A stretch of 64,000 nucleotides of DNA. Source: Flavihumibacter solisilvae (GTDB lineage Bacteria > Bacteroidota > Bacteroidia > Chitinophagales > Chitinophagaceae). Shown piece after piece: positions 1 to 64,000 of this stretch. Under the pieces are notes generated by a model, which did not search any database, was not told the DNA's origin, and saw only the letters and a list, made by a program, of their open reading frames with translations. Position 1 is the first letter of the stretch. The number at the start of each line of letters is the position of its first letter. A program made the translations under genes and the position numbers. The stretch is taken from contig NZ_JSVC01000019.1 in assembly GCF_000814475.1 (NCBI RefSeq), forward strand, positions 62,001 through 126,000, written 5' to 3'.

Positions 1-370
1 GCCTGCTGATCCAGTCTATTACGTCGTAAGCATCATTCCCGTCATTTACGAATGGTATATAATCCGCCAGGTCTGAGCGGATTCCCCTGCAATAAGCAAG
101 CACGCCAACATATCCCTTCAATGCTGCACGACGGGCTACATTGGTATCACCCGGTCCCATGTAGTAGGTGGTATAAAACAATACTGCGGGAAGTGGCTCC
201 CTTATAGCCGGGTCCGTTACAATAATGGCTGAAACATATTTACCATTACGAAGCGGGATCCGAACCGAATCACGAACCAACAACTCGCGGTCCTGGGCAA
301 AACATGGAAAGCTATTAATAACGGAAGCGAATAGTATTGACTGAAAAAGAAGGGAAAACAGTGACTTCAT
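1..370 (-). CDS. CocE/NonD-family hydrolase, N-terminal part (runs off left edge)
   Basis: The reading frame opens with an ATG at 370 and stays open to base 1, so about 123 N-terminal residues are present and the rest lies outside the window. A signal peptide (hydrophobic stretch ending near FAQ, about residue 26) is followed by VRIPLRNGKYVSA and PAVLFYTTYY, and later YRGIRSD-like (here CRGIRSD) and NDGNDAYDVIDWI. This order is typical of the X-Pro dipeptidyl-peptidase S15 / CocE acyl-hydrolase N-terminus. The catalytic serine would lie beyond the edge. Export to the periplasm is inferred. The downstream neighbour on the same strand (EthD) starts 3 nt from this start in genome coordinates but lies upstream in transcription, so the two could be co-transcribed. 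Confidence 0.75.
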   Translation of the reverse strand, partial: MKSLFSLLFQSILFASVINSFPCFAQDRELLVRDSVRIPLRNGKYVSAIIVTDPAIREPLPAVLFYTTYYMGPGDTNVARRAALKGYVGVLAYCRGIRSDLADYIPFVNDGNDAYDVIDWISR

Positions 371-373
371 GTT

Positions 374-712
374 TTAAAATACTCTATCCGTATCAAATTC
401 CACGGACAATTCTTCGACACTGCCAAAAATCATCTGCACGCCGCCGGGTGCGAACTTACTAAAATCAGTGACCATAGCCTTTCCTTCCGGCGAATCCAAT
501 GAATGCTGCAGGGAGTGCTGATCAACGAAATAAAGTTCAGACATCCTGTAAAAGGGAGGCTTTTCGCCTGATGGATTACTTACAAAGTTGGTCAGCTCCA
601 TTTTCAGGTATCCCTCGAGCCTTTCGGCAAGGGGTAAGTGCGTTTCGAGGAAATACTTGTCAAACGCGGCTGCATCGGCAGGCTGGCTGTACAAAAGAGT
701 TACTTTATACAT
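374..712 (-). CDS. EthD family protein
   Basis: Small ferredoxin-like (dimeric alpha-beta barrel) protein of about 112 residues. MYKVTLLYSQPADAAAF followed by HLPLAERLEGY is the usual EthD opening (a beta strand, then an F..YF..THLPLA helix). EthD-type proteins are accessory to ring or ether degradation in some actinobacteria, but most members have no known substrate, so no specific role is claimed. An ATG at 754 would add 14 residues, but the ATG at 712 is preceded by GGAGGG at SD distance and matches the family start, so 712 is used. It is followed 3 nt later by the CocE-like gene. Confidence 0.8.
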   Translation of the reverse strand: MYKVTLLYSQPADAAAFDKYFLETHLPLAERLEGYLKMELTNFVSNPSGEKPPFYRMSELYFVDQHSLQHSLDSPEGKAMVTDFSKFAPGGVQMIFGSVEELSVEFDTDRVF

Positions 713-775
713 GGCAATTCCCTCCGTTGGTGTTGTTATATAATTTACGTTCATTTATCGGAAAAATCAATAAAA

Positions 776-808
776 TTTGAGTCCACGGCTTTGTAGATTA
801 TAACTTTG
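776..808 (+). promoter_or_regulatory. Bacteroidetes-type promoter of corA
   Basis: A TTTG (-33) lies at 776-779 and TAACTTTG, a full match to the TAnnTTTG -7 consensus, at 801-808, with 21 nt between them. Transcription would start near 814, giving a 5' UTR of about a dozen nucleotides before the corA ATG at 827. Confidence 0.7.
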
Positions 809-826
809 TACCAATAACTTCCAGCT

Positions 827-1801
827 ATGAAGGAGGTAATTAACTGTGCTGCTTATTCCAATGGCATCAGGGTACCTGATTTCGATATTAATCACCTGGA
901 TGATCCCATTTTTGAAACGCAATTTGTATGGGTCGGACTACATGAACCGGGCGAAAAAACCCTTGAACTTTTCCAGAGACACTTCGATCTCCACGATCTT
1001 GCGGTGGAAGATGCGCACAACGCCCACCAACGGCCAAAGATCGAACGATACGGTGAAACTCTTTTCATTGTCCTCCGAACAGCCCAGGTCAATCAATTGC
1101 AGCACAAGATCGATTTTGGCGAAACGCATTTCTTTATCGGGAGCCATTTTTTACTTACAGTACGCCATGGCTCATCAATTTCCTATTCGGATGTCCGCAG
1201 CCGCTGTGAAAGCATGCCATCACAACTTCGCATAGGCCAGGGGTTTGCGCTTTATGCAGTCATGGATGCGATCGTTGACCAGTATTTCCCGGTAGTGGAA
1301 GCACTTGAAGAAGAACTGTTGTCGATCGAGGATAAAGTGTTTGCAGATAAGCCATCCCGGGAAACGACACACGATATATATGTGCTGAAAAGACAGATGC
1401 TGGAAGTGAAAAGAGCAGTCTCCCCGCTTGTCGACATTTGCAACCGGCTGATGCGATATGACAACTCATTTATTTCCGCTGATACGCAACCATATTTCCG
1501 GGACATTTATGATCATGCCCTCCGGATCAATGAGATGGTTGACCATGCGCGTGAACTGCTCAACACTGCGTTAGAAGCCAACTTCTCCCTCATTTCTATT
1601 TCGCAGAACGATATTTCCAAAAAGTTTGCGGGCTGGGCCGCCATCATCGCTGTTCCTACGATGGTAGCAGGTTTTTATGGCATGAACTTCAAATTCATGC
1701 CGGAGCTGACCTGGCAATATGGATACCCGGTTGTGGTAACCGGCACTATTGTAGCATGCCTGCTTATCTACCTTTTATTCCGGCGTTCCGGCTGGTTGTA
1801 A
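827..1801 (+). CDS. corA: CorA-family magnesium/cobalt transporter
   Basis: A 324-residue protein with a long acidic and charged cytoplasmic domain, a coiled stretch around residues 155-250, and two hydrophobic segments at the C-terminus. The first ends in the CorA signature YGMNF (GMN at about 285-287), and the chain ends with a basic RRSGWL tail. CorA forms a pentameric inner-membrane channel for Mg2+ (and Co2+ or Ni2+). The length is that of a normal full-size CorA. It is transcribed alone, divergent from EthD, and its stop abuts the convergent choloylglycine-hydrolase-like gene with no intervening base. Confidence 0.93.
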   Translation: MKEVINCAAYSNGIRVPDFDINHLDDPIFETQFVWVGLHEPGEKTLELFQRHFDLHDLAVEDAHNAHQRPKIERYGETLFIVLRTAQVNQLQHKIDFGETHFFIGSHFLLTVRHGSSISYSDVRSRCESMPSQLRIGQGFALYAVMDAIVDQYFPVVEALEEELLSIEDKVFADKPSRETTHDIYVLKRQMLEVKRAVSPLVDICNRLMRYDNSFISADTQPYFRDIYDHALRINEMVDHARELLNTALEANFSLISISQNDISKKFAGWAAIIAVPTMVAGFYGMNFKFMPELTWQYGYPVVVTGTIVACLLIYLLFRRSGWL

Positions 1802-2869
1802 TTATTTGCAATGAAATGCAGCCGGAAGTGCAAGGTGTTCATCAACCGATTTCCTGCTGATTTCGATCTGCGGTTTACTTTCCGCAACAGAAACTTCCAA
1901 TACTTTACGATTGAATGAATCAGTAAAAGGAACAAAACGCGAAGCCACATTACCCTGGAGATGCTGATTCATATCAAGCACTTTTGAACCGGAATTACAA
2001 TCAAAGCGAAAACTCTCGAAAGGCAAATTCTTGATCTCCTGGTAACCATCAGTTCTGAATGAGATCCGCCTGTTGGCAATATCATAAACGATACTCCACT
2101 TCGTAAACCCTTGCTGGGAAACATTCTCCAGTATACTGAATGCATAGTCTACAGGAGCCACATCTATTCTCCGGACATTGTAATCACGGATCATTGAACA
2201 TGCTTTGGCAAAACGCTGCAAAGAATTATCCTGGAAGTCAAAGCTTGAATTTCCCTGTTGAATATTTGCCGTGGTAACTGATTTGGCAGATTGCTCATAG
2301 GTACTGTTGGTCAATACAGGGAAAGGAAGATCTTTTCCGGTGTGAACGGTCAGCCTTCCACCATAAAATTCAATAGTTGCGGCATTTCCCTGTGCGTCGG
2401 CTACCAGGTAGTGCAGTGGAGGATTATCCTGTGAAATCCGGATCAATCTGTCTGAAGACAGAACTTCTGCCACGGTGGAATAGTTGTCCAGCTGGAACTG
2501 GATCCACTGCAACACACCAAGCGCAGGTCGTTCGTCTGCTTCAGGATATTGCGTTCCGTCGGCCCACATCAGTTCAACAACCAATCCTGTTTCATTCATC
2601 CCACCGGTGGGAAATTCTTTTCCATACTGGTTGAAAGTGATGCTCCCGTATTTCGAAGTCCATTTTAAGGGTGATTTATCTGTAGACAGCAGGGACGATT
2701 TCGACAATCCGCTCAGGTTAGTTGTAACAAATCCCGATCCCGTTACCCAGTCATAATTGCGGCCAAAAACCAGTTGACCATTCCTTTTTATGAGAAATGT
2801 TGTACAAGCTATTGATTGTGTACTTTGGAGTAACATCCAGCAGATGCAAAAAATGATTACCCTTTTCAT
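1802..2869 (-). CDS. Linear amide C-N hydrolase (choloylglycine hydrolase / penicillin V acylase family), exported
   Basis: A 355-residue protein. A signal peptide (residues 1-21) ends immediately before CTTF; Cys22 would become the N-terminal nucleophile after cleavage, as in Ntn hydrolases of the bile-salt hydrolase / penicillin V acylase family. Further family features are GRNYDW (about 37-42) and a GMNETGLVVELMW segment. Members cleave linear amides such as conjugated bile salts, penicillin V or N-acyl homoserine lactones; the substrate here cannot be told. It is periplasmic or surface-located by inference. The VOC gene upstream ends 11 nt before this start, so the two are probably co-transcribed. 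Confidence 0.87.
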   Translation of the reverse strand: MKRVIIFCICWMLLQSTQSIACTTFLIKRNGQLVFGRNYDWVTGSGFVTTNLSGLSKSSLLSTDKSPLKWTSKYGSITFNQYGKEFPTGGMNETGLVVELMWADGTQYPEADERPALGVLQWIQFQLDNYSTVAEVLSSDRLIRISQDNPPLHYLVADAQGNAATIEFYGGRLTVHTGKDLPFPVLTNSTYEQSAKSVTTANIQQGNSSFDFQDNSLQRFAKACSMIRDYNVRRIDVAPVDYAFSILENVSQQGFTKWSIVYDIANRRISFRTDGYQEIKNLPFESFRFDCNSGSKVLDMNQHLQGNVASRFVPFTDSFNRKVLEVSVAESKPQIEISRKSVDEHLALPAAFHCK

Positions 2870-2880
2870 GTTTCCGCTTT

Positions 2881-3378
2881 TTAAGGTTTATCCAGTTCTC
2901 CAAGCAGGTTATCAATATCCAGCGCCATCGTATACATGTACAAAGATCCATCTTCTTTTTTAGGCCACTGATCCTTAGGCCGGTCCCAATATAATTCTAC
3001 GCCGTTATCATCCGGGTCATTAAGGTAAAGGGCTTCAGAAACTCCATGATCAGCTGCACCTGTGAGCGTAATTCCTGCAAGGTTCAGGCGATTAAGCGCC
3101 ACGGCAAGATCCCGCCGGTTGGGATAAAGTATGGCTACGTGAAAGAGGCCGGCATTATGAAGCGGCGCGGGCTTTGCGTCTTTGCTATACCAGGTATTCA
3201 GCCCGATGTGATGGTGATACCCACCGGCTGAAATAAATGCTGCCTGGTCGCCATACATAGTAGTGAGCTCAAACCCAAGTACATCGCAATAAAATTTCAA
3301 CGACCTGGGCAGGTCGGCTACTTTCAGGTGTACGTGTCCGATGGTCGTACGCGCAGGAACTTTATACTGATTATCCAT
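2881..3378 (-). CDS. VOC-family (glyoxalase/dioxygenase-fold) protein
   Basis: About 165 residues, with the vicinal-oxygen-chelate pattern: IGHVHLKVADLPRSLKFYCDVLGF at the N-terminus, a central GLFHVAILYP, and a terminal DPDDNGVELYWDRP. The His, His and Glu positions expected to bind a divalent metal are present, in the arrangement seen in catechol 2,3-dioxygenase-like VOC proteins (CatE-like). The substrate is unknown. A GTG at 3402 would extend the chain by eight residues. The ATG at 3378 is preferred because it begins just before the first family strand; neither start has a clear SD. The SRPBCC gene lies immediately upstream. Confidence 0.85.
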   Translation of the reverse strand: MDNQYKVPARTTIGHVHLKVADLPRSLKFYCDVLGFELTTMYGDQAAFISAGGYHHHIGLNTWYSKDAKPAPLHNAGLFHVAILYPNRRDLAVALNRLNLAGITLTGAADHGVSEALYLNDPDDNGVELYWDRPKDQWPKKEDGSLYMYTMALDIDNLLGELDKP

Positions 3379-3405
3379 ACCTGAATTTACCAAATTACCC
3401 ACAGA

Positions 3406-3885
3406 TCAACCCCTGGTCCCGGTTTCGGGATAGGTTTCATTCAGCAGCGCTTCAAGCCGGTCAAAGTTCTGTTCATTTGCGTCAACTGCATATTTGCTCA
3501 CCTTATCCCTTTCCTGGGCAGTATTGAATATCATCCTGAAGGTCAGCAGCGTATCCTCATGGTGGTGATCAAAGCTGGCAATCACGCGGAACGGGGGATT
3601 GGAAATATGATCGAGGACTATTCTCTCCGGAACAATGATCTCAATAAACCTGCTGTGGTTGGAATAATTTCCACCTTCCGGGCCATGCATGATAAACTTC
3701 CAGTCCCCACCCTGCCTGAAATCAAATTCATGAAATGTGTTGGTAAACCCTTTGGGGCCCCACCACCGCGCAAGCAAATGCGGATCGGACCAGGCAGTGA
3801 ACAGCAGGTCACGGCCGATTCTGAAAATCCTTGAAGAAACAATCTCCCTGTCGGCAGTTGTTTCATGATCATTCAGGCTATTCAT
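3406..3885 (-). CDS. SRPBCC-family (AHSA1/START-like) protein
   Basis: A 159-residue single-domain protein. DREIVSSRIF, LLFTAWSDPHLLARWWGPKGF, FDFRQGGDWKF and the C-terminal helix NEQNFDRLEALL are the standard landmarks of the activator-of-Hsp90 (AHSA1) subgroup of SRPBCC proteins, which have a helix-grip fold binding hydrophobic ligands. The function of bacterial stand-alone members is mostly unknown. It forms a tight same-strand series with the YciI gene upstream (17 nt) and the VOC gene downstream. Confidence 0.87.
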   Translation of the reverse strand: MNSLNDHETTADREIVSSRIFRIGRDLLFTAWSDPHLLARWWGPKGFTNTFHEFDFRQGGDWKFIMHGPEGGNYSNHSRFIEIIVPERIVLDHISNPPFRVIASFDHHHEDTLLTFRMIFNTAQERDKVSKYAVDANEQNFDRLEALLNETYPETGTRG

Positions 3886-3902
3886 ACTAAAAGATTATAG
3901 TT

Positions 3903-4361
3903 TCAGAACGACTTCTTTTCAATTTTTTCGTGCTGCTTCAGGTAAACCGGCAAAGCTGCAGACCCATACCATTCAAACAGCTCGGCATCCAGCAGCTTCT
4001 GTTCAACAGCGGGATCGGTCTTCAGTAATTCTTTCGCTTCAGCGATTGACCTGACGTCAAGAATAAAAATTCCGCGATATGCTTTTTCATTTTTTTTGAG
4101 CGGACCGGCTACTACAAGTTTATTTTCTGCAGCGAGCCTGTTGATATTTTCGAGGTGACCCCTGAACAGGCTGTCAGTAAGTTGTTTTGATGCGCTGGTA
4201 TTTGTCCCGGTTTTCAGGATGACGAGCACATATAATTTCATCCCGTAATCATCGCCGCCCAATGAATCGGCAAGTTGCTTATCATATTTGGGGTTCGTGG
4301 ATTGTGCCTGGGCATTGATGAAAAACAGTGCAGCAGCGAATATTAAAAGCATTTGTCTCAT
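3903..4361 (-). CDS. YciI-family protein with signal peptide
   Basis: A 152-residue protein. A cleavable signal peptide (ending near INAQA, residue 20) precedes a YciI-like dimeric alpha-beta barrel: MKLYVLVILKTG, GHLENINRLAAENKLVVAGPL, GIFILDVRSIAEAKELL. The conserved His (in GHLENI) and the AGP turn are retained; the family has been proposed to be enzymatic on the basis of a His-Asp pair, but no reaction is established. Export is unusual compared with cytoplasmic E. coli YciI but common in Bacteroidota. A DPAV motif follows the last helix. Confidence 0.85.
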   Translation of the reverse strand: MRQMLLIFAAALFFINAQAQSTNPKYDKQLADSLGGDDYGMKLYVLVILKTGTNTSASKQLTDSLFRGHLENINRLAAENKLVVAGPLKKNEKAYRGIFILDVRSIAEAKELLKTDPAVEQKLLDAELFEWYGSAALPVYLKQHEKIEKKSF

Positions 4362-4379
4362 ACAGCAGTACAGGTTTTA

Positions 4380-4952
4380 TTATTTGATTACAATATCGAA
4401 CTTCTCCAACAGAGCGAGAACACCAGGCACAGAAAATACAGCTTTCTTTATTTTATTTTTTTCCGGATCAATTGAAAAGTTGAAGGAAGTACGCAAGTCA
4501 GCTTTCTCCAGTAAGGTGTTCTCAAATCGGGTGTTATGCAGGTCACAGCTCTCAAAAACGGAACCACTAAGATCAGCTTCTGTAAAATCTGCTTCATGAA
4601 TGGTGCAAACTGAAAACCGCGCCTTCTTTAAACTTCGCTTGTAAAAGGAAGAATAATTCAGGATACACTTTTCAAAACTGACGGAAAACAGGACCGTGTT
4701 GCATGGTTCGAAATTAGCGCCCTGGAGTTTGCAATCAACAAACTTAATATCATTAAAAGCGGTGTTGTTAAGTTTTACCATGCTCATGTTACAACCGCTG
4801 AACTCACATTCTGTAAACTGTAGTCCGGACAGGTCAGCTTCAGAAAAATCACAGTCTACAAACCTGCACAACTCATATGAACCAGCCGGAATCCGCTTTT
4901 CTTTATAGTTGATCGATTCAAAAGTTTCGTCTTCAAAATATCCGTTACCCAT
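4380..4952 (-). CDS. Pentapeptide repeat protein
   Basis: 190 residues, made almost wholly of A(D/N)LxX-type pentapeptides, for example FSEADLSGLQF, GCNMSMVKLN, ADFTEADLSGSVFESCDL and KADLRTSFNF. These stack into a right-handed quadrilateral beta helix. No signal peptide is seen, so it is probably cytoplasmic. Qnr/McbG-type members protect DNA gyrase, but the general family is functionally diverse and nothing here ties it to gyrase. It begins 4 nt after the stop of the upstream carboxylesterase gene, so translation may be coupled. Confidence 0.88.
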   Translation of the reverse strand: MGNGYFEDETFESINYKEKRIPAGSYELCRFVDCDFSEADLSGLQFTECEFSGCNMSMVKLNNTAFNDIKFVDCKLQGANFEPCNTVLFSVSFEKCILNYSSFYKRSLKKARFSVCTIHEADFTEADLSGSVFESCDLHNTRFENTLLEKADLRTSFNFSIDPEKNKIKKAVFSVPGVLALLEKFDIVIK

Positions 4953-4956
4953 AGTA

Positions 4957-6522
4957 TTATTTTTTCAGCATCCTGTCCAATAGGTTATAGCGGGCTGCAT
5001 TTTTATCCTGTATGAGCTTAGTATCGGAATCAATTACCATTAAGTTGACATTTTCCGAAGTACCTACATCGGGCCATAAGGGTAGCCCGAAACCGTTTGG
5101 ATCACCCGTACTGATGAAATTGACGAAATAGGTCTGCAGGATCACTGAAACTTTATAATCCTCCGGCTGCCAGTCGAACACATTGTTTAGCGGAAGATTT
5201 CCCATTGCATATTCAATTTCAGCTGAGTGAACTGCTCCTTTATCAGTCGCGTCTGGCTTCCCCTTGCGCAGAGCAGGACGGGGCCTGGCATACAGGTACC
5301 GATATACCTGTTTCGACCCGGCTTTACGATGCATACTGATCCATTTCCAGGTACTGAAACCAATGAACCTGTCACCGGCAAGATCCGTGGCAACCTGTTC
5401 TACCTGCTGGTCGGAAGCAGCCTGGTACACCTGTAAAACTTCTGTTGCATTTTCACCATATGCTTTTTGAACTGCTTTCTTATAGGATTCGACGGTTGGC
5501 TTCTCATTTCCGACTAAAGCCTGGTAACTCATTTCCTGCGAATTCCATCCCGCGAGTAATGGTACTTTAGCCTGCTCTCCCTGTCGAAAGATCTCAAACG
5601 GGTCTTTGGGAAAAAAACGTCCATCTACCGTTATAGGAAACCGGAAAGGGTTGAATGTTGCAGCAAGGGCAAGCAATTTGTCAGCCGGGATTTTCCTGAG
5701 GTCTTCCAGGGCAGACACGCCAGTTGTTTTAGCAAACTCCACTCCCCTTTGTTCCCCAACTGAAAGCGGAACAGCAGACAGTGTTCCCAGGACCGATCCG
5801 CTCTCCCCGATTGCCCGGGCGAATAAGCCCTTTGATAGCGGGGAGGCCATTTGTGCACTAACCGAAATAGAGCCGGCAGATTCACCTGCGATGGTCACCT
5901 TTGAAGGATCGCCACCAAAGGCTGCTATGTTTTTGTTGACCCATTGTAACGCAGCAGCCTGGTCCATCAGGCCATAGTTACCTGAACCCTGGTGGGTTGA
6001 TTCTTTGCTTAATCCGGGGTGCGCATAGAAACCGAATATGCCTAACCGGTAATTGACAGTGACTGAAACAATACCTTTCCGGGCCATGTTTTCCCCGTCG
6101 TATCGCGGCTCGGAACCATCTCCTGCCACAAAACCACCACCATAAAAATACACGAGCACAGGAAGCCGGTCTGAAGGAGATTTTGCCGGAGTCCAGACAT
6201 TGAGGTAGAGACAATCTTCGCTTATTGAGTCAGAACGGAACACCATGTCACCGAATACCTGTGTCTGCATGGCACGGGATCCAAACCTGTCCGCTTTTCG
6301 GATTCCAGTCCAGCTTTTTACAGCCTGCGGTTCGCGCCAGCGAAGTGGACCGACTGGCGGAGCAGCATAAGGCATTCCTTTGAATATACTTATACCGGAA
6401 CTGTTTACACCTTCTACAATACCATTGGCCGTTTTTACCCGGGGTTCGGAATCGGAAAAGCCCTGCGCAATTGCAGCATTACATACAATTACACAGGCGA
6501 TCAATGCAGGAATTAGTTTCAT
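4957..6522 (-). CDS. Type-B carboxylesterase/lipase, exported
   Basis: 521 residues with a signal peptide (about 1-20). Type-B carboxylesterase signatures are in order: EDCLYLNVW (102-110), an oxyanion-hole GGG (128-130), and the nucleophile elbow GESAGS with Ser215. A later GAVHSAEIEY carries the expected catalytic His, and the acidic member lies in the GWNSQEMSY region. The enzyme hydrolyses carboxylic esters; the natural substrate is unknown. Full family length, no disruption. It is downstream of the TlpA-like gene (41 nt gap) and upstream of the pentapeptide gene (4 nt). Confidence 0.92.
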   Translation of the reverse strand: MKLIPALIACVIVCNAAIAQGFSDSEPRVKTANGIVEGVNSSGISIFKGMPYAAPPVGPLRWREPQAVKSWTGIRKADRFGSRAMQTQVFGDMVFRSDSISEDCLYLNVWTPAKSPSDRLPVLVYFYGGGFVAGDGSEPRYDGENMARKGIVSVTVNYRLGIFGFYAHPGLSKESTHQGSGNYGLMDQAAALQWVNKNIAAFGGDPSKVTIAGESAGSISVSAQMASPLSKGLFARAIGESGSVLGTLSAVPLSVGEQRGVEFAKTTGVSALEDLRKIPADKLLALAATFNPFRFPITVDGRFFPKDPFEIFRQGEQAKVPLLAGWNSQEMSYQALVGNEKPTVESYKKAVQKAYGENATEVLQVYQAASDQQVEQVATDLAGDRFIGFSTWKWISMHRKAGSKQVYRYLYARPRPALRKGKPDATDKGAVHSAEIEYAMGNLPLNNVFDWQPEDYKVSVILQTYFVNFISTGDPNGFGLPLWPDVGTSENVNLMVIDSDTKLIQDKNAARYNLLDRMLKK

Positions 6523-6563
6523 GTCAACAAATTAACGCAAAGAAGCGAATGTTGACTTGGGGG

Positions 6564-7646
6564 TCATTCCTTGCAGCCAAATAACTCACAGAGTTTTTGC
6601 TGCAATTCTTCTCCCCTTAAATTCTTTCCAATGATCTTACCATCAGGATCAATCAGGAAGTTCTGCGGAATAGACTGGATGCGATACATAACGGCAACTT
6701 CATTTTGCCAGTATTTCAGGTCACTGACATGGGTCCAGGTCAACTGGTCGTCAGCAATTGCCCTGAGCCATTTTTCGCGATTATTGTCGAGGGATACACC
6801 GAGGATGGTAAAATTTTTGGAACGGAATTTATCAAATGCTGCCACGATGTTCGGATTTTCTTTCCGGCAGGGACCACACCAGCTTGCCCAAAAATCAACA
6901 AGCACGTACTTACCCCGGAATGAAGACAATGTAACAGGTTTGCCGGTCGTATCTGCCTGCACAAAATCCATTGCCGGTAAACCTACTTTCCCAATCTTGC
7001 TTACTGCAACCCTTTCAGCAACAAATTTGCCGTAAAAGCTATTCTGTACTTCGGGCGTCATTGCATTCAGGCTCTTTTCAACGACGTCATAATTTTCGAT
7101 TACCTGGGCTATTGTAGCCCACATAAACGGGGCGATATTCTGGTCGCGGTGGTCGGCTGCAAATTTTTCACCAGCTGCGGAAATCTGTCCAACCAGGGTT
7201 TTATATTCAGCCATGAGGCTGTCATTTATACCAAGCCTGTTGACAGTTTCGCTAAGTTTTGCATACCGGCGGAAATATGGTTCAAACACCTGTTGCAGTT
7301 TCCTGAATGAATCGTTGGAAGGCGAGCCGTTAAGCTGAATCATTTGCAGGTTAGCAAGATCACCCGACAGCGTCATCTGCGTATTATCGAGAAATAACAT
7401 GCTTTTTTTCTCCCCGGGCAGGAAGGCAAGGTTATACAGTTTGCATTCCGGTAAACTGCCTTTCATGAGGAAGGTATTGTTCCGGGAAATTGCAGAAGCT
7501 ATTGTGTCACCAGGTACATCAGGATTTACCAGCACCACGCGGGATTTATCGGCAAGACCGGTGATGGTACCCTTTATTTCGAATGTTTTTTCCTGGGCAG
7601 ATGCAAGTACAGGCAAAAAAGCAATAAGGATGTATAGTATTTTCAT
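6564..7646 (-). CDS. TlpA-like thioredoxin-fold protein with N-terminal DUF4369 domain
   Basis: 360 residues. A signal peptide (to about residue 17, LASAQ) is followed by a DUF4369 beta domain (about 20-110), a helical linker, and a thioredoxin/AhpC-TSA domain with WASWCGPC (Cys257, Cys260), a cis-Pro in SIPQNFLID and DPDGKIIGKNLRGEEL at the end. This architecture is common in Bacteroidota and usually acts as a periplasmic thiol-disulfide reductase, often membrane-attached or lipidated; here no lipobox is seen. It starts 13 nt after the hisIE stop, so it may receive read-through from the amino-acid operon, although no functional link is evident. Confidence 0.92.
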   Translation of the reverse strand: MKILYILIAFLPVLASAQEKTFEIKGTITGLADKSRVVLVNPDVPGDTIASAISRNNTFLMKGSLPECKLYNLAFLPGEKKSMLFLDNTQMTLSGDLANLQMIQLNGSPSNDSFRKLQQVFEPYFRRYAKLSETVNRLGINDSLMAEYKTLVGQISAAGEKFAADHRDQNIAPFMWATIAQVIENYDVVEKSLNAMTPEVQNSFYGKFVAERVAVSKIGKVGLPAMDFVQADTTGKPVTLSSFRGKYVLVDFWASWCGPCRKENPNIVAAFDKFRSKNFTILGVSLDNNREKWLRAIADDQLTWTHVSDLKYWQNEVAVMYRIQSIPQNFLIDPDGKIIGKNLRGEELQQKLCELFGCKE

Positions 7647-7659
7647 ATCGGAGCCGAAT

Positions 7660-8256
7660 TTATTTGGAATGCCTGTCTTTCAGGATTTCAATCACATCCT
7701 GCAAGCTAAAACCTTTGGCGTTAAGCAAAAGCAAATAGTGGAATAGCAGGTCAGCCGATTCATTGAGGAAAAGCTGATCGTTATTATCTTTTGCTTCTAT
7801 CACCATTTCCACAGCTTCCTCGCCAACTTTCTGGGCAATCTTATTCAGGCCTTTGGAGAAGAGGTTCGCGACATAACTCTGAGTGGGACTGGCCTGTTTC
7901 CGGAGGTCAATTATATCTTGCAGGTAGAACAGGAAATCTTCGGAATGATTCCGTTCGCTCCAGCAGGTATCGGCCCCGGTATGGCAGGTGGGTCCGAGGG
8001 GGTGGGCCTTGATAAGCAGCGTATCGTGGTCACAATCGACAGCTATGCTCTTGAGTTCCAGGAAATTACCACTTTCCTCCCCTTTCGTCCAGAGTCGCTG
8101 CTTTGACCTGCTGTAGAAAGTTACTTTACCCGTAGATTCTGTCCGGTGAAGGGCTTCCTCGTTCATAAAACCCAGCATCAGTACTTTCTGGGTCTGATTA
8201 TCCTGTACAATGGCTGGAACCAGCCCGTCCGCATATTTTCCAAATTCAACTTTCAT
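7660..8256 (-). CDS. hisIE: Bifunctional phosphoribosyl-AMP cyclohydrolase / phosphoribosyl-ATP pyrophosphatase
   Basis: 198 residues carrying both domains. HisI (about 1-105) has VLMLGFMNEEAL, TFYSRSKQRLWTKGEESGN, the metal-binding DCDHDTL and the zinc cysteines in GPTCHTGADTCW. HisE (about 110-198) has KIAQKVGEEAVE and the helical all-alpha NTP-pyrophosphatase pattern. Together they carry out steps 2 and 3 of histidine synthesis. It is the last his gene of the downstream half-cluster hisH-(PLP)-(GNAT)-A-F-IE and starts 26 nt after hisF. Confidence 0.97.
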   Translation of the reverse strand: MKVEFGKYADGLVPAIVQDNQTQKVLMLGFMNEEALHRTESTGKVTFYSRSKQRLWTKGEESGNFLELKSIAVDCDHDTLLIKAHPLGPTCHTGADTCWSERNHSEDFLFYLQDIIDLRKQASPTQSYVANLFSKGLNKIAQKVGEEAVEMVIEAKDNNDQLFLNESADLLFHYLLLLNAKGFSLQDVIEILKDRHSK

Positions 8257-8282
8257 GGTCCAAAATTAAAAGCCTGGGTGAT

Positions 8283-9050
8283 TTAAAGTTCAGCTCTCCT
8301 TACCTGGATGCCTTTTTGGTATAATTCTGATTTCAGGTCCGGAATCGAGATCTCCTTAAAATGAAAAATACTGGCTGCGAGGGCGGCATCGGCGTGAGCT
8401 GTTTCAAAAACGTCTACAAAATGACTGATGGTTCCGCCTCCGCCACTGGCAATTACCGGAACCTGGAGTGAATTGGCCAGTTCACTGGTAATGTCAAGGG
8501 CAAATCCCTGTTTTGTTCCATCGTGATTCATGGAAGTGAGAAGGATCTCGCCGGCGCCCCGGCTTACTGCCTCACGGGCCCAGTCGATACATTTCATGTC
8601 CGTTTTTGTCCGGCCACCGTTAAGGTACACGTACCATTGCCCATCGTCTTCGAGCCGGGTATCGATGGCCAGGACAACGCACTGGCTCCCGAATTCCTTT
8701 TCGAGCTCCGATATCAATTCAGGCCTTTTGAAAGCTGCGGTATTTACCGAGATCTTATCCGCACCATTCTGAAGCAATACTCGAACATCATCCACGCTGC
8801 TGATACCGCCGCCAACCGTAAACGGGATATTGATCTGCTGACTGATCCTGTTCACCAATTCACTGAGTGTCCGGCGTTTTTCCACTGTAGCAGTAATATC
8901 GAGGAATACCAGCTCGTCCGCTCCCTGTTCGGCGTAATGCCGCCCCAGATCCACCGGGTCGCCTGCATCCCGCAGTTCAACAAAATTTGTTCCTTTAACT
9001 GTCCGGCCATCCTTTATGTCCAGGCAGGGTATGATTCTCTTTGTAAGCAA
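8283..9050 (-). CDS. hisF: Imidazole glycerol phosphate synthase, cyclase subunit HisF
   Basis: A 255-residue TIM barrel. It opens with the HisF start [18 protein letters not shown] (catalytic Asp in LDIKDG), and carries [11 protein letters not shown], the second catalytic Asp in LAIDTRL, and [12 protein letters not shown] near the C-terminus. HisF uses ammonia delivered by HisH to close the imidazole ring, producing IGP and AICAR. The gene lies 10 nt after hisA and before hisIE. Full length with no anomaly. Confidence 0.97.
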
Positions 9051-9060
9051 GATTATTATT

Positions 9061-9786
9061 TTAAATCTGTGTCTTCAACAGGGTTAATTCTTTAAGCGAA
9101 ATACGGCCTTCATAAATCGCTTTACCTACAATTACACCAGAACACCCGGTTTCTGCAAGACGATAAAGGTCGTCAACATTGCTGACTCCGCCGCTGGCTA
9201 TGAAATGCAGGCCGGGAAATTCTTTCAGTATATTTTTATAAAGGTCAAGCGATGGTCCTTCAAGCTTGCCATCTTTGCTTACATCGGTGCAAAATATTTG
9301 CTCCACACCATGTTCCAGGTATTTTCGGATGAAGTCATAAACCCAAACGTCTGTCGTTTCCAACCAGCCGCTTATGGCAATCTTTTCATCTTTCACATCT
9401 GCGCCAAGAAGAAATTTATCAGCACCATATTTTTCCAGCCACGATACAAAAACCGCTTCTGATTTTACCGCCAGGCTCCCAATAGTGGCCATTGCTGCGC
9501 CGGAGTTCAGCACAATATCCAGGTCAGCTTCCTGCTTGATGCCACCGCCAAAATCGATTACAAGTGAAGTTTTTCCCGCTATCTTTTCCAGTATCTTCCA
9601 GTTCTTCACGGCTCCTGCCTTAGCTCCGTCAAGATCCACGAGGTGCAGCCTGCTGAGACCCGCATCTTCAAATTGTTTAGCGACTTCGAGCGGGTTTTCG
9701 TTGTAAATGGTTTTTTGGGAATAGTCCCCCTGCGTGAGCCGCACGCATTTTCCATCAATTATATCTATCGCGGGAATAATTACCAT
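9061..9786 (-). CDS. hisA: Phosphoribosylformimino-5-aminoimidazole carboxamide ribotide isomerase HisA
   Basis: 241 residues from [20 protein letters not shown], the canonical HisA start (catalytic Asp8 in AIDIIDG). A second catalytic Asp is in [15 protein letters not shown], and the phosphate-binding [10 protein letters not shown] and [11 protein letters not shown] follow. The frame is open further upstream, but those residues do not resemble HisA and would overlap the preceding GNAT gene; with the chosen start the two are separated by a single base. HisA performs the Amadori isomerisation before HisF/HisH. Confidence 0.97.
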
Positions 9787-9787
9787 C

Positions 9788-10219
9788 CTATATTTTTTTT
9801 GCCATTTTCGTATAAGTAATTCCGTTATCCTGCCATGTTTCGCCTTCCGGCTCCAGGCCATAGCGGCGGTATAGTTCGATTGCCTCCTCCCGGGCATTGC
9901 ACCAGATGCGTTTCAGGCCCTTTTCGGTGGCATAATCAATTACTTTTTCAAGCAGCCGGCCACCATAACCTTTGCCCTGTTCATCTTTCAGTGTCGCAAA
10001 TTTCCTGAACTGCAGTTCATTTTCCTTTTCGAAAAGGGATATTACGCTAACCAGTTTGTCATTCACGCACCAGCCCCAGTGTATAGCATCCTCATCCTGT
10101 GGTAATTCAACAAAAGAAATATCCCTGTCAGGATACAGTACTTCGTGCCTGATCCGGTAAACCTCCTGGAGAGAGGGAAACATGACCGTTTCACCCGGCG
10201 GGGTTTCAGCTTCTTTCAA
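9788..10219 (-). CDS. GNAT-family N-acetyltransferase inside the his cluster
   Basis: 143 residues with a single GNAT domain: [11 protein letters not shown] at the N-terminus, [22 protein letters not shown] (acetyl-CoA pyrophosphate loop QGKGYGG) and [15 protein letters not shown] at the end. The TTG at 10219 overlaps the stop of the PLP decarboxylase gene (TTGA), which suggests translational coupling; an ATG at 10183 would remove 12 residues and part of the first strand. The substrate is unknown. Its position, wedged between a PLP decarboxylase and hisA, hints at modification of an amine or amino acid made by its neighbour, but this is inference only. Confidence 0.85.
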
Positions 10220-11649
10220 TTTCGGATGTTTTTAGTTTTTGCTTTCAGGAATGATTCCGCTACTTCCTTCATATCATTCAATACCTGTTCCACATCCAGT
10301 TCAGAAGTGCGGTAATTCACGAAAGCAGCACGGATACAGGCCCTTCCGAGATATGTCGAAGGTGTCATAAACACAGTGCCTTTTTTATGTAGTTCCCTCA
10401 GGAAGCCCGTAATATTCAATTCCCCTGCATGATCAGGGTGAATGTTGAAGCAAACGGTATTCAGCCGCACCGGTGCTACCAGTTCAAAGTAGCCCGATTC
10501 CACCAGTCCTTCTGCGAGCAGGTTTGCCAGCCTGATATCATTCTCAACCAGCCACCGGTAACCTTCCTTACCATAAGCCATTAGTGTGAACCACACAGTT
10601 AACGCCCTGAACCGCCGGGAATTTTCCGGCACAAAATTCAGGAAACTGAAATTTTCCGATAAGATGCCCAGGTATGGTGCGGATGAATTATGGAAAGTTT
10701 GTGTCTGCAGTTCTGCATGTTCCTTGCGGGTCAGGATGATTGCATTGTCATAAGGAACGTTTAACCATTTATGGAAGTCGACCGTGATGCTGTCTGCATG
10801 CTCCCAGCCGTGCACAAGCTGTGCATGACCGGTGGTACAGGCTGCAAATGCGCCAAATGCGGCATCAACATGCAGCCAGCAGTTATATTTCCGTTTCAGC
10901 AATGCAAGTTTAGCGATGTCATCAAAGTCCACGCTGTTCACGGTTCCGGCACTTGCAAGTAATATAAATGGTTCCTCGCCGTTTTCATCCAGCACTTGTT
11001 GCAGTGCGTCAATATCCATTGCTTCCCTGTCCGGCAGGCATGGAATGGCGATGGTGTTATTGCTCCCGATGCCAAGCATGGCAAGTGCTTTAAGGGAGCT
11101 GGAGTGAGCCATTGCCGTATAAATTTTGATATTGCTGCGCAAACCTTCGCGCGCTACATCCACGCCTAATTGCTTCCCGTGCCATTGCCTGGCAACTGCA
11201 AGACCGGAAAAGTTTGACATTGTTGCCCCGGTTACAAATCCACCATTAAAATCGTGGGGCAGGCGGAGCAGATCAAGTACCATTTTAACTGTCTGGAGCT
11301 CCAGCAGGGCAGAGCAATCGCCAGGACCGCCGACACTCTGGCTGTTCTGATCAAACACACTTACGAGCCAGTCTGCGGCAATTGCGGCGGGCGTAGTACC
11401 GCCGGTCACGAATCCCCAGTACCGCGGGCCGGATGATGCTACGATATGAGGCAGGAAAATCTCATCAAAAACATTCTGCGTAGCGTGTGCTCCCATCCCC
11501 TCATCGGGAAGTGCCGGCCAGTTTACTACAGGCGCCGGGGCTGTGGACTGGTGCGAGTTCAGATGCTCGAGGTATTCGATACTCATCTGCCACACACCTG
11601 CAAGCAGCTCAGGCAATTGATCAATGTCGTCTTTTAGTACAGTATACAT
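10216..11649 (-). CDS. PLP-dependent group II decarboxylase-family protein
   Basis: 477 residues of the aromatic-L-amino-acid / glutamate / aspartate decarboxylase family. Landmarks are the N-terminal HPHF-like region with GPRYWGFVTGG, FVTGATMSNFSGL, AHSSSLKAL (His182 stacks on PLP), HVDAAFGAF (Asp262 binds the pyridine nitrogen) and DFHKWLNVPYD with the Schiff-base Lys294. The product could be an amine, but substrate choice (His, Trp, Tyr, Asp, Glu, cysteate) cannot be read from the sequence. It sits between hisH and hisA on the same strand, 12 nt after hisH, so it is expressed with amino-acid biosynthesis. Confidence 0.88.
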   Translation of the reverse strand: MYTVLKDDIDQLPELLAGVWQMSIEYLEHLNSHQSTAPAPVVNWPALPDEGMGAHATQNVFDEIFLPHIVASSGPRYWGFVTGGTTPAAIAADWLVSVFDQNSQSVGGPGDCSALLELQTVKMVLDLLRLPHDFNGGFVTGATMSNFSGLAVARQWHGKQLGVDVAREGLRSNIKIYTAMAHSSSLKALAMLGIGSNNTIAIPCLPDREAMDIDALQQVLDENGEEPFILLASAGTVNSVDFDDIAKLALLKRKYNCWLHVDAAFGAFAACTTGHAQLVHGWEHADSITVDFHKWLNVPYDNAIILTRKEHAELQTQTFHNSSAPYLGILSENFSFLNFVPENSRRFRALTVWFTLMAYGKEGYRWLVENDIRLANLLAEGLVESGYFELVAPVRLNTVCFNIHPDHAGELNITGFLRELHKKGTVFMTPSTYLGRACIRAAFVNYRTSELDVEQVLNDMKEVAESFLKAKTKNIRN

Positions 11650-11661
11650 AACATGAATTGA

Positions 11662-12252
11662 TCAGAGTGCGAGAAAGTTCCGAAGAATCTGTTCTCCTGT
11701 TGCTGCGGATTTTTCCGGGTGAAACTGTACACCATAAAAATTCCCTGACTGCAATGCCGAACTGTACTCCTCAACATAATCTGTAACCGCTATGGTGTGT
11801 TCCCCCAGCGCCGCATAATATCCGTGTACAAAATAACAATAAGAGTCGTTGGATATATTGTTAAATAACGGTGATTTTAGCTGTGAAATATTATTCCAGC
11901 CAATTTGCGGCACTTTCTCCTTCCCGGTTCCGGGGCGGAATTGCCTGACCTTTTCATTAAAAATCCCCAGGCATTCGGTGTTATTTTCTTCTGAACTGGC
12001 ACACATCAGTTGCATACCGAGGCAGATACCCAATACAGGCTGCTTCAGATCCACGATTACCTTGTCGAGACCTTTTTCCCTCAGGTAGCGCATGGCACTG
12101 CTGGCCTCACCTACGCCCGGGAAAATAACTTTGTCAGCGGATCGCAATAGTCCGGGGTCATCCGTAACTGTCGCTGTGGCCCCGATCCTTTCCAGTGCAT
12201 ACAGGACACTCTGAACATTTCCTGCGTTATATTGAACAATAGCTATCGACAT
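11662..12252 (-). CDS. hisH: Imidazole glycerol phosphate synthase, glutaminase subunit HisH
   Basis: 196 residues, class-I glutamine amidotransferase. The start MSIAIVQYNAGNVQSV is canonical; an upstream in-frame extension lies in the intergenic spacer and is not used. The nucleophile Cys77 is in GICLGMQLM, and the His/Glu pair is in VQFHPEKS near the C-terminus. HisH supplies ammonia to HisF. It starts 23 nt after the trpA stop with no terminator or clear promoter between, which makes it the first his gene downstream of the trp operon. Confidence 0.96.
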   Translation of the reverse strand: MSIAIVQYNAGNVQSVLYALERIGATATVTDDPGLLRSADKVIFPGVGEASSAMRYLREKGLDKVIVDLKQPVLGICLGMQLMCASSEENNTECLGIFNEKVRQFRPGTGKEKVPQIGWNNISQLKSPLFNNISNDSYCYFVHGYYAALGEHTIAVTDYVEEYSSALQSGNFYGVQFHPEKSAATGEQILRNFLAL

Positions 12253-12275
12253 AATGAGAAGATGTAAATAAAAAA

Positions 12276-13058
12276 TCAATCCGTTTGTTTCACCAGGATG
12301 GAATCCAGGAAGGACTTTGTACTTGTCCTTACATCATCCGCCCCTTCAAGTGCTTTTATATAGGCAGACCCAATGATAGCTCCATTCGCATATTTCCCCG
12401 CTGTTTCGAATGACTGCCGGTCCTTAATCCCAAAACCTACCAGCACGGGATTTTTCAGGCCATAACCTTTCAGTCTTTGCAGGTAGCGGCTGACATCTTC
12501 CATCTGTTTGTCACTCCCCGTCGTGGAAGATGAAGAGACAGCGTAAAGGAATCCACTGCTCAACTGGTCCAGCTTCCTAATGCGCTCTTCAGATGTTTCC
12601 GGCGTTACGAGGAATATAAAGTCAAGCCCGTATTTACTGACCACCGCGCCATACTCATGTTCAAACTCATAACCGGGAAGGTCGGGCAAAATCAGCCCGC
12701 TGATCCCAGCCCGGGCTGCGTCGGAGCAAAATCTTTCAAAACCATATTGTAGCACCGGGTTCATATATCCCATCAGTATAACAGGGATATATATCCGGTC
12801 TTTCATCTCAGCCAGTTGCTCAAACAGCCTGCTTATGCTCATTCCGTTCAATAGCGCAATACTGCTGCTGGCCTGGATTACCGGCCCATCAGCCAGGGGG
12901 TCGCTGTAAGGCATCCCAAGTTCGATTATATCAGCACCATTCTCCTGTAATGCTTCCATTACTTCCATGGTACTTTCTGCACCCGGATAACCTGCGGTGC
13001 AATACACATTCAGGACACCGCTCTGTTTACGGTCAAAGAGATCTTTTAGTTTGCTCAT
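12276..13058 (-). CDS. trpA: Tryptophan synthase alpha chain
   Basis: A 260-residue TIM barrel. VYCTAGYPG, ADIIELGMPYSDPLADGPVIQ (catalytic Glu, and Asp in YSDP), LPDLPGYE and GFGIKDRQSF are the expected TrpA segments. TrpA cleaves indole-3-glycerol phosphate to indole, which is channelled to TrpB. It follows trpB by 23 nt and is the last trp gene of the operon. Full length. Confidence 0.97.
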   Translation of the reverse strand: MSKLKDLFDRKQSGVLNVYCTAGYPGAESTMEVMEALQENGADIIELGMPYSDPLADGPVIQASSSIALLNGMSISRLFEQLAEMKDRIYIPVILMGYMNPVLQYGFERFCSDAARAGISGLILPDLPGYEFEHEYGAVVSKYGLDFIFLVTPETSEERIRKLDQLSSGFLYAVSSSSTTGSDKQMEDVSRYLQRLKGYGLKNPVLVGFGIKDRQSFETAGKYANGAIIGSAYIKALEGADDVRTSTKSFLDSILVKQTD

Positions 13059-13081
13059 AATTCAATTCCTAAATAAATTAA

Positions 13082-14287
13082 TTAGCTACCTGTCATATCC
13101 ATTTGCTTCATGTAGGTGGCAAGGTCCTTGTCGCCCCTTCCGCTGAGGCAGATCACAACCTGGTCAGATTCCGTAAGTGACAACTGGTCTATCGCGGCGA
13201 AGGCATGTGCGGTTTCCAGTGCGGGAATGATTCCCTCGAGTTTGGCTACTTCAAAAGCAGACCGGATCGCCTCTTCATCAGTGGCGCTGAGGAATTTACC
13301 ACGGCCGCTTTTAAAAAGATTTGCATGAAGAGGACCAATACCGGGATAGTCGAGACCTGCAGAAATACTGTGAGGCTCTACAACCTGGCCATCGTCAGTT
13401 TGCATCAGCAGGCTTTTACTTCCATGCAGGATACCCGGACGACCGAGCGCAGTGGTAGCAGCAGTCATACCACTGTTTATTCCAAGGCCGGCGGCCTCAA
13501 CAGCTACCAATTCAACACCAGGTTCATCGAGGAAATGGTAGAAAGCCCCCGCGGCATTACTGCCACCACCTACACAGGCCACGACATGTGTCGGCAATTC
13601 ACTTCCGGTCTTCTCCTTCAGCTGCCACCTGGTTTCCTCGCTGATCACACTCTGCAGCCTGGCAACCATGTCGGGGTAAGGATGAGGGCCAACCACGCTT
13701 CCGATGATATAATGTGTGTCCGTCGGGTTATTGATCCAGTCGCGGATGGCTTCATTGGTAGCATCTTTCAGGGTCTTGCTTCCGCTGGTTGCCGGGATTA
13801 CTTTTGCACCCAGCATCCGCATGCGGGCGACATTGGGCGCCTGGCGTTCAATATCCTTCTCTCCCATATATACTATGCAGGAAAGTCCCATCAGCGCACA
13901 AACCGTTGCTGTTGCAACACCATGCTGACCGGCACCGGTCTCTGCAATGATGCGTTGCTTACCGAGCCTTTGTGCAAGCAGGATCTGCCCGATGGTATTG
14001 TTGATCTTATGCGCGCCGGTATGACACAGATCTTCGCGCTTGAGATAGATATTGGTCTGGAATCGCTGGCTTAATCTTTTCGCAAAATATAAGGGCGTCG
14101 GACGACCGACATAATCACGCAAAAGATCCCGGAACGCTCGCTGAAAGCCCGGTTCGTCGAGGATCTCAAGGTATCGCAATTGTAATTCTTCCACATTAGG
14201 ATACAGCATTTCGGGGATGTAAGCGCCACCGAAATCACCATAATATCCCTGCGCCGTCGGTAGCCGGAAACTTGAATTGCCTTGCAT
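13082..14287 (-). CDS. trpB: Tryptophan synthase beta chain
   Basis: 401 residues of PLP fold type II. It opens with GYYGDFGGAYIPEML, has KREDLCHTGAHKINN (the Lys in AHKINN binds PLP; the Glu/Asp of the RED segment is nearby), AETGAGQHGVATAT and the phosphate loop CVGGGSNAAG. It condenses indole with serine to form tryptophan. This is the TrpB1-type length and motif set that normally pairs with TrpA. It follows the GNAT gene by 3 nt. Confidence 0.98.
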   Translation of the reverse strand: MQGNSSFRLPTAQGYYGDFGGAYIPEMLYPNVEELQLRYLEILDEPGFQRAFRDLLRDYVGRPTPLYFAKRLSQRFQTNIYLKREDLCHTGAHKINNTIGQILLAQRLGKQRIIAETGAGQHGVATATVCALMGLSCIVYMGEKDIERQAPNVARMRMLGAKVIPATSGSKTLKDATNEAIRDWINNPTDTHYIIGSVVGPHPYPDMVARLQSVISEETRWQLKEKTGSELPTHVVACVGGGSNAAGAFYHFLDEPGVELVAVEAAGLGINSGMTAATTALGRPGILHGSKSLLMQTDDGQVVEPHSISAGLDYPGIGPLHANLFKSGRGKFLSATDEEAIRSAFEVAKLEGIIPALETAHAFAAIDQLSLTESDQVVICLSGRGDKDLATYMKQMDMTGS

Positions 14288-14290
14288 AAT

Positions 14291-14809
14291 TTATTGTTTC
14301 AATTTATCAGTTTGGGGAATGATCAGCTGCAAAAACTTAAGGTCGAGCCAGCGGTCGAACTTAAACCCTACCTGCCGGAAATGAGCCACTTCTTCGAACC
14401 CGAAGTATTGGTGCAGCCTGATACTTGCATCGTTGCTGGCATCAATACCTGCAACGATCGTATGAAGGTTCAAATGCCGTGCCGCCTGGATCAGGGGTGG
14501 CATCAACAGTTTACCAATTCCTTTTCCGCGCTGATCAGAAGCTACATACACTGAATTCTCGACTGTGTATTTGTAAGCGGCCCAGGCCCTGAATGGCCCG
14601 ATGGAACTGAACCCTACAATCTTGTCCGCCTCTTCGGCAACAAAAACCGGGAATCCCTGTTCCTGTTTTGTTTCAAACCATTTGCGGCGCATTTCAAGGG
14701 TATGCGGATCATAGTCGTATACCGCGGTGGTATTGGCAATGATCTCGTTATAAATCCCGAGTAACTGGGGCAGATCCTGCTCCGCTGCGTTCCTGATTTT
14801 TATTTCCAT
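14291..14809 (-). CDS. GNAT N-acetyltransferase (phosphinothricin-acetyltransferase-like) inside the trp operon
   Basis: 172 residues: IRNAAEQDLPQLLGIYNEII, then TTAVYDYDPHT, VGFSSIGPFRAW, NSVYVASDQRGKGIGKLLM (acetyl-CoA loop) and HQYFGFEEVAHFRQVGFKFDRWLDL. The final GFKFDRW.D pattern is characteristic of the Pat/Bar/YncA subgroup, which acetylates phosphinothricin, methionine sulfoximine/sulfone or similar amino-acid analogues. It is separated by no bases from trpF and by 3 nt from trpB, so it is almost certainly translated as part of the trp operon. Its role there is unknown. Confidence 0.87.
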   Translation of the reverse strand: MEIKIRNAAEQDLPQLLGIYNEIIANTTAVYDYDPHTLEMRRKWFETKQEQGFPVFVAEEADKIVGFSSIGPFRAWAAYKYTVENSVYVASDQRGKGIGKLLMPPLIQAARHLNLHTIVAGIDASNDASIRLHQYFGFEEVAHFRQVGFKFDRWLDLKFLQLIIPQTDKLKQ

Positions 14810-15445
14810 TTATTGTCCGTTAAGCCGGGTGATGAATTGTTTTACCTGCTTAAGATCTTTTACACCCGGACTGGATTCAAACCTGCTGTTTATGTCGATC
14901 GCGAATAACCCGTTGGCCTCCGGCTGCTTTTCGAATTCCTTTAAGGCAGTATCATCACCGGGTTCGATTCCGCCACTCAGAAAAAACGGTTTGCCGATAT
15001 TCTGGCCCTTCAGAAGCTGCCAGTCAAACTTCTTTCCTGTACCTCCATAACCAACTCCCATTGTATCAAACAGGAACATATCACACACTTCCATATAAGG
15101 TTTCACCATCCATTCAATACTATCGTTATCGCTTAACCGAAAAGCTTTAACCACCGATACATAATCTGCTATCCGTTCGCAGTATTTCGGAGTTTCATCA
15201 CCGTGCAGCTGAACCATGTGCAGCCTGCATTCATCCACCATCTGTAAAACCTCATCTGCACCTGCATTCACGAACACACCGACCTTATTGATATTGTTCT
15301 CCTTTTTCAGCTGCGATGTATTCAGGTACCGTAATACATAGCGTGGACTTTTCGGGTAGAAGATAAATCCTGCGAAAGTGGCTCCCAGTTCTTCCAGTTT
15401 TTCCACCTGGTCCATCTGGGTCATACCGCAAACTTTTACTCTCAT
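14810..15445 (-). CDS. trpF: Phosphoribosylanthranilate isomerase
   Basis: A 211-residue TIM barrel: VKVCGMTQMDQV (catalytic Cys in KVCGM), FYPKSPRYV, VGVFVNA, VQLHGDE, FDTMGVGYGGTGKKFDW (catalytic Asp) and PFFLSGGIEPGD. It makes CdRP from PRA, step 3 of tryptophan synthesis. An 83-nt spacer with an inverted repeat separates it from trpC upstream; the next gene (GNAT) abuts directly. Confidence 0.97.
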   Translation of the reverse strand: MRVKVCGMTQMDQVEKLEELGATFAGFIFYPKSPRYVLRYLNTSQLKKENNINKVGVFVNAGADEVLQMVDECRLHMVQLHGDETPKYCERIADYVSVVKAFRLSDNDSIEWMVKPYMEVCDMFLFDTMGVGYGGTGKKFDWQLLKGQNIGKPFFLSGGIEPGDDTALKEFEKQPEANGLFAIDINSRFESSPGVKDLKQVKQFITRLNGQ

Positions 15446-15503
15446 AAAGATCTCGGGCTTTTAAGTGTTAATGATGATGGCGCAATCGTAGGTCTGTCAC
15501 GTA

Positions 15504-15525
15504 CCGGTCATTGTCAGCTGACCGG
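15504..15525. repeat. Inverted repeat in the trpC-trpF spacer
   Basis: A perfect 7-bp inverted repeat, CCGGTCA (15504-15510) and TGACCGG (15519-15525), around an 8-nt loop, sits directly after the trpC stop in the largest spacer inside the trp operon (83 nt). There is no following U-tract, so it is not a standard terminator. It may be an mRNA processing or stability hairpin. Confidence 0.5.
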
Positions 15526-15528
15526 GAG

Positions 15529-16320
15529 TCAGGCAAGTGCCTTTTTCATTGACGAAACAAATTGGCGGAAAGCCTCTCCCGGATCCGGGGAACGCATGAA
15601 ATGCTCACCCACCAGGAAGCCCCTGTAACCATGATCCCTGAAGATCCTGATCTGTTCAATGTCGTCAATCCCGCTTTCCGCAACTTTTATCGTTGAAGCC
15701 GGGAGTTTGCCTGCGAGTGCCAGGCTCCTGCCGGTATCAACGGTAAAGGTCTTTAAATTCCGGTTATTGATCCCCACAATGGGTGTAAATTCACTTACAT
15801 GCTGCAGCTCATCCTCATCATGCAGTTCGAGCAGCACTTCCAAACCCAGATCATTAGCCGCTTTAGCCAGCTGTTGCGTCCGTTCGGGCGACAGGCAGGC
15901 GGCAATGAGAAGAATCACATCGGCTCCCATCGCACGTGCTTCCGTCAGCTGGTATTCATCGATGATAAAGTCTTTCCTGAGGATCGGTACCTGGTTGATC
16001 CGCGCAGCTTCAAGGTCTGCGGTGCTCCCGCCAAAAAAATGCTCATCTGTTAAAACGGAAAGTGCAGCTGCGCCGTTCTGCGCATAGGCTGATGTCACCT
16101 GTACTACATCAGCTGTGGCATTGATAACTCCTTTTGACGGAGATCTGCGTTTAAATTCCGCTATAATCCCTGTCAGCTGATCATCCAGGAGGAAAGCGGA
16201 AAGAGATAATGGCTTCCTGACAAAGGCCGGCGACTGCTCCAGTTTTTTAATCGGGCAGGCGGACTTCCTTTCCTCCACTTCCAGTCTTTTGCGTGCAATG
16301 ATGGTATCGAGAATATTCAT
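15529..16320 (-). CDS. trpC: Indole-3-glycerol phosphate synthase
   Basis: 263 residues. IIARKRLEVEERK at the start, IIAEFKRRSPSKGVIN (catalytic Lys region), YAQNGAAALSVLTDEHFFGGS, ILRKDFIIDEYQ (catalytic Lys), EVLLELHDEDEL, VGINNRNLKTF and VAESGIDD are the known TrpC segments in order. It converts CdRP to IGP. It starts 12 nt after trpD. Confidence 0.97.
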   Translation of the reverse strand: MNILDTIIARKRLEVEERKSACPIKKLEQSPAFVRKPLSLSAFLLDDQLTGIIAEFKRRSPSKGVINATADVVQVTSAYAQNGAAALSVLTDEHFFGGSTADLEAARINQVPILRKDFIIDEYQLTEARAMGADVILLIAACLSPERTQQLAKAANDLGLEVLLELHDEDELQHVSEFTPIVGINNRNLKTFTVDTGRSLALAGKLPASTIKVAESGIDDIEQIRIFRDHGYRGFLVGEHFMRSPDPGEAFRQFVSSMKKALA

Positions 16321-16332
16321 TTTCCCTGTTTC

Positions 16333-17325
16333 TTATTGTAATGCGATCAGATTATCGAGGCTTTGTTTCGCTTTCCCGCTTTCCAGGCTGTCCACTGCTG
16401 CCAGGTAAGCATCCTCATATGAAGCATATCGTTTTGTGCTGAAGAGGGCCATTGCCGCATTGGCTATCACCACTGCATTCTGCGCCCATGTACCGTTGCC
16501 TTCCAGGATTCTCCTGAAGAGCTTTGCGGCTTCTTCGACGGTATTTCCACCGTAAATATCGGACTGTTGCACCATTCTCTTGCCCAGTTGCTGCGGAGTG
16601 AAAAGCTGTTCACCGTCATTCGTGATCACTTTGGTATCGGATGTCAGTGAAATTTCATCATATCCATCCAGGCTGTGAATAATAGTGAACTGGCCGCCTG
16701 TCTGCTGCAGCAGGTAATTATAGATCCGGGCCATTTCAAGGTTGTATACTCCAACGAGCTGGTAAGCAGGATCAGCAGGGTTCACCATCGGGCCAAGCAT
16801 ATTAAAAAAAGTACGCATCCCCAGGTTCTTACGGATATGACCAACCGCTTTCAATGCAGGGTGGAAAAGCGGGGCATGTAAGAAGCAGATATTTGCTTTA
16901 TCGATTTCTTTGCGAAGGGAATCATTTTCATTCTTGAACCTGTATCCCAGCTGCTCCATCACGTTTGACGCACCGCTTATGGAAGATGCACCATAGTTCC
17001 CATGCTTTGCCACTTTCTGTCCTGCCCCTGCCACGATAAAACAAGCCAGCGTGGAAATATTGAATGTGTTCTTTCCATCACCACCGGTTCCGACAATATC
17101 CAGCACTTTATCGCCATTGAGTTTTACCGGTACGCAAAGTTCGAGCAGGGCATCGCGGAATCCCTGCAACTCTTCAATGGTCACGCTGCGCATCAGGAAT
17201 ACGGTCATAAATGCCGTGATCTCATGTTCATTAAACTGCTGCCGCCCAATTCCCAGCAGCGCATCTTTAGCCATCTGCCTGCTAAGCGATTTATGTTCAA
17301 ATAAAAACTGTAAGATTTTTTTCAT
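16333..17325 (-). CDS. trpD: Anthranilate phosphoribosyltransferase
   Basis: 330 residues from MKKILQFLFEHKSL. KVLDIVGTGGDGKNTFNIST is the PRPP-binding glycine-rich loop; KHGNYGASSISGASNVMEQLG and ALKAVGHIRKNLGMRTFFNMLGPMVNP follow. A GTG at 17334 overlaps the trpG stop (GTGA) and could serve as a coupled start, adding three residues; the ATG at 17325 matches the usual family start and is preferred. It transfers PRPP to anthranilate. Confidence 0.96.
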   Translation of the reverse strand: MKKILQFLFEHKSLSRQMAKDALLGIGRQQFNEHEITAFMTVFLMRSVTIEELQGFRDALLELCVPVKLNGDKVLDIVGTGGDGKNTFNISTLACFIVAGAGQKVAKHGNYGASSISGASNVMEQLGYRFKNENDSLRKEIDKANICFLHAPLFHPALKAVGHIRKNLGMRTFFNMLGPMVNPADPAYQLVGVYNLEMARIYNYLLQQTGGQFTIIHSLDGYDEISLTSDTKVITNDGEQLFTPQQLGKRMVQQSDIYGGNTVEEAAKLFRRILEGNGTWAQNAVVIANAAMALFSTKRYASYEDAYLAAVDSLESGKAKQSLDNLIALQ

Positions 17326-17330
17326 GTTCT

Positions 17331-17915
17331 TCACTTAAGCTGTAACCAGTTACGCAATATTTTTTCGCCGTCGGGTGTAAGGACACTTTCCGGATGGAAC
17401 TGAACGCCCTGTACATCATATGTTTTATGACGCATAGCCATGATCTGGCCATTCGCGTCCACGGCTGTCACTTCAAGTTCTTCAGGTAAATTGTCAGCGT
17501 TCACCACCCAGGAGTGGTATCGCCCGACTTCAATTGTCTGCGGAAGACCGTCAAACAGGTCATTCGAAGTTTTTTTGCGCTCCTGCCCCACTTCAATGGG
17601 TGTTGCCACACCATGGTAAACATCTGCAAGGTTCAGCAGTTGCCCGCCGAAGGCTTCGCCGATCGCCTGGTGTCCCAGGCAAACGCCAAGGATTGATTTG
17701 GTGGAAGCGTAGCGGCGGATTAGCGGAAGCAGCAAACCCGCTTCCTCGGGAATACCCGGACCTGGAGAAAGTATTATGCGGTCGAACCGGTCCACCTCAT
17801 CGAGTGAGATCTGGTCATTCCGGTATACCTCAACTTTTTCCTTAGTGATCTTTTCAACGAGGTGCACCAGGTTGTAGGTAAATGAATCGTAGTTATCAAA
17901 AACGAGGATCTTCAT
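17331..17915 (-). CDS. trpG: Anthranilate synthase component II (glutamine amidotransferase)
   Basis: 194 residues. ILVFDNYDSFTYNLVHLVE is the canonical TrpG/PabA start. It has RIILSPGPGIPEEAG, the nucleophile in LGVCLGHQAIGEAFGG, RYHSWVV, and the His/Glu dyad in VQFHPESVLT. It gives ammonia to TrpE. No separate pabA is in view, so it may also serve folate synthesis, as in other bacteria with a single amphibolic subunit; that is inference. It starts 10 nt after trpE. Confidence 0.96.
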   Translation of the reverse strand: MKILVFDNYDSFTYNLVHLVEKITKEKVEVYRNDQISLDEVDRFDRIILSPGPGIPEEAGLLLPLIRRYASTKSILGVCLGHQAIGEAFGGQLLNLADVYHGVATPIEVGQERKKTSNDLFDGLPQTIEVGRYHSWVVNADNLPEELEVTAVDANGQIMAMRHKTYDVQGVQFHPESVLTPDGEKILRNWLQLK

Positions 17916-17925
17916 AAGGCGTTAT

Positions 17926-19362
17926 TTAACCGATTGTACCGGCGAGTTCGAGAGCTTTTTTAAGGGCACCAAGTTTATTGTTTACTTCTGCGAGTTCGCT
18001 GTCCGGGTTGCTCGCAGCTACCACGCCTGCACCGGCCTGGTAGGTAAGGGTATTGTTCCTGCTGAGAAATGTCCTGATCATTATCGCATGATTGCAGCTG
18101 CCATCAAACCCCATGAATCCTATGGCGCCGCCATAATAACCACGGTCGGTGGGTTCAAACTCATTGATCAGCTGCATAGCCCTGATCTTGGGAGCACCAC
18201 TCAGTGTGCCCGCAGGAAAGGTTTTGGCTATGAGTAAAAAAGGATTGGTACCGGGGCGTACACTGCCCGTGACTTCACTTACGAGGTGAATGACATGCGA
18301 GAAATATTGCACCTGGCGGTAATGGGTCACCACCACATCATCGCAGAGTCGGCTCAGATCGTTACGGGCAAGATCTACCAGCATCACATGTTCTGCATTT
18401 TCCTTCGCATCTGCTAATAATCTTTCAGTTTCCTGCCGGTCCTTTTCTTCATCACCACTTCTTCTGTAAGTTCCGGCAATGGGGTGAACCACTGCCTTAC
18501 CGTTGGAAATAATGAGTTGTGCCTCGGGGGATGATCCCATCAGTTTATAGTCACCATAGTCAAAGAAGAACAGGTATGGTGAAGGATTGATACTTCGCAG
18601 TGCCCGGTACACATTGAACTCATCTCCTGTGAACGATTGCTGGAACCTGCGGCTGAGTACGATCTGGAAAACGTCGCCACGATGACAGCTACGGATCCCC
18701 TTTCTTACCATTTCCAGGTAATCACCATCAGGCATGTTTACTTTTTCCACGCCGTTAACGGAGAAAGGATATACCGGAACATCTTTGCTCCTGATCAGGG
18801 ATTCCACAACAGCCAGTTCAGATTCTAACCCATTGATCCGGTTTTCACAGAGATACAGTTCATCCTTGAAATGATTGATCGCTATCACATACTGGTATAA
18901 GCGGTATCGCATCAGCGGAATGGCAGTCGACAGGGTGCCATTTGTGTGTTGAGGAAGTGTGACAGTATCGAAAAACTGCACGGCATCGTATGTGGTATAA
19001 CCGTAAAGGCCCTGAGCGTAACGTGCTGCCTTATGCGAAGAAGGCATAAGCTCAAATCGTTGCATAAAACCCCAGAGTTGACCGGGCACTTCAGCGGGAT
19101 CTTTGATTCCTGCATTCTCCGGTTGCTGCCCGGGGAATTTGTATTCGATACTTTCGAGTGAGCTGATTTCCATTCCTGCAATTGCATTGATGCAGATAAA
19201 GGAATAGCTGTTGTCTGACGCATGGTGGTCTGTGCTTTCCAACAGGATGGTATCCCGGAACCTGTCCCTTAACCGGAGGTAAATACCTACGGGAGTATAT
19301 ACATCTGCCAGCATTTGCTTAACGACCGTCTCAATCCTGATCTTTTTCGATTCGCCTGCCAT
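17926..19362 (-). CDS. trpE: Anthranilate synthase component I
   Basis: 478 residues from MAGESKKIRIE. The Trp feedback site pattern FRDTILLESTD is near the N-terminus. The chorismate-binding C-terminal half has DVFQIVLSRRF, INPSPYLFFFDYGD, PIAGTYRRSGDEE, DLARNDLSRLC, PAGTLSGAPKIRAM and GYYGGAIGFMGFDG. An upstream TTG extension would run into the attenuator hairpin and is rejected. It is the first structural gene of the trp operon; a leader peptide and terminator hairpin precede it. Confidence 0.97.
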   Translation of the reverse strand: MAGESKKIRIETVVKQMLADVYTPVGIYLRLRDRFRDTILLESTDHHASDNSYSFICINAIAGMEISSLESIEYKFPGQQPENAGIKDPAEVPGQLWGFMQRFELMPSSHKAARYAQGLYGYTTYDAVQFFDTVTLPQHTNGTLSTAIPLMRYRLYQYVIAINHFKDELYLCENRINGLESELAVVESLIRSKDVPVYPFSVNGVEKVNMPDGDYLEMVRKGIRSCHRGDVFQIVLSRRFQQSFTGDEFNVYRALRSINPSPYLFFFDYGDYKLMGSSPEAQLIISNGKAVVHPIAGTYRRSGDEEKDRQETERLLADAKENAEHVMLVDLARNDLSRLCDDVVVTHYRQVQYFSHVIHLVSEVTGSVRPGTNPFLLIAKTFPAGTLSGAPKIRAMQLINEFEPTDRGYYGGAIGFMGFDGSCNHAIMIRTFLSRNNTLTYQAGAGVVAASNPDSELAEVNNKLGALKKALELAGTIG

Positions 19363-19387
19363 ATTTAAGTTTTCTCTTTTCGGCAAT

Positions 19388-19414
19388 AAAAAAGCCCCGA
19401 TGTAGTATCGGGGC
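19388..19414 (-). terminator. trp attenuator: Rho-independent terminator between trpL and trpE
   Basis: Read on the minus strand, GCCCCGAT, a 5-nt loop and ATCGGGGC form a perfect 8-bp GC-rich stem (19394-19414) followed at once by six U (19388-19393). It ends 25 nt before the trpE ATG and 36 nt after the trpL stop. The first arm (CCCC at 19410-19413) can instead pair with GGGG at 19458-19461 inside the leader ORF (extended by UC/GA across a bulged A), giving an antiterminator. A ribosome finishing trpL would cover that GGGG, whereas one stalled on the Trp codons would leave it free. Classic ribosome-mediated attenuation is therefore predicted. Confidence 0.88.
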
Positions 19415-19449
19415 CTGTTAATATGTTTAAAATAAACAAAGTAATGACA

Positions 19450-19512
19450 TTACAGCACCCCTGAAGAGTTTGTATGCCACCACCACTGAATATTTTGAAT
19501 GTTTTTAATCAT
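19450..19512 (-). CDS. trpL: trp operon leader peptide with three tandem Trp codons
   Basis: The minus-strand frame from ATG 19512 to TAA 19450 encodes the 20-residue peptide MIKNIQNIQWWWHTNSSGVL. Three consecutive TGG codons occupy 19477-19485. The rest of the peptide is otherwise unremarkable, as expected for a regulatory leader. It lies 87 nt upstream of trpE, between a TAATTTTG -7 promoter element and a terminator hairpin. Its function would be to sense charged tRNA-Trp by ribosome stalling. No strong SD precedes the ATG, which is usual in this phylum. Confidence 0.88.
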   Translation of the reverse strand: MIKNIQNIQWWWHTNSSGVL

Positions 19513-19546
19513 GCATTACAAATATGCAGCAGCAAATCGAAATGAA

Positions 19547-19554
19547 CAAAATTA
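19547..19554 (-). promoter_or_regulatory. Candidate -7 element of the trp operon promoter
   Basis: TAATTTTG on the minus strand matches TAnnTTTG exactly. The -33 element is weak: the nearest TTG is about 24 nt upstream. Transcription would begin near 19541, leaving a leader of about 29 nt before trpL. The element overlaps the 5' region of the divergent small GNAT gene. Confidence 0.5.
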
Positions 19555-19583
19555 TTTTAGGTAGCTTACTGAAAATTTCAATT

Positions 19584-19877
19584 ATGCTCATCCAACATAC
19601 ACACAATGAAAGCAAAGGGGTTTTCTTCGTGGGACAGGATGGTGCAATCCTTGCAGAATTGGTTTACACCATGCCCTCTTTCGATAAAATGATCATTGAA
19701 CATACTGAAGTCTCCGAAGAGCTGAAAGGCGAAGACGTGGGTTACCACCTGGTGGAAACGGCAGTGGAATATGCCCGAACGCACCATCTGCATATCATCC
19801 CTTTATGCCCGTTTGCCAACGCGGTGTTCAAAAAAAAAGCAGATTACCGGGATGTGCTTTTTGAGTTCGGGACCTGA
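19584..19877 (+). CDS. Small GNAT-like protein (YjdJ / GNAT_2 type)
   Basis: 97 residues from the ATG at 19584. GVFFVGQDGAILAELVYTM, MIIEHTEVSEELKGEDVGYHLVETAVEYAR and HIIPLCPFANAVFKKK..YRDVL are the hallmarks of the short Gcn5-related domain (PF14542-like), including the PLCPFA motif. An ATG at 19524 would add 20 residues that overlap the trp promoter and are not family-like, so it is rejected. The family is of unknown substrate. With the next gene it forms a plus-strand pair inserted between hisB and trpE. Confidence 0.82.
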   Translation: MLIQHTHNESKGVFFVGQDGAILAELVYTMPSFDKMIIEHTEVSEELKGEDVGYHLVETAVEYARTHHLHIIPLCPFANAVFKKKADYRDVLFEFGT

Positions 19878-19900
19878 TTGAATGTCAAAAAAACTTATTC

Positions 19901-20530
19901 ATGGAAATAGTCATTTTTGGAGCCACCGGCAAGGTGGGAAGACACCTGGTAAGCCAGGCGTTACTCAGGGAAATGAAAGTAAGGGCATTTGGTCGTAATG
20001 TTCACCAGTTGCCGGACAAGGATCCCAAGCTGGAACTGGTGAAGGGAGGTGTTTTTGATGAGTCGGAAGTAAGGGATGTAATAAGCGGCTGCAATGGCGT
20101 TTTAACTGCCTACTCAGGAAATTCCGATAACAATGACAAAACCCTCACGGTCGGGATAAAAAATGTCATTGCCCAGATGAAAAAGACCGGGGTAACCCGG
20201 ATAATCGCGCTCGGCGACCATTCCATCCTCAATGCCCCTGAAGGAGGACTTTTTCTTGAGCGGGAAGATTTTCCGGAAGAGGACATGCATCTTGCCCTGG
20301 AAAACCAGCAGGCCTGGCAGTATCTCAAGACCTCCGGACTGACCTGGACGATCATTTGCGCACCAAAGATCGAGGAAGGTGATCCTACGGGAAAATATAT
20401 CACCGAAGCTGATTTTTTCCCGGAGGACGCCCGTTCAAAGATCTATTCCGGAGATCTCGCCCTGTTCATGCTGGAAGAACTGGAAAAGAACCGCTTCCCC
20501 AACCAGCGGGTCGGAATCGGATTAGTCTGA
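19901..20530 (+). CDS. NAD(P)H-binding (NmrA/atypical SDR) family protein
   Basis: 209 residues. MEIVIFGATGKVGRHL is a Rossmann GxxGxxG nucleotide-binding motif; RAFGRN follows the second strand and suggests NADP preference. KKTGVTRIIALGDHSIL and LTWTIICAPKIEEGDPTG are typical of NAD(P)-dependent epimerase/NmrA-like proteins (BLVRB-like group). The catalytic YxxxK of classical SDRs is absent, as usual in this subgroup. It follows the small GNAT by 23 nt and converges on hisB with an 8-nt gap, so it probably marks the end of both transcripts. Confidence 0.85.
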   Translation: MEIVIFGATGKVGRHLVSQALLREMKVRAFGRNVHQLPDKDPKLELVKGGVFDESEVRDVISGCNGVLTAYSGNSDNNDKTLTVGIKNVIAQMKKTGVTRIIALGDHSILNAPEGGLFLEREDFPEEDMHLALENQQAWQYLKTSGLTWTIICAPKIEEGDPTGKYITEADFFPEDARSKIYSGDLALFMLEELEKNRFPNQRVGIGLV

Positions 20531-20538
20531 TCCAAAAA

Positions 20539-21684
20539 TTACAACACTCCTTTTGTCGACGGCAGGTAATTGCTGACGGGGTCACGTTTTACTGCCATGC
20601 GGATCGCTTTTGCAAATGCCTTGAAGATCGCTTCTATTTTGTGATGTTCGTTGTCTCCCCTGCATTCAATGTTCAGGTTGCATTTTGCCGCATCACTGAA
20701 TGATTTGAAAAAATGGAAGAACATCTCTGTGGGCATCTCGCCTATTTTTTCCCGCTGAAAGCTAGCGTTCCATACAAGCCAGTTGCGACCGCCAAAATCA
20801 ATGAGCACTTTTGCTTCTGCATCATCCATGGGTAATGCAAAGCCGTATCTTTCCATACCACGTTTATCTGCAAGTGCTTTTGCAAAAGCTTCGCCAAGTG
20901 CAAGGCCTGTATCTTCAATAGTATGGTGTTCATCTATATGCAGGTCTCCACGGGTATGCACAGTCATGTCGATCTTGCCATGCCTTGCGATCTGGTCGAG
21001 CATATGGTCGAAAAAACCCAGACCTGTGGAAATGTCTGACTTACCACTTCCATCCATATTCAATTCAACCCGGATCTTTGTCTCATTGGTATTGCGCTCA
21101 TGCGTCACCTGGCGAAGTCCAAGCTTCAGGAAGGAATAGATCTGCGACCAGTCTGTTGTTTCCAAAGCAACAACGGAAGACCTTAATGCGTCTGCTTTAT
21201 CACTGATCTCTGTACCGCCGAGCTGCTGGTCAAGGTTCAGCCAGATGGCCCTGCAGCCGAGATTTTTTGCAAGCTGTACATCAGTGATCCTGTCGCCGAT
21301 CACAAATGAATTTTCCATATCGTAATCCGGATTTCCAATGTACCTGGTAAGCATTCCGGTACCGGGCTTCCGGGTGGGAAGCTCTTCATGGGGAAAACTG
21401 CGATCGATCAGTACATCGCTGAAGTGAATGCCTTCACCTTCGAGACTCTTCATCACCAGGTTGTGAAGCGGCCAGAAGGTGTTTTCAGGGAAACTGTCTG
21501 TTCCAAGCCCATCCTGGTTGGTAACCATCACCAGCTCATAGTCAAGTTCACGTGCGATCCTGCCCATATACTCAAACATACCGGGGTAAAAGGTCAGTTT
21601 ATCAAATGAATCCAATTGATAGGTAGGCGGTGCTTCATTGATCAGGGTGCCATCGCGGTCAATAAATAAAACTCGTTTAGCCAT
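20539..21684 (-). CDS. hisB: Bifunctional histidinol-phosphatase / imidazoleglycerol-phosphate dehydratase
   Basis: 381 residues. The N-terminal HAD phosphatase (about 1-165) has the DRDGTLI nucleophile motif, [10 protein letters not shown], and [17 protein letters not shown]. The C-terminal IGP dehydratase (about 190-381) has the metal-binding [30 protein letters not shown] and [18 protein letters not shown]. This is the fused E. coli-type arrangement, common in Bacteroidota. It follows hisC by 5 nt and is the last gene of the hisGDCB unit. Confidence 0.97.
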
Positions 21685-21689
21685 CGGGG

Positions 21690-22727
21690 TTATTTTAATG
21701 CATTCAATAATTCATCATTTTCTTTTTCTGTTCCAACAGTAATGCGAAGACAGTCGTCGCACAATACCACGTTACTCCGATCACGGACAACAATGCCTTT
21801 ATCCAGTAAACTTCGGTAAATACCTTTTGCATCGTCAACTCTCACCAGCAGGAAATTAGCATCTGATTCAAATACATGCTTAACTACCGGCAATGCAGCA
21901 AGCGCGGTTTCCAGTCTCTCCCGTTCGCGGACGATCACCCGGATCATATCATTCACCTGCCCTACTTCCTCAAGAGCCTTCAGTGCAAGCTCCTGGGACG
22001 CCTGGTTGATATTGTATGGAGGCTTGATCCTGTTCATGACCTGAACTATTGCTTCGGATGCAAAAGCCATCCCGATCCTGAGCGCCGCAAGGCCCCAGGC
22101 TTTGGACAGTGTCTGGAGAATGACCAGGTTGGGATATTCAGGAAGTTCTGAAGTGAGGGAACGCTGGCGGGAAAAATTAATGTAGGCTTCATCAACCACA
22201 ACAATTCCGAAGTAGTTGTTCAGCAGGATCTCAATGTCTTCCCGGACTAGGGAGTTCCCGGTCGGGTTATTTGGAGAACACAGGAAGATCATTTTCGTAT
22301 GTTCATCAATGGCTTCTTCGAGTGCAGGAAGGTCGAGTTGAAAAGCCGGGGTAAGCGGTACTTTCTTCACCTTCACGTTATTGATACCGGCACTGACTTC
22401 ATACATGCCATATGTCGGGGGAACAATAACTATGTTATCCAGGGCCGGCTCACAAAATGCACGGATCAGGATATCGATACATTCATCACTTCCATTCCCC
22501 AGGAAAATCTGCTGCGCAGGAATTCCCTTTACGGAAGACAATTTCTCTTTCACCGCCAGTTGTAACGGATCGGGATAGCGGTTGTACCATTTGGGAAGTG
22601 GCGATCCCAGTGAGTTTTCATTGGCATCGAGGAAGATCCTGGCCTCACCTTTAAATTCATCACGTGCTGAAGAGTAAGGAACCAGTGACCTGATATTGGG
22701 ACGGATCAGTTCATCAAGATTGAACAT
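21690..22727 (-). CDS. hisC: Histidinol-phosphate aminotransferase
   Basis: 345 residues, PLP fold type [64 protein letters not shown], and the Schiff-base Lys in [16 protein letters not shown] are all present in order. It makes histidinol phosphate from imidazole-acetol phosphate. It starts 13 nt after hisD and 5 nt before hisB on the minus strand. Confidence 0.97.
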
Positions 22728-22740
22728 GACTACAATTTTT

Positions 22741-24018
22741 TTAGTTATTAATTCTTACTTCCACGGCTCTCGCGTGTGCCGCAAGTCCTTCTTCATAGGC
22801 CATAACTGTTACAGTTTTGGCTATGTTCTTCAATCCATCATCACTGAGCTGTTGAAAGGTTATCTTTTTAACGAAGCTGTCAAGGCTAACCCCACTGTAA
22901 GCCGTTGCATATCCATTGGTCGGCAGGGTATGATTGGTGCCACTTGCATAATCACCGGCACTTTCAGGCGAATAGTGCCCGATAAAAACAGACCCGGCAT
23001 TGATCACTTTAGCAGCAAGACTTTCAGCCCTTTCGCAACTGAGTATGAGGTGCTCTGCAGCATACCTGTTGAGCAGGTCCATCGCCTCGGCTTCATGCCT
23101 GACAAGAATGATACTGCTGTTTGCAAGTGCACCTGCAGCTATGTCTTTGCGTGGAAGTGAATTCAGCTGGTTGCTGATCGACTCCTGAACGCGTCCGATC
23201 AGTTGTTCACTTGTTGTAACCAGGATCACCTGGCTGTCAATCCCATGTTCGGCCTGGCTAAGAAGGTCTGCAGCAACAAAGTCCGGGTTGGCTGTGTCAT
23301 CAGCGAACACGGCAACTTCACTTGGACCGGCAGGCATATCGATCGCAACACCGGATTGCTGCGCCAGTTGTTTCGCAGCCGTCACAAACTGGTTACCGGG
23401 ACCGAAGATCTTGAAGACAGCAGGAATGGAAGCGGTGCCATAGGTCATTGCTGCAATAGCCTGCACGCCGCCCACTTTAAAGATCCGATTGATCCCCGTA
23501 AGCTGTGCTGCATAGATCACTGCGGGGTGAAGATTGCCCTGTTTGTCCGGTGGCGAACAGAGGATTATTTCCCTGCAACCCGCGATCATGGCGGGAATTC
23601 CCAGCATCAGCACTGTTGAGAAAAGCGGCGCGCTGCCACCAGGTATATAGAGGCCGACTTTTTCAATACCCACAGCAGACCGCCAGCAACGGATACCCGG
23701 CATTGTTTCTATGACTTCCGGTTGTTGCACCTGCGCTTCATGGAATCTGCGGATATTTGCCGCAGCCTGTTGCATGGCTGTTTTCAGCTCTGCAGAAACT
23801 TTTTGTACAGCAGCATTTATTTCATCACCGGTGATTTCGAAATGATCGACAGTTATGCCGTCAAATCTTAGGGTATAGTCCCGCAGCGCATCGTCGCCCC
23901 GCTGCTTTACCTGGTCCATAATTTCCTGTACGGTTCCCCTAAGACTGGAGTGATCCAGGACAGGCCTGCGCAAAATACTTTCCCACTCCGGCTCCGTGGG
24001 ATATTTAAATACTTTCAT
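22741..24018 (-). CDS. hisD: Histidinol dehydrogenase
   Basis: 425 residues. [79 protein letters not shown] (zinc ligands and the EHG motif), and the C-terminal [17 protein letters not shown] are diagnostic. It oxidises histidinol to histidine in two NAD-dependent steps. It starts 1 nt after the hisG stop, so translation is probably coupled. Confidence 0.98.
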
Positions 24019-24019
24019 G

Positions 24020-24880
24020 TCAGATGATCATTTTTTCGATGGGAACAACCAGGATGCCCTGTGCACCTGCGGCTTTGAGCTGTTCAATGATATCCCAGAA
24101 CTGGTTTTCGCTAAGAACGCTGTGAACACTGCTCCACCCGGGTTCAGCAAGCGGCAGAACGGTCGGGCTCTTCATTCCCGGTAATAATGCGATGATCTCG
24201 GACAGTTTATCATTTGGCGCATTCAGCAATACATACTTATTGTTCTTGGCCTTTTTTACTGCGCGGATCCGGAACAAAAGCCTTTCGAGGATCTGGAGTT
24301 TATTTTCATCGAGCCCCTGGTTGCGGATCAGCACCGCCTGGCTCCGCAGAACAGTATCAACTTCTTTCAGGCCATTCATGAACAGGGTGGAACCACTGCT
24401 TACCAGGTCAACGATAGCATCGGCAAGCCCGATCCCGGGGGCAATCTCCACTGATCCACTGATCTCATGCAGTTCTGCCTGTACACCGTTTTCAGCCAGG
24501 AACTTCTGCACCAGCACAGGATAGCTGGTCGCAATACGTCTGCCGTTCAGATATCCGACACCGTTATAGTCGTCTTTCCTTCCGACAGCGATACTCAGGC
24601 GGCATTTGCCGAACCCGAGCTGCTCAACGATGGACACCTTTTTATTCTTTTCAAAAACCACATTCTCTCCTACTATGCCGATGTCAGCTACAGCGTCCTC
24701 TACATACTGCGGGATATCATCGTCGCGCAGGAAATAAATTTCGAGCGGAAAATTCTCCGCTTCCGTTTTAAGTTTATTGATGCCGTTCTTAACATCAATT
24801 CCACAGTCTTTCAGCAGTTTCACCGAATCTTCATAGAGACGGCCGCTTTTCTGGATGGCGATCTTCAGTTTCTGTTCCAT
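24020..24880 (-). CDS. hisG: ATP phosphoribosyltransferase (long form)
   Basis: 286 residues. KIAIQKSGRLYEDSVKLLKDCGI, YFLRDDDIPQYVEDAVADIGIVGENVVFE, ATSYPVLVQKFL and the PRPP-binding VDLVSSGSTLFMNGLKEV are present. The C-terminal stretch from about 210 is the regulatory domain of the long HisG form, which gives feedback inhibition by histidine without HisZ. It is the first structural gene of the hisGDCB unit, 10 nt downstream of the attenuator U-tract. Confidence 0.97.
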   Translation of the reverse strand: MEQKLKIAIQKSGRLYEDSVKLLKDCGIDVKNGINKLKTEAENFPLEIYFLRDDDIPQYVEDAVADIGIVGENVVFEKNKKVSIVEQLGFGKCRLSIAVGRKDDYNGVGYLNGRRIATSYPVLVQKFLAENGVQAELHEISGSVEIAPGIGLADAIVDLVSSGSTLFMNGLKEVDTVLRSQAVLIRNQGLDENKLQILERLLFRIRAVKKAKNNKYVLLNAPNDKLSEIIALLPGMKSPTVLPLAEPGWSSVHSVLSENQFWDIIEQLKAAGAQGILVVPIEKMII

Positions 24881-24890
24881 ATCAGGCTTA

Positions 24891-24923
24891 TAAAAGAAAA
24901 AGGGCTTACCTGTGGTAAGCCCT
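24891..24923 (-). terminator. his attenuator: Rho-independent terminator between hisL and hisG
   Basis: On the minus strand AGGGCUUACC pairs perfectly with GGUAAGCCCU (10 bp) around a 3-nt loop, followed by a U-rich run UUUUUCUUUU. The first arm (GCUUACC) can pair equally well with GGUAAGC at 24959-24965, which spans the hisL stop codon. The run of His codons (CAUCAUC) can in turn pair with GGAUGAUG at 24951-24958. These are the four mutually exclusive segments of a textbook attenuator: a ribosome at the hisL stop hides GGUAAGC and allows termination, while one stalled on His codons frees it for antitermination. Confidence 0.92.
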
Positions 24924-24960
24924 CAAATGTTTTTATTTATGTACGCAAAACATCATCCGC

Positions 24961-25014
24961 TTACCGCGATTGCAGCAAATGATGATGATGGTGTTTTTGC
25001 GTGATTTGTTTCAT
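24961..25014 (-). CDS. hisL: his operon leader peptide with five tandem His codons
   Basis: The minus-strand frame from ATG 25014 to TAA 24961 encodes the 17-residue peptide MKQITQKHHHHHLLQSR. Five consecutive His codons (CAC, then four CAT) lie at 24979-24993. It sits 80 nt upstream of hisG, just after a complete Bacteroidetes-type promoter and before a terminator hairpin. The predicted start of transcription is only a few nucleotides before the ATG, so the leader ORF would be translated from a nearly leaderless mRNA. Confidence 0.92.
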   Translation of the reverse strand: MKQITQKHHHHHLLQSR

Positions 25015-25022
25015 ATTGGTTG

Positions 25023-25054
25023 CAAAAATATACGTGTAGCAGGTAAACAACAAA
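25023..25054 (-). promoter_or_regulatory. Bacteroidetes-type promoter of hisL-hisGDCB
   Basis: On the minus strand TTTG (25051-25054), a 20-nt spacer, and TATTTTTG (25023-25030) match both the -33 and -7 consensus elements fully. Transcription would start near 25017-25019, about 3-5 nt before the hisL ATG at 25014. Confidence 0.78.
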
Positions 25055-25083
25055 AAAAGTTTGCGGCAGCTTATTTTTGCAGC

Positions 25084-26061
25084 ATGATGACTACTATCGG
25101 TACTGATATACGAATGGCGGCTGAACTCCTGAATGCAGGTAACCTGGTAGCTATTCCAACCGAAACAGTATATGGGCTCGCAGCAAATGCGCTGGATGAA
25201 TCCGCAGTGGTAAGGATCTATTCTGTAAAGAACAGGCCACAATTCAACCCGCTGATCCTGCATGTGGCAAACATCGGGCAACTGGAAAAACTGCAGCTCC
25301 GGTTACCCGCAGCAGCACAGCAACTGGCGGAAAGGTTCAGCCCGGGCCCGCTGACCTATGTCATTCCCACCTCCCCGCTGATTCCCGGAATCGTTACCGC
25401 GGGCACACCTGCGGTTGCGATCCGCATTCCCCAGCACCCGCTCACGCTTGAGTTGCTGCGCCAGCTCGATTTCCCGCTCGCTGCTCCCAGTGCAAACCCT
25501 TCGGGGTACGTGAGCCCGACTACTGCGCAGCATGTGGCCGAACAGCTGGCGGGTAAGGTATCCTATATCCTGGACGGAGGTACCTGTGAAGTTGGACTTG
25601 AATCCACCATCATCTCATTCCTGGAAGAGAAGCCCAGGTTATTGCGTTTCGGCGGAATGCCTGTTGAAGCGATCGAAGCGGTAATAGGAAAAGTTGACTT
25701 GCCTGAAAGTGGGTTTGTAGATAACCCGGTTGCACCCGGGATGCTTGCGCGACACTATGCCACGAGGCATCCCCTTTTACTCGGCGACGCTGCAGACCTG
25801 GTCAGCAGGGCCCGGTCGCAGAACCCTGGAACGCGCATCGCTACCATTTCACTGAGCAGGACTTTTAATGCAATTCCGGCCACACACCAGTTTATCCTGG
25901 CTGAGGATGGCAATCTTGAAGAGGCTGCGAGAAAACTGTTTCATGCCATGCGACTGGCTGATACGATGGACATAGACCTCATCATCGCCGACAAATTCCC
26001 AGATTCGGGGTTGGGAAAAGCCATCAACGACAGGTTGAGAAGAGCATCCACACCTGACTGA
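25084..26061 (+). CDS. L-threonylcarbamoyladenylate synthase, Sua5 type
   Basis: 325 residues. The YrdC domain has AIPTETVYGLAANAL, VKNRPQFNPLILHV (the Lys and Arg that bind substrate), FSPGPLTYVIP and PLAAPSANPSGYVSPT. A linker (APGMLARHYATRHPL) leads to a C-terminal Sua5 domain (about 230-325). It makes threonylcarbamoyl-AMP for tRNA t6A37. A longer frame from 24970 crosses the his leader region and is rejected; ATG 25084 fits the family. A TATTTTTG element at 25072-25079 (plus strand), 4 nt before the start, suggests a leaderless or near-leaderless transcript. Divergent from hisL. Confidence 0.93.
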   Translation: MMTTIGTDIRMAAELLNAGNLVAIPTETVYGLAANALDESAVVRIYSVKNRPQFNPLILHVANIGQLEKLQLRLPAAAQQLAERFSPGPLTYVIPTSPLIPGIVTAGTPAVAIRIPQHPLTLELLRQLDFPLAAPSANPSGYVSPTTAQHVAEQLAGKVSYILDGGTCEVGLESTIISFLEEKPRLLRFGGMPVEAIEAVIGKVDLPESGFVDNPVAPGMLARHYATRHPLLLGDAADLVSRARSQNPGTRIATISLSRTFNAIPATHQFILAEDGNLEEAARKLFHAMRLADTMDIDLIIADKFPDSGLGKAINDRLRRASTPD

Positions 26062-26119
26062 CCAGAATTAACAGGTCACTTAGAAACAATAGAAATATAT
26101 TGAGAAAAAATATCCGTTC

Positions 26120-26569
26120 ATGCCCCTGCGTTCAAGCATATTGATGTTGTTGCTATCGTTTTACTTCTACCACAGTATTGCCCAACAAAAGCATGCGGGC
26201 CAGGCGGACAACAATACCCAAAAGATCGACAGCATTGCCTTTCACCTATATACCGACAGCCTGAAAAAAGGGGTGTACAATTACATAAATGTAGATGGGC
26301 TGCAGTCATCGGGCAGATGGATACCGCTTACTGCCCAGGATATCCGGCTCTCCTGTGATTACGGCCGCTTTGAAGGCAATAACCTGATCATTGATTCTTC
26401 ATGCGGCCGGAAGATGGTGAATATAACAGCAGTGTATAACCGCAATCCTTCGCTCAGCAAATCCATTACAGTTTATATCAAAACGCTTCCGGACAATGAG
26501 CAGTTAAAGACGAAGGAGCAGATCCTTGAAGAAATGAGTGGAAAGAAAAAGAAGAGAAAGAAGGGCTGA
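26120..26569 (+). CDS. Exported protein of unknown function
   Basis: 149 residues. A signal peptide (to about residue 21, HSIAQ) is followed by a short domain that includes YTDSLKKGVYNYINVDG, SGRWIPLTAQDIRLSCDYGRFEGNNLIID and a KSITVYIKTLPD strand, then a strongly basic tail (GKKKKRKKG). The middle resembles a small immunoglobulin-like or bacterial surface beta domain, but no family was recognised. It follows Sua5 by 58 nt on the same strand. Basic C-terminal tails of this kind may bind nucleic acid or cell-wall polymers; this is speculation. Confidence 0.7.
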   Translation: MPLRSSILMLLLSFYFYHSIAQQKHAGQADNNTQKIDSIAFHLYTDSLKKGVYNYINVDGLQSSGRWIPLTAQDIRLSCDYGRFEGNNLIIDSSCGRKMVNITAVYNRNPSLSKSITVYIKTLPDNEQLKTKEQILEEMSGKKKKRKKG

Positions 26570-26607
26570 CCATTCAGTGGGCGCCTCCCTTCCCTTCCTT
26601 TAAATTA

Positions 26608-27258
26608 TCAGAGTTTTTTTGCGTCTTCGAGGAATTTCGCCAGTCCGATATCTGTCAGCGGGTGTTTCAGCAGACCGAGGATCGAATCGAGGGGGCAGGT
26701 ACATACATCAGCTCCCAGTTCAGCACATTTGATAATGTGGTTGGGATTGCGGATGGAAGCCGCAAGGATCTCGGTTTTATATCCCTGGATCCCGAAGATG
26801 TTGGCAATTTGCCCGATGAGTTCAGTTCCTTCCCAGCCGCTGTCATCAACACGGCCAATAAAAGGGGAAACATAGGCTGCGCCGGCTTTTGCAGCCAGGA
26901 TTGCCTGTCCCGCAGAAAATACAAGCGTACAGTTCGTACGGATGCCGTTATCGGTGAACCACTTGATCGCTTTTACCCCATCCTTGATCATCGGAACTTT
27001 CACAACGATATTTGGGTGAATGGCGGCAAGCTTCTTGCCTTCTTCCACGATACCGTTAAATTCTGTTGAAATCACTTCGGCGCTGATGTCGCCATCCACC
27101 ATTTCACAAATGGCTTTATAATGATTTACAATATTCTCTTCTCCACGAATTCCTTCTTTTGCCATCAGGGAAGGATTGGTTGTAACCCCGTCCAGGATGC
27201 CCAGTTCATTCGCTTCCTTGATCTGAGCCAGGTTGGCGGTATCAATAAAAAATTTCAT
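26608..27258 (-). CDS. fsa: Transaldolase-like fructose-6-phosphate aldolase (FSA/TalC family)
   Basis: 216 residues from [16 protein letters not shown], the canonical short transaldolase start. [20 protein letters not shown] (Schiff-base Lys), [32 protein letters not shown] and [13 protein letters not shown] are present, and the length is that of the small decameric subfamily. Members act either as fructose-6-phosphate aldolases or as true transaldolases; the active-site difference cannot be settled here. An upstream extension of 33 residues is hydrophobic nonsense and is rejected. The 4.5S RNA gene lies just upstream on the same strand. Confidence 0.93.
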
Positions 27259-27336
27259 GTTAAAAATTTTGACGCTGACGAAGATATGAAAAAGGAAAAC
27301 GGGAAAATTAAAAACGAAGAAAGGGGGGAAAAAAAT

Positions 27337-27431
27337 GGCAGGCTGATTACATCGCACCGCTACAACCGCTTACCCTTGCTGTCTTCCGACCCTGGGGGAG
27401 TTCAGCAGGAGCTGGCCGTGTAAGACCTGCC
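27337..27431 (-). ncRNA. ffs: Signal recognition particle RNA (4.5S, small bacterial type)
   Basis: About 95 nt on the minus strand. The apical SRP loop signature reads CAGGGTCGGAAGACAGCAAG, equivalent to the conserved GGTCCGGAAGGAAGCAGC of E. coli 4.5S RNA. The ends pair: GGCAGG at the 5' end with CCTGCC at the 3' end, then UACA with UGUA. A U-rich tract follows the 3' end (about 27329-27336). A complete promoter lies immediately upstream. It binds Ffh for co-translational targeting. Confidence 0.9.
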
Positions 27432-27436
27432 GGGCG

Positions 27437-27467
27437 CAAAGATAAGGTGCGGAGAAAACCCGGCAAA
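27437..27467 (-). promoter_or_regulatory. Promoter of the 4.5S RNA gene
   Basis: On the minus strand TTTG (27464-27467), a 19-nt spacer and TATCTTTG (27437-27444) match the -33/-7 consensus. The predicted start near 27431 coincides with the first base of the terminal helix of the RNA. Confidence 0.75.
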
Positions 27468-27484
27468 AATAAATCTGATATTTT

Positions 27485-28777
27485 TCATCTTGGCCTTCCT
27501 GCGAGTGAATTGATCCTGCTGTATGCTACGAGTTCATCAGCCCTGCCGCCGATTGAGCGGTAATAGACGAGCACCGTGTAACTGTTTTCGGTTTCCCAGT
27601 AATTTCCTTCGGTGAGATCCATTGAAAACCATGCTTTATTCCCCTCTCCTTCCAACAGCGCATAGCCGTAATCGTAATATCCCTGTTTCAGCCAAAGTGA
27701 AGTTTCATATACATTAAGTTCCTTATTGAAGATCATTTTAGCCTGCGGATCCTTCCCGTAATTAGTGAGTTCGCCGAACAGGTAAAGATCTTTGCGGAAA
27801 GGCATTCCGCCTGGTGGCCGGTAACGGAAATATACAGTTGCGTAATCGCCCTGCCAGTAAGGATTCATTCCATCGAGCGTTTCATTATAATACATGCCGT
27901 TGGCGTCACGAAAAAATACAAATCGCTGTGAGGCACGGTCCGCATCCGTTTTTACGTAAACATCAGTGTGATCCTTTCCGTAAGATGCGCTGTCAACCCG
28001 GTCGCTTTGCAACCTGAAGCTGCGGAGATCCAGCCACCGCCACTCCTTCCCTGCCGGAAATACTGCATCCTGTTCGGTATTATATTCCAGGATCTGCTGA
28101 CGGATGAATGTTGGCCGGAGTGCTGTTTTTTTGTTATCCCAGCGGTTATTCTGCAAAATGAAAACAGAGATCTGCTGCATAGCATTAACCAGATTCAGCT
28201 TTTGTGCATTCACGGTAAAGACGATTTTCTGGTGGGTCTGGAAAAGCTGGTTATTGTACGGTTGCTGCACCTGTACGCCAATAGATGCCTTTTCATCCAC
28301 AACAAGTACCCTGCGCGTGAACGCCAGTTGATTGGGATCACCATTAAGGAAGACCTTCAACAGGTAGTTGCCGGATCTTGAAGGACCGCTGCTGCGGTCA
28401 GGCAGTATCTGCGTATAGTGCGTGTAGCGGGTCAGTGCAACAGAAGAACTCCTGTATGTAATAATACGTTGCTGGGTAAATCCGCGGATATAGTCCATCG
28501 GGCTGAGATTGGCAACGCTCCAGTCGGCATTGCAGAGCTGCCAGGTATAGGAGTACGCTTTTGTGCCGGCTTCACGGTCATCGAAGTGAAGCTCCAGCTG
28601 GTCTGAACTTCCAAGCCGGATCACGGGATAACCCAATGGGTTGCCCACAGTATGCAGTTTAACGTTCTGGATATTGTTCAGGTAAATGACATCTGCTTCC
28701 TGGGCCAGCACCATGGTGACGGGCAACAGGAAAATGAGGGCCGGCAGCAGGATCAGGCGTATATGCTTTCCTATCAT
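27485..28777 (-). CDS. DUF5103 (type IX secretion system plug-type) protein
   Basis: 430 residues with a signal peptide (ending near VLAQE). QNVKLHTVGNPLGYPVIRLGSSDQL, YSYTWQLCNADWSVANLSPMDYIRGF and later FRYRPPGGMPFRKDLYLFGELTNYG are typical of the DUF5103 family, proposed to plug the SprA translocon of the type IX secretion system. No lipobox is seen. Widely conserved in Bacteroidota and usually a single copy. It is divergent from the FtsX-type permease with a 73-nt spacer. Confidence 0.85.
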   Translation of the reverse strand: MIGKHIRLILLPALIFLLPVTMVLAQEADVIYLNNIQNVKLHTVGNPLGYPVIRLGSSDQLELHFDDREAGTKAYSYTWQLCNADWSVANLSPMDYIRGFTQQRIITYRSSSVALTRYTHYTQILPDRSSGPSRSGNYLLKVFLNGDPNQLAFTRRVLVVDEKASIGVQVQQPYNNQLFQTHQKIVFTVNAQKLNLVNAMQQISVFILQNNRWDNKKTALRPTFIRQQILEYNTEQDAVFPAGKEWRWLDLRSFRLQSDRVDSASYGKDHTDVYVKTDADRASQRFVFFRDANGMYYNETLDGMNPYWQGDYATVYFRYRPPGGMPFRKDLYLFGELTNYGKDPQAKMIFNKELNVYETSLWLKQGYYDYGYALLEGEGNKAWFSMDLTEGNYWETENSYTVLVYYRSIGGRADELVAYSRINSLAGRPR

Positions 28778-28823
28778 AATACAATGCTACAAATTGCCGG
28801 CGGTTTTAACCACGATTCTGGTT

Positions 28824-28831
28824 TATATTTG
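28824..28831 (+). promoter_or_regulatory. -7 element upstream of the FtsX-type permease gene
   Basis: TATATTTG matches the TAnnTTTG consensus. No well-spaced -33 element was found. Transcription would start near 28836, leaving about 15 nt before the TTG start at 28851 and no ATG in between, which supports the TTG start. Confidence 0.5.
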
Positions 28832-28850
28832 CCCATTAAAATCATCTTGA

Positions 28851-30083
28851 TTGAAGATCGCCGGATACATTGCCCGCAGGGTGGCCTTTAACCCGCAGAA
28901 ATCCTTTTCCCGATTTATCATCCGGCTCGCGATTGCCGCCACTACCATCAGTGTAACGGCAATGATCATTGCACTGGCATTCACAAACGGATTCCAGCAT
29001 GCGATCAGCCAGAAAATTTTCAGTTTCTGGGGTCATATCCGCGTCCAGCATTATGAACCGGAAAAGGTAATCATCGCCGAAGAGTTTCCCATTGCAAAAA
29101 ATGACACGGTTCAGCAACTTGTAAATACCGTCAGTGGCATAGAGCATATCCAGGCCTATGCAACGAAAAACGCGATCCTGAAAACCGCTGAAAGCATTGA
29201 AGGAATCCTGTTCAAGGGCGTGGAAAAAGACTATGATACAGACAGGCTGAAAAGTTTCCTGAAAGAAGGACGCTGGATGCAATTCCCTGACAGTGGTTAC
29301 AGCAACGATATTGTATTGTCAACCTACACAGCAAGCCAGCTGAACTTAAAAGTAAATGACCCCATTCTTATTTACTTCATCCAGAATGACGGTTCAGCGC
29401 CAAGGGTACGAAAGCTGAATGTTTCCGGAATTTATAAAACGGGAATAGAAGACTACGATAAACTTATTGCACTAGGCGATATCAGGCTGATCCAGCGGCT
29501 GAACAACTGGAGCCCTGACCAGATAGGCGGATATGAGATCTTCCTCAAAGATTACAGGAAAATGGATACTTTGAATGAAACGATCTTCAACCACCTTCCC
29601 GCATTGTGGAACAGCCGCACAATCCGGGAAATCTATCCCAACATCTTTGACTGGCTGGCATTGCAGGACAAAACAATCTTAATAGTACTGATCATCATGA
29701 TCATTGTTGCCGTGCTGAATCTCATTACCTGCCTCATTATCCTGGTGCTGGAAAGAACGAGGATGGTCGGTGTTCTTAAAGCGCTGGGAGCATTTAACGG
29801 AACCATCCAACAGATCTTTCTCTATCATGGTGCAGTGATCACGCTGACAGGTATACTCATGGGAAATATCCTTGCATTCCTGCTGATGTTTTTCCAGGAC
29901 AGGTATGGTTTCATCAATCTTCCCGAGGACATGTATTACATCTCGAAGGCAGAGGTCAGGATAGTCCCCTGGCATATTTTAGCTGTAAATGCCGGCACTT
30001 TCCTTATCTGTATACTCGTGTTACTAATTCCCACATTGATCATCCGGCGGATCCAGCCGGTAAAAGCGATTCAATTTAAGTAA
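28851..30083 (+). CDS. FtsX/LolC-type ABC transporter permease
   Basis: 410 residues with the LolC/LolE/MacB layout. There is one membrane segment near the N-terminus (about 25-48, LAIAATTISVTAMIIALAFT), a large periplasmic domain (about 50-265), and three C-terminal segments (about 272-300, 318-345, 372-398) with the FtsX-like LERTRMVGVLKALGA motif. The start codon is TTG (28851); the next in-frame ATG lies inside the first membrane helix. Lipoprotein release to the outer membrane is the likely task, but no ATP-binding partner is adjacent. Confidence 0.87.
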   Translation: MKIAGYIARRVAFNPQKSFSRFIIRLAIAATTISVTAMIIALAFTNGFQHAISQKIFSFWGHIRVQHYEPEKVIIAEEFPIAKNDTVQQLVNTVSGIEHIQAYATKNAILKTAESIEGILFKGVEKDYDTDRLKSFLKEGRWMQFPDSGYSNDIVLSTYTASQLNLKVNDPILIYFIQNDGSAPRVRKLNVSGIYKTGIEDYDKLIALGDIRLIQRLNNWSPDQIGGYEIFLKDYRKMDTLNETIFNHLPALWNSRTIREIYPNIFDWLALQDKTILIVLIIMIIVAVLNLITCLIILVLERTRMVGVLKALGAFNGTIQQIFLYHGAVITLTGILMGNILAFLLMFFQDRYGFINLPEDMYYISKAEVRIVPWHILAVNAGTFLICILVLLIPTLIIRRIQPVKAIQFK

Positions 30084-30099
30084 GACCGGAAGTTGGTCG

Positions 30100-30123
30100 A
30101 TAAGTGAATAAGTCAATAAGTGA
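30100..30123. repeat. Short 8-nt tandem repeat (3 copies)
   Basis: ATAAGTGA, ATAAGTCA and ATAAGTGA stand head to tail between the convergent permease and TrmH-like genes. It is too short for an SSR with known function; replication slippage is the simplest origin. Confidence 0.6.
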
Positions 30124-30128
30124 ACGAA

Positions 30129-30857
30129 CTACCTGGCGAGGTGAGATAATAAAATGCCAGTGGCTACTGCGGCATTGAGGGATTCGGCTTCACCAATACG
30201 CGGGATGGTGACGAAACTTTTTAACGCAGCCATCAGGTCAGCCCTGATACCTTTGGACTCATTTCCGATGACCAATGCCGACGGACCATGCGGCTTAACT
30301 TCCTGCATCGGCAGACCCCCGAGCGTGGCCGCATAAAAAGTACGGTGCGCATGCTGCTTCACATATTGCAGGAGGTTAGTATACGTCACTTCTACCCTGC
30401 CGATACTTGCCATGGTACTCTGGATGACCTTGGGATTGAAAGCATCTGCGCAATCCTCGCTGCAAACAACCTGTGTTATGCCATACCAATCTGCGATCCG
30501 GATAATGGTTCCGAGATTCCCCGGATCCTGGATCCCATCAAGCAGCAATTGCCAGCCGCCAGTATTCGTAACAACATGCGGTTTATAAAATATTCCCAAA
30601 ACCTGGTTTGGTGTCTTCTGGAATGAAAGCCTTTCAAGGTCTGCTTCATCGATAGTAACGGACCATGGTTCATCCTTCCATTTGTCTGCAAATGCCCACC
30701 ACTCCGAAGTCCCATACACCTGCTTAACCCTGATATGACTCATCCCGATCAATTCTCCAACGATCTTTGGTCCTTCAGCAACAAAGACATCTTCTTCATC
30801 CCTGAATTTTTTGTGGCTCAAACTTTGGATATATTTGACCTGATTTTTTGTAACCAT
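30129..30857 (-). CDS. TrmH/SpoU-family RNA 2'-O-methyltransferase
   Basis: About 242 residues. An N-terminal substrate-binding domain (KYIQSLSHKKFRDEEDVFVAEGPKIVGELI) precedes the SPOUT catalytic domain with its knotted motifs: LLDGIQDPGNLGTIIRIADWYG (motif 1), ALVIGNESKGI (motif 2) and IPRIGEAESLNAAVATGILLSHL (motif 3). It methylates a ribose in rRNA or tRNA; the target is not evident. A TTG at 30863 would add two residues; the ATG at 30857 is used. Divergent from the TamL-like gene by 29 nt. Confidence 0.93.
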   Translation of the reverse strand: MVTKNQVKYIQSLSHKKFRDEEDVFVAEGPKIVGELIGMSHIRVKQVYGTSEWWAFADKWKDEPWSVTIDEADLERLSFQKTPNQVLGIFYKPHVVTNTGGWQLLLDGIQDPGNLGTIIRIADWYGITQVVCSEDCADAFNPKVIQSTMASIGRVEVTYTNLLQYVKQHAHRTFYAATLGGLPMQEVKPHGPSALVIGNESKGIRADLMAALKSFVTIPRIGEAESLNAAVATGILLSHLAR

Positions 30858-30886
30858 CACCAATTTTATATTTTCCCGGGCAGCCT

Positions 30887-33256
30887 ATGCGAGCAAGTAT
30901 AACCAACACGTACATCCGTAATTATTATTACCGGATGCTCATTTGGTTACCGATGCTGCTGGCTTCCGGATGCAAGGTTATAAAAAATTACAACCCTGAT
31001 AAACCTTTTGTTTATAAAACCGACATCAGGCTGGTTACCAAAATGCCGCTGACTGACAAGGCAAACCTTCTCAGCAGGATGGAAAACCAGCTTGACGACA
31101 GCATCCGTGTGCCCTGGACGCGGAAAGCGTTTTTGAAAAGGGTACTGGATAAACCCCATGTTTTCGACACCAGTTTTGCCGTGAAGTCTGTGCAGTATCT
31201 CAATGACCTGCTTCGGTCTAACGGGTTCATGTATGGGGCGGTTACGTGGGACAGCAGCATGCGGGTGGTTCGGGACCGCAAGCAATCCCGCAAGAAAAAA
31301 ACCGGCATTTACCAACACCGGGTCACGGTTAATTTCCATGTCGAAACCGGCAAACAGTTAAAGTTTGATTCGGTAAGTTATGTCTTCAGGGACTCAAACC
31401 TGCAGGCACTTGCACTGGTAAACATCCAGGAATCGCTGATCAAAAAAGGCGAGCCTTTTACCAAGGAAAAAATTGCCCGGGAGCTTGACAGGCTGCTCCT
31501 GATTTACCGCAACAACGGCTACCTCAAGATCAGCAGGGAAGATATTTACGCGGAAGTAGATACGGTGGTGGCCGGACTCATAGACCCGGGACTAGACCCT
31601 TTTGAGCAGATCCGCCTGCTGGAAGAAGTGCGGCTCAGGCGGGAAAATCCACAGATCGATGTCAGCTTCCGGCAACGGGGAACCGAAAACCCGGTCCACC
31701 TGCACCAGTTCAGGATCCGCAACGTCCAGATTTACCCCGACCGTTCACTCGTACTGGATACCATACCGGTGTATAAGGACACGATTATAAGGAATGGCAT
31801 TACGATCCTCCGGAACAGCAGGGTCTTCAAATCCAGCTTCCTTACAAGGAATAATACTCTTATACCGGGCAGGATTTACAAACTCAATGACGAGATCCGG
31901 ACAAAAAACAACTTCGGGCAAATGAGCGCGCTGCAAACACTGGATTTGCAGCTCTTCCCGGTTGACAGCATTTCCGTTGTGGACGCCAGAATAAACCTGT
32001 ACCCGGCAAAAAAGCAAAACGTCAATGTTGATCTCGAAGCCAGCAGGAACGCGTCTGATGTGGTGACTACCAGTAACCTTTTTGGCCTCGGTGTCACTTT
32101 CGGCTACCGGAATAAGAATGTGGACAAACAATCCATCCTCTCCAATACAAATCTTAGGTTCGGTATAGAACTGGGTAACCAGGGACAGTTCATCCAGACC
32201 TTCCAGACCAGCCTGAGCCAGAGTTTCGCGATCCCGAAATTCGTGGCGCCCTTCCGCATCAAGGCTGAGAAGAACCTGGTTTCTGCCAAAACCATCCTTA
32301 ACGCGAACGGTTCTTTTACAGACCGACGCGATTTTTATGCGGTACAGTCGATCAATACTTCCATCGGCTACGACTGGATAAATAAAAAGAACCGCAACTG
32401 GTTTTACAGCCCCCTGAATATTGAGTTTGTGCGGGTATTCTCAACTGACAGCCTCGAAAACCTGTTCGACAGTATCCCGAACCTGCGCAATTCATTTAAC
32501 GACGGGCTCATCATCAGCCAGTATCTCATCCTGCGGAATTCATGGACAAAAGGGAACAAACTTTTTACCTTAAAGATCCAGACGGAAGAGAGCGGTGCGC
32601 TATTCGGACTTGTGAAATCATTTGACCTGCAGGGTCGGCTATCAAGGTATGTAAAAGCGGATGTGGATTTCCGTTATTATGTTACGCACCCGAGAAGTTC
32701 CTGGGCGTTCAGGATCTTTACCGGTGTTGGTGTTCCCTATGGCCAGCAGGTAGATACACTCGGTGTCGTCTCGAAGGAGACCAATTTGCCATTCTTCAAA
32801 TCGTATTTTGCCGGTGGCCCCAGCAGTATGCGTGCGTGGCAGGTCAGGCAGCTGGGACCAGGTTCTTCGCAGATCTTCGAAAACACGAATGCAGACCGTT
32901 TTGCCGATGTACAGTTTGAAGCAAATGCCGAATACCGGTTCAATATTGGTGTGTTGTTCGGCATCAATGTAAAGAGTGCATTGTTTACCGATATCGGGAA
33001 TATCTGGTACAGGAATAACCAGGGGGATCCGGAACTTGATAATGCGGTATTCAAATTCAATACCTTCTACCGGGATCTTGCCGTTGCCGGTGGTACCAGT
33101 CTTCGTTTTGACTTCTCGTACTTCCTGATCCGCTTCGACTGGGCGTACAAGCTGAAAGATCCTTTTTTCTCCTATAATAACAACGGGTGGTTCTATGGCG
33201 ACAATATGAAAATCGGGAAGGGCCAGTTCCAGCTCGGGATCAATTACCCGTTCTGA
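30887..33256 (+). CDS. TamL-like BamA/TamA-family outer-membrane lipoprotein
   Basis: 789 residues. The N-terminus has a lipobox (LLASGC, Cys about 29), then POTRA-like repeats (about 60-400) and a C-terminal 16-strand Omp85 barrel. The barrel signature GGPSSMRAWQVRQLGPGS is equivalent to the conserved lid-loop VRGF/Y region of Omp85 proteins. In Bacteroidota, TamL replaces TamA as a lipid-anchored barrel that works with TamB. No tamB is adjacent in this window. An ATG at 30935 (MLIWLP) would give a shorter, more standard signal peptide and is a real alternative. Confidence 0.88.
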   Translation: MRASITNTYIRNYYYRMLIWLPMLLASGCKVIKNYNPDKPFVYKTDIRLVTKMPLTDKANLLSRMENQLDDSIRVPWTRKAFLKRVLDKPHVFDTSFAVKSVQYLNDLLRSNGFMYGAVTWDSSMRVVRDRKQSRKKKTGIYQHRVTVNFHVETGKQLKFDSVSYVFRDSNLQALALVNIQESLIKKGEPFTKEKIARELDRLLLIYRNNGYLKISREDIYAEVDTVVAGLIDPGLDPFEQIRLLEEVRLRRENPQIDVSFRQRGTENPVHLHQFRIRNVQIYPDRSLVLDTIPVYKDTIIRNGITILRNSRVFKSSFLTRNNTLIPGRIYKLNDEIRTKNNFGQMSALQTLDLQLFPVDSISVVDARINLYPAKKQNVNVDLEASRNASDVVTTSNLFGLGVTFGYRNKNVDKQSILSNTNLRFGIELGNQGQFIQTFQTSLSQSFAIPKFVAPFRIKAEKNLVSAKTILNANGSFTDRRDFYAVQSINTSIGYDWINKKNRNWFYSPLNIEFVRVFSTDSLENLFDSIPNLRNSFNDGLIISQYLILRNSWTKGNKLFTLKIQTEESGALFGLVKSFDLQGRLSRYVKADVDFRYYVTHPRSSWAFRIFTGVGVPYGQQVDTLGVVSKETNLPFFKSYFAGGPSSMRAWQVRQLGPGSSQIFENTNADRFADVQFEANAEYRFNIGVLFGINVKSALFTDIGNIWYRNNQGDPELDNAVFKFNTFYRDLAVAGGTSLRFDFSYFLIRFDWAYKLKDPFFSYNNNGWFYGDNMKIGKGQFQLGINYPF

Positions 33257-33948
33257 TACTGTTTCCTGGTATCGCCAATCATTTTCTCAGCCTTTTCAAT
33301 GGTCAAGGCATCGCTAACCAGGAATTCACCGATGCGTGTACGCCTGAGACTGCTCAGGTATCCACCGCAACCTAATGCGGCGCCGAAATCATTTGCAAGA
33401 CTACGGATATAAGTGCCGGTTGAACAAACTACACGGAAGGAAACAACAGGCAGCGATATATCGGTGAGTTCAAAAGTGCTGATGGTAACCTGCCGCGGTT
33501 CCAGTTGTACGTCCTGCCCTTTCCGGGCAAGTTCATAAACCCGTTTGCCATTGATCTTGATCGCGGAATGAATGGGAGGAACCTGCAGTATGGTTCCGGT
33601 GAACTGTTGCGTTGCAGCTTCAAGTATGGCCTTATCGATACCGGAATAATCCATGGAATTCACCGGCTCGCTTTCGAGGTCAAACGTAGGTGTAACCGCA
33701 CCGATTGTAATGGTGCCTGTATACTCCTTCTCCCGGGCCATATATTCATTGATCCTTTTAGTAAACTTTCCTGTGCAGATGATCAGGAGCCCCGTTGCGA
33801 GCGGATCCAGGGTGCCGGCATGGCCCACCTTTTTTATTCCCACCATATTCCTGATCTTCCTGACTGCGTCGAATGAAGTCCAGTCCAACGGTTTGTCAAT
33901 CAATAAAACCTGTCCTTCCGCAAATGGATTGTTTGGAGCCTGCTGCAC
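33244..33948 (-). CDS. truB: tRNA pseudouridine(55) synthase
   Basis: About 234 residues. GQVLLIDKPLDWTSFDAVRKIR, KVGHAGTLDPLATGLLIIC (catalytic Asp in GTLDPLA), TGTYIRSLANDFG and the C-terminal LRRTRIGEF are the TruB family motifs. An ATG at 34002 would overlap the M48 gene by 23 nt. A TACCTTTG promoter -7 element lies at 33962-33969 on the minus strand, just upstream of the GTG at 33948, so that start is preferred. The start choice is moderately uncertain. It makes psi55 in the T loop of all elongator tRNAs. Confidence 0.92.
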   Translation of the reverse strand: MQQAPNNPFAEGQVLLIDKPLDWTSFDAVRKIRNMVGIKKVGHAGTLDPLATGLLIICTGKFTKRINEYMAREKEYTGTITIGAVTPTFDLESEPVNSMDYSGIDKAILEAATQQFTGTILQVPPIHSAIKINGKRVYELARKGQDVQLEPRQVTISTFELTDISLPVVSFRVVCSTGTYIRSLANDFGAALGCGGYLSSLRRTRIGEFLVSDALTIEKAEKMIGDTRKQYQNG

Positions 33949-33979
33949 AAAAAAATTTTGGCAAAGGTACGTATCGGAA

Positions 33980-35062
33980 TTAAGGGGCGGGGGAAGTTTC
34001 AATCGCTTTTTTCAACTGCTCCCAGTTGCTTTCCAGTTTCGGGGTCATATCGGCTTCACCAGGATGTTCCGCTACAAATTTAAGGGCATGGACGCGCCTC
34101 TCTTCGGTGAGCGGGTGCGTGCTCAAAAAGCCGGGAAGATGCACGTCTTTTTCTGCTGCCTTCAGCCGGTCCATCAGCATTACCATGCCTTGCGGGTCTA
34201 TGCGGTTGCTTAACATCCGGTGCATTCCCTGTTCATCAGCTTCTTTTTCGAGCGACCGGGAATAGGAAAGGCTGCGTAAGGCATTTGCCCTTCCGGCGAT
34301 AACGCCACCAATAGATCCCAGGTCCCCGAAGACCATGCTCAACACAAAATTCCCCGTAAGCTCCTGCAACATATTGCGCAGGCTGTGGCGTTCATTAATA
34401 TGAGATGATTCATGCCCGATCAATGCTACCAGTTCTTCAGGCCTGGTCATCTGCTGAAGTATTCCTTTATACACGACGATATGACCGCCCGGAATTGCAA
34501 AGGCATTTACATCCTTATCATCCACTACCGTAAACTTCAGGTTATACTTTTCGCTCATCCGTAACTGGGCGGCAAAATCAGTCAGCAGGCCGGATGCCAC
34601 GGTATCGATAGTGGCATCCTTCAGCATCGCATCAAAAATCATCTGGCCGAGCTGCGCTTCTTTCTTTGGAGAGATGAGCCTGATGCCGATTCCCGAAATC
34701 CCACTCACCACCACGTAATACATGGTGATGGCAAATAACAGGAATCCAGTCAGCAGCAGTGGCACTTTCAGCCGGCTGAGGCTTACCGACCACCTGCTTT
34801 TTCCATAGCCGGAAAGCTTAAGCAGTTCCGGCAGCGAAAAATGTTCAGCAGGCACTTCGATCTCACTGCCATCGCCAACCGAAAAAAGTGCCGACTCCGC
34901 ATTTTTTTCAAGCACACTGAATTCCTTGTAAGGGTAAGCTGCTATGAAGGCATTCGAACCCGCATCGTATAAGTGTACAGCATTGTTGAACAGCAGGATC
35001 CTCACTTCCCGTGATGATTCCGGACCAGGGGGACTGTATCTGACAATGGTGGTATCTGGCAT
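33980..35062 (-). CDS. M48-family membrane metallopeptidase
   Basis: 360 residues. A soluble N-terminal domain (about 1-95) is followed by a membrane helix (about 100-120) and a catalytic M48 domain with HESSH (about 217-221; the zinc-binding HExxH) and EKEADEQGMHRML (third ligand Glu). This arrangement resembles the BepA/LoiP or HtpX-like peptidases that police envelope proteins, with a putative N-terminal domain not seen in BepA. A GTG at 35065 would add one residue. It sits 14 nt after proS. Confidence 0.9.
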   Translation of the reverse strand: MPDTTIVRYSPPGPESSREVRILLFNNAVHLYDAGSNAFIAAYPYKEFSVLEKNAESALFSVGDGSEIEVPAEHFSLPELLKLSGYGKSRWSVSLSRLKVPLLLTGFLLFAITMYYVVVSGISGIGIRLISPKKEAQLGQMIFDAMLKDATIDTVASGLLTDFAAQLRMSEKYNLKFTVVDDKDVNAFAIPGGHIVVYKGILQQMTRPEELVALIGHESSHINERHSLRNMLQELTGNFVLSMVFGDLGSIGGVIAGRANALRSLSYSRSLEKEADEQGMHRMLSNRIDPQGMVMLMDRLKAAEKDVHLPGFLSTHPLTEERRVHALKFVAEHPGEADMTPKLESNWEQLKKAIETSPAP

Positions 35063-35079
35063 CACAACAAAGTTAAACC

Positions 35080-36555
35080 TTAGTACGCTCTCGCAAACAA
35101 TACGCGCTGGATGCTCGGGTTACCCGTCAGGATACACTTACCCGGTTCCTGTACATTATTCAGTGGGATACACCTGATGGTGGCTTTGGTCTTTTCCTTG
35201 ATCGCTTCTTCAGTTTCCGGTGTACCATCCCAATGTGCGGACAGGAAGCCTCCTTTTTCGTCCAGCAACCGCTCGAACTCGGCCCATTCGTTTACTTCCG
35301 TGATATGACTGTCGCGATATTCCTTTGCCCTGTTATACATATTTTCCTGGATCTCATCTAGCAGCGAGCTCACATAATCCGTCAGCCCTTCCATACTCAC
35401 GCTCGTTTTCTCGCGGGTATCCCTGCGGGCAATTTCCACCACGTTATTTTCGATATCGCGCGCGCCGATGGCGATCCTGACCGGAACCCCTTTCAATTCA
35501 TACTCTGCAAATTTCCAGCCTGGTCTTGAATTGTCATTGTCATCGAATTTTACGGAGATCCCTTTTGCTTTGAGCGCAGCAATTATCGGCGCAACCTTTT
35601 CACTGATTTGCGCTTTCTGCTCTTCGCCTTTGAAAATCGGGACGATAACCACCTGCAACGGTGCGATTTTGGGCGGCAGTACGAGGCCCTGGTCATCGCT
35701 ATGTGCCATTACGAGTGCGCCAATAAGCCTGGTACTTACGCCCCAGCTTGTTGCCCACACGTATTCCAGCTTGTTTTCTTTACTCAGGAATTTTACATCG
35801 AAGGCTTTGGCAAAATTCTGACCCAGGAAGTGGGAGGTTCCGGCCTGCAGTGCTTTTCCATCCTGCATGAGGGCTTCGATGCAATAGGTTTCTTCAGCAC
35901 CTGCGAAGCGTTCACTTTCCGTTTTCACCCCTTTGATGACAGGAAGGGCCATGAATTCTTCCACGAAGCTCGCATACACTTCCAGCATTTTCGTGGTCTC
36001 GTCCACAGCTTCCTGGCTGGTCGCGTGGGCGGTATGCCCCTCCTGCCAGAGAAATTCAGCCGTCCGCAGGAAAAGCCTGGTCCGCATTTCCCATCTTACC
36101 ACGTTAGCCCACTGGTTAACCAGGATGGGTAGGTCGCGGTAACTCTGGATCCAGTCCTTGTAAGTATTCCAGATGATGGTTTCGGAAGTGGGACGAACAA
36201 TCAGTTCTTCCTCAAGTTTTGCTTCAGGATCAACCACTACCCCACCGCCGTTGGGGTCATTTTTCAGCCGGTAGTGTGTCACAACGGCACACTCCTTGGC
36301 AAAGCCCTCCACATGTGCTGCTTCTTTTGAAAGGAAACTTTTAGGGATGAAAAGCGGGAAATAGGCGTTTACGTGTCCTGTTTCTTTGAACATCCTGTCG
36401 AGCTGGTCACGCATGTTTTCCCACAGCGTAAATCCATATGGTTTTATTACCATACATCCGCGAACTGCCGAGTAGTCCGCCAATCCTCCTTTCAATACCA
36501 GGTCATTGTACCATTGCGCATAATCCTCCTGCCGGCTGGTGATCTCTTTGCTCAT
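35080..36555 (-). CDS. proS: Prolyl-tRNA synthetase (short, eukaryote/archaeal-like type)
   Basis: 491 residues. [43 protein letters not shown] is followed by [49 protein letters not shown] (class II motif 2), the anticodon-binding domain (about 280-400) and a C-terminal zinc-like CAGC-lacking tail. There is no editing INS domain, as expected for the short ProS type found in Bacteroidota. It charges tRNA-Pro. Confidence 0.97.
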
Positions 36556-36591
36556 TATAACTTATTGAGTTTTAACAATGTGCTTGCAACA

Positions 36592-36620
36592 TTTGAATTT
36601 GAAACGCTGTCTTATATTTG
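36592..36620 (+). promoter_or_regulatory. Promoter of the Tyr/Asn-rich lipoprotein gene
   Basis: TTTG (36592-36595) and TATATTTG (36613-36620) are separated by 17 nt, at the short end of the usual spacing. Transcription would start near 36626 and leave a 5' UTR of about 50 nt before the ATG at 36676. Confidence 0.6.
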
Positions 36621-36675
36621 TAAATTAGTACAGCGGAACGCAAAAGTAATTTTTTCAACCATTAATAGCTGAGCC

Positions 36676-37491
36676 ATGATCCCCAAATTTTCCGGACTCC
36701 TAGCAGGAATTGCAGTTGTTGCATTGAGCAGCTGCTCTTCAGTATATAAATCCGGCCAGACTCCGGATGACGTTTACTACTCACCAGGTAAACCTGTTGC
36801 TGCTGTTGCAAAGGGTGACAATGACACGGAAGACCGCGGTGAATACGTGGAAACGAATAAGCGCAGGTCCTACAACCGCAATAACGAATATGATAGCTAT
36901 AATTATCGCGATGACCAGTACATGAGGATGATGATCAGCAGCGGCCGCAGACCATACGGGTATGGGTATTATGATGATTTTGCGATGATGGATCCGATGA
37001 TGTACAACAACTGGAGGTGGAACAGCTACATGACATGGAACAGTCCATGGAATAGTCCGTATAACTCCATGTGGTACTGGAACAGCTTCTACAATCCATA
37101 CTGCCGCCCGGTATATGTTATCCCGTCAGGTGGTTATATAGGCAAGCCTGGATATGGGTATGGCAACGTGGTTGCACGTCCCAGCCGCCCGGCATCCGCA
37201 TTCGGCATGAGCAGCTACCTGAACACCAGTTCCAACAATAATCGTACATACAAACCCTACTCTTATTACAGGGGTGGTTCGTATAACAATTCCAATAGCC
37301 GTGAATACAATTCCGGTACCAGCAGACGCTCCTTATTCGGTGGAAATAGCAATAACAACAACAATTCATCTTATGACCGACCTTCCCGTAGCTACTCGCC
37401 ATCATCAAACACCGGTAGTAGTAGTGGTTCCAGGCCTAGTTCCGGAAGCAGCGGAGGTGGTGTGAGTCGCCCTGCCCGTACAGGAAACTAA
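36676..37491 (+). CDS. Tyr/Asn/Ser-rich surface or periplasmic lipoprotein of unknown function
   Basis: 271 residues. A lipoprotein signal (MIPKFSGLLAGIAVVALSSC; Cys at 20) precedes a low-complexity body rich in Tyr, Asn, Ser, Arg and Gly, including DDVYYSPGKP near the start, an M/W/N/Y-rich middle, and a Ser/Gly/Arg-rich tail. No recognised fold. Such proteins occur in many Chitinophagaceae. A strong terminator follows. The gene is monocistronic, with its own promoter and terminator. Confidence 0.75.
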   Translation: MIPKFSGLLAGIAVVALSSCSSVYKSGQTPDDVYYSPGKPVAAVAKGDNDTEDRGEYVETNKRRSYNRNNEYDSYNYRDDQYMRMMISSGRRPYGYGYYDDFAMMDPMMYNNWRWNSYMTWNSPWNSPYNSMWYWNSFYNPYCRPVYVIPSGGYIGKPGYGYGNVVARPSRPASAFGMSSYLNTSSNNNRTYKPYSYYRGGSYNNSNSREYNSGTSRRSLFGGNSNNNNNSSYDRPSRSYSPSSNTGSSSGSRPSSGSSGGGVSRPARTGN

Positions 37492-37512
37492 TCGGACGGT
37501 TCCCATATGAAT

Positions 37513-37558
37513 GGAGGAAACAACCTGCCTACTACTGCATTTGTTTCCTCTTTTTTTA
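37513..37558 (+). terminator. Rho-independent terminator after the Tyr/Asn-rich lipoprotein gene
   Basis: GAGGAAACAA (37514-37523) pairs perfectly with TTGTTTCCTC (37541-37550) around a 17-nt loop and is followed by seven T. It ends 20-odd nt after the lipoprotein stop and 29 nt before the porin gene start. Confidence 0.8.
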
Positions 37559-37586
37559 TACCTATACTTATTTCAATCATTCGTAC

Positions 37587-39143
37587 ATGCGGAAAAGCAT
37601 TCTCTTTTTATTCGGAAGTCTCGCTACCCTTGGCGCCTGGTCGCAGGTGCCCGAAGACGCACTCAGGATGTCGTGGTCCACACCCAGCGGAACCGCCAGG
37701 AACCAGGCAATTGGCGGAGTAATGACATCATTAGGCGGCGACATCACTGCCAACTTTATTAACCCGGCCGGTATCGCGATGTACAAAACCAGCGAGATCG
37801 TTTTATCACCCGGCTACAATTTCTTCAATAATAAGTCGACATACAGGGGCAGCGCGGAAACAAATGCCAAATCCAGCAGCTTTATCCTCGGAACATCAGG
37901 TCTCGTGTTCGGTATCTCCGACAGGTATAAAGCCAATAAAAGCAGCGCTTTCAGTATTGCGGTAAACCGTTCTGCCGATTTCAACAATAAGATCGCTTAT
38001 AGTGGCACCAATAATTTCAGTTCTTTTTCTGAAGCTTACGCGGTAGAAGTAGCAAGTTCGGGCCTGTCCATAGATGATGCATTGAACAGCAGCAGTATCT
38101 CCTTCCCTTCGAGAATGGCATTATATACCTACCTCGTTGATACGCTTACTACTGAAGGCTTCGGCACCGAGGTTGTTGGTACACCGATGAGATACGCACT
38201 GCAACATGATACCGCCTTTTTACTGAACCAGTCGAACACTATTGAAACCAGTGGTGGAATTACAGAAGTGGCGATCAGCTTCGCAGGAAACAGCAACGAC
38301 AAATTCTATTTCGGCGGAAGCCTTGGTGTTCCTATCCTCAATTATGAGCGGAACAGTGTATATACGGAAACAGATGCAACCAACCAAAGCAACAACTATT
38401 TTAATTCCGCCACCCTGCGGGAAAGATATACAAGCAAAGGAGTTGGTGTGAACCTGAAATTGGGTGCGATTTTCAAACCGGTTAATTTCATTCGCGTGGG
38501 CGCGGCTATTCATACACCGACCCTGTATGGACTGAAGGATTCCTATGATGCGACGATGGAAACAGACCTGGATAATTACAACGAACCCACATCGGTAACT
38601 ATCCGGGAACTGAATGACGGTTATATTCCTGAGTACAAGTATGACCTGACATCACCATGGCGTTTCCTGGTGGGCGGTTCTTATGTGTTCCATGGTGTTG
38701 AAGATATCAAGCAACAACGCGGATTTATTTCGGCCGACCTTGAGTATGTAACATATTCTTCCAACAGGTTCAAGAACGGCGAGGAAAATACTATTGACAA
38801 CCAGGAATATTATGACGCCGTGAATGGCGTGATCAAACAGATCTACAAAGGCGCCCTGAATGCAAAGATCGGGGGCGAGCTGAAGTTCAACACAACTATG
38901 GCAAGAGCAGGTTTTGCCTATTATGGCAACCCTTACGAGGATAAGGATCTTGATGGAAAGCGCATGTATATCAGCGGTGGTGTAGGATATCGTGATAAAG
39001 GCTTTTTTATTGACCTGGCGTATGTACATCGGTTAACCGACGACGTTAATTTTCCGTACAGGTTACCTGACAAGGCTAATACCTATGCTGAAACGAAAGG
39101 CTCTGGCGGAAATGTGATCGTAACGGCAGGGATTAAATTCTGA
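37587..39143 (+). CDS. OmpP1/FadL-family outer-membrane transport protein
   Basis: 518 residues. A signal peptide (ending about GAWSQ) is followed by SGTARNQAIGGVMTSLGGDITANFINPAGIAMYKTSEIVLSPGYNF, which is the FadL-type plug and first strands (the ALGGA / NPAG pattern). The rest alternates hydrophobic strands and ends with a terminal aromatic-containing strand (VIVTAGIKF). FadL-type porins take up hydrophobic molecules such as long-chain fatty acids or aromatics. The stop overlaps the end of the convergent GH1 gene by 11 nt. Confidence 0.87.
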   Translation: MRKSILFLFGSLATLGAWSQVPEDALRMSWSTPSGTARNQAIGGVMTSLGGDITANFINPAGIAMYKTSEIVLSPGYNFFNNKSTYRGSAETNAKSSSFILGTSGLVFGISDRYKANKSSAFSIAVNRSADFNNKIAYSGTNNFSSFSEAYAVEVASSGLSIDDALNSSSISFPSRMALYTYLVDTLTTEGFGTEVVGTPMRYALQHDTAFLLNQSNTIETSGGITEVAISFAGNSNDKFYFGGSLGVPILNYERNSVYTETDATNQSNNYFNSATLRERYTSKGVGVNLKLGAIFKPVNFIRVGAAIHTPTLYGLKDSYDATMETDLDNYNEPTSVTIRELNDGYIPEYKYDLTSPWRFLVGGSYVFHGVEDIKQQRGFISADLEYVTYSSNRFKNGEENTIDNQEYYDAVNGVIKQIYKGALNAKIGGELKFNTTMARAGFAYYGNPYEDKDLDGKRMYISGGVGYRDKGFFIDLAYVHRLTDDVNFPYRLPDKANTYAETKGSGGNVIVTAGIKF

Positions 39144-40515
39144 CAGCATGTTGCCCTTTTCCCTGGTACTCAAGGAAAGCGCGCCACCAGTAGCCTGAAT
39201 CCTTGATCGTGCGTACCTGTGTGGCATGATCAACATGAACAAGGCCGAACCTGGCTTCATAACCTTCAGCCCATTCAAAATTATCCATCAGCGTCCACGC
39301 GAAATAACCTGTAATATTCATTCCTTCCTGTTTCAATTGCAATAAGGCAGTAAGGTGATCGCGATAATACGCGATGCGTGCATCGTCCTGCACCCTGCCC
39401 CTGTTCAGCGAATCTTTGAATGCAGCGCCGTTCTCCGTGATCATTAATTCTTTTATACCGTCATACTGACTGAAGCGGCGGATAATATTCTTAAATGCCC
39501 CCGGATTTATCTCCCATCCAAGAGATGTATGAGGTACCTTCCGGTCGCTGGCTTTTACGGGAGATGCCTGCACGAGTGGAATGAATGGGTTGTGTTTTAT
39601 GACAACAGGAAAATAGTTCTGCAGCCCGATAAAATCCATCCCGAACTGCATCTTTTCCGCATGCTTCCAGGTCAGGTTCCGGCGGTTCATTTTTTCCATC
39701 AGTCCCCTGTCATCTTCCGGGAATCCCATACCCAGCAAAGGTTCGATGAAGATCCGGTTCATCAGGAGGTCAACACGACTGGCTGCAGCAAGATCTTCCT
39801 CCCGTGACGAAAACGGAATGACCTCTGAGCAGGAGAATGTTGTTCCGATCCGGGCGCCGGGAACCTGTGCACGGATCATTGCTGCACCTTCTGACTGTGC
39901 AAGTACAGCATGCTGCACGGACTTCAGGTAGGCATCAAGACTTCTCTTTCCAGGGGCATGTTTTCCCACCAGGTAACCGAGTGTGGTAAATGCTGCAGGC
40001 TCGTTCAGGATAAGCCAGTTCTTTACCCGGTCGCCGAATGCTTTTGCACAGATCCTGGCAAAATGCCTGAACCAGCGATTGATCAACGGGCTCACCCAAC
40101 CGCCCTCCTGCTGCAATACCTGCGGCAGGTCCCAGTGATAGATTGTAACAAAGGGTGTGAGCCCCAATCGCAGGCATTCATTGATTACGTCATTGTAATA
40201 AGCTATGCCTGCAGGATTGGCTTTGCCTGAACCATCGGGAAGGATCCTTGACCAGGAAATGGAAAAGCGGAAACTGTTAAAGCCAAGGGCCTTAACAAGC
40301 AGGAGATCTTCCTTGTAACGGTGGTAGAAGTCACAGGCGGGATAAGGACCGGCACCTTTACGGGTGGCTGTTTTTTTACGGCTGAAAACATCCCAGACAG
40401 AATGACTCCTGCCGTCTTCGAGAATTGCACCTTCGTTCTGTGCCGCCGAAATGGCAACTCCAAAATGGAAGTCATCACCAAACATCTGGGCACTTAACGG
40501 GTGTTCAACAGGCAT
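39133..40515 (-). CDS. GH1-family beta-glucosidase-like glycosidase
   Basis: 460 residues from MPVEHPLSAQMFGDDF. The GH1 pattern is complete: FHFGVAISAAQNEG, RFSISWSRILPDG, TIYHWDLPQVLQQEGGW, acid/base Glu in NWLILNEPAAF, and the nucleophile Glu in LMITENGAAF. No signal peptide, so probably cytoplasmic and acting on imported beta-glucosides. A TTG at 40524 would add three residues and is not preferred. Confidence 0.93.
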   Translation of the reverse strand: MPVEHPLSAQMFGDDFHFGVAISAAQNEGAILEDGRSHSVWDVFSRKKTATRKGAGPYPACDFYHRYKEDLLLVKALGFNSFRFSISWSRILPDGSGKANPAGIAYYNDVINECLRLGLTPFVTIYHWDLPQVLQQEGGWVSPLINRWFRHFARICAKAFGDRVKNWLILNEPAAFTTLGYLVGKHAPGKRSLDAYLKSVQHAVLAQSEGAAMIRAQVPGARIGTTFSCSEVIPFSSREEDLAAASRVDLLMNRIFIEPLLGMGFPEDDRGLMEKMNRRNLTWKHAEKMQFGMDFIGLQNYFPVVIKHNPFIPLVQASPVKASDRKVPHTSLGWEINPGAFKNIIRRFSQYDGIKELMITENGAAFKDSLNRGRVQDDARIAYYRDHLTALLQLKQEGMNITGYFAWTLMDNFEWAEGYEARFGLVHVDHATQVRTIKDSGYWWRAFLEYQGKGQHAVRI

Positions 40516-40570
40516 GTGCTGCAAAGATCGCAGTGATACAGAATCGGCAGATTAACTTTCTGTGAACTTG

Positions 40571-41464
40571 TCATCCGGGCAGCAGGTTCATGATTTTATC
40601 GAAATCCCCGGGATGAAACCAATGCATCTCCGCATCGCGGCGGAACCATGTCAGCTGGCGTTTTGCATAATGGCGGGTATGTTGTTTGATCAGCGATACT
40701 GCTGATTCGAGTGAAGTCTTGCCTTGCAGGTAATCAAAGAGTTCAGCATAGCCCACAGTCTGCAGGGCATTGAGGTGTTGCCATGAGGTAAGTCCCTCAA
40801 CTTCCTTCAGCAGGCCCTGGTGCATCATCTGGTCGACGCGGTGATTGATCCGGTCGTACAATTCTGCCCGCTCCAGGTCGAGCCCGATTTTAATTGTGCG
40901 GAAAGGCCGTTCCTGCTTTTGGCCTGTCTGGAAATGTCGGATACTCCTGCCGGTTGACTGCATCACTTCAAGTGCGCGCATCATGCGTTGCGGGTTCTTC
41001 ATTTCACCTGTTGCATAAAAAAGCGGGTCCTGCTGCTGAAGCTGTTCACGCAGCCATTCGGTACCATGCTGGTCATAAGCTGCGATTATAGATGAGCGGA
41101 TGGCGGGATCAATTCCCGGCAAGTCATCAAGTCCCTCCGTAAATGCTTTTATGTACAGGCCGGTACCGCCGACCATTACAACAGTGTTGTGGTGTTTGAA
41201 TATGGAAGCTGCAGTTTCAAGCGCATAGGTTTCAAAGGTAGCAGCGCTTACTTCTTCGGCAATGGAATGCGAGGCGATGAAATGATGTTTTACCTGGCCC
41301 AGTTCCACCGGCGAGGGCCGTGCAACCCCAATATCAAGTTCCTGATAACATTGCCTGGAATCTGCGGAAATAATCTCTGTTCCCAGGGCCTTTGCCACCC
41401 GGATGGCGAGGGCGGTTTTACCAACTGCGGTTGGCCCGGCTATGATGATGCATGTTTTATGCAA
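40571..41464 (-). CDS. miaA: tRNA dimethylallyltransferase
   Basis: 297 residues. IIAGPTAVGKTALAIRVA (P-loop), ISADSRQCYQELDIGVARPS, VVMVGGTGLYIKAFTEGL, and later QTVGYAELFDYLQG and YAKRQLTWFRRD are the family signatures. It adds the isopentenyl group to A37 of tRNAs that read UNN codons. The start codon is TTG, since no ATG is close by in frame. It follows the pRiA4b ORF-3-like gene by 23 nt. Confidence 0.95.
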   Translation of the reverse strand: MHKTCIIIAGPTAVGKTALAIRVAKALGTEIISADSRQCYQELDIGVARPSPVELGQVKHHFIASHSIAEEVSAATFETYALETAASIFKHHNTVVMVGGTGLYIKAFTEGLDDLPGIDPAIRSSIIAAYDQHGTEWLREQLQQQDPLFYATGEMKNPQRMMRALEVMQSTGRSIRHFQTGQKQERPFRTIKIGLDLERAELYDRINHRVDQMMHQGLLKEVEGLTSWQHLNALQTVGYAELFDYLQGKTSLESAVSLIKQHTRHYAKRQLTWFRRDAEMHWFHPGDFDKIMNLLPG

Positions 41465-41487
41465 GGGTGATGCGCTGGTTGATAAAA

Positions 41488-42066
41488 TCAGATTTCTTCT
41501 TCGCTTTCACCGGCACCGAACTCATCCGTTTCAAGATCGGAATCTCCATCAGACTCCCCGTCCTCACCTTCCGTTCCGAAACCTTCTGCACCTGATTGCA
41601 GGTCATACTTTTCTTCCATTTCGGCGAGCTTGTCACCTACGAGCCCCTTGGTTCCATATTGTGACGGTGCGATTCCTTCCACCCTGACAGTTGCCGGGTA
41701 GTCGATTTTCGGATTTTCCTCTTTTGAAACATTGATCAGCTCAACGAGGAAAGTCCACACCCGGTTGAAATCATATACATACACGAATTTCTGGTTGGGA
41801 TCGAAGATCTCTGCACTTATCGGGGTATCGGACATCAGCAGGGGTTCCACCGGGTAAGAGCGGTTATATTTTTCCAGGGTAATCTCGCGTCCCCGCTGCC
41901 AGCTGTCATTGCTGCGGTAGAACGTTGCTCCATGCTTCGAATCAAATTCATAGGCTTTCAGGATCGCCTGGTGGAGATCCCGGAAATTCTGTTTGTGCCG
42001 GATTGCCACGTCCCTGTAAACACTGTCATCTTCTTCGAAATAGATCCTGAACTTGAGAATAGCCAT
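41488..42066 (-). CDS. Plasmid pRiA4b ORF-3-like domain protein with acidic tail
   Basis: 192 residues. MAILKFRIYFEEDDSVYRDVAIRHKQNFRDLHQAILKAYEFDSKHGATFY is the start of the IS1096_pRiA4b-type fold (a small beta-grasp-like domain), followed by FVYVYDFNRVWTFLVELI. The last 40 residues are very acidic (GEDGESDGDSD to SEEEI). Despite the name, most chromosomal members have no transposon link, and no transposase or inverted repeat is seen nearby. Function unknown. It is 38 nt downstream of the CCA gene and upstream of miaA, so it travels with tRNA maturation genes. Confidence 0.82.
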   Translation of the reverse strand: MAILKFRIYFEEDDSVYRDVAIRHKQNFRDLHQAILKAYEFDSKHGATFYRSNDSWQRGREITLEKYNRSYPVEPLLMSDTPISAEIFDPNQKFVYVYDFNRVWTFLVELINVSKEENPKIDYPATVRVEGIAPSQYGTKGLVGDKLAEMEEKYDLQSGAEGFGTEGEDGESDGDSDLETDEFGAGESEEEI

Positions 42067-42104
42067 AAATATATCTGCGATTTGTGCGTAAAATACAAAT
42101 TCTT

Positions 42105-43523
42105 TTATTGCGCGGGCTGCAGGTTAAATTCAGCCGCTTTTTTCATCATCAGTCCATAAGCTGAGTCATAATTATTCTCAATCTCCCCGTCAAGTATCGC
42201 TTCACGTATGGCATTTTTAATTTCACCTACCAGTCTTCCCGGGGGCAGGTTAAAGGCTTCCATTATCATTTCGCCCGTGATCGGCGGCTGCCAGTTCCGG
42301 ATCCTGTCCTTTTCCTCCACTTCATGAAGCCGCTCCCTTACCAGGTTAAAGTTCTCGAGGTACCGCTTTACCTTGAATTTATTCTTTGAGGTAATGTCGG
42401 CCGAGCAGAGGCTCATGAGGTCATCAATGTCGTCGCCCGCATCAAAAAGTAACCGCCTGATCGCACTGTCGGTAATATTTTCTTTGGTCAGGCTGATGGG
42501 GCGAAGGTGAAGCTCCACCAGTTTGCGGACATATTTCATTTTCTCGTTCTGCGGAAGCTTCAGGCGGGTAAAGATCCTCGGCACCATCCTTCCTCCCACC
42601 ACTTCATGACCATGGAAGGTCCAGCCATGACCCTTCTCAAATTTTTTGGTTGCAGGCTTGCCAATATCATGCAAAACTGCTGCCCATCGCAACCACAGGT
42701 CGTTGGTATGCTGGGAAATATTGTCCACCACCTGGAGTGTGTGGTAAAAATTATCCTTGTGCCCCTTCCCGTCAATGTATTCTGCGCCTGCCAGGTCTAC
42801 CATTTGCGGAAAGATGATGTGCATCAGGCCCGAGGTGTAGAGAAGGTCGAGACCAACCGACGGCTTTTTGCTTAACAGGATCTTGTTGAACTCTTCGGTT
42901 ATCCGTTCCTGTGAAATGATCTTGATGCGTTCCACATTGAGGCAAATACCTTCCCAGGTCTTCTCTTCAATAGTGAATCCAAGCTGGGCGGCAAAACGGA
43001 TGGCGCGAAGCATGCGAAGCGGATCATCGGAAAAAGTTTGTGCCGGTTCAAGTGGCGTCCGGATGATCCCGTGTTGCAAGTCGCCCAACCCGTCGAAGGG
43101 ATCTATCAGTTTCCCGTACTGGTCACCGTTGAGGCTGATGGCCATGGCGTTTATGGTAAAGTCGCGCCGCAGCTGGTCCTCTTCAAGTGTACCAGGCTCC
43201 ACCTCGGGATTCCTGCTATGGTAACGGTAACTTTCCTTCCTCGCTCCCACGAATTCAATTTCAAACTCGTCGATCTTTATAGATGCGGTACCGAAGGTTT
43301 TATAAAAGGCAACCGACGGTTTTGGCTGGAAGCGCTCAGCCACCCTATGGGCCAGTGTTATTCCGTCACCCACGCAAACGATGTCAGCATCCTTGGTTGC
43401 ACGTGAAAGCAGTTTGTCACGCACGAAACCGCCGATCACATAACAAGGCATCTGGAGATCGGACGCTGCATGTGCTATTTTCTTCAACAGAAACAATTCC
43501 TTTTCTGTGCAATTGATGTCCAT
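42105..43523 (-). CDS. CCA tRNA nucleotidyltransferase / poly(A) polymerase-like, with HD domain
   Basis: 472 residues from MDINCTEKELFLLKK. The class II nucleotidyltransferase head has GGFVRDKLLSRATKDADIV (GGxVRD and DxD), RRDFTINAMAIS and DPLRMLRAIRFA; an HD domain (VLHDIGKP, about 270) and a C-terminal tail follow. A longer frame from 43556 enters the GT9 gene and is rejected. A TATCTTTG -7 element lies at 43531-43538 on the minus strand, only 8 nt before the ATG, so the mRNA is probably leaderless. Confidence 0.94.
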   Translation of the reverse strand: MDINCTEKELFLLKKIAHAASDLQMPCYVIGGFVRDKLLSRATKDADIVCVGDGITLAHRVAERFQPKPSVAFYKTFGTASIKIDEFEIEFVGARKESYRYHSRNPEVEPGTLEEDQLRRDFTINAMAISLNGDQYGKLIDPFDGLGDLQHGIIRTPLEPAQTFSDDPLRMLRAIRFAAQLGFTIEEKTWEGICLNVERIKIISQERITEEFNKILLSKKPSVGLDLLYTSGLMHIIFPQMVDLAGAEYIDGKGHKDNFYHTLQVVDNISQHTNDLWLRWAAVLHDIGKPATKKFEKGHGWTFHGHEVVGGRMVPRIFTRLKLPQNEKMKYVRKLVELHLRPISLTKENITDSAIRRLLFDAGDDIDDLMSLCSADITSKNKFKVKRYLENFNLVRERLHEVEEKDRIRNWQPPITGEMIMEAFNLPPGRLVGEIKNAIREAILDGEIENNYDSAYGLMMKKAAEFNLQPAQ

Positions 43524-43555
43524 GGGGCAGCAAAGATAGGTGAGTTTGCCCTGCA

Positions 43556-44554
43556 TTAAAAGCCACCGGCTGCCAGTAACTGGTCCTCCCGGATATCGAG
43601 TGCACAGCGGAAATGCCCTTCAGGGCATTCGCGACGCCCATGAAGTCCACATGGCCTGCAATACAACGCAGTTTCAATTTCTATTACTGACGACACGTCA
43701 GACAGCGGGCCAAACCCGAATGAAGGAACTGTGGAGCAATAAACTGCAGCCGTTGGCGCATTCACTGCGCTGGCGAAATGCATGGGCGCTGAATCGTTGA
43801 CGTAATTCATGACAGCTGATTGCATCAGGGCGGCTGATTGCAGGAAACTCAGCTGGCCGCAGAGTGACTGCACCTGACCATGGCCTGACCCTGAAATGAT
43901 CTGCTGTGCCAATGGTTCGTCGCCCGGTGCGCCAATAAGGAAAATATTGAGGGAAGCCGGTAACCTGTTGATAAATGCGATCCATTTTCCCGCCGGGTAT
44001 TGTTTGGTGAACCATACAGATGCGGGGGCGATCACGATGTAGGGATCACGCCGGAACGCTGCTGCTTTTTCATAATCCGCGGCCGTGGGATATAATTTAG
44101 GCCGGAAAGGTTTATCATCGGTGAAATGCCTGACAAGATCGTTGCATCTTTCGATTTCATGCTTTGGGTGCTCTTTGCTGCTCAGCACATGCGGAACACG
44201 GCGCGTGAAAAACCTGCTTAGCGGGTTCTTATCATACCCGATGGTCTCCACTGCTCCTGACAATGCTGTCAGCAGGCCGGTAGCCGCAAAGCGTTGCACA
44301 TTGATTACCTTATCGTATTTGTTATTACGGATAACGCGGTTGAGGCGGAACAGCTCCTGGTATTTGCCAGCTTTCTTGTCCCAGATCAGCAACTCATTCA
44401 AAAAAGGATGGTCTTTCAGTAGTCCTTCATTTCCCTTACGAAGCAGGAAATCTATTTTGGCCTCAGGAAACCAGTGATGAAGTTTTTCCAGGATCCCGGT
44501 TGCGAGCACTACATCACCAATGAAAGCAGTCTGTATAATAAGAAATCGGGGCAT
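43556..44554 (-). CDS. Glycosyltransferase family 9 (heptosyltransferase-like)
   Basis: 332 residues from MPRFLIIQTAFIGDVVLAT, the canonical GT9 start. LKDHPFLNELLIWDK, IVIAPASVWFTKQYPAGKWIAFINRLP (sugar-nucleotide region), YVNDSAPMHFASAV and the KFxxLC-like end support the call. GT9 enzymes transfer heptose from ADP-heptose into LPS. A 26-residue upstream extension overlaps the YrdC-like gene and is rejected. It starts 19 nt after that gene. Confidence 0.9.
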   Translation of the reverse strand: MPRFLIIQTAFIGDVVLATGILEKLHHWFPEAKIDFLLRKGNEGLLKDHPFLNELLIWDKKAGKYQELFRLNRVIRNNKYDKVINVQRFAATGLLTALSGAVETIGYDKNPLSRFFTRRVPHVLSSKEHPKHEIERCNDLVRHFTDDKPFRPKLYPTAADYEKAAAFRRDPYIVIAPASVWFTKQYPAGKWIAFINRLPASLNIFLIGAPGDEPLAQQIISGSGHGQVQSLCGQLSFLQSAALMQSAVMNYVNDSAPMHFASAVNAPTAAVYCSTVPSFGFGPLSDVSSVIEIETALYCRPCGLHGRRECPEGHFRCALDIREDQLLAAGGF

Positions 44555-44573
44555 TCTCTCTGAGTTGACGTGA

Positions 44574-45062
44574 TTATACGAATTTTTCAAATATGAAACC
44601 GTTCCGGACCGGACTGGTATGATTCCCTGCACGGTATGCGGCTAATGCAGTAGTTTCTGCCGGATCAACAGGAACAACGGCAATGGGTTTGCGGAACCGT
44701 TTAAGCAGGTGAATTCCGAACACGTCTTCAGAAAGCGAAATATATGCCGATCCATCGGGTGATAACAGTTGACCGGCAATGGCCAGTACCCCGGGAAAGC
44801 GGACAGCCAAAGGCTTCTTCTGCCCCGCCATCCAGTCAAAAACGGCCAGGTCGAGTGCGCTCACATGAATTAACAGGTCCCGCTCATCAGCAAGCAGTAC
44901 AACCGGCTGGCAACCAGGTGCAGAGGCAAGTAAACGGTCAGCAGCGATCTCGGACGCGGCATCCGCTGCAAGCATCCAGCCGGCTTCTGTCGGGATGATC
45001 ACGAGCCCGTCATTTTCCAACACATTAAGACACTGTACAATATCATTATTGAAATCATCCAT
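44574..45062 (-). CDS. Degenerate YrdC/Sua5-like protein
   Basis: 162 residues from MDDFNNDIVQCLNVLENDG. The segment GLVIIPTEAGWMLAADA aligns with the YrdC loop IPTETVYGLAA. The Lys-Arg pair that follows in active enzymes (VKNRP in the Sua5 at 25084) is missing, and the SAN segment is replaced by IAVVPVDPAETTAL. Reaction in t6A synthesis is therefore doubtful. An extra 8-residue upstream start is not preferred. It is divergent from sucC and is followed by GT9. Confidence 0.75.
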   Translation of the reverse strand: MDDFNNDIVQCLNVLENDGLVIIPTEAGWMLAADAASEIAADRLLASAPGCQPVVLLADERDLLIHVSALDLAVFDWMAGQKKPLAVRFPGVLAIAGQLLSPDGSAYISLSEDVFGIHLLKRFRKPIAVVPVDPAETTALAAYRAGNHTSPVRNGFIFEKFV

Positions 45063-45127
45063 TCCGCAAATATAACTGCAGGGCACATTTGCGCAATTCC
45101 TCTATCTTCGCTGCAAATTTTTGCTAT

Positions 45128-46342
45128 ATGAACTTGCACGAATACCAAGCAAAGGAATTATTGAAACGTTACAGTGTTCCGGTTCAGGAAGGCATAGCCT
45201 GCAGCACACCCGGAGAAGCAGAAGAAGCATATCGCCAGATCCATACCCAGTACGGCAGCAAATTCGCGGTTGTGAAAGCCCAGATCCATGCGGGTGGTCG
45301 TGGTAAAGGAAAGATCGTAGGAAAAGAACAGCGTGGTGTTGCAGTAGGAAAGAATGCGACTGAAGTGAAAGATATCGCTCAGAACCTGCTTGGCGGTACA
45401 CTGGTTACCATCCAGACCGGTGAGGCTGGCAAGGTTGTCAATAAAGTACTCGTTGCTCAGGATGTATATTACGATGGACCAAACCCCGTAAAGGAGTTCT
45501 ATCTCTCTATATTGCTTGATCGTGCAAAGGGTCAGAATGTAATTATGTACAGCACTGAAGGTGGTATGGACATTGAAGAGGTGGCACATAACACTCCCGA
45601 GAAGATCTTCAAAGAGTGGGTACATCCAGGTGGTCCGCTCCAGCCATTCCAGGCGAGGAAGATCGCTTTCAACCTCGGACTGTCGGGCGAAGCAAACAAG
45701 AACTGTGTAAAGTTCGTTACCAGCCTTTATAATGCTTACTCTGGACTGGACTGCGGCATGCTGGAGATCAACCCGCTTTTCAAAACTTCCGACGACAAGA
45801 TCATTGCCGTGGATTGCAAAATGAACGTGGATGACAGCTCACTTACCCGTCACCCGGATGTTGCTACCATGAGGGACCTGGCAGAAGAAGATCCGACTGA
45901 AGTTGAAGCGGGAAAGTTCAACCTGAACTTTGTTAAACTTGATGGCAACGTAGGTTGTATGGTAAATGGTGCAGGCCTGGCAATGGCTACTATGGATATG
46001 ATCCAACTCAGTGGCGGTTCACCTGCAAACTTCCTTGACGTGGGTGGTTCTGCAAGTGCAAAAACCGTTGAAGCCGGTTTCCGCATCATCCTGCAGGATC
46101 CCAAAGTAAAAGCTATCCTGATCAATATCTTCGGTGGTATCGTTCGTGGTGACCGGGTTGCGCAAGGCATTATCGATGCTTACAATTCAATCGGTGACAT
46201 CAAGATCCCAATCATTGTTCGTCTGCAGGGAACAAATGCAGAGGAAGGAAAGCAATTGCTTGATGAAAGCGGCCTGAAAGTACAGAGCGCCATCAAGCTC
46301 AGTGAAGCTGCCGACCTCGTAGCGAAAGCTGTTAAGGCGTAA
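45128..46342 (+). CDS. sucC: Succinyl-CoA ligase, beta subunit
   Basis: 404 residues from MNLHEYQAKELLKRYSVP, the family start. AVVKAQIHAGGRGKGK (ATP-grasp), MSTEGG-like YSTEGGMDIEEVA, LEINPLFKT, DCKMNVDDSSLTRHPDVATMRD, and FLDVGGSASAKTVEAGFRII with NIFGGIVRGDRVAQGII are present. It catalyses the substrate-level phosphorylation step of the TCA cycle with SucD, which is not adjacent here. Codon quality is high. A 13-residue upstream extension is rejected. Confidence 0.97.
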   Translation: MNLHEYQAKELLKRYSVPVQEGIACSTPGEAEEAYRQIHTQYGSKFAVVKAQIHAGGRGKGKIVGKEQRGVAVGKNATEVKDIAQNLLGGTLVTIQTGEAGKVVNKVLVAQDVYYDGPNPVKEFYLSILLDRAKGQNVIMYSTEGGMDIEEVAHNTPEKIFKEWVHPGGPLQPFQARKIAFNLGLSGEANKNCVKFVTSLYNAYSGLDCGMLEINPLFKTSDDKIIAVDCKMNVDDSSLTRHPDVATMRDLAEEDPTEVEAGKFNLNFVKLDGNVGCMVNGAGLAMATMDMIQLSGGSPANFLDVGGSASAKTVEAGFRIILQDPKVKAILINIFGGIVRGDRVAQGIIDAYNSIGDIKIPIIVRLQGTNAEEGKQLLDESGLKVQSAIKLSEAADLVAKAVKA

Positions 46343-46364
46343 CAATCAAAAAGTAAAATAAATC

Positions 46365-46391
46365 AAAAGGCCCTCTTTCGGGGGCCTTTTT
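46365..46391 (+). terminator. Rho-independent terminator between sucC and DUF4242 gene
   Basis: AAAAGGCCC (46365-46373) pairs with GGGCCTTTT (46382-46390) around an 8-nt loop, with a T-run on the 3' side and an A-run on the 5' side. It can end both the sucC transcript and the convergent DUF4242 transcript. Confidence 0.85.
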
Positions 46392-46402
46392 CAATTCCTG
46401 AT

Positions 46403-46675
46403 CTATTCCGCGGTGGTGGGATCAATCATCTCAACCACCTCACTTATTTTGTTGGCAGGGAAACCGCCGATAGTAGCATGCTGGCGCACCGTTTCAATAT
46501 CGGGAGCGATATACACACAATACAATTTGTCACCAGTTACAAAACTCTGGTTCCATTGGATCTGTGGTCCCATCCGGTGCAACACGCCACATGAGCTTGC
46601 CGCAAGGTCCTTTAATTGTGCGCTGGTAAAATTGCCAATTCCCGGCACTTCCCGCTCTATAATATACTTCGGCAT
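46403..46675 (-). CDS. DUF4242 domain protein
   Basis: 90 residues. PKYIIEREVPGIGNFTSAQLKDLAASSCGVLHRMGPQIQWNQSFVTGDKLYC is the DUF4242 pattern of a small ferredoxin-like barrel (nickel-responsive or stress-associated in some reports; no firm role). Ends in ...HATIGGFPANKISEVVEMIDP. It is single-domain, without a signal peptide, and convergent with sucC. Confidence 0.87.
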   Translation of the reverse strand: MPKYIIEREVPGIGNFTSAQLKDLAASSCGVLHRMGPQIQWNQSFVTGDKLYCVYIAPDIETVRQHATIGGFPANKISEVVEMIDPTTAE

Positions 46676-46710
46676 ACAGGGAGATTTAAAGGTGAGTCGT
46701 CTGATTAAAT

Positions 46711-47616
46711 TTACGAAAAATATCGTTTAAACTCTCCCGGGAAAGCAGGCAGCGCAACCTCCGGTTCTTCGATTTCCGGGTGCCAGCGTTTCTCCCATTC
46801 AAAACTGTAAAAACCTTTGTAACCACCCTGCTGCAATGCCTTAACGGCTTCCTTTACCGGTGCTTCTCCCTTGCCCATCAATACGTACCTGATCTTTCCA
46901 TCCACGCGTTTTCCGTCCTTTACATGAATGTGCCGGATATGCGATTTTATTTGCTCATACACTTTTGCCGGCGGCTCTTTGGTAATGCTCCACATATTGT
47001 AGATGTCCCAGATCAATCCGGCATTTTTTCCTGCATGCTGCATGATGTAAGCGATATCTTCTGCATGCACCACATCACCATGTGTTTCCATCAATACAGT
47101 AACACCCGAGTTAGCGGCGAAAGCTGAAAGATCGTTGAGTCGCCCGGCTATCAGGTCGAGCGTGGCTTTCTTATCCTGGTTTGCAGGCAGCGCATTGGGG
47201 AACACCCTGATGTAGCGACAATCAAGCCCGTCGGCCAGTTCGATATACCGTTTGGCCTCATCCATGGCGGACTGGTTACGGGCATTGTCCGTATGATGTA
47301 ACTCTGCAGAGGAGCCCAGTGAAACGATCTGCAGCCCCGCAGCCGCCATCGATCTTTTCACGTTTTCCACACTCCCCTTCGATCCGAACTCTTGGCTTTT
47401 TGTAAGATCCATTTCACCATGAATACCGCGGAATTCAAGCCCATTATAACCATTGGCGGATGCAAACTGGATTGCCTGGGGTAATGTCCAGGCCGGGCAG
47501 CCAAGCGTAGAAAAAGAAAGCAGCGGTTTATGTGGAGCTGCAGCAAGCGAATTGCCCAGCAGCACTGCCCCTGCCGCCATCGATCCATGTCTTAAAAATT
47601 CTCTTCGGTTAAGCAT
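46711..47616 (-). CDS. Tat-exported xylose-isomerase-like TIM-barrel protein (sugar phosphate isomerase/epimerase family)
   Basis: 301 residues from MLNRREFLRHGSMAAGAVLLG. The NRREFLR twin-arginine motif and hydrophobic segment indicate Tat export. The barrel has GYNGLEFRGIHGEMD, MAAAGLQIVSLGSSAELHHTD, ETHGDVVHAEDI, WDIYNMWS, HIHVKDGK and YKGFYSFEWEKRWHPEIEEPE, which matches the AP endonuclease 2 / xylose isomerase fold with metal-binding Glu, Asp, His. The substrate is likely a sugar or keto-sugar; unknown. A longer ORF start at 47661 is rejected because the Tat signal begins here. Confidence 0.88.
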   Translation of the reverse strand: MLNRREFLRHGSMAAGAVLLGNSLAAAPHKPLLSFSTLGCPAWTLPQAIQFASANGYNGLEFRGIHGEMDLTKSQEFGSKGSVENVKRSMAAAGLQIVSLGSSAELHHTDNARNQSAMDEAKRYIELADGLDCRYIRVFPNALPANQDKKATLDLIAGRLNDLSAFAANSGVTVLMETHGDVVHAEDIAYIMQHAGKNAGLIWDIYNMWSITKEPPAKVYEQIKSHIRHIHVKDGKRVDGKIRYVLMGKGEAPVKEAVKALQQGGYKGFYSFEWEKRWHPEIEEPEVALPAFPGEFKRYFS

Positions 47617-47682
47617 AATGATCGTAATGTACCACAAAGAACCATTATTTTTAAGTTCCAACTTGCCTGAAAACTAAAACAC

Positions 47683-48450
47683 ATGCGCTCATTATTTGTA
47701 TCCCTGTTTTTTTGTGCAACTGCACTCAGCGTAAACGGCCAGCAAAAACTGGTGTGGGCCGACGAATTCGACAAACCCGGTGTCCCCGACAGTAAAAAAT
47801 GGGGCTATGATGTCGGTGATCACGGCTGGGGAAACCAGGAAAAACAAAACTATACGGATGCCGACACAAATAATGCGGTTATCCGGAATGGCTCACTGTT
47901 CATCACTGCACGCAGAACGGCTGACGGCAAATACAGTTCGGCCAGGCTGATCACAAAGAATAAAGGTGACTGGAAATACGGGCGGATCGAAATCCGGGCA
48001 AAATTGCCAAAGGGCCTCGGGTTATGGCCTGCCATCTGGATGCTGCCGACAGACTGGAAATATGGCGACTGGCCGAACAGCGGCGAGATCGATATTATGG
48101 AACATGTGGGTCACATGCCGGATTCAGTGTTTACCAGTATCCATACCGAGTCATACAATCATATGATCGGAACACAGAAAACAAAGGGAATGTATGTTCC
48201 GGATACGCACGAAAACTTCCATGTTTATGGAATAAACTGGACGAAGGACAAAATTGATTTCCTGCTCGACGGCAAAACTGTTTTTTCATTCAAAAATGAA
48301 AAGACCGGTCCAAAAGTGTGGCCGTTCGACCAGCGCTTCCACCTGCTGCTCAATATCGCAGTTGGTGGCACCTGGGGCGGCCAGAAAGGACTGGACGACA
48401 GTGTCTTTCCACAACACATGGAAGTGGATTATGTGAGGGTGTACCAGTGA
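47683..48450 (+). CDS. GH16-family beta-glucanase, secreted
   Basis: 255 residues. A signal peptide (to about residue 20, VNGQQ) is followed by the GH16 jelly roll. The catalytic motif is GEIDIMEHVG with Glu135, Asp137 and Glu140. LWPAIWMLP, WGGQKGLDDSVFPQHMEVDYVRVYQ and DFLLDGKTVFSF are the typical family segments. Laminarinase, lichenase or carrageenase-like specificity cannot be read; laminarinase-like is the simplest guess. It is divergent from the sugar isomerase gene. Confidence 0.93.
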   Translation: MRSLFVSLFFCATALSVNGQQKLVWADEFDKPGVPDSKKWGYDVGDHGWGNQEKQNYTDADTNNAVIRNGSLFITARRTADGKYSSARLITKNKGDWKYGRIEIRAKLPKGLGLWPAIWMLPTDWKYGDWPNSGEIDIMEHVGHMPDSVFTSIHTESYNHMIGTQKTKGMYVPDTHENFHVYGINWTKDKIDFLLDGKTVFSFKNEKTGPKVWPFDQRFHLLLNIAVGGTWGGQKGLDDSVFPQHMEVDYVRVYQ

Positions 48451-48469
48451 GCTGTGACGAATTACCCCG

Positions 48470-48655
48470 TTAACCGTTAATGATCTCACCACCGTTGGGA
48501 TGTAAAACCTGCCCGGTCATGTAGCTGCTGTCATCACATGCCAGGAACAGGTATGAAGGCGCCACTTCAGCCGGCTCTCCTGCCCTTCCCAGGGGCGCAT
48601 CACTACCATGCTTAGCTGCTTTTTTTGCTTTGAAGCTCGAGGGAATGAGCGCGGC
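48470..48655 (-). pseudogene. C-terminal remnant of an SDR-family oxidoreductase
   Basis: The minus-strand frame reads LIPSSFKAKKAAKHGSDAPLGRAGEPAEVAPSYLFLACDDSSYMTGQVLHPNGGEIING in segments; this is the last part of a classical SDR (the DAPLGRAGEPAEVAPSYLFL and MTGQVLHPNGG segments). The Rossmann GxxxGxG, the YxxxK catalytic pair and about 200 N-terminal residues are missing, and the bases upstream (48656-48811) show no homologous continuation. It is a decayed fragment, not a functional gene. It lies between GH16 and the S8 peptidase gene. Confidence 0.75.
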
Positions 48656-48811
48656 CGATTCCACCAACGGTCTTGTTGATTGTCCTTTTTGCACGTGAGA
48701 TAAATTATCAGGTGATGGAATAATTGTTCACTGGCTGATTCATACAACAACTATTCCAGCATATGCAGTCGGTTCGGCAGGGTTCTTGCACGAAACCCGA
48801 AACTGATCCCG

Positions 48812-50062
48812 ATGCCTTCTAAACTGCTCGACATTCCTGCCCGGACCATCAGGCTGGAAAATGAAAAACCAAAATTCACCGGTCGCTCTCTCGTACTGCT
48901 CAACAATTCAGTAAAACCTGTAACAGTAACTAACCAGGCGAAAAGGGCATCCCTCCGACTTGCCAGTTCACTTGATTATGCAAAGTCCGCATCACCGGAC
49001 ATCCTTGAAGAAGCGCTTAGTGAAGCGGATGGAATTGTCTTCGACAAAATCAGGGTGGCGGTACTTAACGAAGGGAAGGTGGAAGAAATCGATAACAGGC
49101 GATCGGACAAATCCATTGCCCGCACATTTTTAAACAGCGAACCGGAACGCTATGTATATGCCATCCAGGCAAGAGGAAAAAAGAAACAACAAATAGGATT
49201 TGCCGACAACAAAGCAGCGAGCTGGGGCATGCATGCCATAAATGTATTGTCGAGCCGATTCACCGGGAAAGGAATTCCCGTTGCAGTACTTGATACCGGT
49301 ATTGACACCGCGCACCCCGACCTGCAGTCGCGCATCAAAAGAAAGCGGACATTTATCAGCGGGCAACAGGTGATGGACCTGAATGGCCATGGAACGCATT
49401 GTGCCGGACTCGTTGCCGGGTTTCAGCATGTTGCGAAAAAATTCCGGTATGGAACAGCGCCCGGTGTACAACTGTATATCGCCAAAGTATTATCCAACCA
49501 GGGGGTCGGAACAGATGGTTCCATACTTGCGGGGATCGATTGGGCACTTGAGAATAAGTGCCGGATCATTTCCATGTCGCTTGGTGGTGAAGCCGAACCA
49601 GGAGAAGCCTATTCAGCAGTATATGAATCCGTGGCAAAAGAAGCACTCGCCAGCAACTGCCTGATCATAGCGGCGGCAGGGAATGAAAGTGAAAGGAGTA
49701 ACGGGCTGATCGCTCCTGTGGGACATCCAGCCAATTGTCCGTCAATTATGGCAGTAGGCGCTTTGGACCAGCAACTGGCCATTGCAGATTTTTCCTGCGG
49801 CGGATTGAATCCCGATGGCGGACAGGTAGACATTGCCGCCCCCGGTGTCAATATCTGGAGCACCTGGAAGAACAAGGGATACAGGAGGGAATCCGGAACC
49901 TCGATGGCCGCGCCGATAGTTGCAGGCCTTGCGGCTTTACTCACAGAAAGTGATCCCAGAGCCAGTGCTGCCAGCACCTGGATGCAGCTGATCCAGCAGG
50001 CGAGGCGACTGGATCTACCGGCAACGGATACCGGTGCAGGACTGGCCTACTGCAGGAAATGA
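48812..50062 (+). CDS. S8-family (subtilisin-like) serine peptidase
   Basis: 416 residues. The catalytic triad is intact: Asp161 in VAVLDTGIDTAHPDL, His193 in NGHGTHCAGL and Ser364 in SGTSMAAPIVAG; the oxyanion Asn is 291 in AAAGN. The first 115 or so residues look like an I9-type propeptide: ADGIVFDKIRVAVLNEG and SEPERYVYAI close the domain. No signal peptide is recognisable, so it may be cytoplasmic or exported by an unusual route. It overlaps the next gene by 4 nt (ATGA). Confidence 0.92.
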   Translation: MPSKLLDIPARTIRLENEKPKFTGRSLVLLNNSVKPVTVTNQAKRASLRLASSLDYAKSASPDILEEALSEADGIVFDKIRVAVLNEGKVEEIDNRRSDKSIARTFLNSEPERYVYAIQARGKKKQQIGFADNKAASWGMHAINVLSSRFTGKGIPVAVLDTGIDTAHPDLQSRIKRKRTFISGQQVMDLNGHGTHCAGLVAGFQHVAKKFRYGTAPGVQLYIAKVLSNQGVGTDGSILAGIDWALENKCRIISMSLGGEAEPGEAYSAVYESVAKEALASNCLIIAAAGNESERSNGLIAPVGHPANCPSIMAVGALDQQLAIADFSCGGLNPDGGQVDIAAPGVNIWSTWKNKGYRRESGTSMAAPIVAGLAALLTESDPRASAASTWMQLIQQARRLDLPATDTGAGLAYCRK

Positions 50063-50100
50063 CAGATTATTTTTTCTACTTTTATGCAGGAATGGAGACC

Positions 50101-50301
50101 ATGAAATTCATAGCAGTAGTAGAAAACAAGCAGGAAATTGACCGTATTGCGGAAGCCCTTCGGAATATGGGCTGCACTATTGAGCGGATCCTGAAGCGGA
50201 CCGGGGTAATTTCAGGACAATCCGGCTCCAGGTCCCTCCGCGATCTTGCGATCAAGGGCATCAGGTCCGTGGAGCCGGAAAGGAATGTGAAAAAACTGTA
50301 G
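50101..50301 (+). CDS. Small I9-propeptide-like protein, candidate trans-acting inhibitor of the S8 peptidase
   Basis: 66 residues from the ATG at 50101 (MKFIAVVENKQEIDRI). The layout (beta strand FIAVVE, helix QEIDRIAEALRNMG, strand, helix SRSLRDLAIKG, and a closing strand IRSVEPERNVKKL) matches a stand-alone peptidase-inhibitor I9 / subtilisin propeptide, which ends in VEPE/D-R. The S8 peptidase directly upstream ends its own pro-region with SEPERYVYA. Starts at 50059 (overlapping the S8 stop) or 50092 are possible; 50101 is preceded by GGAG and matches the I9 start best. A role as intramolecular-chaperone or inhibitor in trans is inferred. Confidence 0.72.
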   Translation: MKFIAVVENKQEIDRIAEALRNMGCTIERILKRTGVISGQSGSRSLRDLAIKGIRSVEPERNVKKL

Positions 50302-50302
50302 C

Positions 50303-50530
50303 TTAAACCGTTTTCTTTGGGGGAAGCGCGAAGGCCTTCGCTTCATGTTCGAAATGACCTTTATGTGAACCATCGCAGAAGGGCTTGTTCTGTGACATCC
50401 CGCACCTGCAGATGCTGATGATCTCTCTTCCGCCGAGGTCATAAACATTGCCTTCTTTATCCCTGATCTCAAAATCTCCTTCGATCTTTAATGAACCATT
50501 CGTGTTCACTGTAATAATTGTAGTTGCCAT
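50303..50530 (-). CDS. CDGSH-type iron-sulfur protein
   Basis: 75 residues from MATTIITVNTNGSLKI. The [2Fe-2S] motif is CRCGMSQNKPFCDGSH, with three Cys and one His ligands in the family order. Short prokaryotic CDGSH proteins are homologues of mitoNEET and are of unclear role (redox or cluster transfer). The upstream TTG extension is not used. It is convergent with the I9-like gene with a 1-nt gap. Confidence 0.93.
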   Translation of the reverse strand: MATTIITVNTNGSLKIEGDFEIRDKEGNVYDLGGREIISICRCGMSQNKPFCDGSHKGHFEHEAKAFALPPKKTV

Positions 50531-50581
50531 AGTCGGCAAAAATAATCCAAAACCTGTCTTCGCCGCTCACTAAATTGCAGC

Positions 50582-51127
50582 ATGACTATCAATGAGCAGG
50601 CAGTGGCGCAGACCCGGAAATGGATCAGTGAAGTAGTGATCGGATGTAATTTCTGCCCGTTTGCCGCAAGGGAATTCCAGCGCAACAGCATCCGCTATAC
50701 AGTGCCTGCCAGCCAGGAGACAGAGGCAATACTTCATACCATACTGGAAGAATGCACTTACATGGATGAAAATCCGGGAATCGAAACAACACTGGTGATT
50801 GTGCCCGAAGCGCTCGAAGACTTCAGGGAATACCTTGATGTGTTATTCCTGGCCGAGGATGCCATGACGGGGGCAGGTTACGAAGGCGTTTACCAGCTGG
50901 CAAGTTTCCACCCCGATTACCGCTTTGAAGGGGCACCCACCGATGATCCCGCCAATTATACCAACCGTTCGCCATTTCCCGTATTCCACCTGCTTCGGGA
51001 AGACAGTATTGAAAAAGCACTGGAATATTACAAAGGGAATGCAGACGAGATCCCGGAAAAAAATATCGAATTCGCCCGGACAAAAGGGCTGGCATACATG
51101 AAAATGCTGCTGGAAAGCTGCCGCTGA
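50582..51127 (+). CDS. DUF1415 family protein
   Basis: 181 residues. VVIGCNFCPFAAREFQRNSIRYTV (a conserved CNFCPFA Cys pair), FREYLDVLFLAEDAM, YQLASFHPDYRFEGAPTDDPANYTNRSPFPVFHLLRE and IEFARTKGLAYMKMLL are the whole DUF1415 signature. Its function is unknown; the CxxC-like pair suggests metal or redox chemistry. The start ATG is divergent from the CDGSH gene with a 51-nt spacer. Confidence 0.9.
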   Translation: MTINEQAVAQTRKWISEVVIGCNFCPFAAREFQRNSIRYTVPASQETEAILHTILEECTYMDENPGIETTLVIVPEALEDFREYLDVLFLAEDAMTGAGYEGVYQLASFHPDYRFEGAPTDDPANYTNRSPFPVFHLLREDSIEKALEYYKGNADEIPEKNIEFARTKGLAYMKMLLESCR

Positions 51128-51146
51128 AAAAAAAATCCGGTCACCA

Positions 51147-51175
51147 TAGGGGTAAATGATCTGCCGGTTGTCGTA
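51147..51175 (+). promoter_or_regulatory. ECF-type bipartite promoter upstream of the sigma factor gene (copy A)
   Basis: TAGGGGTAA (51147-51155), 12 nt, TTGTCGTA (51168-51175), followed by TTCTGAAAA. The same two elements with the same 12-nt spacing lie upstream of the TonB receptor gene at 57870-57898. A GTCGTA-like -10 box and a G-rich -35 box at this spacing is a plausible ECF sigma recognition site; the sigma gene would then be autoregulated. Confidence 0.6.
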
Positions 51176-51204
51176 TTCTGAAAAGGGATTTTGACAGAAG
51201 CGGT

Positions 51205-51212
51205 TATATTTG
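51205..51212 (+). promoter_or_regulatory. Housekeeping -7 element upstream of the ECF sigma gene
   Basis: TATATTTG matches TAnnTTTG, 24 nt before the ATG at 51236. No well-spaced TTTG -33 is present. It would give basal expression next to the ECF-type site just upstream. Confidence 0.4.
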
Positions 51213-51235
51213 AAAGCAGATACCAATCCATAAGC

Positions 51236-51808
51236 ATGGCCATTCCTTCAGCAGGGAACCTTATTCTGAGCACTGACCATGGTCCACTTGAGTTTGAAGC
51301 GGTTTTTAAAACACATTTTAAGAACCTGCATGCCTATGCATTCACTATGGTGAAGGATGAATCGACGGCGGAAGAGATGGTCCAGAATGTGTTCTGCAAA
51401 CTCTGGGAAAAGCGTGAAAAGCTGGATATCCGGAATTCAGCGACTGCCTACCTGTATCGCGCTGTTTATAATGAGTGCCTGAATCACCTGAAGCACCGGA
51501 AAGTTAAGGCCGCCTATGTGGCCTATGCTTCCACGCGACCAGCTTCTGACAACAATCCGGCATCCGGGAAAATCCAGTTAAACGAACTCGAGTCCAGGTT
51601 AAATGCAGCCATCAATGAGCTGCCCGAACAATGCCGGACGATCTTCCAGATGAGCCGGTTCCAGGAACTGCGTTACCAGGAGATCGCCGACAGCCTGGGA
51701 CTATCCATAAAAACCGTAGAGAACCAGATGGGAAAGGCGTTGAGGGTGTTACGGGAAAAACTAGTCGAATACCTGCCATTATTACTGTTAACACTGCTTA
51801 ATCTTTGA
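51236..51808 (+). CDS. ECF RNA polymerase sigma-70 factor (Bacteroidetes FecI type)
   Basis: 190 residues from MAIPSAGNL. Region 2 (FKTHFKNLHAYAFTMVKDESTAEEMVQNVFCKLWEKREK) and region 4 (LPEQCRTIFQMSRFQELRYQEIADSLGLSIKTVENQMGKALRVLREKL) with its helix-turn-helix are complete. A TTG at 51191 would add 15 residues but crosses the -7 element, so it is rejected. Next to it lie FecR and the STN protein: a cell-surface signalling module of the FecIRA type. Confidence 0.93.
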   Translation: MAIPSAGNLILSTDHGPLEFEAVFKTHFKNLHAYAFTMVKDESTAEEMVQNVFCKLWEKREKLDIRNSATAYLYRAVYNECLNHLKHRKVKAAYVAYASTRPASDNNPASGKIQLNELESRLNAAINELPEQCRTIFQMSRFQELRYQEIADSLGLSIKTVENQMGKALRVLREKLVEYLPLLLLTLLNL

Positions 51809-51812
51809 CTAA

Positions 51813-52772
51813 TTGCAACAATTCCCACCATATGTAAATGATGAACTGCTGGTAAAACACCTGCTGGGCGAAACAAGCCCGGAGGAAAATGCCGCAGTTG
51901 AAAAATGGATTACGGAATCTCCATCTAACCGGGCCTATTATGATCATTTCAAACTGATCTGGGATAAGAGCAAACAATTTGCCGCAACCAGTACAGTAGA
52001 TGAAGACGCTGCCTGGCAAAGATTCAGGGCGCGTGTTGACAAGGAACAAGGTTTTGATTTCAGTGCATTGCGGATTGCTGCAACCTTGCTGATCGCGGTT
52101 TGTACAATTGCCCTGGCGTATATGGGTTACCGGCAGTTCAGGGCTGGAGATAAAGTACAATTAGCGGCTGCAAATGAAACCAAAACGGCGACACTACCCG
52201 ATGGATCTGAAATTGTACTGAACAAAAATTCCTCGATCAGTTATTCATCCGGCTTCACGGGAAAATCACGGAACGTTAAACTCAAAGGAGAAGGTTTCTT
52301 TAAGGTTCAGCCAGACAAGACCAAACCATTTGTAATAGAAACAAGTGACCTTACTGTAACAGTAGTAGGCACCTCATTCAATATCAGGGAAAGAGAAGGT
52401 TCAACCGAGGTGCTGGTAGAATCCGGCATCGTAAAGGTTTCACATAAAAATGAAGAAATTGAACTCCGTCCCGGTGAAAAGGCCACGCTGGCCTCGCCTG
52501 CAGCACCGTTGAAGAAAGAGCAGGTGACAGACAGGCTGCACGATTATTACAGGACCAAAACATTTACCTGTAACAATACCCCGCTTTGGAAACTGGTGGA
52601 AGTATTGAATGAAGCCTACCAGGCAAAGATCGTGATCAAAGACCCGGCCATAAGGGACCTGCGTTTGAACACGACGTTCAATGAAGAGCCTCTGGACAGA
52701 ATCTTATACATAGTAAGCCAGACCCTCGACCTTACCATAAGCAGGGAAAACGGCACCATCATTCTCCAATAG
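51813..52772 (+). CDS. FecR-family anti-sigma factor
   Basis: 319 residues. The cytoplasmic N-terminus (HLLGETSPEENAAVEKWITESPSNRAYYD) is the sigma-binding part; one membrane helix (about 87-105) follows, then the periplasmic FecR domain (TATLPDGSEIVLNKNSSISY, VKLKGEGFFKVQPDK, VVGTSFNIRER, VLVESGIVKV) and a C-terminal DUF4974 (FTCNNTPLWKLVEVLNEAYQAKIVI). The start codon is TTG, 4 nt after the sigma stop, and there is no in-frame ATG nearby, so coupled translation is likely. Confidence 0.94.
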   Translation: MQQFPPYVNDELLVKHLLGETSPEENAAVEKWITESPSNRAYYDHFKLIWDKSKQFAATSTVDEDAAWQRFRARVDKEQGFDFSALRIAATLLIAVCTIALAYMGYRQFRAGDKVQLAAANETKTATLPDGSEIVLNKNSSISYSSGFTGKSRNVKLKGEGFFKVQPDKTKPFVIETSDLTVTVVGTSFNIREREGSTEVLVESGIVKVSHKNEEIELRPGEKATLASPAAPLKKEQVTDRLHDYYRTKTFTCNNTPLWKLVEVLNEAYQAKIVIKDPAIRDLRLNTTFNEEPLDRILYIVSQTLDLTISRENGTIILQ

Positions 52773-52780
52773 TTCCGACG

Positions 52781-54580
52781 ATGAGACAACAGCACAGGAA
52801 ATTATTTATCCCGGTATTCATTCTTATCAGCCTGCTAACCTTTACCATTGAGTTGCGGGCACAGCAACTGCTTGACAGGAGAATTAACCTGCAGGTCAAC
52901 CGCCAGCGGCTTGAAGACGTGCTGGAGATCATCAGCAACCAGGGAAATTTCTTCTTCAGTTACAACAGCAATATTGTGCGACGTGACAGCCTGGTAACGG
53001 TGAATGGACGGAACATCACTGTAAGGTCTGCCCTCGGCATTATTTTCCCAACCGGTTATGAATACCAGGAAAGCGGCAATTACATCATTATCCGCCGCGC
53101 CCCGCTCCAGGTCACGATCGTGACGGAACAGAGCCAGAGTGACGAAAATTATTATGTGGTGAAAGGCTATGTACGTGATGACCAGACCGGGGAGCATATC
53201 CGTGATGCTACTGTTTATGAAAAGCAACGGCTCAGTGCAACCATGACCAATGAGCAGGGATATTTCAGGCTGAAACTGAAATCACGTTTCAGAACTGCTG
53301 CGCTGACTGTGAGTAAGGAATACTACCAGGACACAACGGTGCAGATCCAGGCAGGTTACAACCAGCAGTTAACCATTACCCTCTCTCCTGCTGCGATTCC
53401 CGGGGCCAATGTGATTGTCGGTCCGGCCGGTCTGCCCGCGCCGGATTCGATTTATGTCGCGGTACCCCAACCCGATAGCACCACCATGTTGTATCTCTAC
53501 AAAAAAATGGACAGCATCCGGGTTCAGCGCACGGCAATGGGAAAGTTCCTGTTGTCATCGAGACTTCGTTTGCAAAGTATAAACCTGGACAAGTTCTTTA
53601 CTGTGCGGCCGGTGCAGGTTTCGCTTACTCCCGGACTGTCGACGAACGGCAAACTGAATGCGCAGGTGATCAACAATTTTTCGTTCAACGTATTCGGCGG
53701 GTATTCCGGTGGGGTTAACGGGTTTGAGCTTGGTGGACTGTTCAATATCGACAAGAAAGATGTGCAGTACCTGCAGGTGGGCGGCCTCTTCAATATCGTG
53801 GGTGGCAGCATGAAGGGTGTGCAGGTCGGTGGATTAAACAATACCGTGCTTGATTCTGCAGGAGGTGTACAGGTAGGCGGCATTAACAATTTCGTGAAAA
53901 ACAATTACCGCGGTGTTCAGGTAGGTGGCGTGTATAACCACACCGGCAAAAAAATGAGCGGCGTACAGGTTGGCGGTGTGTTTAATTTTGCCGGACAAAC
54001 CGCGAGTGGTGTGCAGGTGTCGGGCGTGTTCAATTATGCGAAGCGGTTACGTGGACTGCAGATCGGGCTGATCAACATTGCCGATACTTCCAATGGCTAC
54101 AGTATCGGCCTCATCAATATTGTGTTGAAAGGCTATCATAAGCTTGCCTTTTATGGCAATGAAGTATTGCCCTTCAATGCTGCATTTAAAACAGGTAACC
54201 ATAAGTTGTACAGCATCCTGATGGGTGGCGTTAAGACCGGCACTACCAACCGGCTTTTTGCGTTTGGCTATGGCATTGGAACCGACATCGGCTTCAACCG
54301 GACGCTGGGAATGAATATCGAACTTGGATCACAATACCTATATATGGGTTCATGGGACTATGTAAACCTATTGAACAGGGCTTCGGTGAACCTGCAGGTG
54401 AAGTTTGGGAAATACGTTTCTGTGTTTGCCGGGCCAGCATTCACGGTGTTCTATTCCGACCAGGACAGGAGTTTCCCCAATTACAAATACCCCGTTCCGG
54501 CAAGCTCATACAAAACGTATGATATGGGCACGAATCTGACGGGTTGGATTGGTTGGACTGCCGGGGTGCATATATTCTGA
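52781..54580 (+). CDS. STN + CarboxypepD_reg protein with a repeated VQVGG barrel-like region
   Basis: 599 residues. Signal peptide (to about 27, LRAQQ), an STN domain (NRQRLEDVLEIISNQGNFFFSYNSNI, about 38-100), a CarboxypepD_reg-like domain (KGYVRDDQTGEHIRDATVYEKQ, about 128-205), then six tandem 16-residue repeats of the type VQVGGINNFVKNNYRG (about 345-440) and a C-terminal region ending with an aromatic strand. There is no TonB plug or 22-strand barrel. In Bacteroidota the STN domain receives the surface signal and passes it to FecR. The gene ends the sigma-FecR operon. Confidence 0.85.
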   Translation: MRQQHRKLFIPVFILISLLTFTIELRAQQLLDRRINLQVNRQRLEDVLEIISNQGNFFFSYNSNIVRRDSLVTVNGRNITVRSALGIIFPTGYEYQESGNYIIIRRAPLQVTIVTEQSQSDENYYVVKGYVRDDQTGEHIRDATVYEKQRLSATMTNEQGYFRLKLKSRFRTAALTVSKEYYQDTTVQIQAGYNQQLTITLSPAAIPGANVIVGPAGLPAPDSIYVAVPQPDSTTMLYLYKKMDSIRVQRTAMGKFLLSSRLRLQSINLDKFFTVRPVQVSLTPGLSTNGKLNAQVINNFSFNVFGGYSGGVNGFELGGLFNIDKKDVQYLQVGGLFNIVGGSMKGVQVGGLNNTVLDSAGGVQVGGINNFVKNNYRGVQVGGVYNHTGKKMSGVQVGGVFNFAGQTASGVQVSGVFNYAKRLRGLQIGLINIADTSNGYSIGLINIVLKGYHKLAFYGNEVLPFNAAFKTGNHKLYSILMGGVKTGTTNRLFAFGYGIGTDIGFNRTLGMNIELGSQYLYMGSWDYVNLLNRASVNLQVKFGKYVSVFAGPAFTVFYSDQDRSFPNYKYPVPASSYKTYDMGTNLTGWIGWTAGVHIF

Positions 54581-54629
54581 TGCAGCCTCCTAAAAGCCGT
54601 GAAAGAGCCGACTAAGACAATTTACAGAG

Positions 54630-54728
54630 GAGAAAAGAACCAGAAAAGCACAGGTCGGGAACAGGAAAAGCACGGGAAAAGCACAGCCGAAGCACGAGAA
54701 AGCAGGGAGAACTGCGCACGAACAACAC
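54630..54728 (+). repeat. 11-nt phased quasi-repeats, block 1
   Basis: Nine successive 11-mers share a common rhythm: gagaaaagaac, cagaaaagcac, aggtcgggaac, aggaaaagcac, gggaaaagcac, agccgaagcac, gagaaagcagg, gagaactgcgc, acgaacaacac. The first six end in AC. The stretch lies between the STN gene and the AT-rich lipoprotein gene (54581-54775 otherwise shows nothing). No reading frame uses it. Confidence 0.65.
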
Positions 54729-54775
54729 GGTCATGTATGCACGAACGACAGGAACTTTAAAGTATTACCAAATAA

Positions 54776-55429
54776 TCACCATTTATCCGGATCAATGCTG
54801 TACAAATCAGAATCCTGGATCCATCCCGTAAAAATCTTACTAGAATTAGTAAGAGGACTATATTCCACTCGTGACCAACCCTGTACTTTTTCTATAATTT
54901 TTACAACATCATTAGCCACAACATATATTTTGGTCTTTTCAAGAGAAGGTGCCTGATGTAAATGGGCTTTATCTGCTCTAATAATACCGATCCTTTGCCA
55001 TTTCCTATTTGCAGTTTTTTCAAATTTATACCCCTCACCTTCAAAATCAACCGCGGCATACCCATTTGGCTGATCTTTTAAGGCTAATCTAATTCCACCA
55101 TCATAAGTTATTAAACCCGATATAAGTTCTTCACCTGGCCAACCAGACTTAATGGCAATCTTTCCATTACTTAATCTGCCAAAAAAATAAAACACATTAA
55201 CATCTGTGAATTGCTTGGCACTCTCATTCCATTTATCATAATACTCGTACACTCCCGTTACAGTATCTCCACTTACTGCAATAGATACATCACCATATTT
55301 TCCACTCTCCAGTTTAGTAGTCTGTCGGTTATCATTTTCTTCTGAGTAAACCTCTTTTTTCTCCTTTTCTATATTAGCACAGTTCAGGGCACATACGATC
55401 AACAAAGAATACAAAAAAATAACTTTCAT
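54776..55429 (-). CDS. AT-rich SH3-domain lipoprotein of unknown function
   Basis: 217 residues. A lipoprotein signal ends in CALNC (Cys 17). The mid part has YGDVSIAVSGDTVTGVYEYYDKW and FYFFGRLSNGKIAIKSGWPGEEL; the C-terminus (about 140-210) looks like a bacterial SH3 (IIRADKAHLHQAPSLEKTKIYVVANDVVKIIEKVQGWSRVEY). Base composition by eye is clearly more AT-rich than its neighbours, which suggests a recent arrival. It is isolated between two gene-poor stretches with no promoter clearly visible. Confidence 0.75.
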   Translation of the reverse strand: MKVIFLYSLLIVCALNCANIEKEKKEVYSEENDNRQTTKLESGKYGDVSIAVSGDTVTGVYEYYDKWNESAKQFTDVNVFYFFGRLSNGKIAIKSGWPGEELISGLITYDGGIRLALKDQPNGYAAVDFEGEGYKFEKTANRKWQRIGIIRADKAHLHQAPSLEKTKIYVVANDVVKIIEKVQGWSRVEYSPLTNSSKIFTGWIQDSDLYSIDPDKW

Positions 55430-55897
55430 ATTAGTTCATATTTTATCTCTGGATTCAGTATTCCTTCCAACCTACACCATATTTCAGGTTGCCATTTGAA
55501 CCTAAACTTTCTCTTTCTACAATCAAGCATCTATGAAGCTAGCAGGAAGCTGCAAAAATGCATGAAAGACACATATATGTGTGCACGAACGACACATTTT
55601 TCAGCAGAGTTGCATTCCTGGGATTCAAAATCATCCACACATAGCCAACATCTTTCGCCCTGCTTAAGAAACTCCAACATTCAATCAACTAAAAGGCCGG
55701 CTCAAAGCCGGGTATAGGCCGTCTCAACTATAGAAAAGGGTAACAACCAGGCGGCAACGAGCTTTCGCGGAAGCGGAAAAACAGGGAGGGACAAGGGAGA
55801 ATGAGCATAGTTCAAAGCCAGAAAACTGTATGAGTAGCATATACAGTAGGTATGAGTGACCGAAATTCGCCGCCTGTCGAGGTTCCTTAACCATAGG

Positions 55898-55941
55898 AAG
55901 AAGCTAAGAAGAAGCTAAGAAGAAGCAAAGAAGAAGCTATC
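55898..55941 (+). repeat. 11-nt tandem repeats, block 2 (4 units)
   Basis: Units aagaagctaag, aagaagctaag, aagaagcaaag and aagaagctatc stand head to tail without a spacer. The first two are identical. Confidence 0.85.
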
Positions 55942-56376
55942 GGCAAACATTAAAACTGCTGGCCCGGTACTACAAACACCGGTCAACGGATATAGAGAGG
56001 ATATACAGAACCTTATACAACCTCCATAGAAAAATACCTTAACTGCCACCCTTTATAGACACGACCAGCAACATTCAGCGGTCCCCGCTACATACCGTGG
56101 CAATCGTCCCTCTTGCAGTCCGCCTCCCACCCTCGGCTAAATGCCCTTTTAAGCCTCATGGCAGGCCTGAGAACCAGGGAGAGTAGGTCAGGGGCGACAG
56201 TACGACGATATGCCGAATTTTCGGCTATACATGGCAAAGGCGCCTGGCCCCAGCCAGATATCAACAATAAACTATGAACCCGCCACCGTATTTCACAAAA
56301 ATTCGCCCGTCGTCAAAATGGACACAGATGCGGAACCGGAGAGGCGTGAGTAGATGCAGGCAGCGCGCGCAACCAG

Positions 56377-56475
56377 CGAAAGTGCAGGGATAGTGCCGGG
56401 AGAGAGCCGAGAGAATGCCGGGACAGCAAAAGAAAAGCGTAACAAAAGTGCTACAGAAGTGCTGAAAAAGTGCTA
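56377..56475 (+). repeat. 11-nt phased quasi-repeats, block 3 (9 units)
   Basis: Nine 11-mers in register: cgaaagtgcag, ggatagtgccg, ggagagagccg, agagaatgccg, ggacagcaaaa, gaaaagcgtaa, caaaagtgcta, cagaagtgctg, aaaaagtgcta. The core varies but the position of the TGC/GCC and the purine lead is kept. This excludes simple microsatellite slippage of a fixed unit. Confidence 0.7.
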
Positions 56476-56608
56476 CCGCACAGGGAGGATTCCCGGAGAA
56501 AACCCATAGCTCGTTCGGAGAAAATGGCATGAATGACATATCCTGGGAGGCCTGAATGACATGAATTAAGACTATTCAGAATGTAACCAATCGCCGTTTT
56601 ATGCCCCG

Positions 56609-56641
56609 ATCCTTCACAATGCCTTCACAATGCCTTCACTA
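56609..56641 (+). repeat. 11-nt tandem repeats, block 4
   Basis: Units (a)tccttcacaa, tgccttcacaa and tgccttcacta follow each other directly. Confidence 0.75.
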
Positions 56642-56700
56642 TTCCCTCATGGATTGGTCATGCTTCTCCAATGAAACAATGAACAAACAGTATACGAATC

Positions 56701-56722
56701 GTGAACCCATTGTGAACCCATT
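56701..56722 (+). repeat. 11-nt tandem repeats, block 5 (2 exact units)
   Basis: gtgaacccatt occurs twice head to tail, followed by GTGA, which begins a third partial unit. Confidence 0.8.
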
Positions 56723-56751
56723 GTGATGAAATCGACTGTCTGTCGATCCGA

Positions 56752-57798
56752 TCACCGCCCCCTCATTACCATCTCACCAATCTTATCACTATCCGTAAAA
56801 ATGTCACGCTGCTCATCATTACTCAACATGATCAAGCACACGTCAGTGTCGGGATAGAATTGGATATTCGCACGGAAACCCGGTACACCGCCCGCATGTG
56901 AAATACACACCCGGCCCTTTTTCAACTCATTGAACCACCCATATCCATAGTCGCCGCTGCGAGCAGTAAACGCGGCGGCGCGCGCACTGTCACTGAACAC
57001 CGATCCGCTATAGAGGCCCTTGTACCACCTGTACAGGTCACCAGTTGTCGTATACATCGACCCGCATCCCGGCGCATACGTCGAATCAAAATCAACGATG
57101 GCTGTTTTCAACCGCACATCCGAATAGCCGGTTGACTTGTTCGTATCCACCACATGCATAAAATCAAAACCCGAGTGCTGCATTTGCAGCGCATCAAAAA
57201 TGGCATCACGCGCCACGTGTTCGAACTTCCTGCCTGTCACTTTCTCCACAATAGCCGCCAGCAAAATGTAATTGGAATTGGAATACGCAAACTGAGCCGG
57301 CCGCAGCGCAGCACGCGGATAAGTACTGAAGCACGCTATCAGACTATCCAGGGTAATCGGCGCCGATGAATCCGGCAGTTGCGCGATAAAGGGAACCTCG
57401 AGATATTCCTTCACACCGGAATGATGCGTGAGAAGATCTTGCACTGTGAATCGGTCACCGTCCGGGTACGTGGGTAAAAATGTTGCAACAGGATCCGTTA
57501 ATGCCATGCGGTTGGCAGACGCCAGTTGCAGTACCACCGCGGCGGTAAACGATTTGGAAGTCGAGCCGATACGATAGATCGTATTCGTATCATTCAGCGT
57601 GCCCGCCCGTGCATCCTTCACGCCATAGCCCCGGTGAAAGATAACCTGCCCGCGATCGGCAACAAGCACTGTGCCGTTGAAATGCACACCCTTTTTACCT
57701 GCCGACAAATAACGATCGATCTTATCCGGAAGTGGCTGTGAAAAAACGACACCCGCGAAGCACAATGCAACAGTTGAAAATATAAAGTGCATACGCAT
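56752..57798 (-). CDS. Serine hydrolase (class C beta-lactamase / penicillin-binding-protein-like), exported
   Basis: 348 residues from MRMHFIFSTVALCFAG. The signal peptide is cleaved near VVFSQ. The beta-lactamase-fold motifs are STSK (GSTSKSFTAAVVL), YSN (FAYSNSNYILLA) and HAGG (ISHAGGVPGFRANI). This is the AmpC/esterase-like group that includes D-alanyl-D-alanine hydrolases and esterases; activity cannot be assigned. A frame open to 58092 runs into the TonB receptor gene and is not credible. The start chosen has the signal peptide right after it. Divergent from the TonB receptor gene. Confidence 0.88.
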   Translation of the reverse strand: MRMHFIFSTVALCFAGVVFSQPLPDKIDRYLSAGKKGVHFNGTVLVADRGQVIFHRGYGVKDARAGTLNDTNTIYRIGSTSKSFTAAVVLQLASANRMALTDPVATFLPTYPDGDRFTVQDLLTHHSGVKEYLEVPFIAQLPDSSAPITLDSLIACFSTYPRAALRPAQFAYSNSNYILLAAIVEKVTGRKFEHVARDAIFDALQMQHSGFDFMHVVDTNKSTGYSDVRLKTAIVDFDSTYAPGCGSMYTTTGDLYRWYKGLYSGSVFSDSARAAAFTARSGDYGYGWFNELKKGRVCISHAGGVPGFRANIQFYPDTDVCLIMLSNDEQRDIFTDSDKIGEMVMRGR

Positions 57799-57869
57799 AC
57801 AACAAAATACACTGGGATTTATATACGGATTCGTTAAAAGTGTAAATATTAAAATATTGCAAAGTGCCG

Positions 57870-57898
57870 TAGGGGTAAGAAGATGGTTCGTTGTCGTA
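57870..57898 (+). promoter_or_regulatory. ECF-type bipartite promoter upstream of the TonB receptor gene (copy B)
   Basis: TAGGGGTAA (57870-57878), 12 nt, TTGTCGTA (57891-57898), then CTTCGAAAA. Same elements and spacing as upstream of the ECF sigma gene (51147-51175), and even the nucleotides after it agree (TTC.GAAAA). The ATG of the receptor gene is 18 nt downstream of the second box. Confidence 0.6.
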
Positions 57899-57916
57899 CT
57901 TCGAAAATGAAGTATT

Positions 57917-60271
57917 ATGAACAGGAGCAGGAAGCTAAACCTTATCATGATGATGCTTTTGTCCGGGCTGTGGCTGCAGTTGGGGGCGCAACCCACACAA
58001 ACTTTAAGGGGACAGGTTTTCGACCAGTTGATCCAGAGTCCGCTCGCAGGTGCAACCGTCGAATTACTTTCCACCGGGCAAACGGTTGTCACCGATGCCC
58101 AGGGATTTTACCGGTTTACCCGGATCCCTATCGGTACCCACCAGTTGCGGATCAGTTATGGCGGATATAAGCTGGTTCAGCTGGATAACGTCACATTGAT
58201 TTCGGGGAAGGAACTGGTTCTCCCCATAGCCATGGAACTCGACGTTAAGGAGGAAAAGGAAGTGGTGGTGAAGGCAAAGGCCATTCGCAGCAAACCCATC
58301 AATGAGCTGAGTGTCGTTAGTTCAAGGGCATTTTCAGTGGAAGAAACCCAGCGCTATGCGGCGGCAGTGAATGATCCGCTTCGCATGTCGACAAGTTTTG
58401 CGGGCGTGGTTGGCGCCGACGACGGCAACAACAATATTGTAATCAGGGGAAACGCCCCTACTGCCTTGCTCTGGCGTATGGAAGGGGTCGATATTCCCAA
58501 CCCGAACCATTTTGCAGGTGCGGGCAGTGCAGGTGGCGGCATCTCCATTCTCAGTGCGCAATTGTTGTCCAACGCAGATTTTGTAACAGGAGCTTTCGCG
58601 GCTGAATATGGAAATGCGGTGGGCGGAGTATTCGATCTTCACCTGAGGAAAGGCAACAATGAAAAACGCGAATACACTTTCCAGGCCGGGTTCCTCGGAC
58701 TGAACCTCGCGGCAGAAGGTCCCTTCTCAAAAAATTACAATGGATCGTACCTGGTAAATTACCGGTATTCCACCCTGACACTGCTGGATAAAATGGGCGT
58801 GAATATCGGCGATGGAACAACTGACTTCCAGGATCTCTCCTACCATATTCACCTGCCCACAAAGAAAGCCGGCACTTTTTCCCTGTTTGGTTTTGGCGGC
58901 ATCAGTGCACAGGAATTCGATACGGAAACCGACCCGGAAAAATGGGAATCGGAAGCAGATCGTTACGGGGGAACATATAAAGCAAATACCGGGGTATCCG
59001 GCCTCACCCACACTATCCAACTTGGAAGAAAAACATCCCTCCGTTCATCGATTGCCTATTCGTACCAGGACTTTGGTTATGATGAACAGTTTGTGGCAAA
59101 GCCCGATAGTGTGATCAACTCGCAAAAGGAAAACTACGCCACAAAAAAATGGATCCTGAATGGAACGGTGAATCACCAGTTCAACAGGCGTCATTCCATC
59201 AGGACCGGCTTCATTGTAAATTCAATCAATTTCGATTACTTCCAGCGGTCGAGGGAAAATCCCAATGCCCCGGTGGAAGAAAGGATCAATACGAACGATA
59301 ATACCAGCACCATCCAGGCTTTTGCCCAGTGGCAATACAAAGCCACGGAGAAACTCTCTTTCACCGCGGGCATGCAATACCTGCAGCTGCTGCTCAATAA
59401 CAGCAACTCTCTTGAACCTAGAGCATCGGTTAAATACGACTTTGATAACAGGCAGTCTGTTGCCTTTGGTTATGGCCTCCATAGCCAGGTGCAGGCCATG
59501 GGCGTATATTTCGCGAAAGCCCAGGATGCTGCAGGTAACTGGTATTCGCCAAACAAATCACTCTGCCTCACAAAGTCAAATCACTTTGTGCTTTCATACA
59601 ACAGGTTGCTGAACAAAAGCCTTCGCCTGAAAACAGAGGTTTACTACCAGCACCTCTTTGATGTTCCCGTAAGTATTTACGATACCAGTACCTTCTCGAC
59701 CGTGAACATTGAACAGGGCTTTGTTACAGAACCGCTTTCAAACAACGGGAAAGGGCGCAACTACGGCATTGAAATCTCCATTGAAAGACAGCTGAGAAAC
59801 TATTTCTATTTCCTCTTTTCGAATTCACTGTACCAGGCAAAATATACTGCTGCTGACGGCATTGAACGCAATACCCGGTATAATGCAGGCTATGCCGGCA
59901 CGTTTACTGCGGGTAAGGAATTTGTCCATGTTTCCCAGAAAAGAAGCTTCGGGGTGAATCTCAAGATGGTGTATACCGGCGGGTTCCGTGATACCCCGAT
60001 CGATGTGGAAGCATCCACCAGGGAGGGCTACACGAAATACATTGAAAAAGATGCGTTCAGTATCCAGCAGCAGGCTTACTTCAGGACTGACCTCAGGCTG
60101 AGCATGAAGTGGAACAGGGCCAGGCATACCAGCACTTTGTCGCTCGACATCCAGAACCTGACCAACAGGAGCAACCTGTACAACAGGCAATATGACCCGC
60201 TGAAAGGCGAAGTGGTGAATATTTACCAGGCGGGGCTCATTCCAATCCTTAATTACAAAATCGAACTCTAA
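57917..60271 (+). CDS. TonB-dependent receptor with N-terminal CarboxypepD_reg domain
   Basis: 784 residues. Signal peptide (to about 25), CarboxypepD_reg-like domain (LRGQVFDQLIQSPLAGATVELLSTG, about 30-110), TonB plug (SRAFSVEETQRYAAAVNDPLRMSTSFAGVVGADDGNNNIVIRGNAPTALLWRMEGVDIPNPNHF, about 130-250) and a barrel of about 500 residues ending in PILNYKIEL. No STN domain, so it is not itself the FecR signal transducer. SusC-like features (such as paired SusD) are absent. The neighbours are a head-GIN lipoprotein and YpdA. It is under the putative ECF-type promoter. Confidence 0.93.
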   Translation: MNRSRKLNLIMMMLLSGLWLQLGAQPTQTLRGQVFDQLIQSPLAGATVELLSTGQTVVTDAQGFYRFTRIPIGTHQLRISYGGYKLVQLDNVTLISGKELVLPIAMELDVKEEKEVVVKAKAIRSKPINELSVVSSRAFSVEETQRYAAAVNDPLRMSTSFAGVVGADDGNNNIVIRGNAPTALLWRMEGVDIPNPNHFAGAGSAGGGISILSAQLLSNADFVTGAFAAEYGNAVGGVFDLHLRKGNNEKREYTFQAGFLGLNLAAEGPFSKNYNGSYLVNYRYSTLTLLDKMGVNIGDGTTDFQDLSYHIHLPTKKAGTFSLFGFGGISAQEFDTETDPEKWESEADRYGGTYKANTGVSGLTHTIQLGRKTSLRSSIAYSYQDFGYDEQFVAKPDSVINSQKENYATKKWILNGTVNHQFNRRHSIRTGFIVNSINFDYFQRSRENPNAPVEERINTNDNTSTIQAFAQWQYKATEKLSFTAGMQYLQLLLNNSNSLEPRASVKYDFDNRQSVAFGYGLHSQVQAMGVYFAKAQDAAGNWYSPNKSLCLTKSNHFVLSYNRLLNKSLRLKTEVYYQHLFDVPVSIYDTSTFSTVNIEQGFVTEPLSNNGKGRNYGIEISIERQLRNYFYFLFSNSLYQAKYTAADGIERNTRYNAGYAGTFTAGKEFVHVSQKRSFGVNLKMVYTGGFRDTPIDVEASTREGYTKYIEKDAFSIQQQAYFRTDLRLSMKWNRARHTSTLSLDIQNLTNRSNLYNRQYDPLKGEVVNIYQAGLIPILNYKIEL

Positions 60272-60281
60272 TAGCACAACG

Positions 60282-61004
60282 ATGAAACAATCTCAATCAA
60301 GGCTCTTATTAATATTTCTTGTATCGGTAACAGTTTTGGCAGCATCATGCAGGAAGGTCAATGGCGAAGGTCCTGTTGTCAGTGAAACGCGTGAACAGTC
60401 TGCTTTTGACGCAGTACAATATTCCTTGCAGGGAACTTTATATCATATCCCCGGTCCGCAGTTTTCCGTTGAACTCAGGGCACAGCGCAATATCCTGGAT
60501 GTGATCGAGACTTATGTATCCGGCAATGCGGTGAAGATCAAACTCCGCGATAATACCGTGATCCGTTCATACGAGCCGGTGGAAGTATATGTGCATTCTC
60601 CTTCGCTGTCGGGCATTTCATTGAGTGGTTCGGGGAATGTATTTGTTCAACATGAGCTCACAACTCCACACTTGTCGATGGAATCGAGCGGGTCGGGAAA
60701 TATTACGATCAATTCGGTAGTATCGGAAAGTCTCGATTGCCGGATCAGCGGTTCCGGCGAAATGCGCATCGCGGGCGGAAGCACGGGAAGTTCCAGGCTG
60801 AAGATCAGCGGCAGCGGGAATATTGACGTTTCAGGAGTGCAGTCAGATTCAGCGGAAACGCGCACCAGCGGGTCGGGAGATATTTCCCTTTGGGTGAACG
60901 ATTACCTCGACAGTGAAATTTCCGGCAGCGGAACGGTGAAATATAAGGGCGGCCCAAAACTTATAGTTAAAATCTCGGGATCGGGTAAAGTCATCCCCTG
61001 GTGA
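60282..61004 (+). CDS. Head-GIN domain (DUF2807) lipoprotein
   Basis: 240 residues. A lipobox (LAASC, Cys 23) follows the signal. The body is a beta-helix-like GIN domain with the tandem motif SGSGN/SGSGE/SGSGD about every 20 residues (for example GISLSGSGNVFVQ, MESSGSGNITI, RISGSGEMRIAGG, TSGSGDISLWV), which is diagnostic for DUF2807. Members are putative surface adhesin-like proteins. It follows the TonB receptor by 10 nt and is probably co-expressed. Confidence 0.92.
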   Translation: MKQSQSRLLLIFLVSVTVLAASCRKVNGEGPVVSETREQSAFDAVQYSLQGTLYHIPGPQFSVELRAQRNILDVIETYVSGNAVKIKLRDNTVIRSYEPVEVYVHSPSLSGISLSGSGNVFVQHELTTPHLSMESSGSGNITINSVVSESLDCRISGSGEMRIAGGSTGSSRLKISGSGNIDVSGVQSDSAETRTSGSGDISLWVNDYLDSEISGSGTVKYKGGPKLIVKISGSGKVIPW

Positions 61005-61042
61005 TGCAGCATGCATGATTTTTGCCATATTGCAGGTAGTTT

Positions 61043-62047
61043 ATGAATCAGCATATGGCAAGCAACAAAAACAATTACCAACTGGTAATAATCGGGGGCG
61101 GACCAATCGGACTGGCGTGTGCGCTGGAAGCAAAAAAGGCAAAACTCGACTACCTGATCCTGGAAAAAGGATGTCTCGTAAACTCGCTTTACCACTACCC
61201 GCAGAATATGACTTTTTTCTCCACCTCCGACAGGCTGGAGATCGGGAACGTGCCTTTTGTAACGAATAACCCGAAACCGACACGTACGGAGGCGCTGGAG
61301 TATTACCGTCGCGTTACTGTCAGCAGTGAACTGAAGATCCACCTTTTTGAAGAAGTGGAATCCCTTCGCAACGAGGGTGGAATGTTCCGGATCAGCACGA
61401 CAAAAGATGAGTACACGGCGAAGTATGTAATCATCGCAACAGGATTTTATGACCTTCCCTACCTGTTGAATATCCCGGGAGAAACGCTACCGAAAGTGAC
61501 GCATTACTATAAAGACCCGCATTTTTATGCGCTGCAGCGGGTCGTGGTGATCGGCGCCCAGAATTCTGCTGTGGACGCAGCCCTCGAAACCTGGCGGAAA
61601 GGTGCGGAAGTGACGCTGGTGGTTCGCCAGCCCGATGTAGGGGAACGCGTTAAATACTGGGTTCGACCGGATATCCTGAACCGGATCAAGGAAGGATCGA
61701 TCAAGGCTTTTTTCAACAGTTCGGTTGCGGCTGTCCGTGAGGGGGAGGTTGATATCCAGACTCCTGATGGAATAGTGACGATTGGAAACGACTGGGTCAT
61801 TGCCATGACCGGCTACCAGCCGAATATTGAATTCCTGCGGAAGTGCGGGATCAGGCTCGCCAAGGACGAGAGCCTGAGACCGGAGTTCCAGGAAAGTACA
61901 CACCAGACCAATATCCCAAACCTGTATCTCGCCGGGGTGATCTGTGGCGGCATGGACACGCACACGCTATTCATCGAAAACTCACGCGTGCATGCTAAAA
62001 GGATCATTTCGGACTTGAAGAAAAAAGAAAAGACTACGACAGGCTAA
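61043..62047 (+). CDS. ypdA: YpdA-family putative bacillithiol disulfide reductase
   Basis: 334 residues. LVIIGGGPIGLACALEAKKAKLDYLILEKG (FAD-binding GxGxxG), SLYHYPQNMTFFSTSDRLEIGNVPF (the typical YpdA MTFFSTS), VVVIGAQNSAVDAALETWRKGAEVTLVVR (NAD(P)H site) and YLAGVICGGMDTHTLFIENSRVHA are present. YpdA reduces bacillithiol disulfide in Firmicutes, which suggests a bacillithiol pool here. It follows the head-GIN gene by 38 nt and overlaps the convergent GntP gene by 4 nt. Confidence 0.92.
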   Translation: MNQHMASNKNNYQLVIIGGGPIGLACALEAKKAKLDYLILEKGCLVNSLYHYPQNMTFFSTSDRLEIGNVPFVTNNPKPTRTEALEYYRRVTVSSELKIHLFEEVESLRNEGGMFRISTTKDEYTAKYVIIATGFYDLPYLLNIPGETLPKVTHYYKDPHFYALQRVVVIGAQNSAVDAALETWRKGAEVTLVVRQPDVGERVKYWVRPDILNRIKEGSIKAFFNSSVAAVREGEVDIQTPDGIVTIGNDWVIAMTGYQPNIEFLRKCGIRLAKDESLRPEFQESTHQTNIPNLYLAGVICGGMDTHTLFIENSRVHAKRIISDLKKKEKTTTG

Positions 62048-63348
62048 AGAACCTGTGACAGCAGCAGTACGAGGATCAGTCCGCTTACCGACACGATCGA
62101 TTCCATGATGGTCCAGCTTAAGACTGTCTCCTTTACAGTAAGGCCAAAGTATTCTTTGAACATCCAGAAACCGGTATCATTTACATGCGAGCAGAATACG
62201 CTTCCCGCACCTACTGACAGCACCATCCATTCGGGCGAAACGCCGGTCGCCACTACAAGTGGCGCCAGCACGCCGGCAGCAGTGAGGCCGGCGACAGTAG
62301 CGGAACCAATAATGATCCTGATGGCTGCCGCAACCAGCCATCCCGCGACCAGTGGCGGAAACTGGTAACCCGTAACGAAAGCGGCCACTTCTTTTGCCAC
62401 ACCCGTAACCGTGAGTACTTCCTTGAATGCACCACCGGCAGCAATAACCATCATGATAAGCGCAATGCTTTCAATTGCGGATCCATAGTGACCCATTATT
62501 TCTGTAACCGTCATTCCCTTTCTCAGTCCCAGGAAATAGCCGGCGGAAAGTGCTGCAAGCAGCATCGCGAAAACCGGTTCACCGAGAGCAAGCAAAACTT
62601 TTAGTATAACAGAACTGTCCGGCAAAACGGGCACGAGAGCCGCGGGCAGGGCTATAAGTAAAACGGGCAGTAAGGCAACTAAAATACTGGTTGAAGCAGA
62701 AGGCAGGTTTTCCTCTTCCGGGGCAACAGTAGTAAAGTTTACCTTGTTTCCAGTCCTGATAAAGCGCCTACCGAAAAGTATGCCCGCAATGCATACTACT
62801 GGTACGGCAACGATCAATCCATAAAGAATCGTTTTTCCCAGCGAAGCATTGAACAGCGAGGCCAGTCCAACAGGTCCGGGGTGCGGCGGCAGGAAACCGT
62901 GGGTAACCGAAAGCGAAGCGGCCATTGGAATAGCTACATATAGTAGAGGCACATTTGCACTTGCCGCGATGGTAAACACGAACGGTACGAGTATTACGAA
63001 GCCGGCATTGTAAAACAGTGGAATGCCAACCAGGAAGCCCATCAGGAGCACAGCCCATTGCAGGTGGCGGACGCCAAACTTTTTCATCAGGTACCTGCTG
63101 ATGACCACAGCGGCACCGCTTTTTTCGAGCATCCGGCCCTGCATGGCACCGAGACAAAGAATAAGCGCCATACTACCGAGGATATTGCCGACCCCGGCCT
63201 GGATGGTCTGCATGAGCTTACCGAATGGAAGTCCATATGCCAGTCCCACCAGCAGGGAAACAACCAGCAACGCAAGAAAAGGGCTCACCTTTTTTATCGT
63301 AAGGAAAAGCAGGATCAGGATGGCGGCAATGATGATGACGATCGACAT
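62044..63348 (-). CDS. gntP: GntP-family gluconate:H+ symporter
   Basis: 434 residues with about 12-14 hydrophobic segments. GLAYGLPFGKLMQTIQAGVGNILGSMALILCLGAMQGRMLEKSGAA, FYNAGFVILVPFVFTI, THGFLPPHPGPVGLASLF and GSVFCSHVNDTGFWMFKEYFG are family signatures. It imports D-gluconate or related sugar acids. It lies downstream of the gluconokinase-type gene, with a 34-nt overlap. Confidence 0.94.
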   Translation of the reverse strand: MSIVIIIAAILILLFLTIKKVSPFLALLVVSLLVGLAYGLPFGKLMQTIQAGVGNILGSMALILCLGAMQGRMLEKSGAAVVISRYLMKKFGVRHLQWAVLLMGFLVGIPLFYNAGFVILVPFVFTIAASANVPLLYVAIPMAASLSVTHGFLPPHPGPVGLASLFNASLGKTILYGLIVAVPVVCIAGILFGRRFIRTGNKVNFTTVAPEEENLPSASTSILVALLPVLLIALPAALVPVLPDSSVILKVLLALGEPVFAMLLAALSAGYFLGLRKGMTVTEIMGHYGSAIESIALIMMVIAAGGAFKEVLTVTGVAKEVAAFVTGYQFPPLVAGWLVAAAIRIIIGSATVAGLTAAGVLAPLVVATGVSPEWMVLSVGAGSVFCSHVNDTGFWMFKEYFGLTVKETVLSWTIMESIVSVSGLILVLLLSQVL

Positions 63349-64000
63349 AAGTGAAGAAAGTATTGGTAGTTTTTATCGTAAGTCATTTTCGTGTGGGCAG
63401 CAGGGTTATATACCTGCGTTGCGGGAGTATTCAACAGGTCCCAGTTACTGATGATGCCTGCCGATTTTAACGCAATAGCTATTGCCCCCATCGCAGAAGC
63501 GTCCCTTTCATCGCCCGGCAGAACCAGCGGGCGTTGAAGGATATCGGCCATCAGCTGCACCCACCATTTGCTTTCGGTAAAGCCGCCGCTTGCCATGATC
63601 TGCCGGATCGGTCCATGCGCTGCTTCGAGTTTTTCAAGCAGTTGCCGGAAGCTGAAACAGATTCCTTCCACGAGTGCCCTTTTAAAAGTTGCGTGGGTAT
63701 GACTGATCTTAACTCCGCCGAAAGTGCCGGTTGCGGTCGCATCCCAGACCGGCGAGCGTTCGCCTGCGAACCAGGGCACACAGGTCAGTCCATCACATCC
63801 CGGCTCAACAGAAGCCGCATCGGCAGCAAAAGCTTCCATTATCTCAGCACTGTTTCCTTTTGCCTGCATCACTTCCTCCTGCCACCACCTTGTAATGATT
63901 CCGCCATTGTTGATTGCAGCTCCACAAACAAAATGATCCGCATCGATCATATAGGTAAAGAGCTCCATGTTTTCGTCTGTCCATAACCGGGGTAACATCA
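63315..64000 (-). CDS. gntK: FGGY-family gluconokinase-type kinase, C-terminal part (runs off right edge)
   Basis: At least 228 C-terminal residues of a two-domain FGGY kinase. NNGGIITRWWQEEVMQ, GCDGLTCVPWFAGERSPVWDATATGTFGGVKISHTHATFKRALVEGICFSFRQLLE and IMASGGFTESKWWVQLMADILQRPLVL match the FGGY family; the last is the ATP-binding ASGG segment. The frame stays open to the window edge with no in-window start. Together with GntP just downstream it supports a gluconate use operon; the specific substrate (gluconate versus other FGGY sugars) is inferred from the partner. Confidence 0.85.
   Translation of the reverse strand, partial: MLPRLWTDENMELFTYMIDADHFVCGAAINNGGIITRWWQEEVMQAKGNSAEIMEAFAADAASVEPGCDGLTCVPWFAGERSPVWDATATGTFGGVKISHTHATFKRALVEGICFSFRQLLEKLEAAHGPIRQIMASGGFTESKWWVQLMADILQRPLVLPGDERDASAMGAIAIALKSAGIISNWDLLNTPATQVYNPAAHTKMTYDKNYQYFLHLCRSSSSLPPS

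Follow-up and report, generated by a model that had tools for sequence, protein, structure and literature searches.

Does the short open reading frame (ORF) with tandem Trp codons upstream of trpE in Flavihumibacter solisilvae govern transcription of the trp operon? We addressed this in the window, the whole stretch of 64,000 nucleotides that was analysed. A preliminary description had placed a trp attenuator here, consisting of a leader ORF with three TGG codons and a terminator in front of trpE, and every one of these elements was recovered from the sequence on the minus strand, at the position assigned to it. The element is very probably an ordinary ribosome-mediated transcription attenuator of the trp operon. 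Its parts are listed in the direction of transcription.

19550-19547, minus strand: -33-type promoter element TTTG, 20 nt before the -7 box
19526-19519, minus strand: -7 box CATATTTG, a relaxed form of the Bacteroidota TAnnTTTG box, separated from the leader ATG by 6 nt
19512-19450, minus strand: leader peptide ORF MIKNIQNIQWWWHTNSSGVL with its stop codon, read from the sequence and kept 5' of trpE in relatives
19512-19510, minus strand: start codon of the leader ORF
19485-19477, minus strand: three tandem Trp codons (codons 10-12), the proposed stall site and part of region 1
19484-19440, minus strand: protector (1:2), 19484-19474 with 19450-19440 and an inner hairpin of 19469-19465 with 19461-19457, from the MFE fold
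19461-19410, minus strand: antiterminator (2:3), GGGGU 19461-19457 and CUGU 19455-19452 with 19418-19410 (ACAGGCCCC), from duplex and isolated folds
19461-19458, minus strand: GGGG in the leader ORF (the G-run)
19452-19450, minus strand: leader stop codon TAA
19416-19392, minus strand: intrinsic terminator stem-loop (3:4), from the fold, the terminator scan and covariation
19393-19388, minus strand: T6 tract of the terminator, from the sequence
19362-17926, minus strand: trpE, anthranilate synthase component I, best matched by NCBIfam trpE_most
17915-12276, minus strand: trpG, trpD, trpC, trpF, a GNAT acetyltransferase gene, trpB and trpA, in this order, from ORFs with NCBIfam and Pfam

The trpE product scored 388.9 bits against trpE_most (E 3.6e-116), below the curated cut-off of 517.7, and the trpF match was below the cut-offs of its NCBIfam and Pfam models. 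The longest trpE ORF begins at a TTG (19386) right behind the T tract; the ATG at 19362 is probably the start instead. Between trpF and trpB the operon holds the GNAT acetyltransferase gene (14809-14291, minus strand), for which the nearest NCBIfam models, ArsN1b and ArsN1a, both scored under cut-off. A small GNAT-like gene (PF14542) at 19524-19877 on the plus strand is oriented divergently to the trp leader, which should place the two promoters close together.

Conservation of the leader upstream of trpE

A TrpE search of 59 genomes gave some match in 57, and we examined 34 loci with near full-length TrpE, related to that of the window at 62-83% identity. A leader with three tandem Trp codons (WWW) lay 5' of trpE in 32/34 of them; the leaders of two loci, L031 and L033, have a doubtful WW. 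We also collected at least 80 named trpE loci, 77 of which were usable, with at least 250 nt upstream; L077, L139 and L141 fell short of that length and were dropped, although L077 and L139 do show WWW. The two collections have at least five genomes in common. Among the matches listed, the 77 usable loci divided into 65 with WWW, five with WW and seven with neither, and by eye an attenuator leader was still present in all of these last seven, six of them having a single Trp codon and the other (L140) W-R-W. The G-run and terminator remain in the single-Trp leaders (..GWH..; L118, L124, L125, L127, L128 and L129). At the other end, the L026 leader has four Trp codons, and across the leaders the number of Trp codons forms a natural series.

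A missing Trp run in orthologous leaders had been named as the finding that would speak against the attenuator. A run was present: alongside the 32 WWW leaders of the 34 loci, at least WW was found in 70/77 named loci among the matches listed. A short ATG-initiated ORF with WWW occurred within 500 nt 5' of trpE in 65/77 of these loci on the sense strand, compared with 0/77 on the antisense strand and 1/1540 mononucleotide shuffles. The WWW leader upstream of trpE is not a product of chance.

Two wider searches were made. Of 27 matches to a 17-nt leader pattern in the 59 genomes, 24 lay just 5' of trpE; around the three away from trpE, no trp gene was seen by eye among the neighbouring ORFs of at least 80 aa. 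A covariance model built from 26 leaders found matches at E <= 0.001 in 70 of 198 genomes of the class, only two of which scored above 40 bits (own genome, 102; G018, 80.3). The remaining matches (<=39.9 bits), several of which hit the two strands of a single site, resemble background from terminators and were rejected, and thus we drew no leader distribution from this search.

Within the leaders, the RNA rather than the peptide seems to be conserved. In L013 and L014, an apparent compensated one-base insertion and deletion turns TNS into TKL and leaves ACUCU and GGGG unchanged, and five of the 26 leaders carry the G-run one base later, which changes the peptide end from GVL to RGL or RGM. It is this frame change and these end changes, with the G-run kept, that point to the RNA as the level at which the leader is held. 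Shortened peptides also occur, such as those ending WWWHTNS (L091) and WWWQSIF (L102).

Three mutually exclusive structures

The leader region folded at -43.6 kcal/mol (MFE, z -5.4), which none of 200 shuffles equalled. The terminator, described earlier as an 8-bp stem and six T directly before trpE, stands as such: the core pairs 19414-19407 with 19401-19394, reaching 10 bp if the outer A-U and G-U pairs are counted, and T6 follows at 19393-19388. The gap of 36 nt reported between the leader ORF and the terminator needs a small correction, as it is obtained only by counting the first stem base; from the stop codon to the 8-bp stem there are 35 nt. The terminator alone has -16.1 kcal/mol, and it was the sole terminator-like site that the terminator scan found within 19200-19800, where shuffles averaged 0.7. 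A terminator was found behind the leader in 27/34 trpE loci by a strict scan; a looser one detected a hairpin followed by a T-rich stretch in 34/34. In an alignment of 25 distinct leaders, 99.2% of terminator cells were paired, compared with 28-62% in slid versions. Covariation of the terminator was strong, with both sides changed in 8/10 pairs, and on each of five measures 0/500 shuffles did as well.

The G-run of the leader ORF had been proposed to pair with CCCC of the terminator arm. This pairing is present in folds and duplexes, but as the central part of a more extended antiterminator, in which GGGGU[G]CUGU pairs with ACAG-G-CCCC, G19456 is bulged and an apical hairpin lies between the two strands. 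In the window the duplex has -13.6 kcal/mol for the cores and -15.8 with longer regions. When the antiterminator region was folded in isolation, L001-L027 paired the G-run with the terminator arm and L034 formed an equivalent pairing, making 28 of the 31 leaders examined. The pairing was absent from L028, L029 and L030 in these folds; L029 pairs otherwise, and L028 and L030 formed nothing notable. The four leaders L027-L030, which have no GGGG core, were left out of alignment A2, of the covariation analyses of protector and terminator and of the antiterminator core tests, and L031-L034 were left out of most structure counts, L034 being included in the isolated-fold count.

Where a G-run is present (26 leaders), it begins at +15 nt after the Trp run in 21 and at +16 in five, and the downstream C-run follows 41-52 nt after it. 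Matched changes are seen in L021, where the antiterminator is a perfect 10-bp duplex, and in L018, L020, L024 and L025, where GGGGC faces CCUC or CUUC arms and pairing is kept by G-U pairs. Own partners were compared with swapped partners, relatedness not being removed in any of these tests, with outcomes of 0/10000 permutations for long regions (30 loci), 198/10000 for 11-nt cores (26 leaders) and 40-701/10000 when each genus was represented by a single leader, the value varying with the leader chosen. The window's own pair ranked 14 of 30 (long regions). The antiterminator is well formed in relatives, and its covariation is modest.

A third structure, absent from the preliminary description, is a protector helix built from the Trp codons themselves. 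It pairs the UGG codons with bases past the stop codon, and ACUCU with GGGGU. Among the 25 distinct leaders, 89.3% of its cells were paired (slid controls, 30-62%), with no covariation beyond that of shuffles, which is expectable because the Trp codons are fixed. By folds and duplexes, protector, antiterminator and terminator are mutually exclusive. The attenuator that had been proposed, with its Trp-codon leader, its terminator and an exclusive pairing of G-run with C-run, is kept 5' of trpE across Chitinophagaceae.

Promoter and start of the message

We looked for promoter elements in 103 distinct leaders, after removal of six duplicates and of L031 and L033 with their doubtful WW. In 88/103, the leader ATG follows 4-10 nt after the end of a box of the form [TC]AnnTT[TC]G, compared with 49/3328 random anchors in the same regions. 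The count is partly post hoc, as the relaxed box was picked after viewing 26 of these leaders, only 7 of which have the strict TAnnTTTG within 150 nt 5' of the Trp run. The distance from box to ATG is exactly 7 nt in 55/103, the mode for trp. TTTG occurs 15-25 nt further 5' of the box in 77/103 (random anchors, 1/3328) and 19-21 nt before it in 72/103. Another promoter candidate in the window, TAATTTTG at 19554-19547, was dropped in favour of the CATATTTG box after comparison with the other leaders.

In Flavobacterium psychrophilum, the TAnnTTTG box is placed at -12 to -5 (excerpts of PMC9723704). Applied to the window, this placement predicts a transcription start at about 19514, some 2 nt before the leader ATG, and hence a near-leaderless trp leader mRNA. 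Leaderless mRNAs make up 5.5% in F. psychrophilum (same excerpts), and in Bacteroides thetaiotaomicron about 3.7% have 5' UTRs shorter than 10 nt (excerpts of PMC7366714, which also remark on short ORFs resembling leader peptides). Bacteroidota mRNAs are described as being without Shine-Dalgarno sequences in the available part of PMC6847099.

A second attenuator in the window lies before hisG (25014-24881, minus strand). Its leader is MKQITQKHHHHHLLQSR, its terminator is at 24924-24900 (minus strand), a box TATTTTTG stands 8 nt before its ATG, and the GGTAAGC that surrounds its stop codon is a repeat of the 3' arm of the terminator. An H-rich leader was picked up by a script pattern in 21/25 loci of a hisG search (own locus included, L179 a weak match), and L158, which the pattern missed, reads as an H-rich leader too (HYHH). 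The window also carries a small SRP RNA (RF04183; 27439-27332, minus strand), its sole Rfam match at gathering score.

The trp and his attenuators of Chitinophagaceae might both be run by leaderless leader peptides, with a -7 box nearly fixed relative to the ATG and a ribosome that loads on the 5'-terminal AUG as the transcript emerges, a proposal that we judge to be evenly balanced between right and wrong. If true, it would mean that leaderless initiation, rare in the phylum, is used systematically to time ribosome against polymerase without a Shine-Dalgarno sequence. The predicted near-leaderless start is the one feature of the attenuator worth bench work; together with the series of Trp codon numbers it offers a test of 5'-terminal AUG loading without Shine-Dalgarno, and leaders whose Trp codons number from four down to one are a ready set for asking how codon number tunes attenuation.

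Proposed mechanism and alternatives

We infer the following response to Trp and order of events. RNA polymerase would begin about 2 nt before the leader ATG, and a ribosome would load on the nearly leaderless message and trail it. With ample Trp-tRNA, the ribosome would get to the stop codon and mask the G-run, and we propose that the terminator then forms and transcription stops before trpE. The window G-run sits 6-9 nt 5' of the stop codon and 15 nt after the Trp run, distances that fit such masking. With Trp-tRNA scarce, the ribosome would stall at the UGG run and so open the protector, one strand of which is the UGG codons; GGGGU-CUGU would then be free to pair with ACAG-G-CCCC, holding the terminator 5' arm and giving read-through. 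Without translation, the protector would form first and termination would be the default.

The hairpin might instead be a plain intrinsic terminator, at the end of an upstream unit or as a constitutive partial terminator, beside a WWW ORF that is there by chance. Its strength alone and the presence of a hairpin with a T-rich tail at all 34 loci in the looser scan would suit this reading, but the strand-specific WWW ORF of the named loci (65/77 among the matches listed, against none antisense and a single shuffle) and the promoter box that immediately precedes the ORF in 88/103 distinct leaders argue against it, and we consider it extremely unlikely. Next to no probability attaches to control of the operon by TRAP, a T-box or a TrpR operator, with the leader ORF incidental. 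Such systems run trp genes in other phyla, but TrpR (PF01371) and TRAP (PF02081) were not found in the own genome, control genomes being positive for both, no T-box reached gathering score in the Rfam scan of the window, and the Trp codons of the leader are conserved.

It has been reported that the Sinorhizobium meliloti leader peptide peTrpL acts in trans (excerpts of PMC7298713), and a similar action, besides or in place of attenuation in cis, could be considered for a peptide whose WWWHTN recurs in 33/77 named leaders among the matches listed. Against this, conservation looks to be at the RNA level, given the frame change of L013 and L014 and the change of GVL to RGL with the G-run intact, and the peptide is shortened in leaders such as L091 and L102. 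A role in trans is very unlikely, and attenuation in cis by the translating ribosome is the reading that we carry forward.

Comparison with known systems

In E. coli trpL, the Trp codons lie in region 1, and the leader forms alternative 1:2, 2:3 and 3:4 pairings. The window leader shares this attenuation logic with its own 1:2, 2:3 and 3:4 pairings, but differs in sequence, spacing and peptide, scores 28.6 bits against RF00513 (Trp_leader; cut-off 41), and belongs to a genome in which TrpR was not found. In the Alphaproteobacterium S. meliloti, the trpL/rnTrpL RNA begins at the leader ATG (excerpts of PMC7298713), a reported 5' end to which the one predicted for the window would be close. Closer by, in the Flavobacteriaceae of the same phylum, 'strong clues' for leader peptide attenuation 5' of amino-acid biosynthesis operons are described for F. 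psychrophilum in PMC9723704, the available excerpts of which name no trp leader. Our literature search on trp leaders and attenuation in Bacteroidota returned no study titled on Chitinophagaceae trp leaders; as it left most subscription journals uncovered, it has little bearing on novelty.

The known trp leader of Bacteroidota is RF01692 (Bacteroid-trp), which appears in Table 1 of PMC2864571 and is mentioned for F. psychrophilum in PMC6414381 (excerpts of both). Like the window, it is a Bacteroidota trp leader RNA with a short WWW ORF followed by a terminator, and the window aligns from end to end of the model, its start and Trp codons falling in register. Unlike a member of the family, the window scores 29.3 bits (E 0.14) against a gathering cut-off of 49 bits, no better than the unrelated MicC, with 30.2 bits in the same Rfam scan. 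The cut-off was reached by 0/20 related loci that we chose from 114 trpE loci for scanning, and RF01692 had no match in the own genome. Among 198 genomes of the phylum, 17 had a match, 15 of them over the cut-off and all in one other family (f24).

These matches (L045-L061) have a WWW leader in 17/17. Their terminator arm pairs weakly, around or after the stop codon, in contrast to that of the window, which pairs with the G-run inside the ORF; we dropped the idea that the ORF of RF01692 leaders duplicates the terminator arm, the duplexes being weak (-1.6 to -6.1) and the arm pairing around or after the stop. The distance from box to ATG is 16-20 nt in 11/17 and 4-7 nt in six, and from these six near-leaderless starts may extend beyond Chitinophagaceae. 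In how it works, the window leader matches RF01692, and the two may be divergent homologues, although the window leader fails the score test of that family. Ribosome-mediated trp attenuation is a known kind of control, already described for Bacteroidota through RF01692, and what is new here is only a lineage-specific form: a well-supported trp attenuator of Chitinophagaceae beyond the reach of Rfam Bacteroid-trp, with its antiterminator and protector defined.
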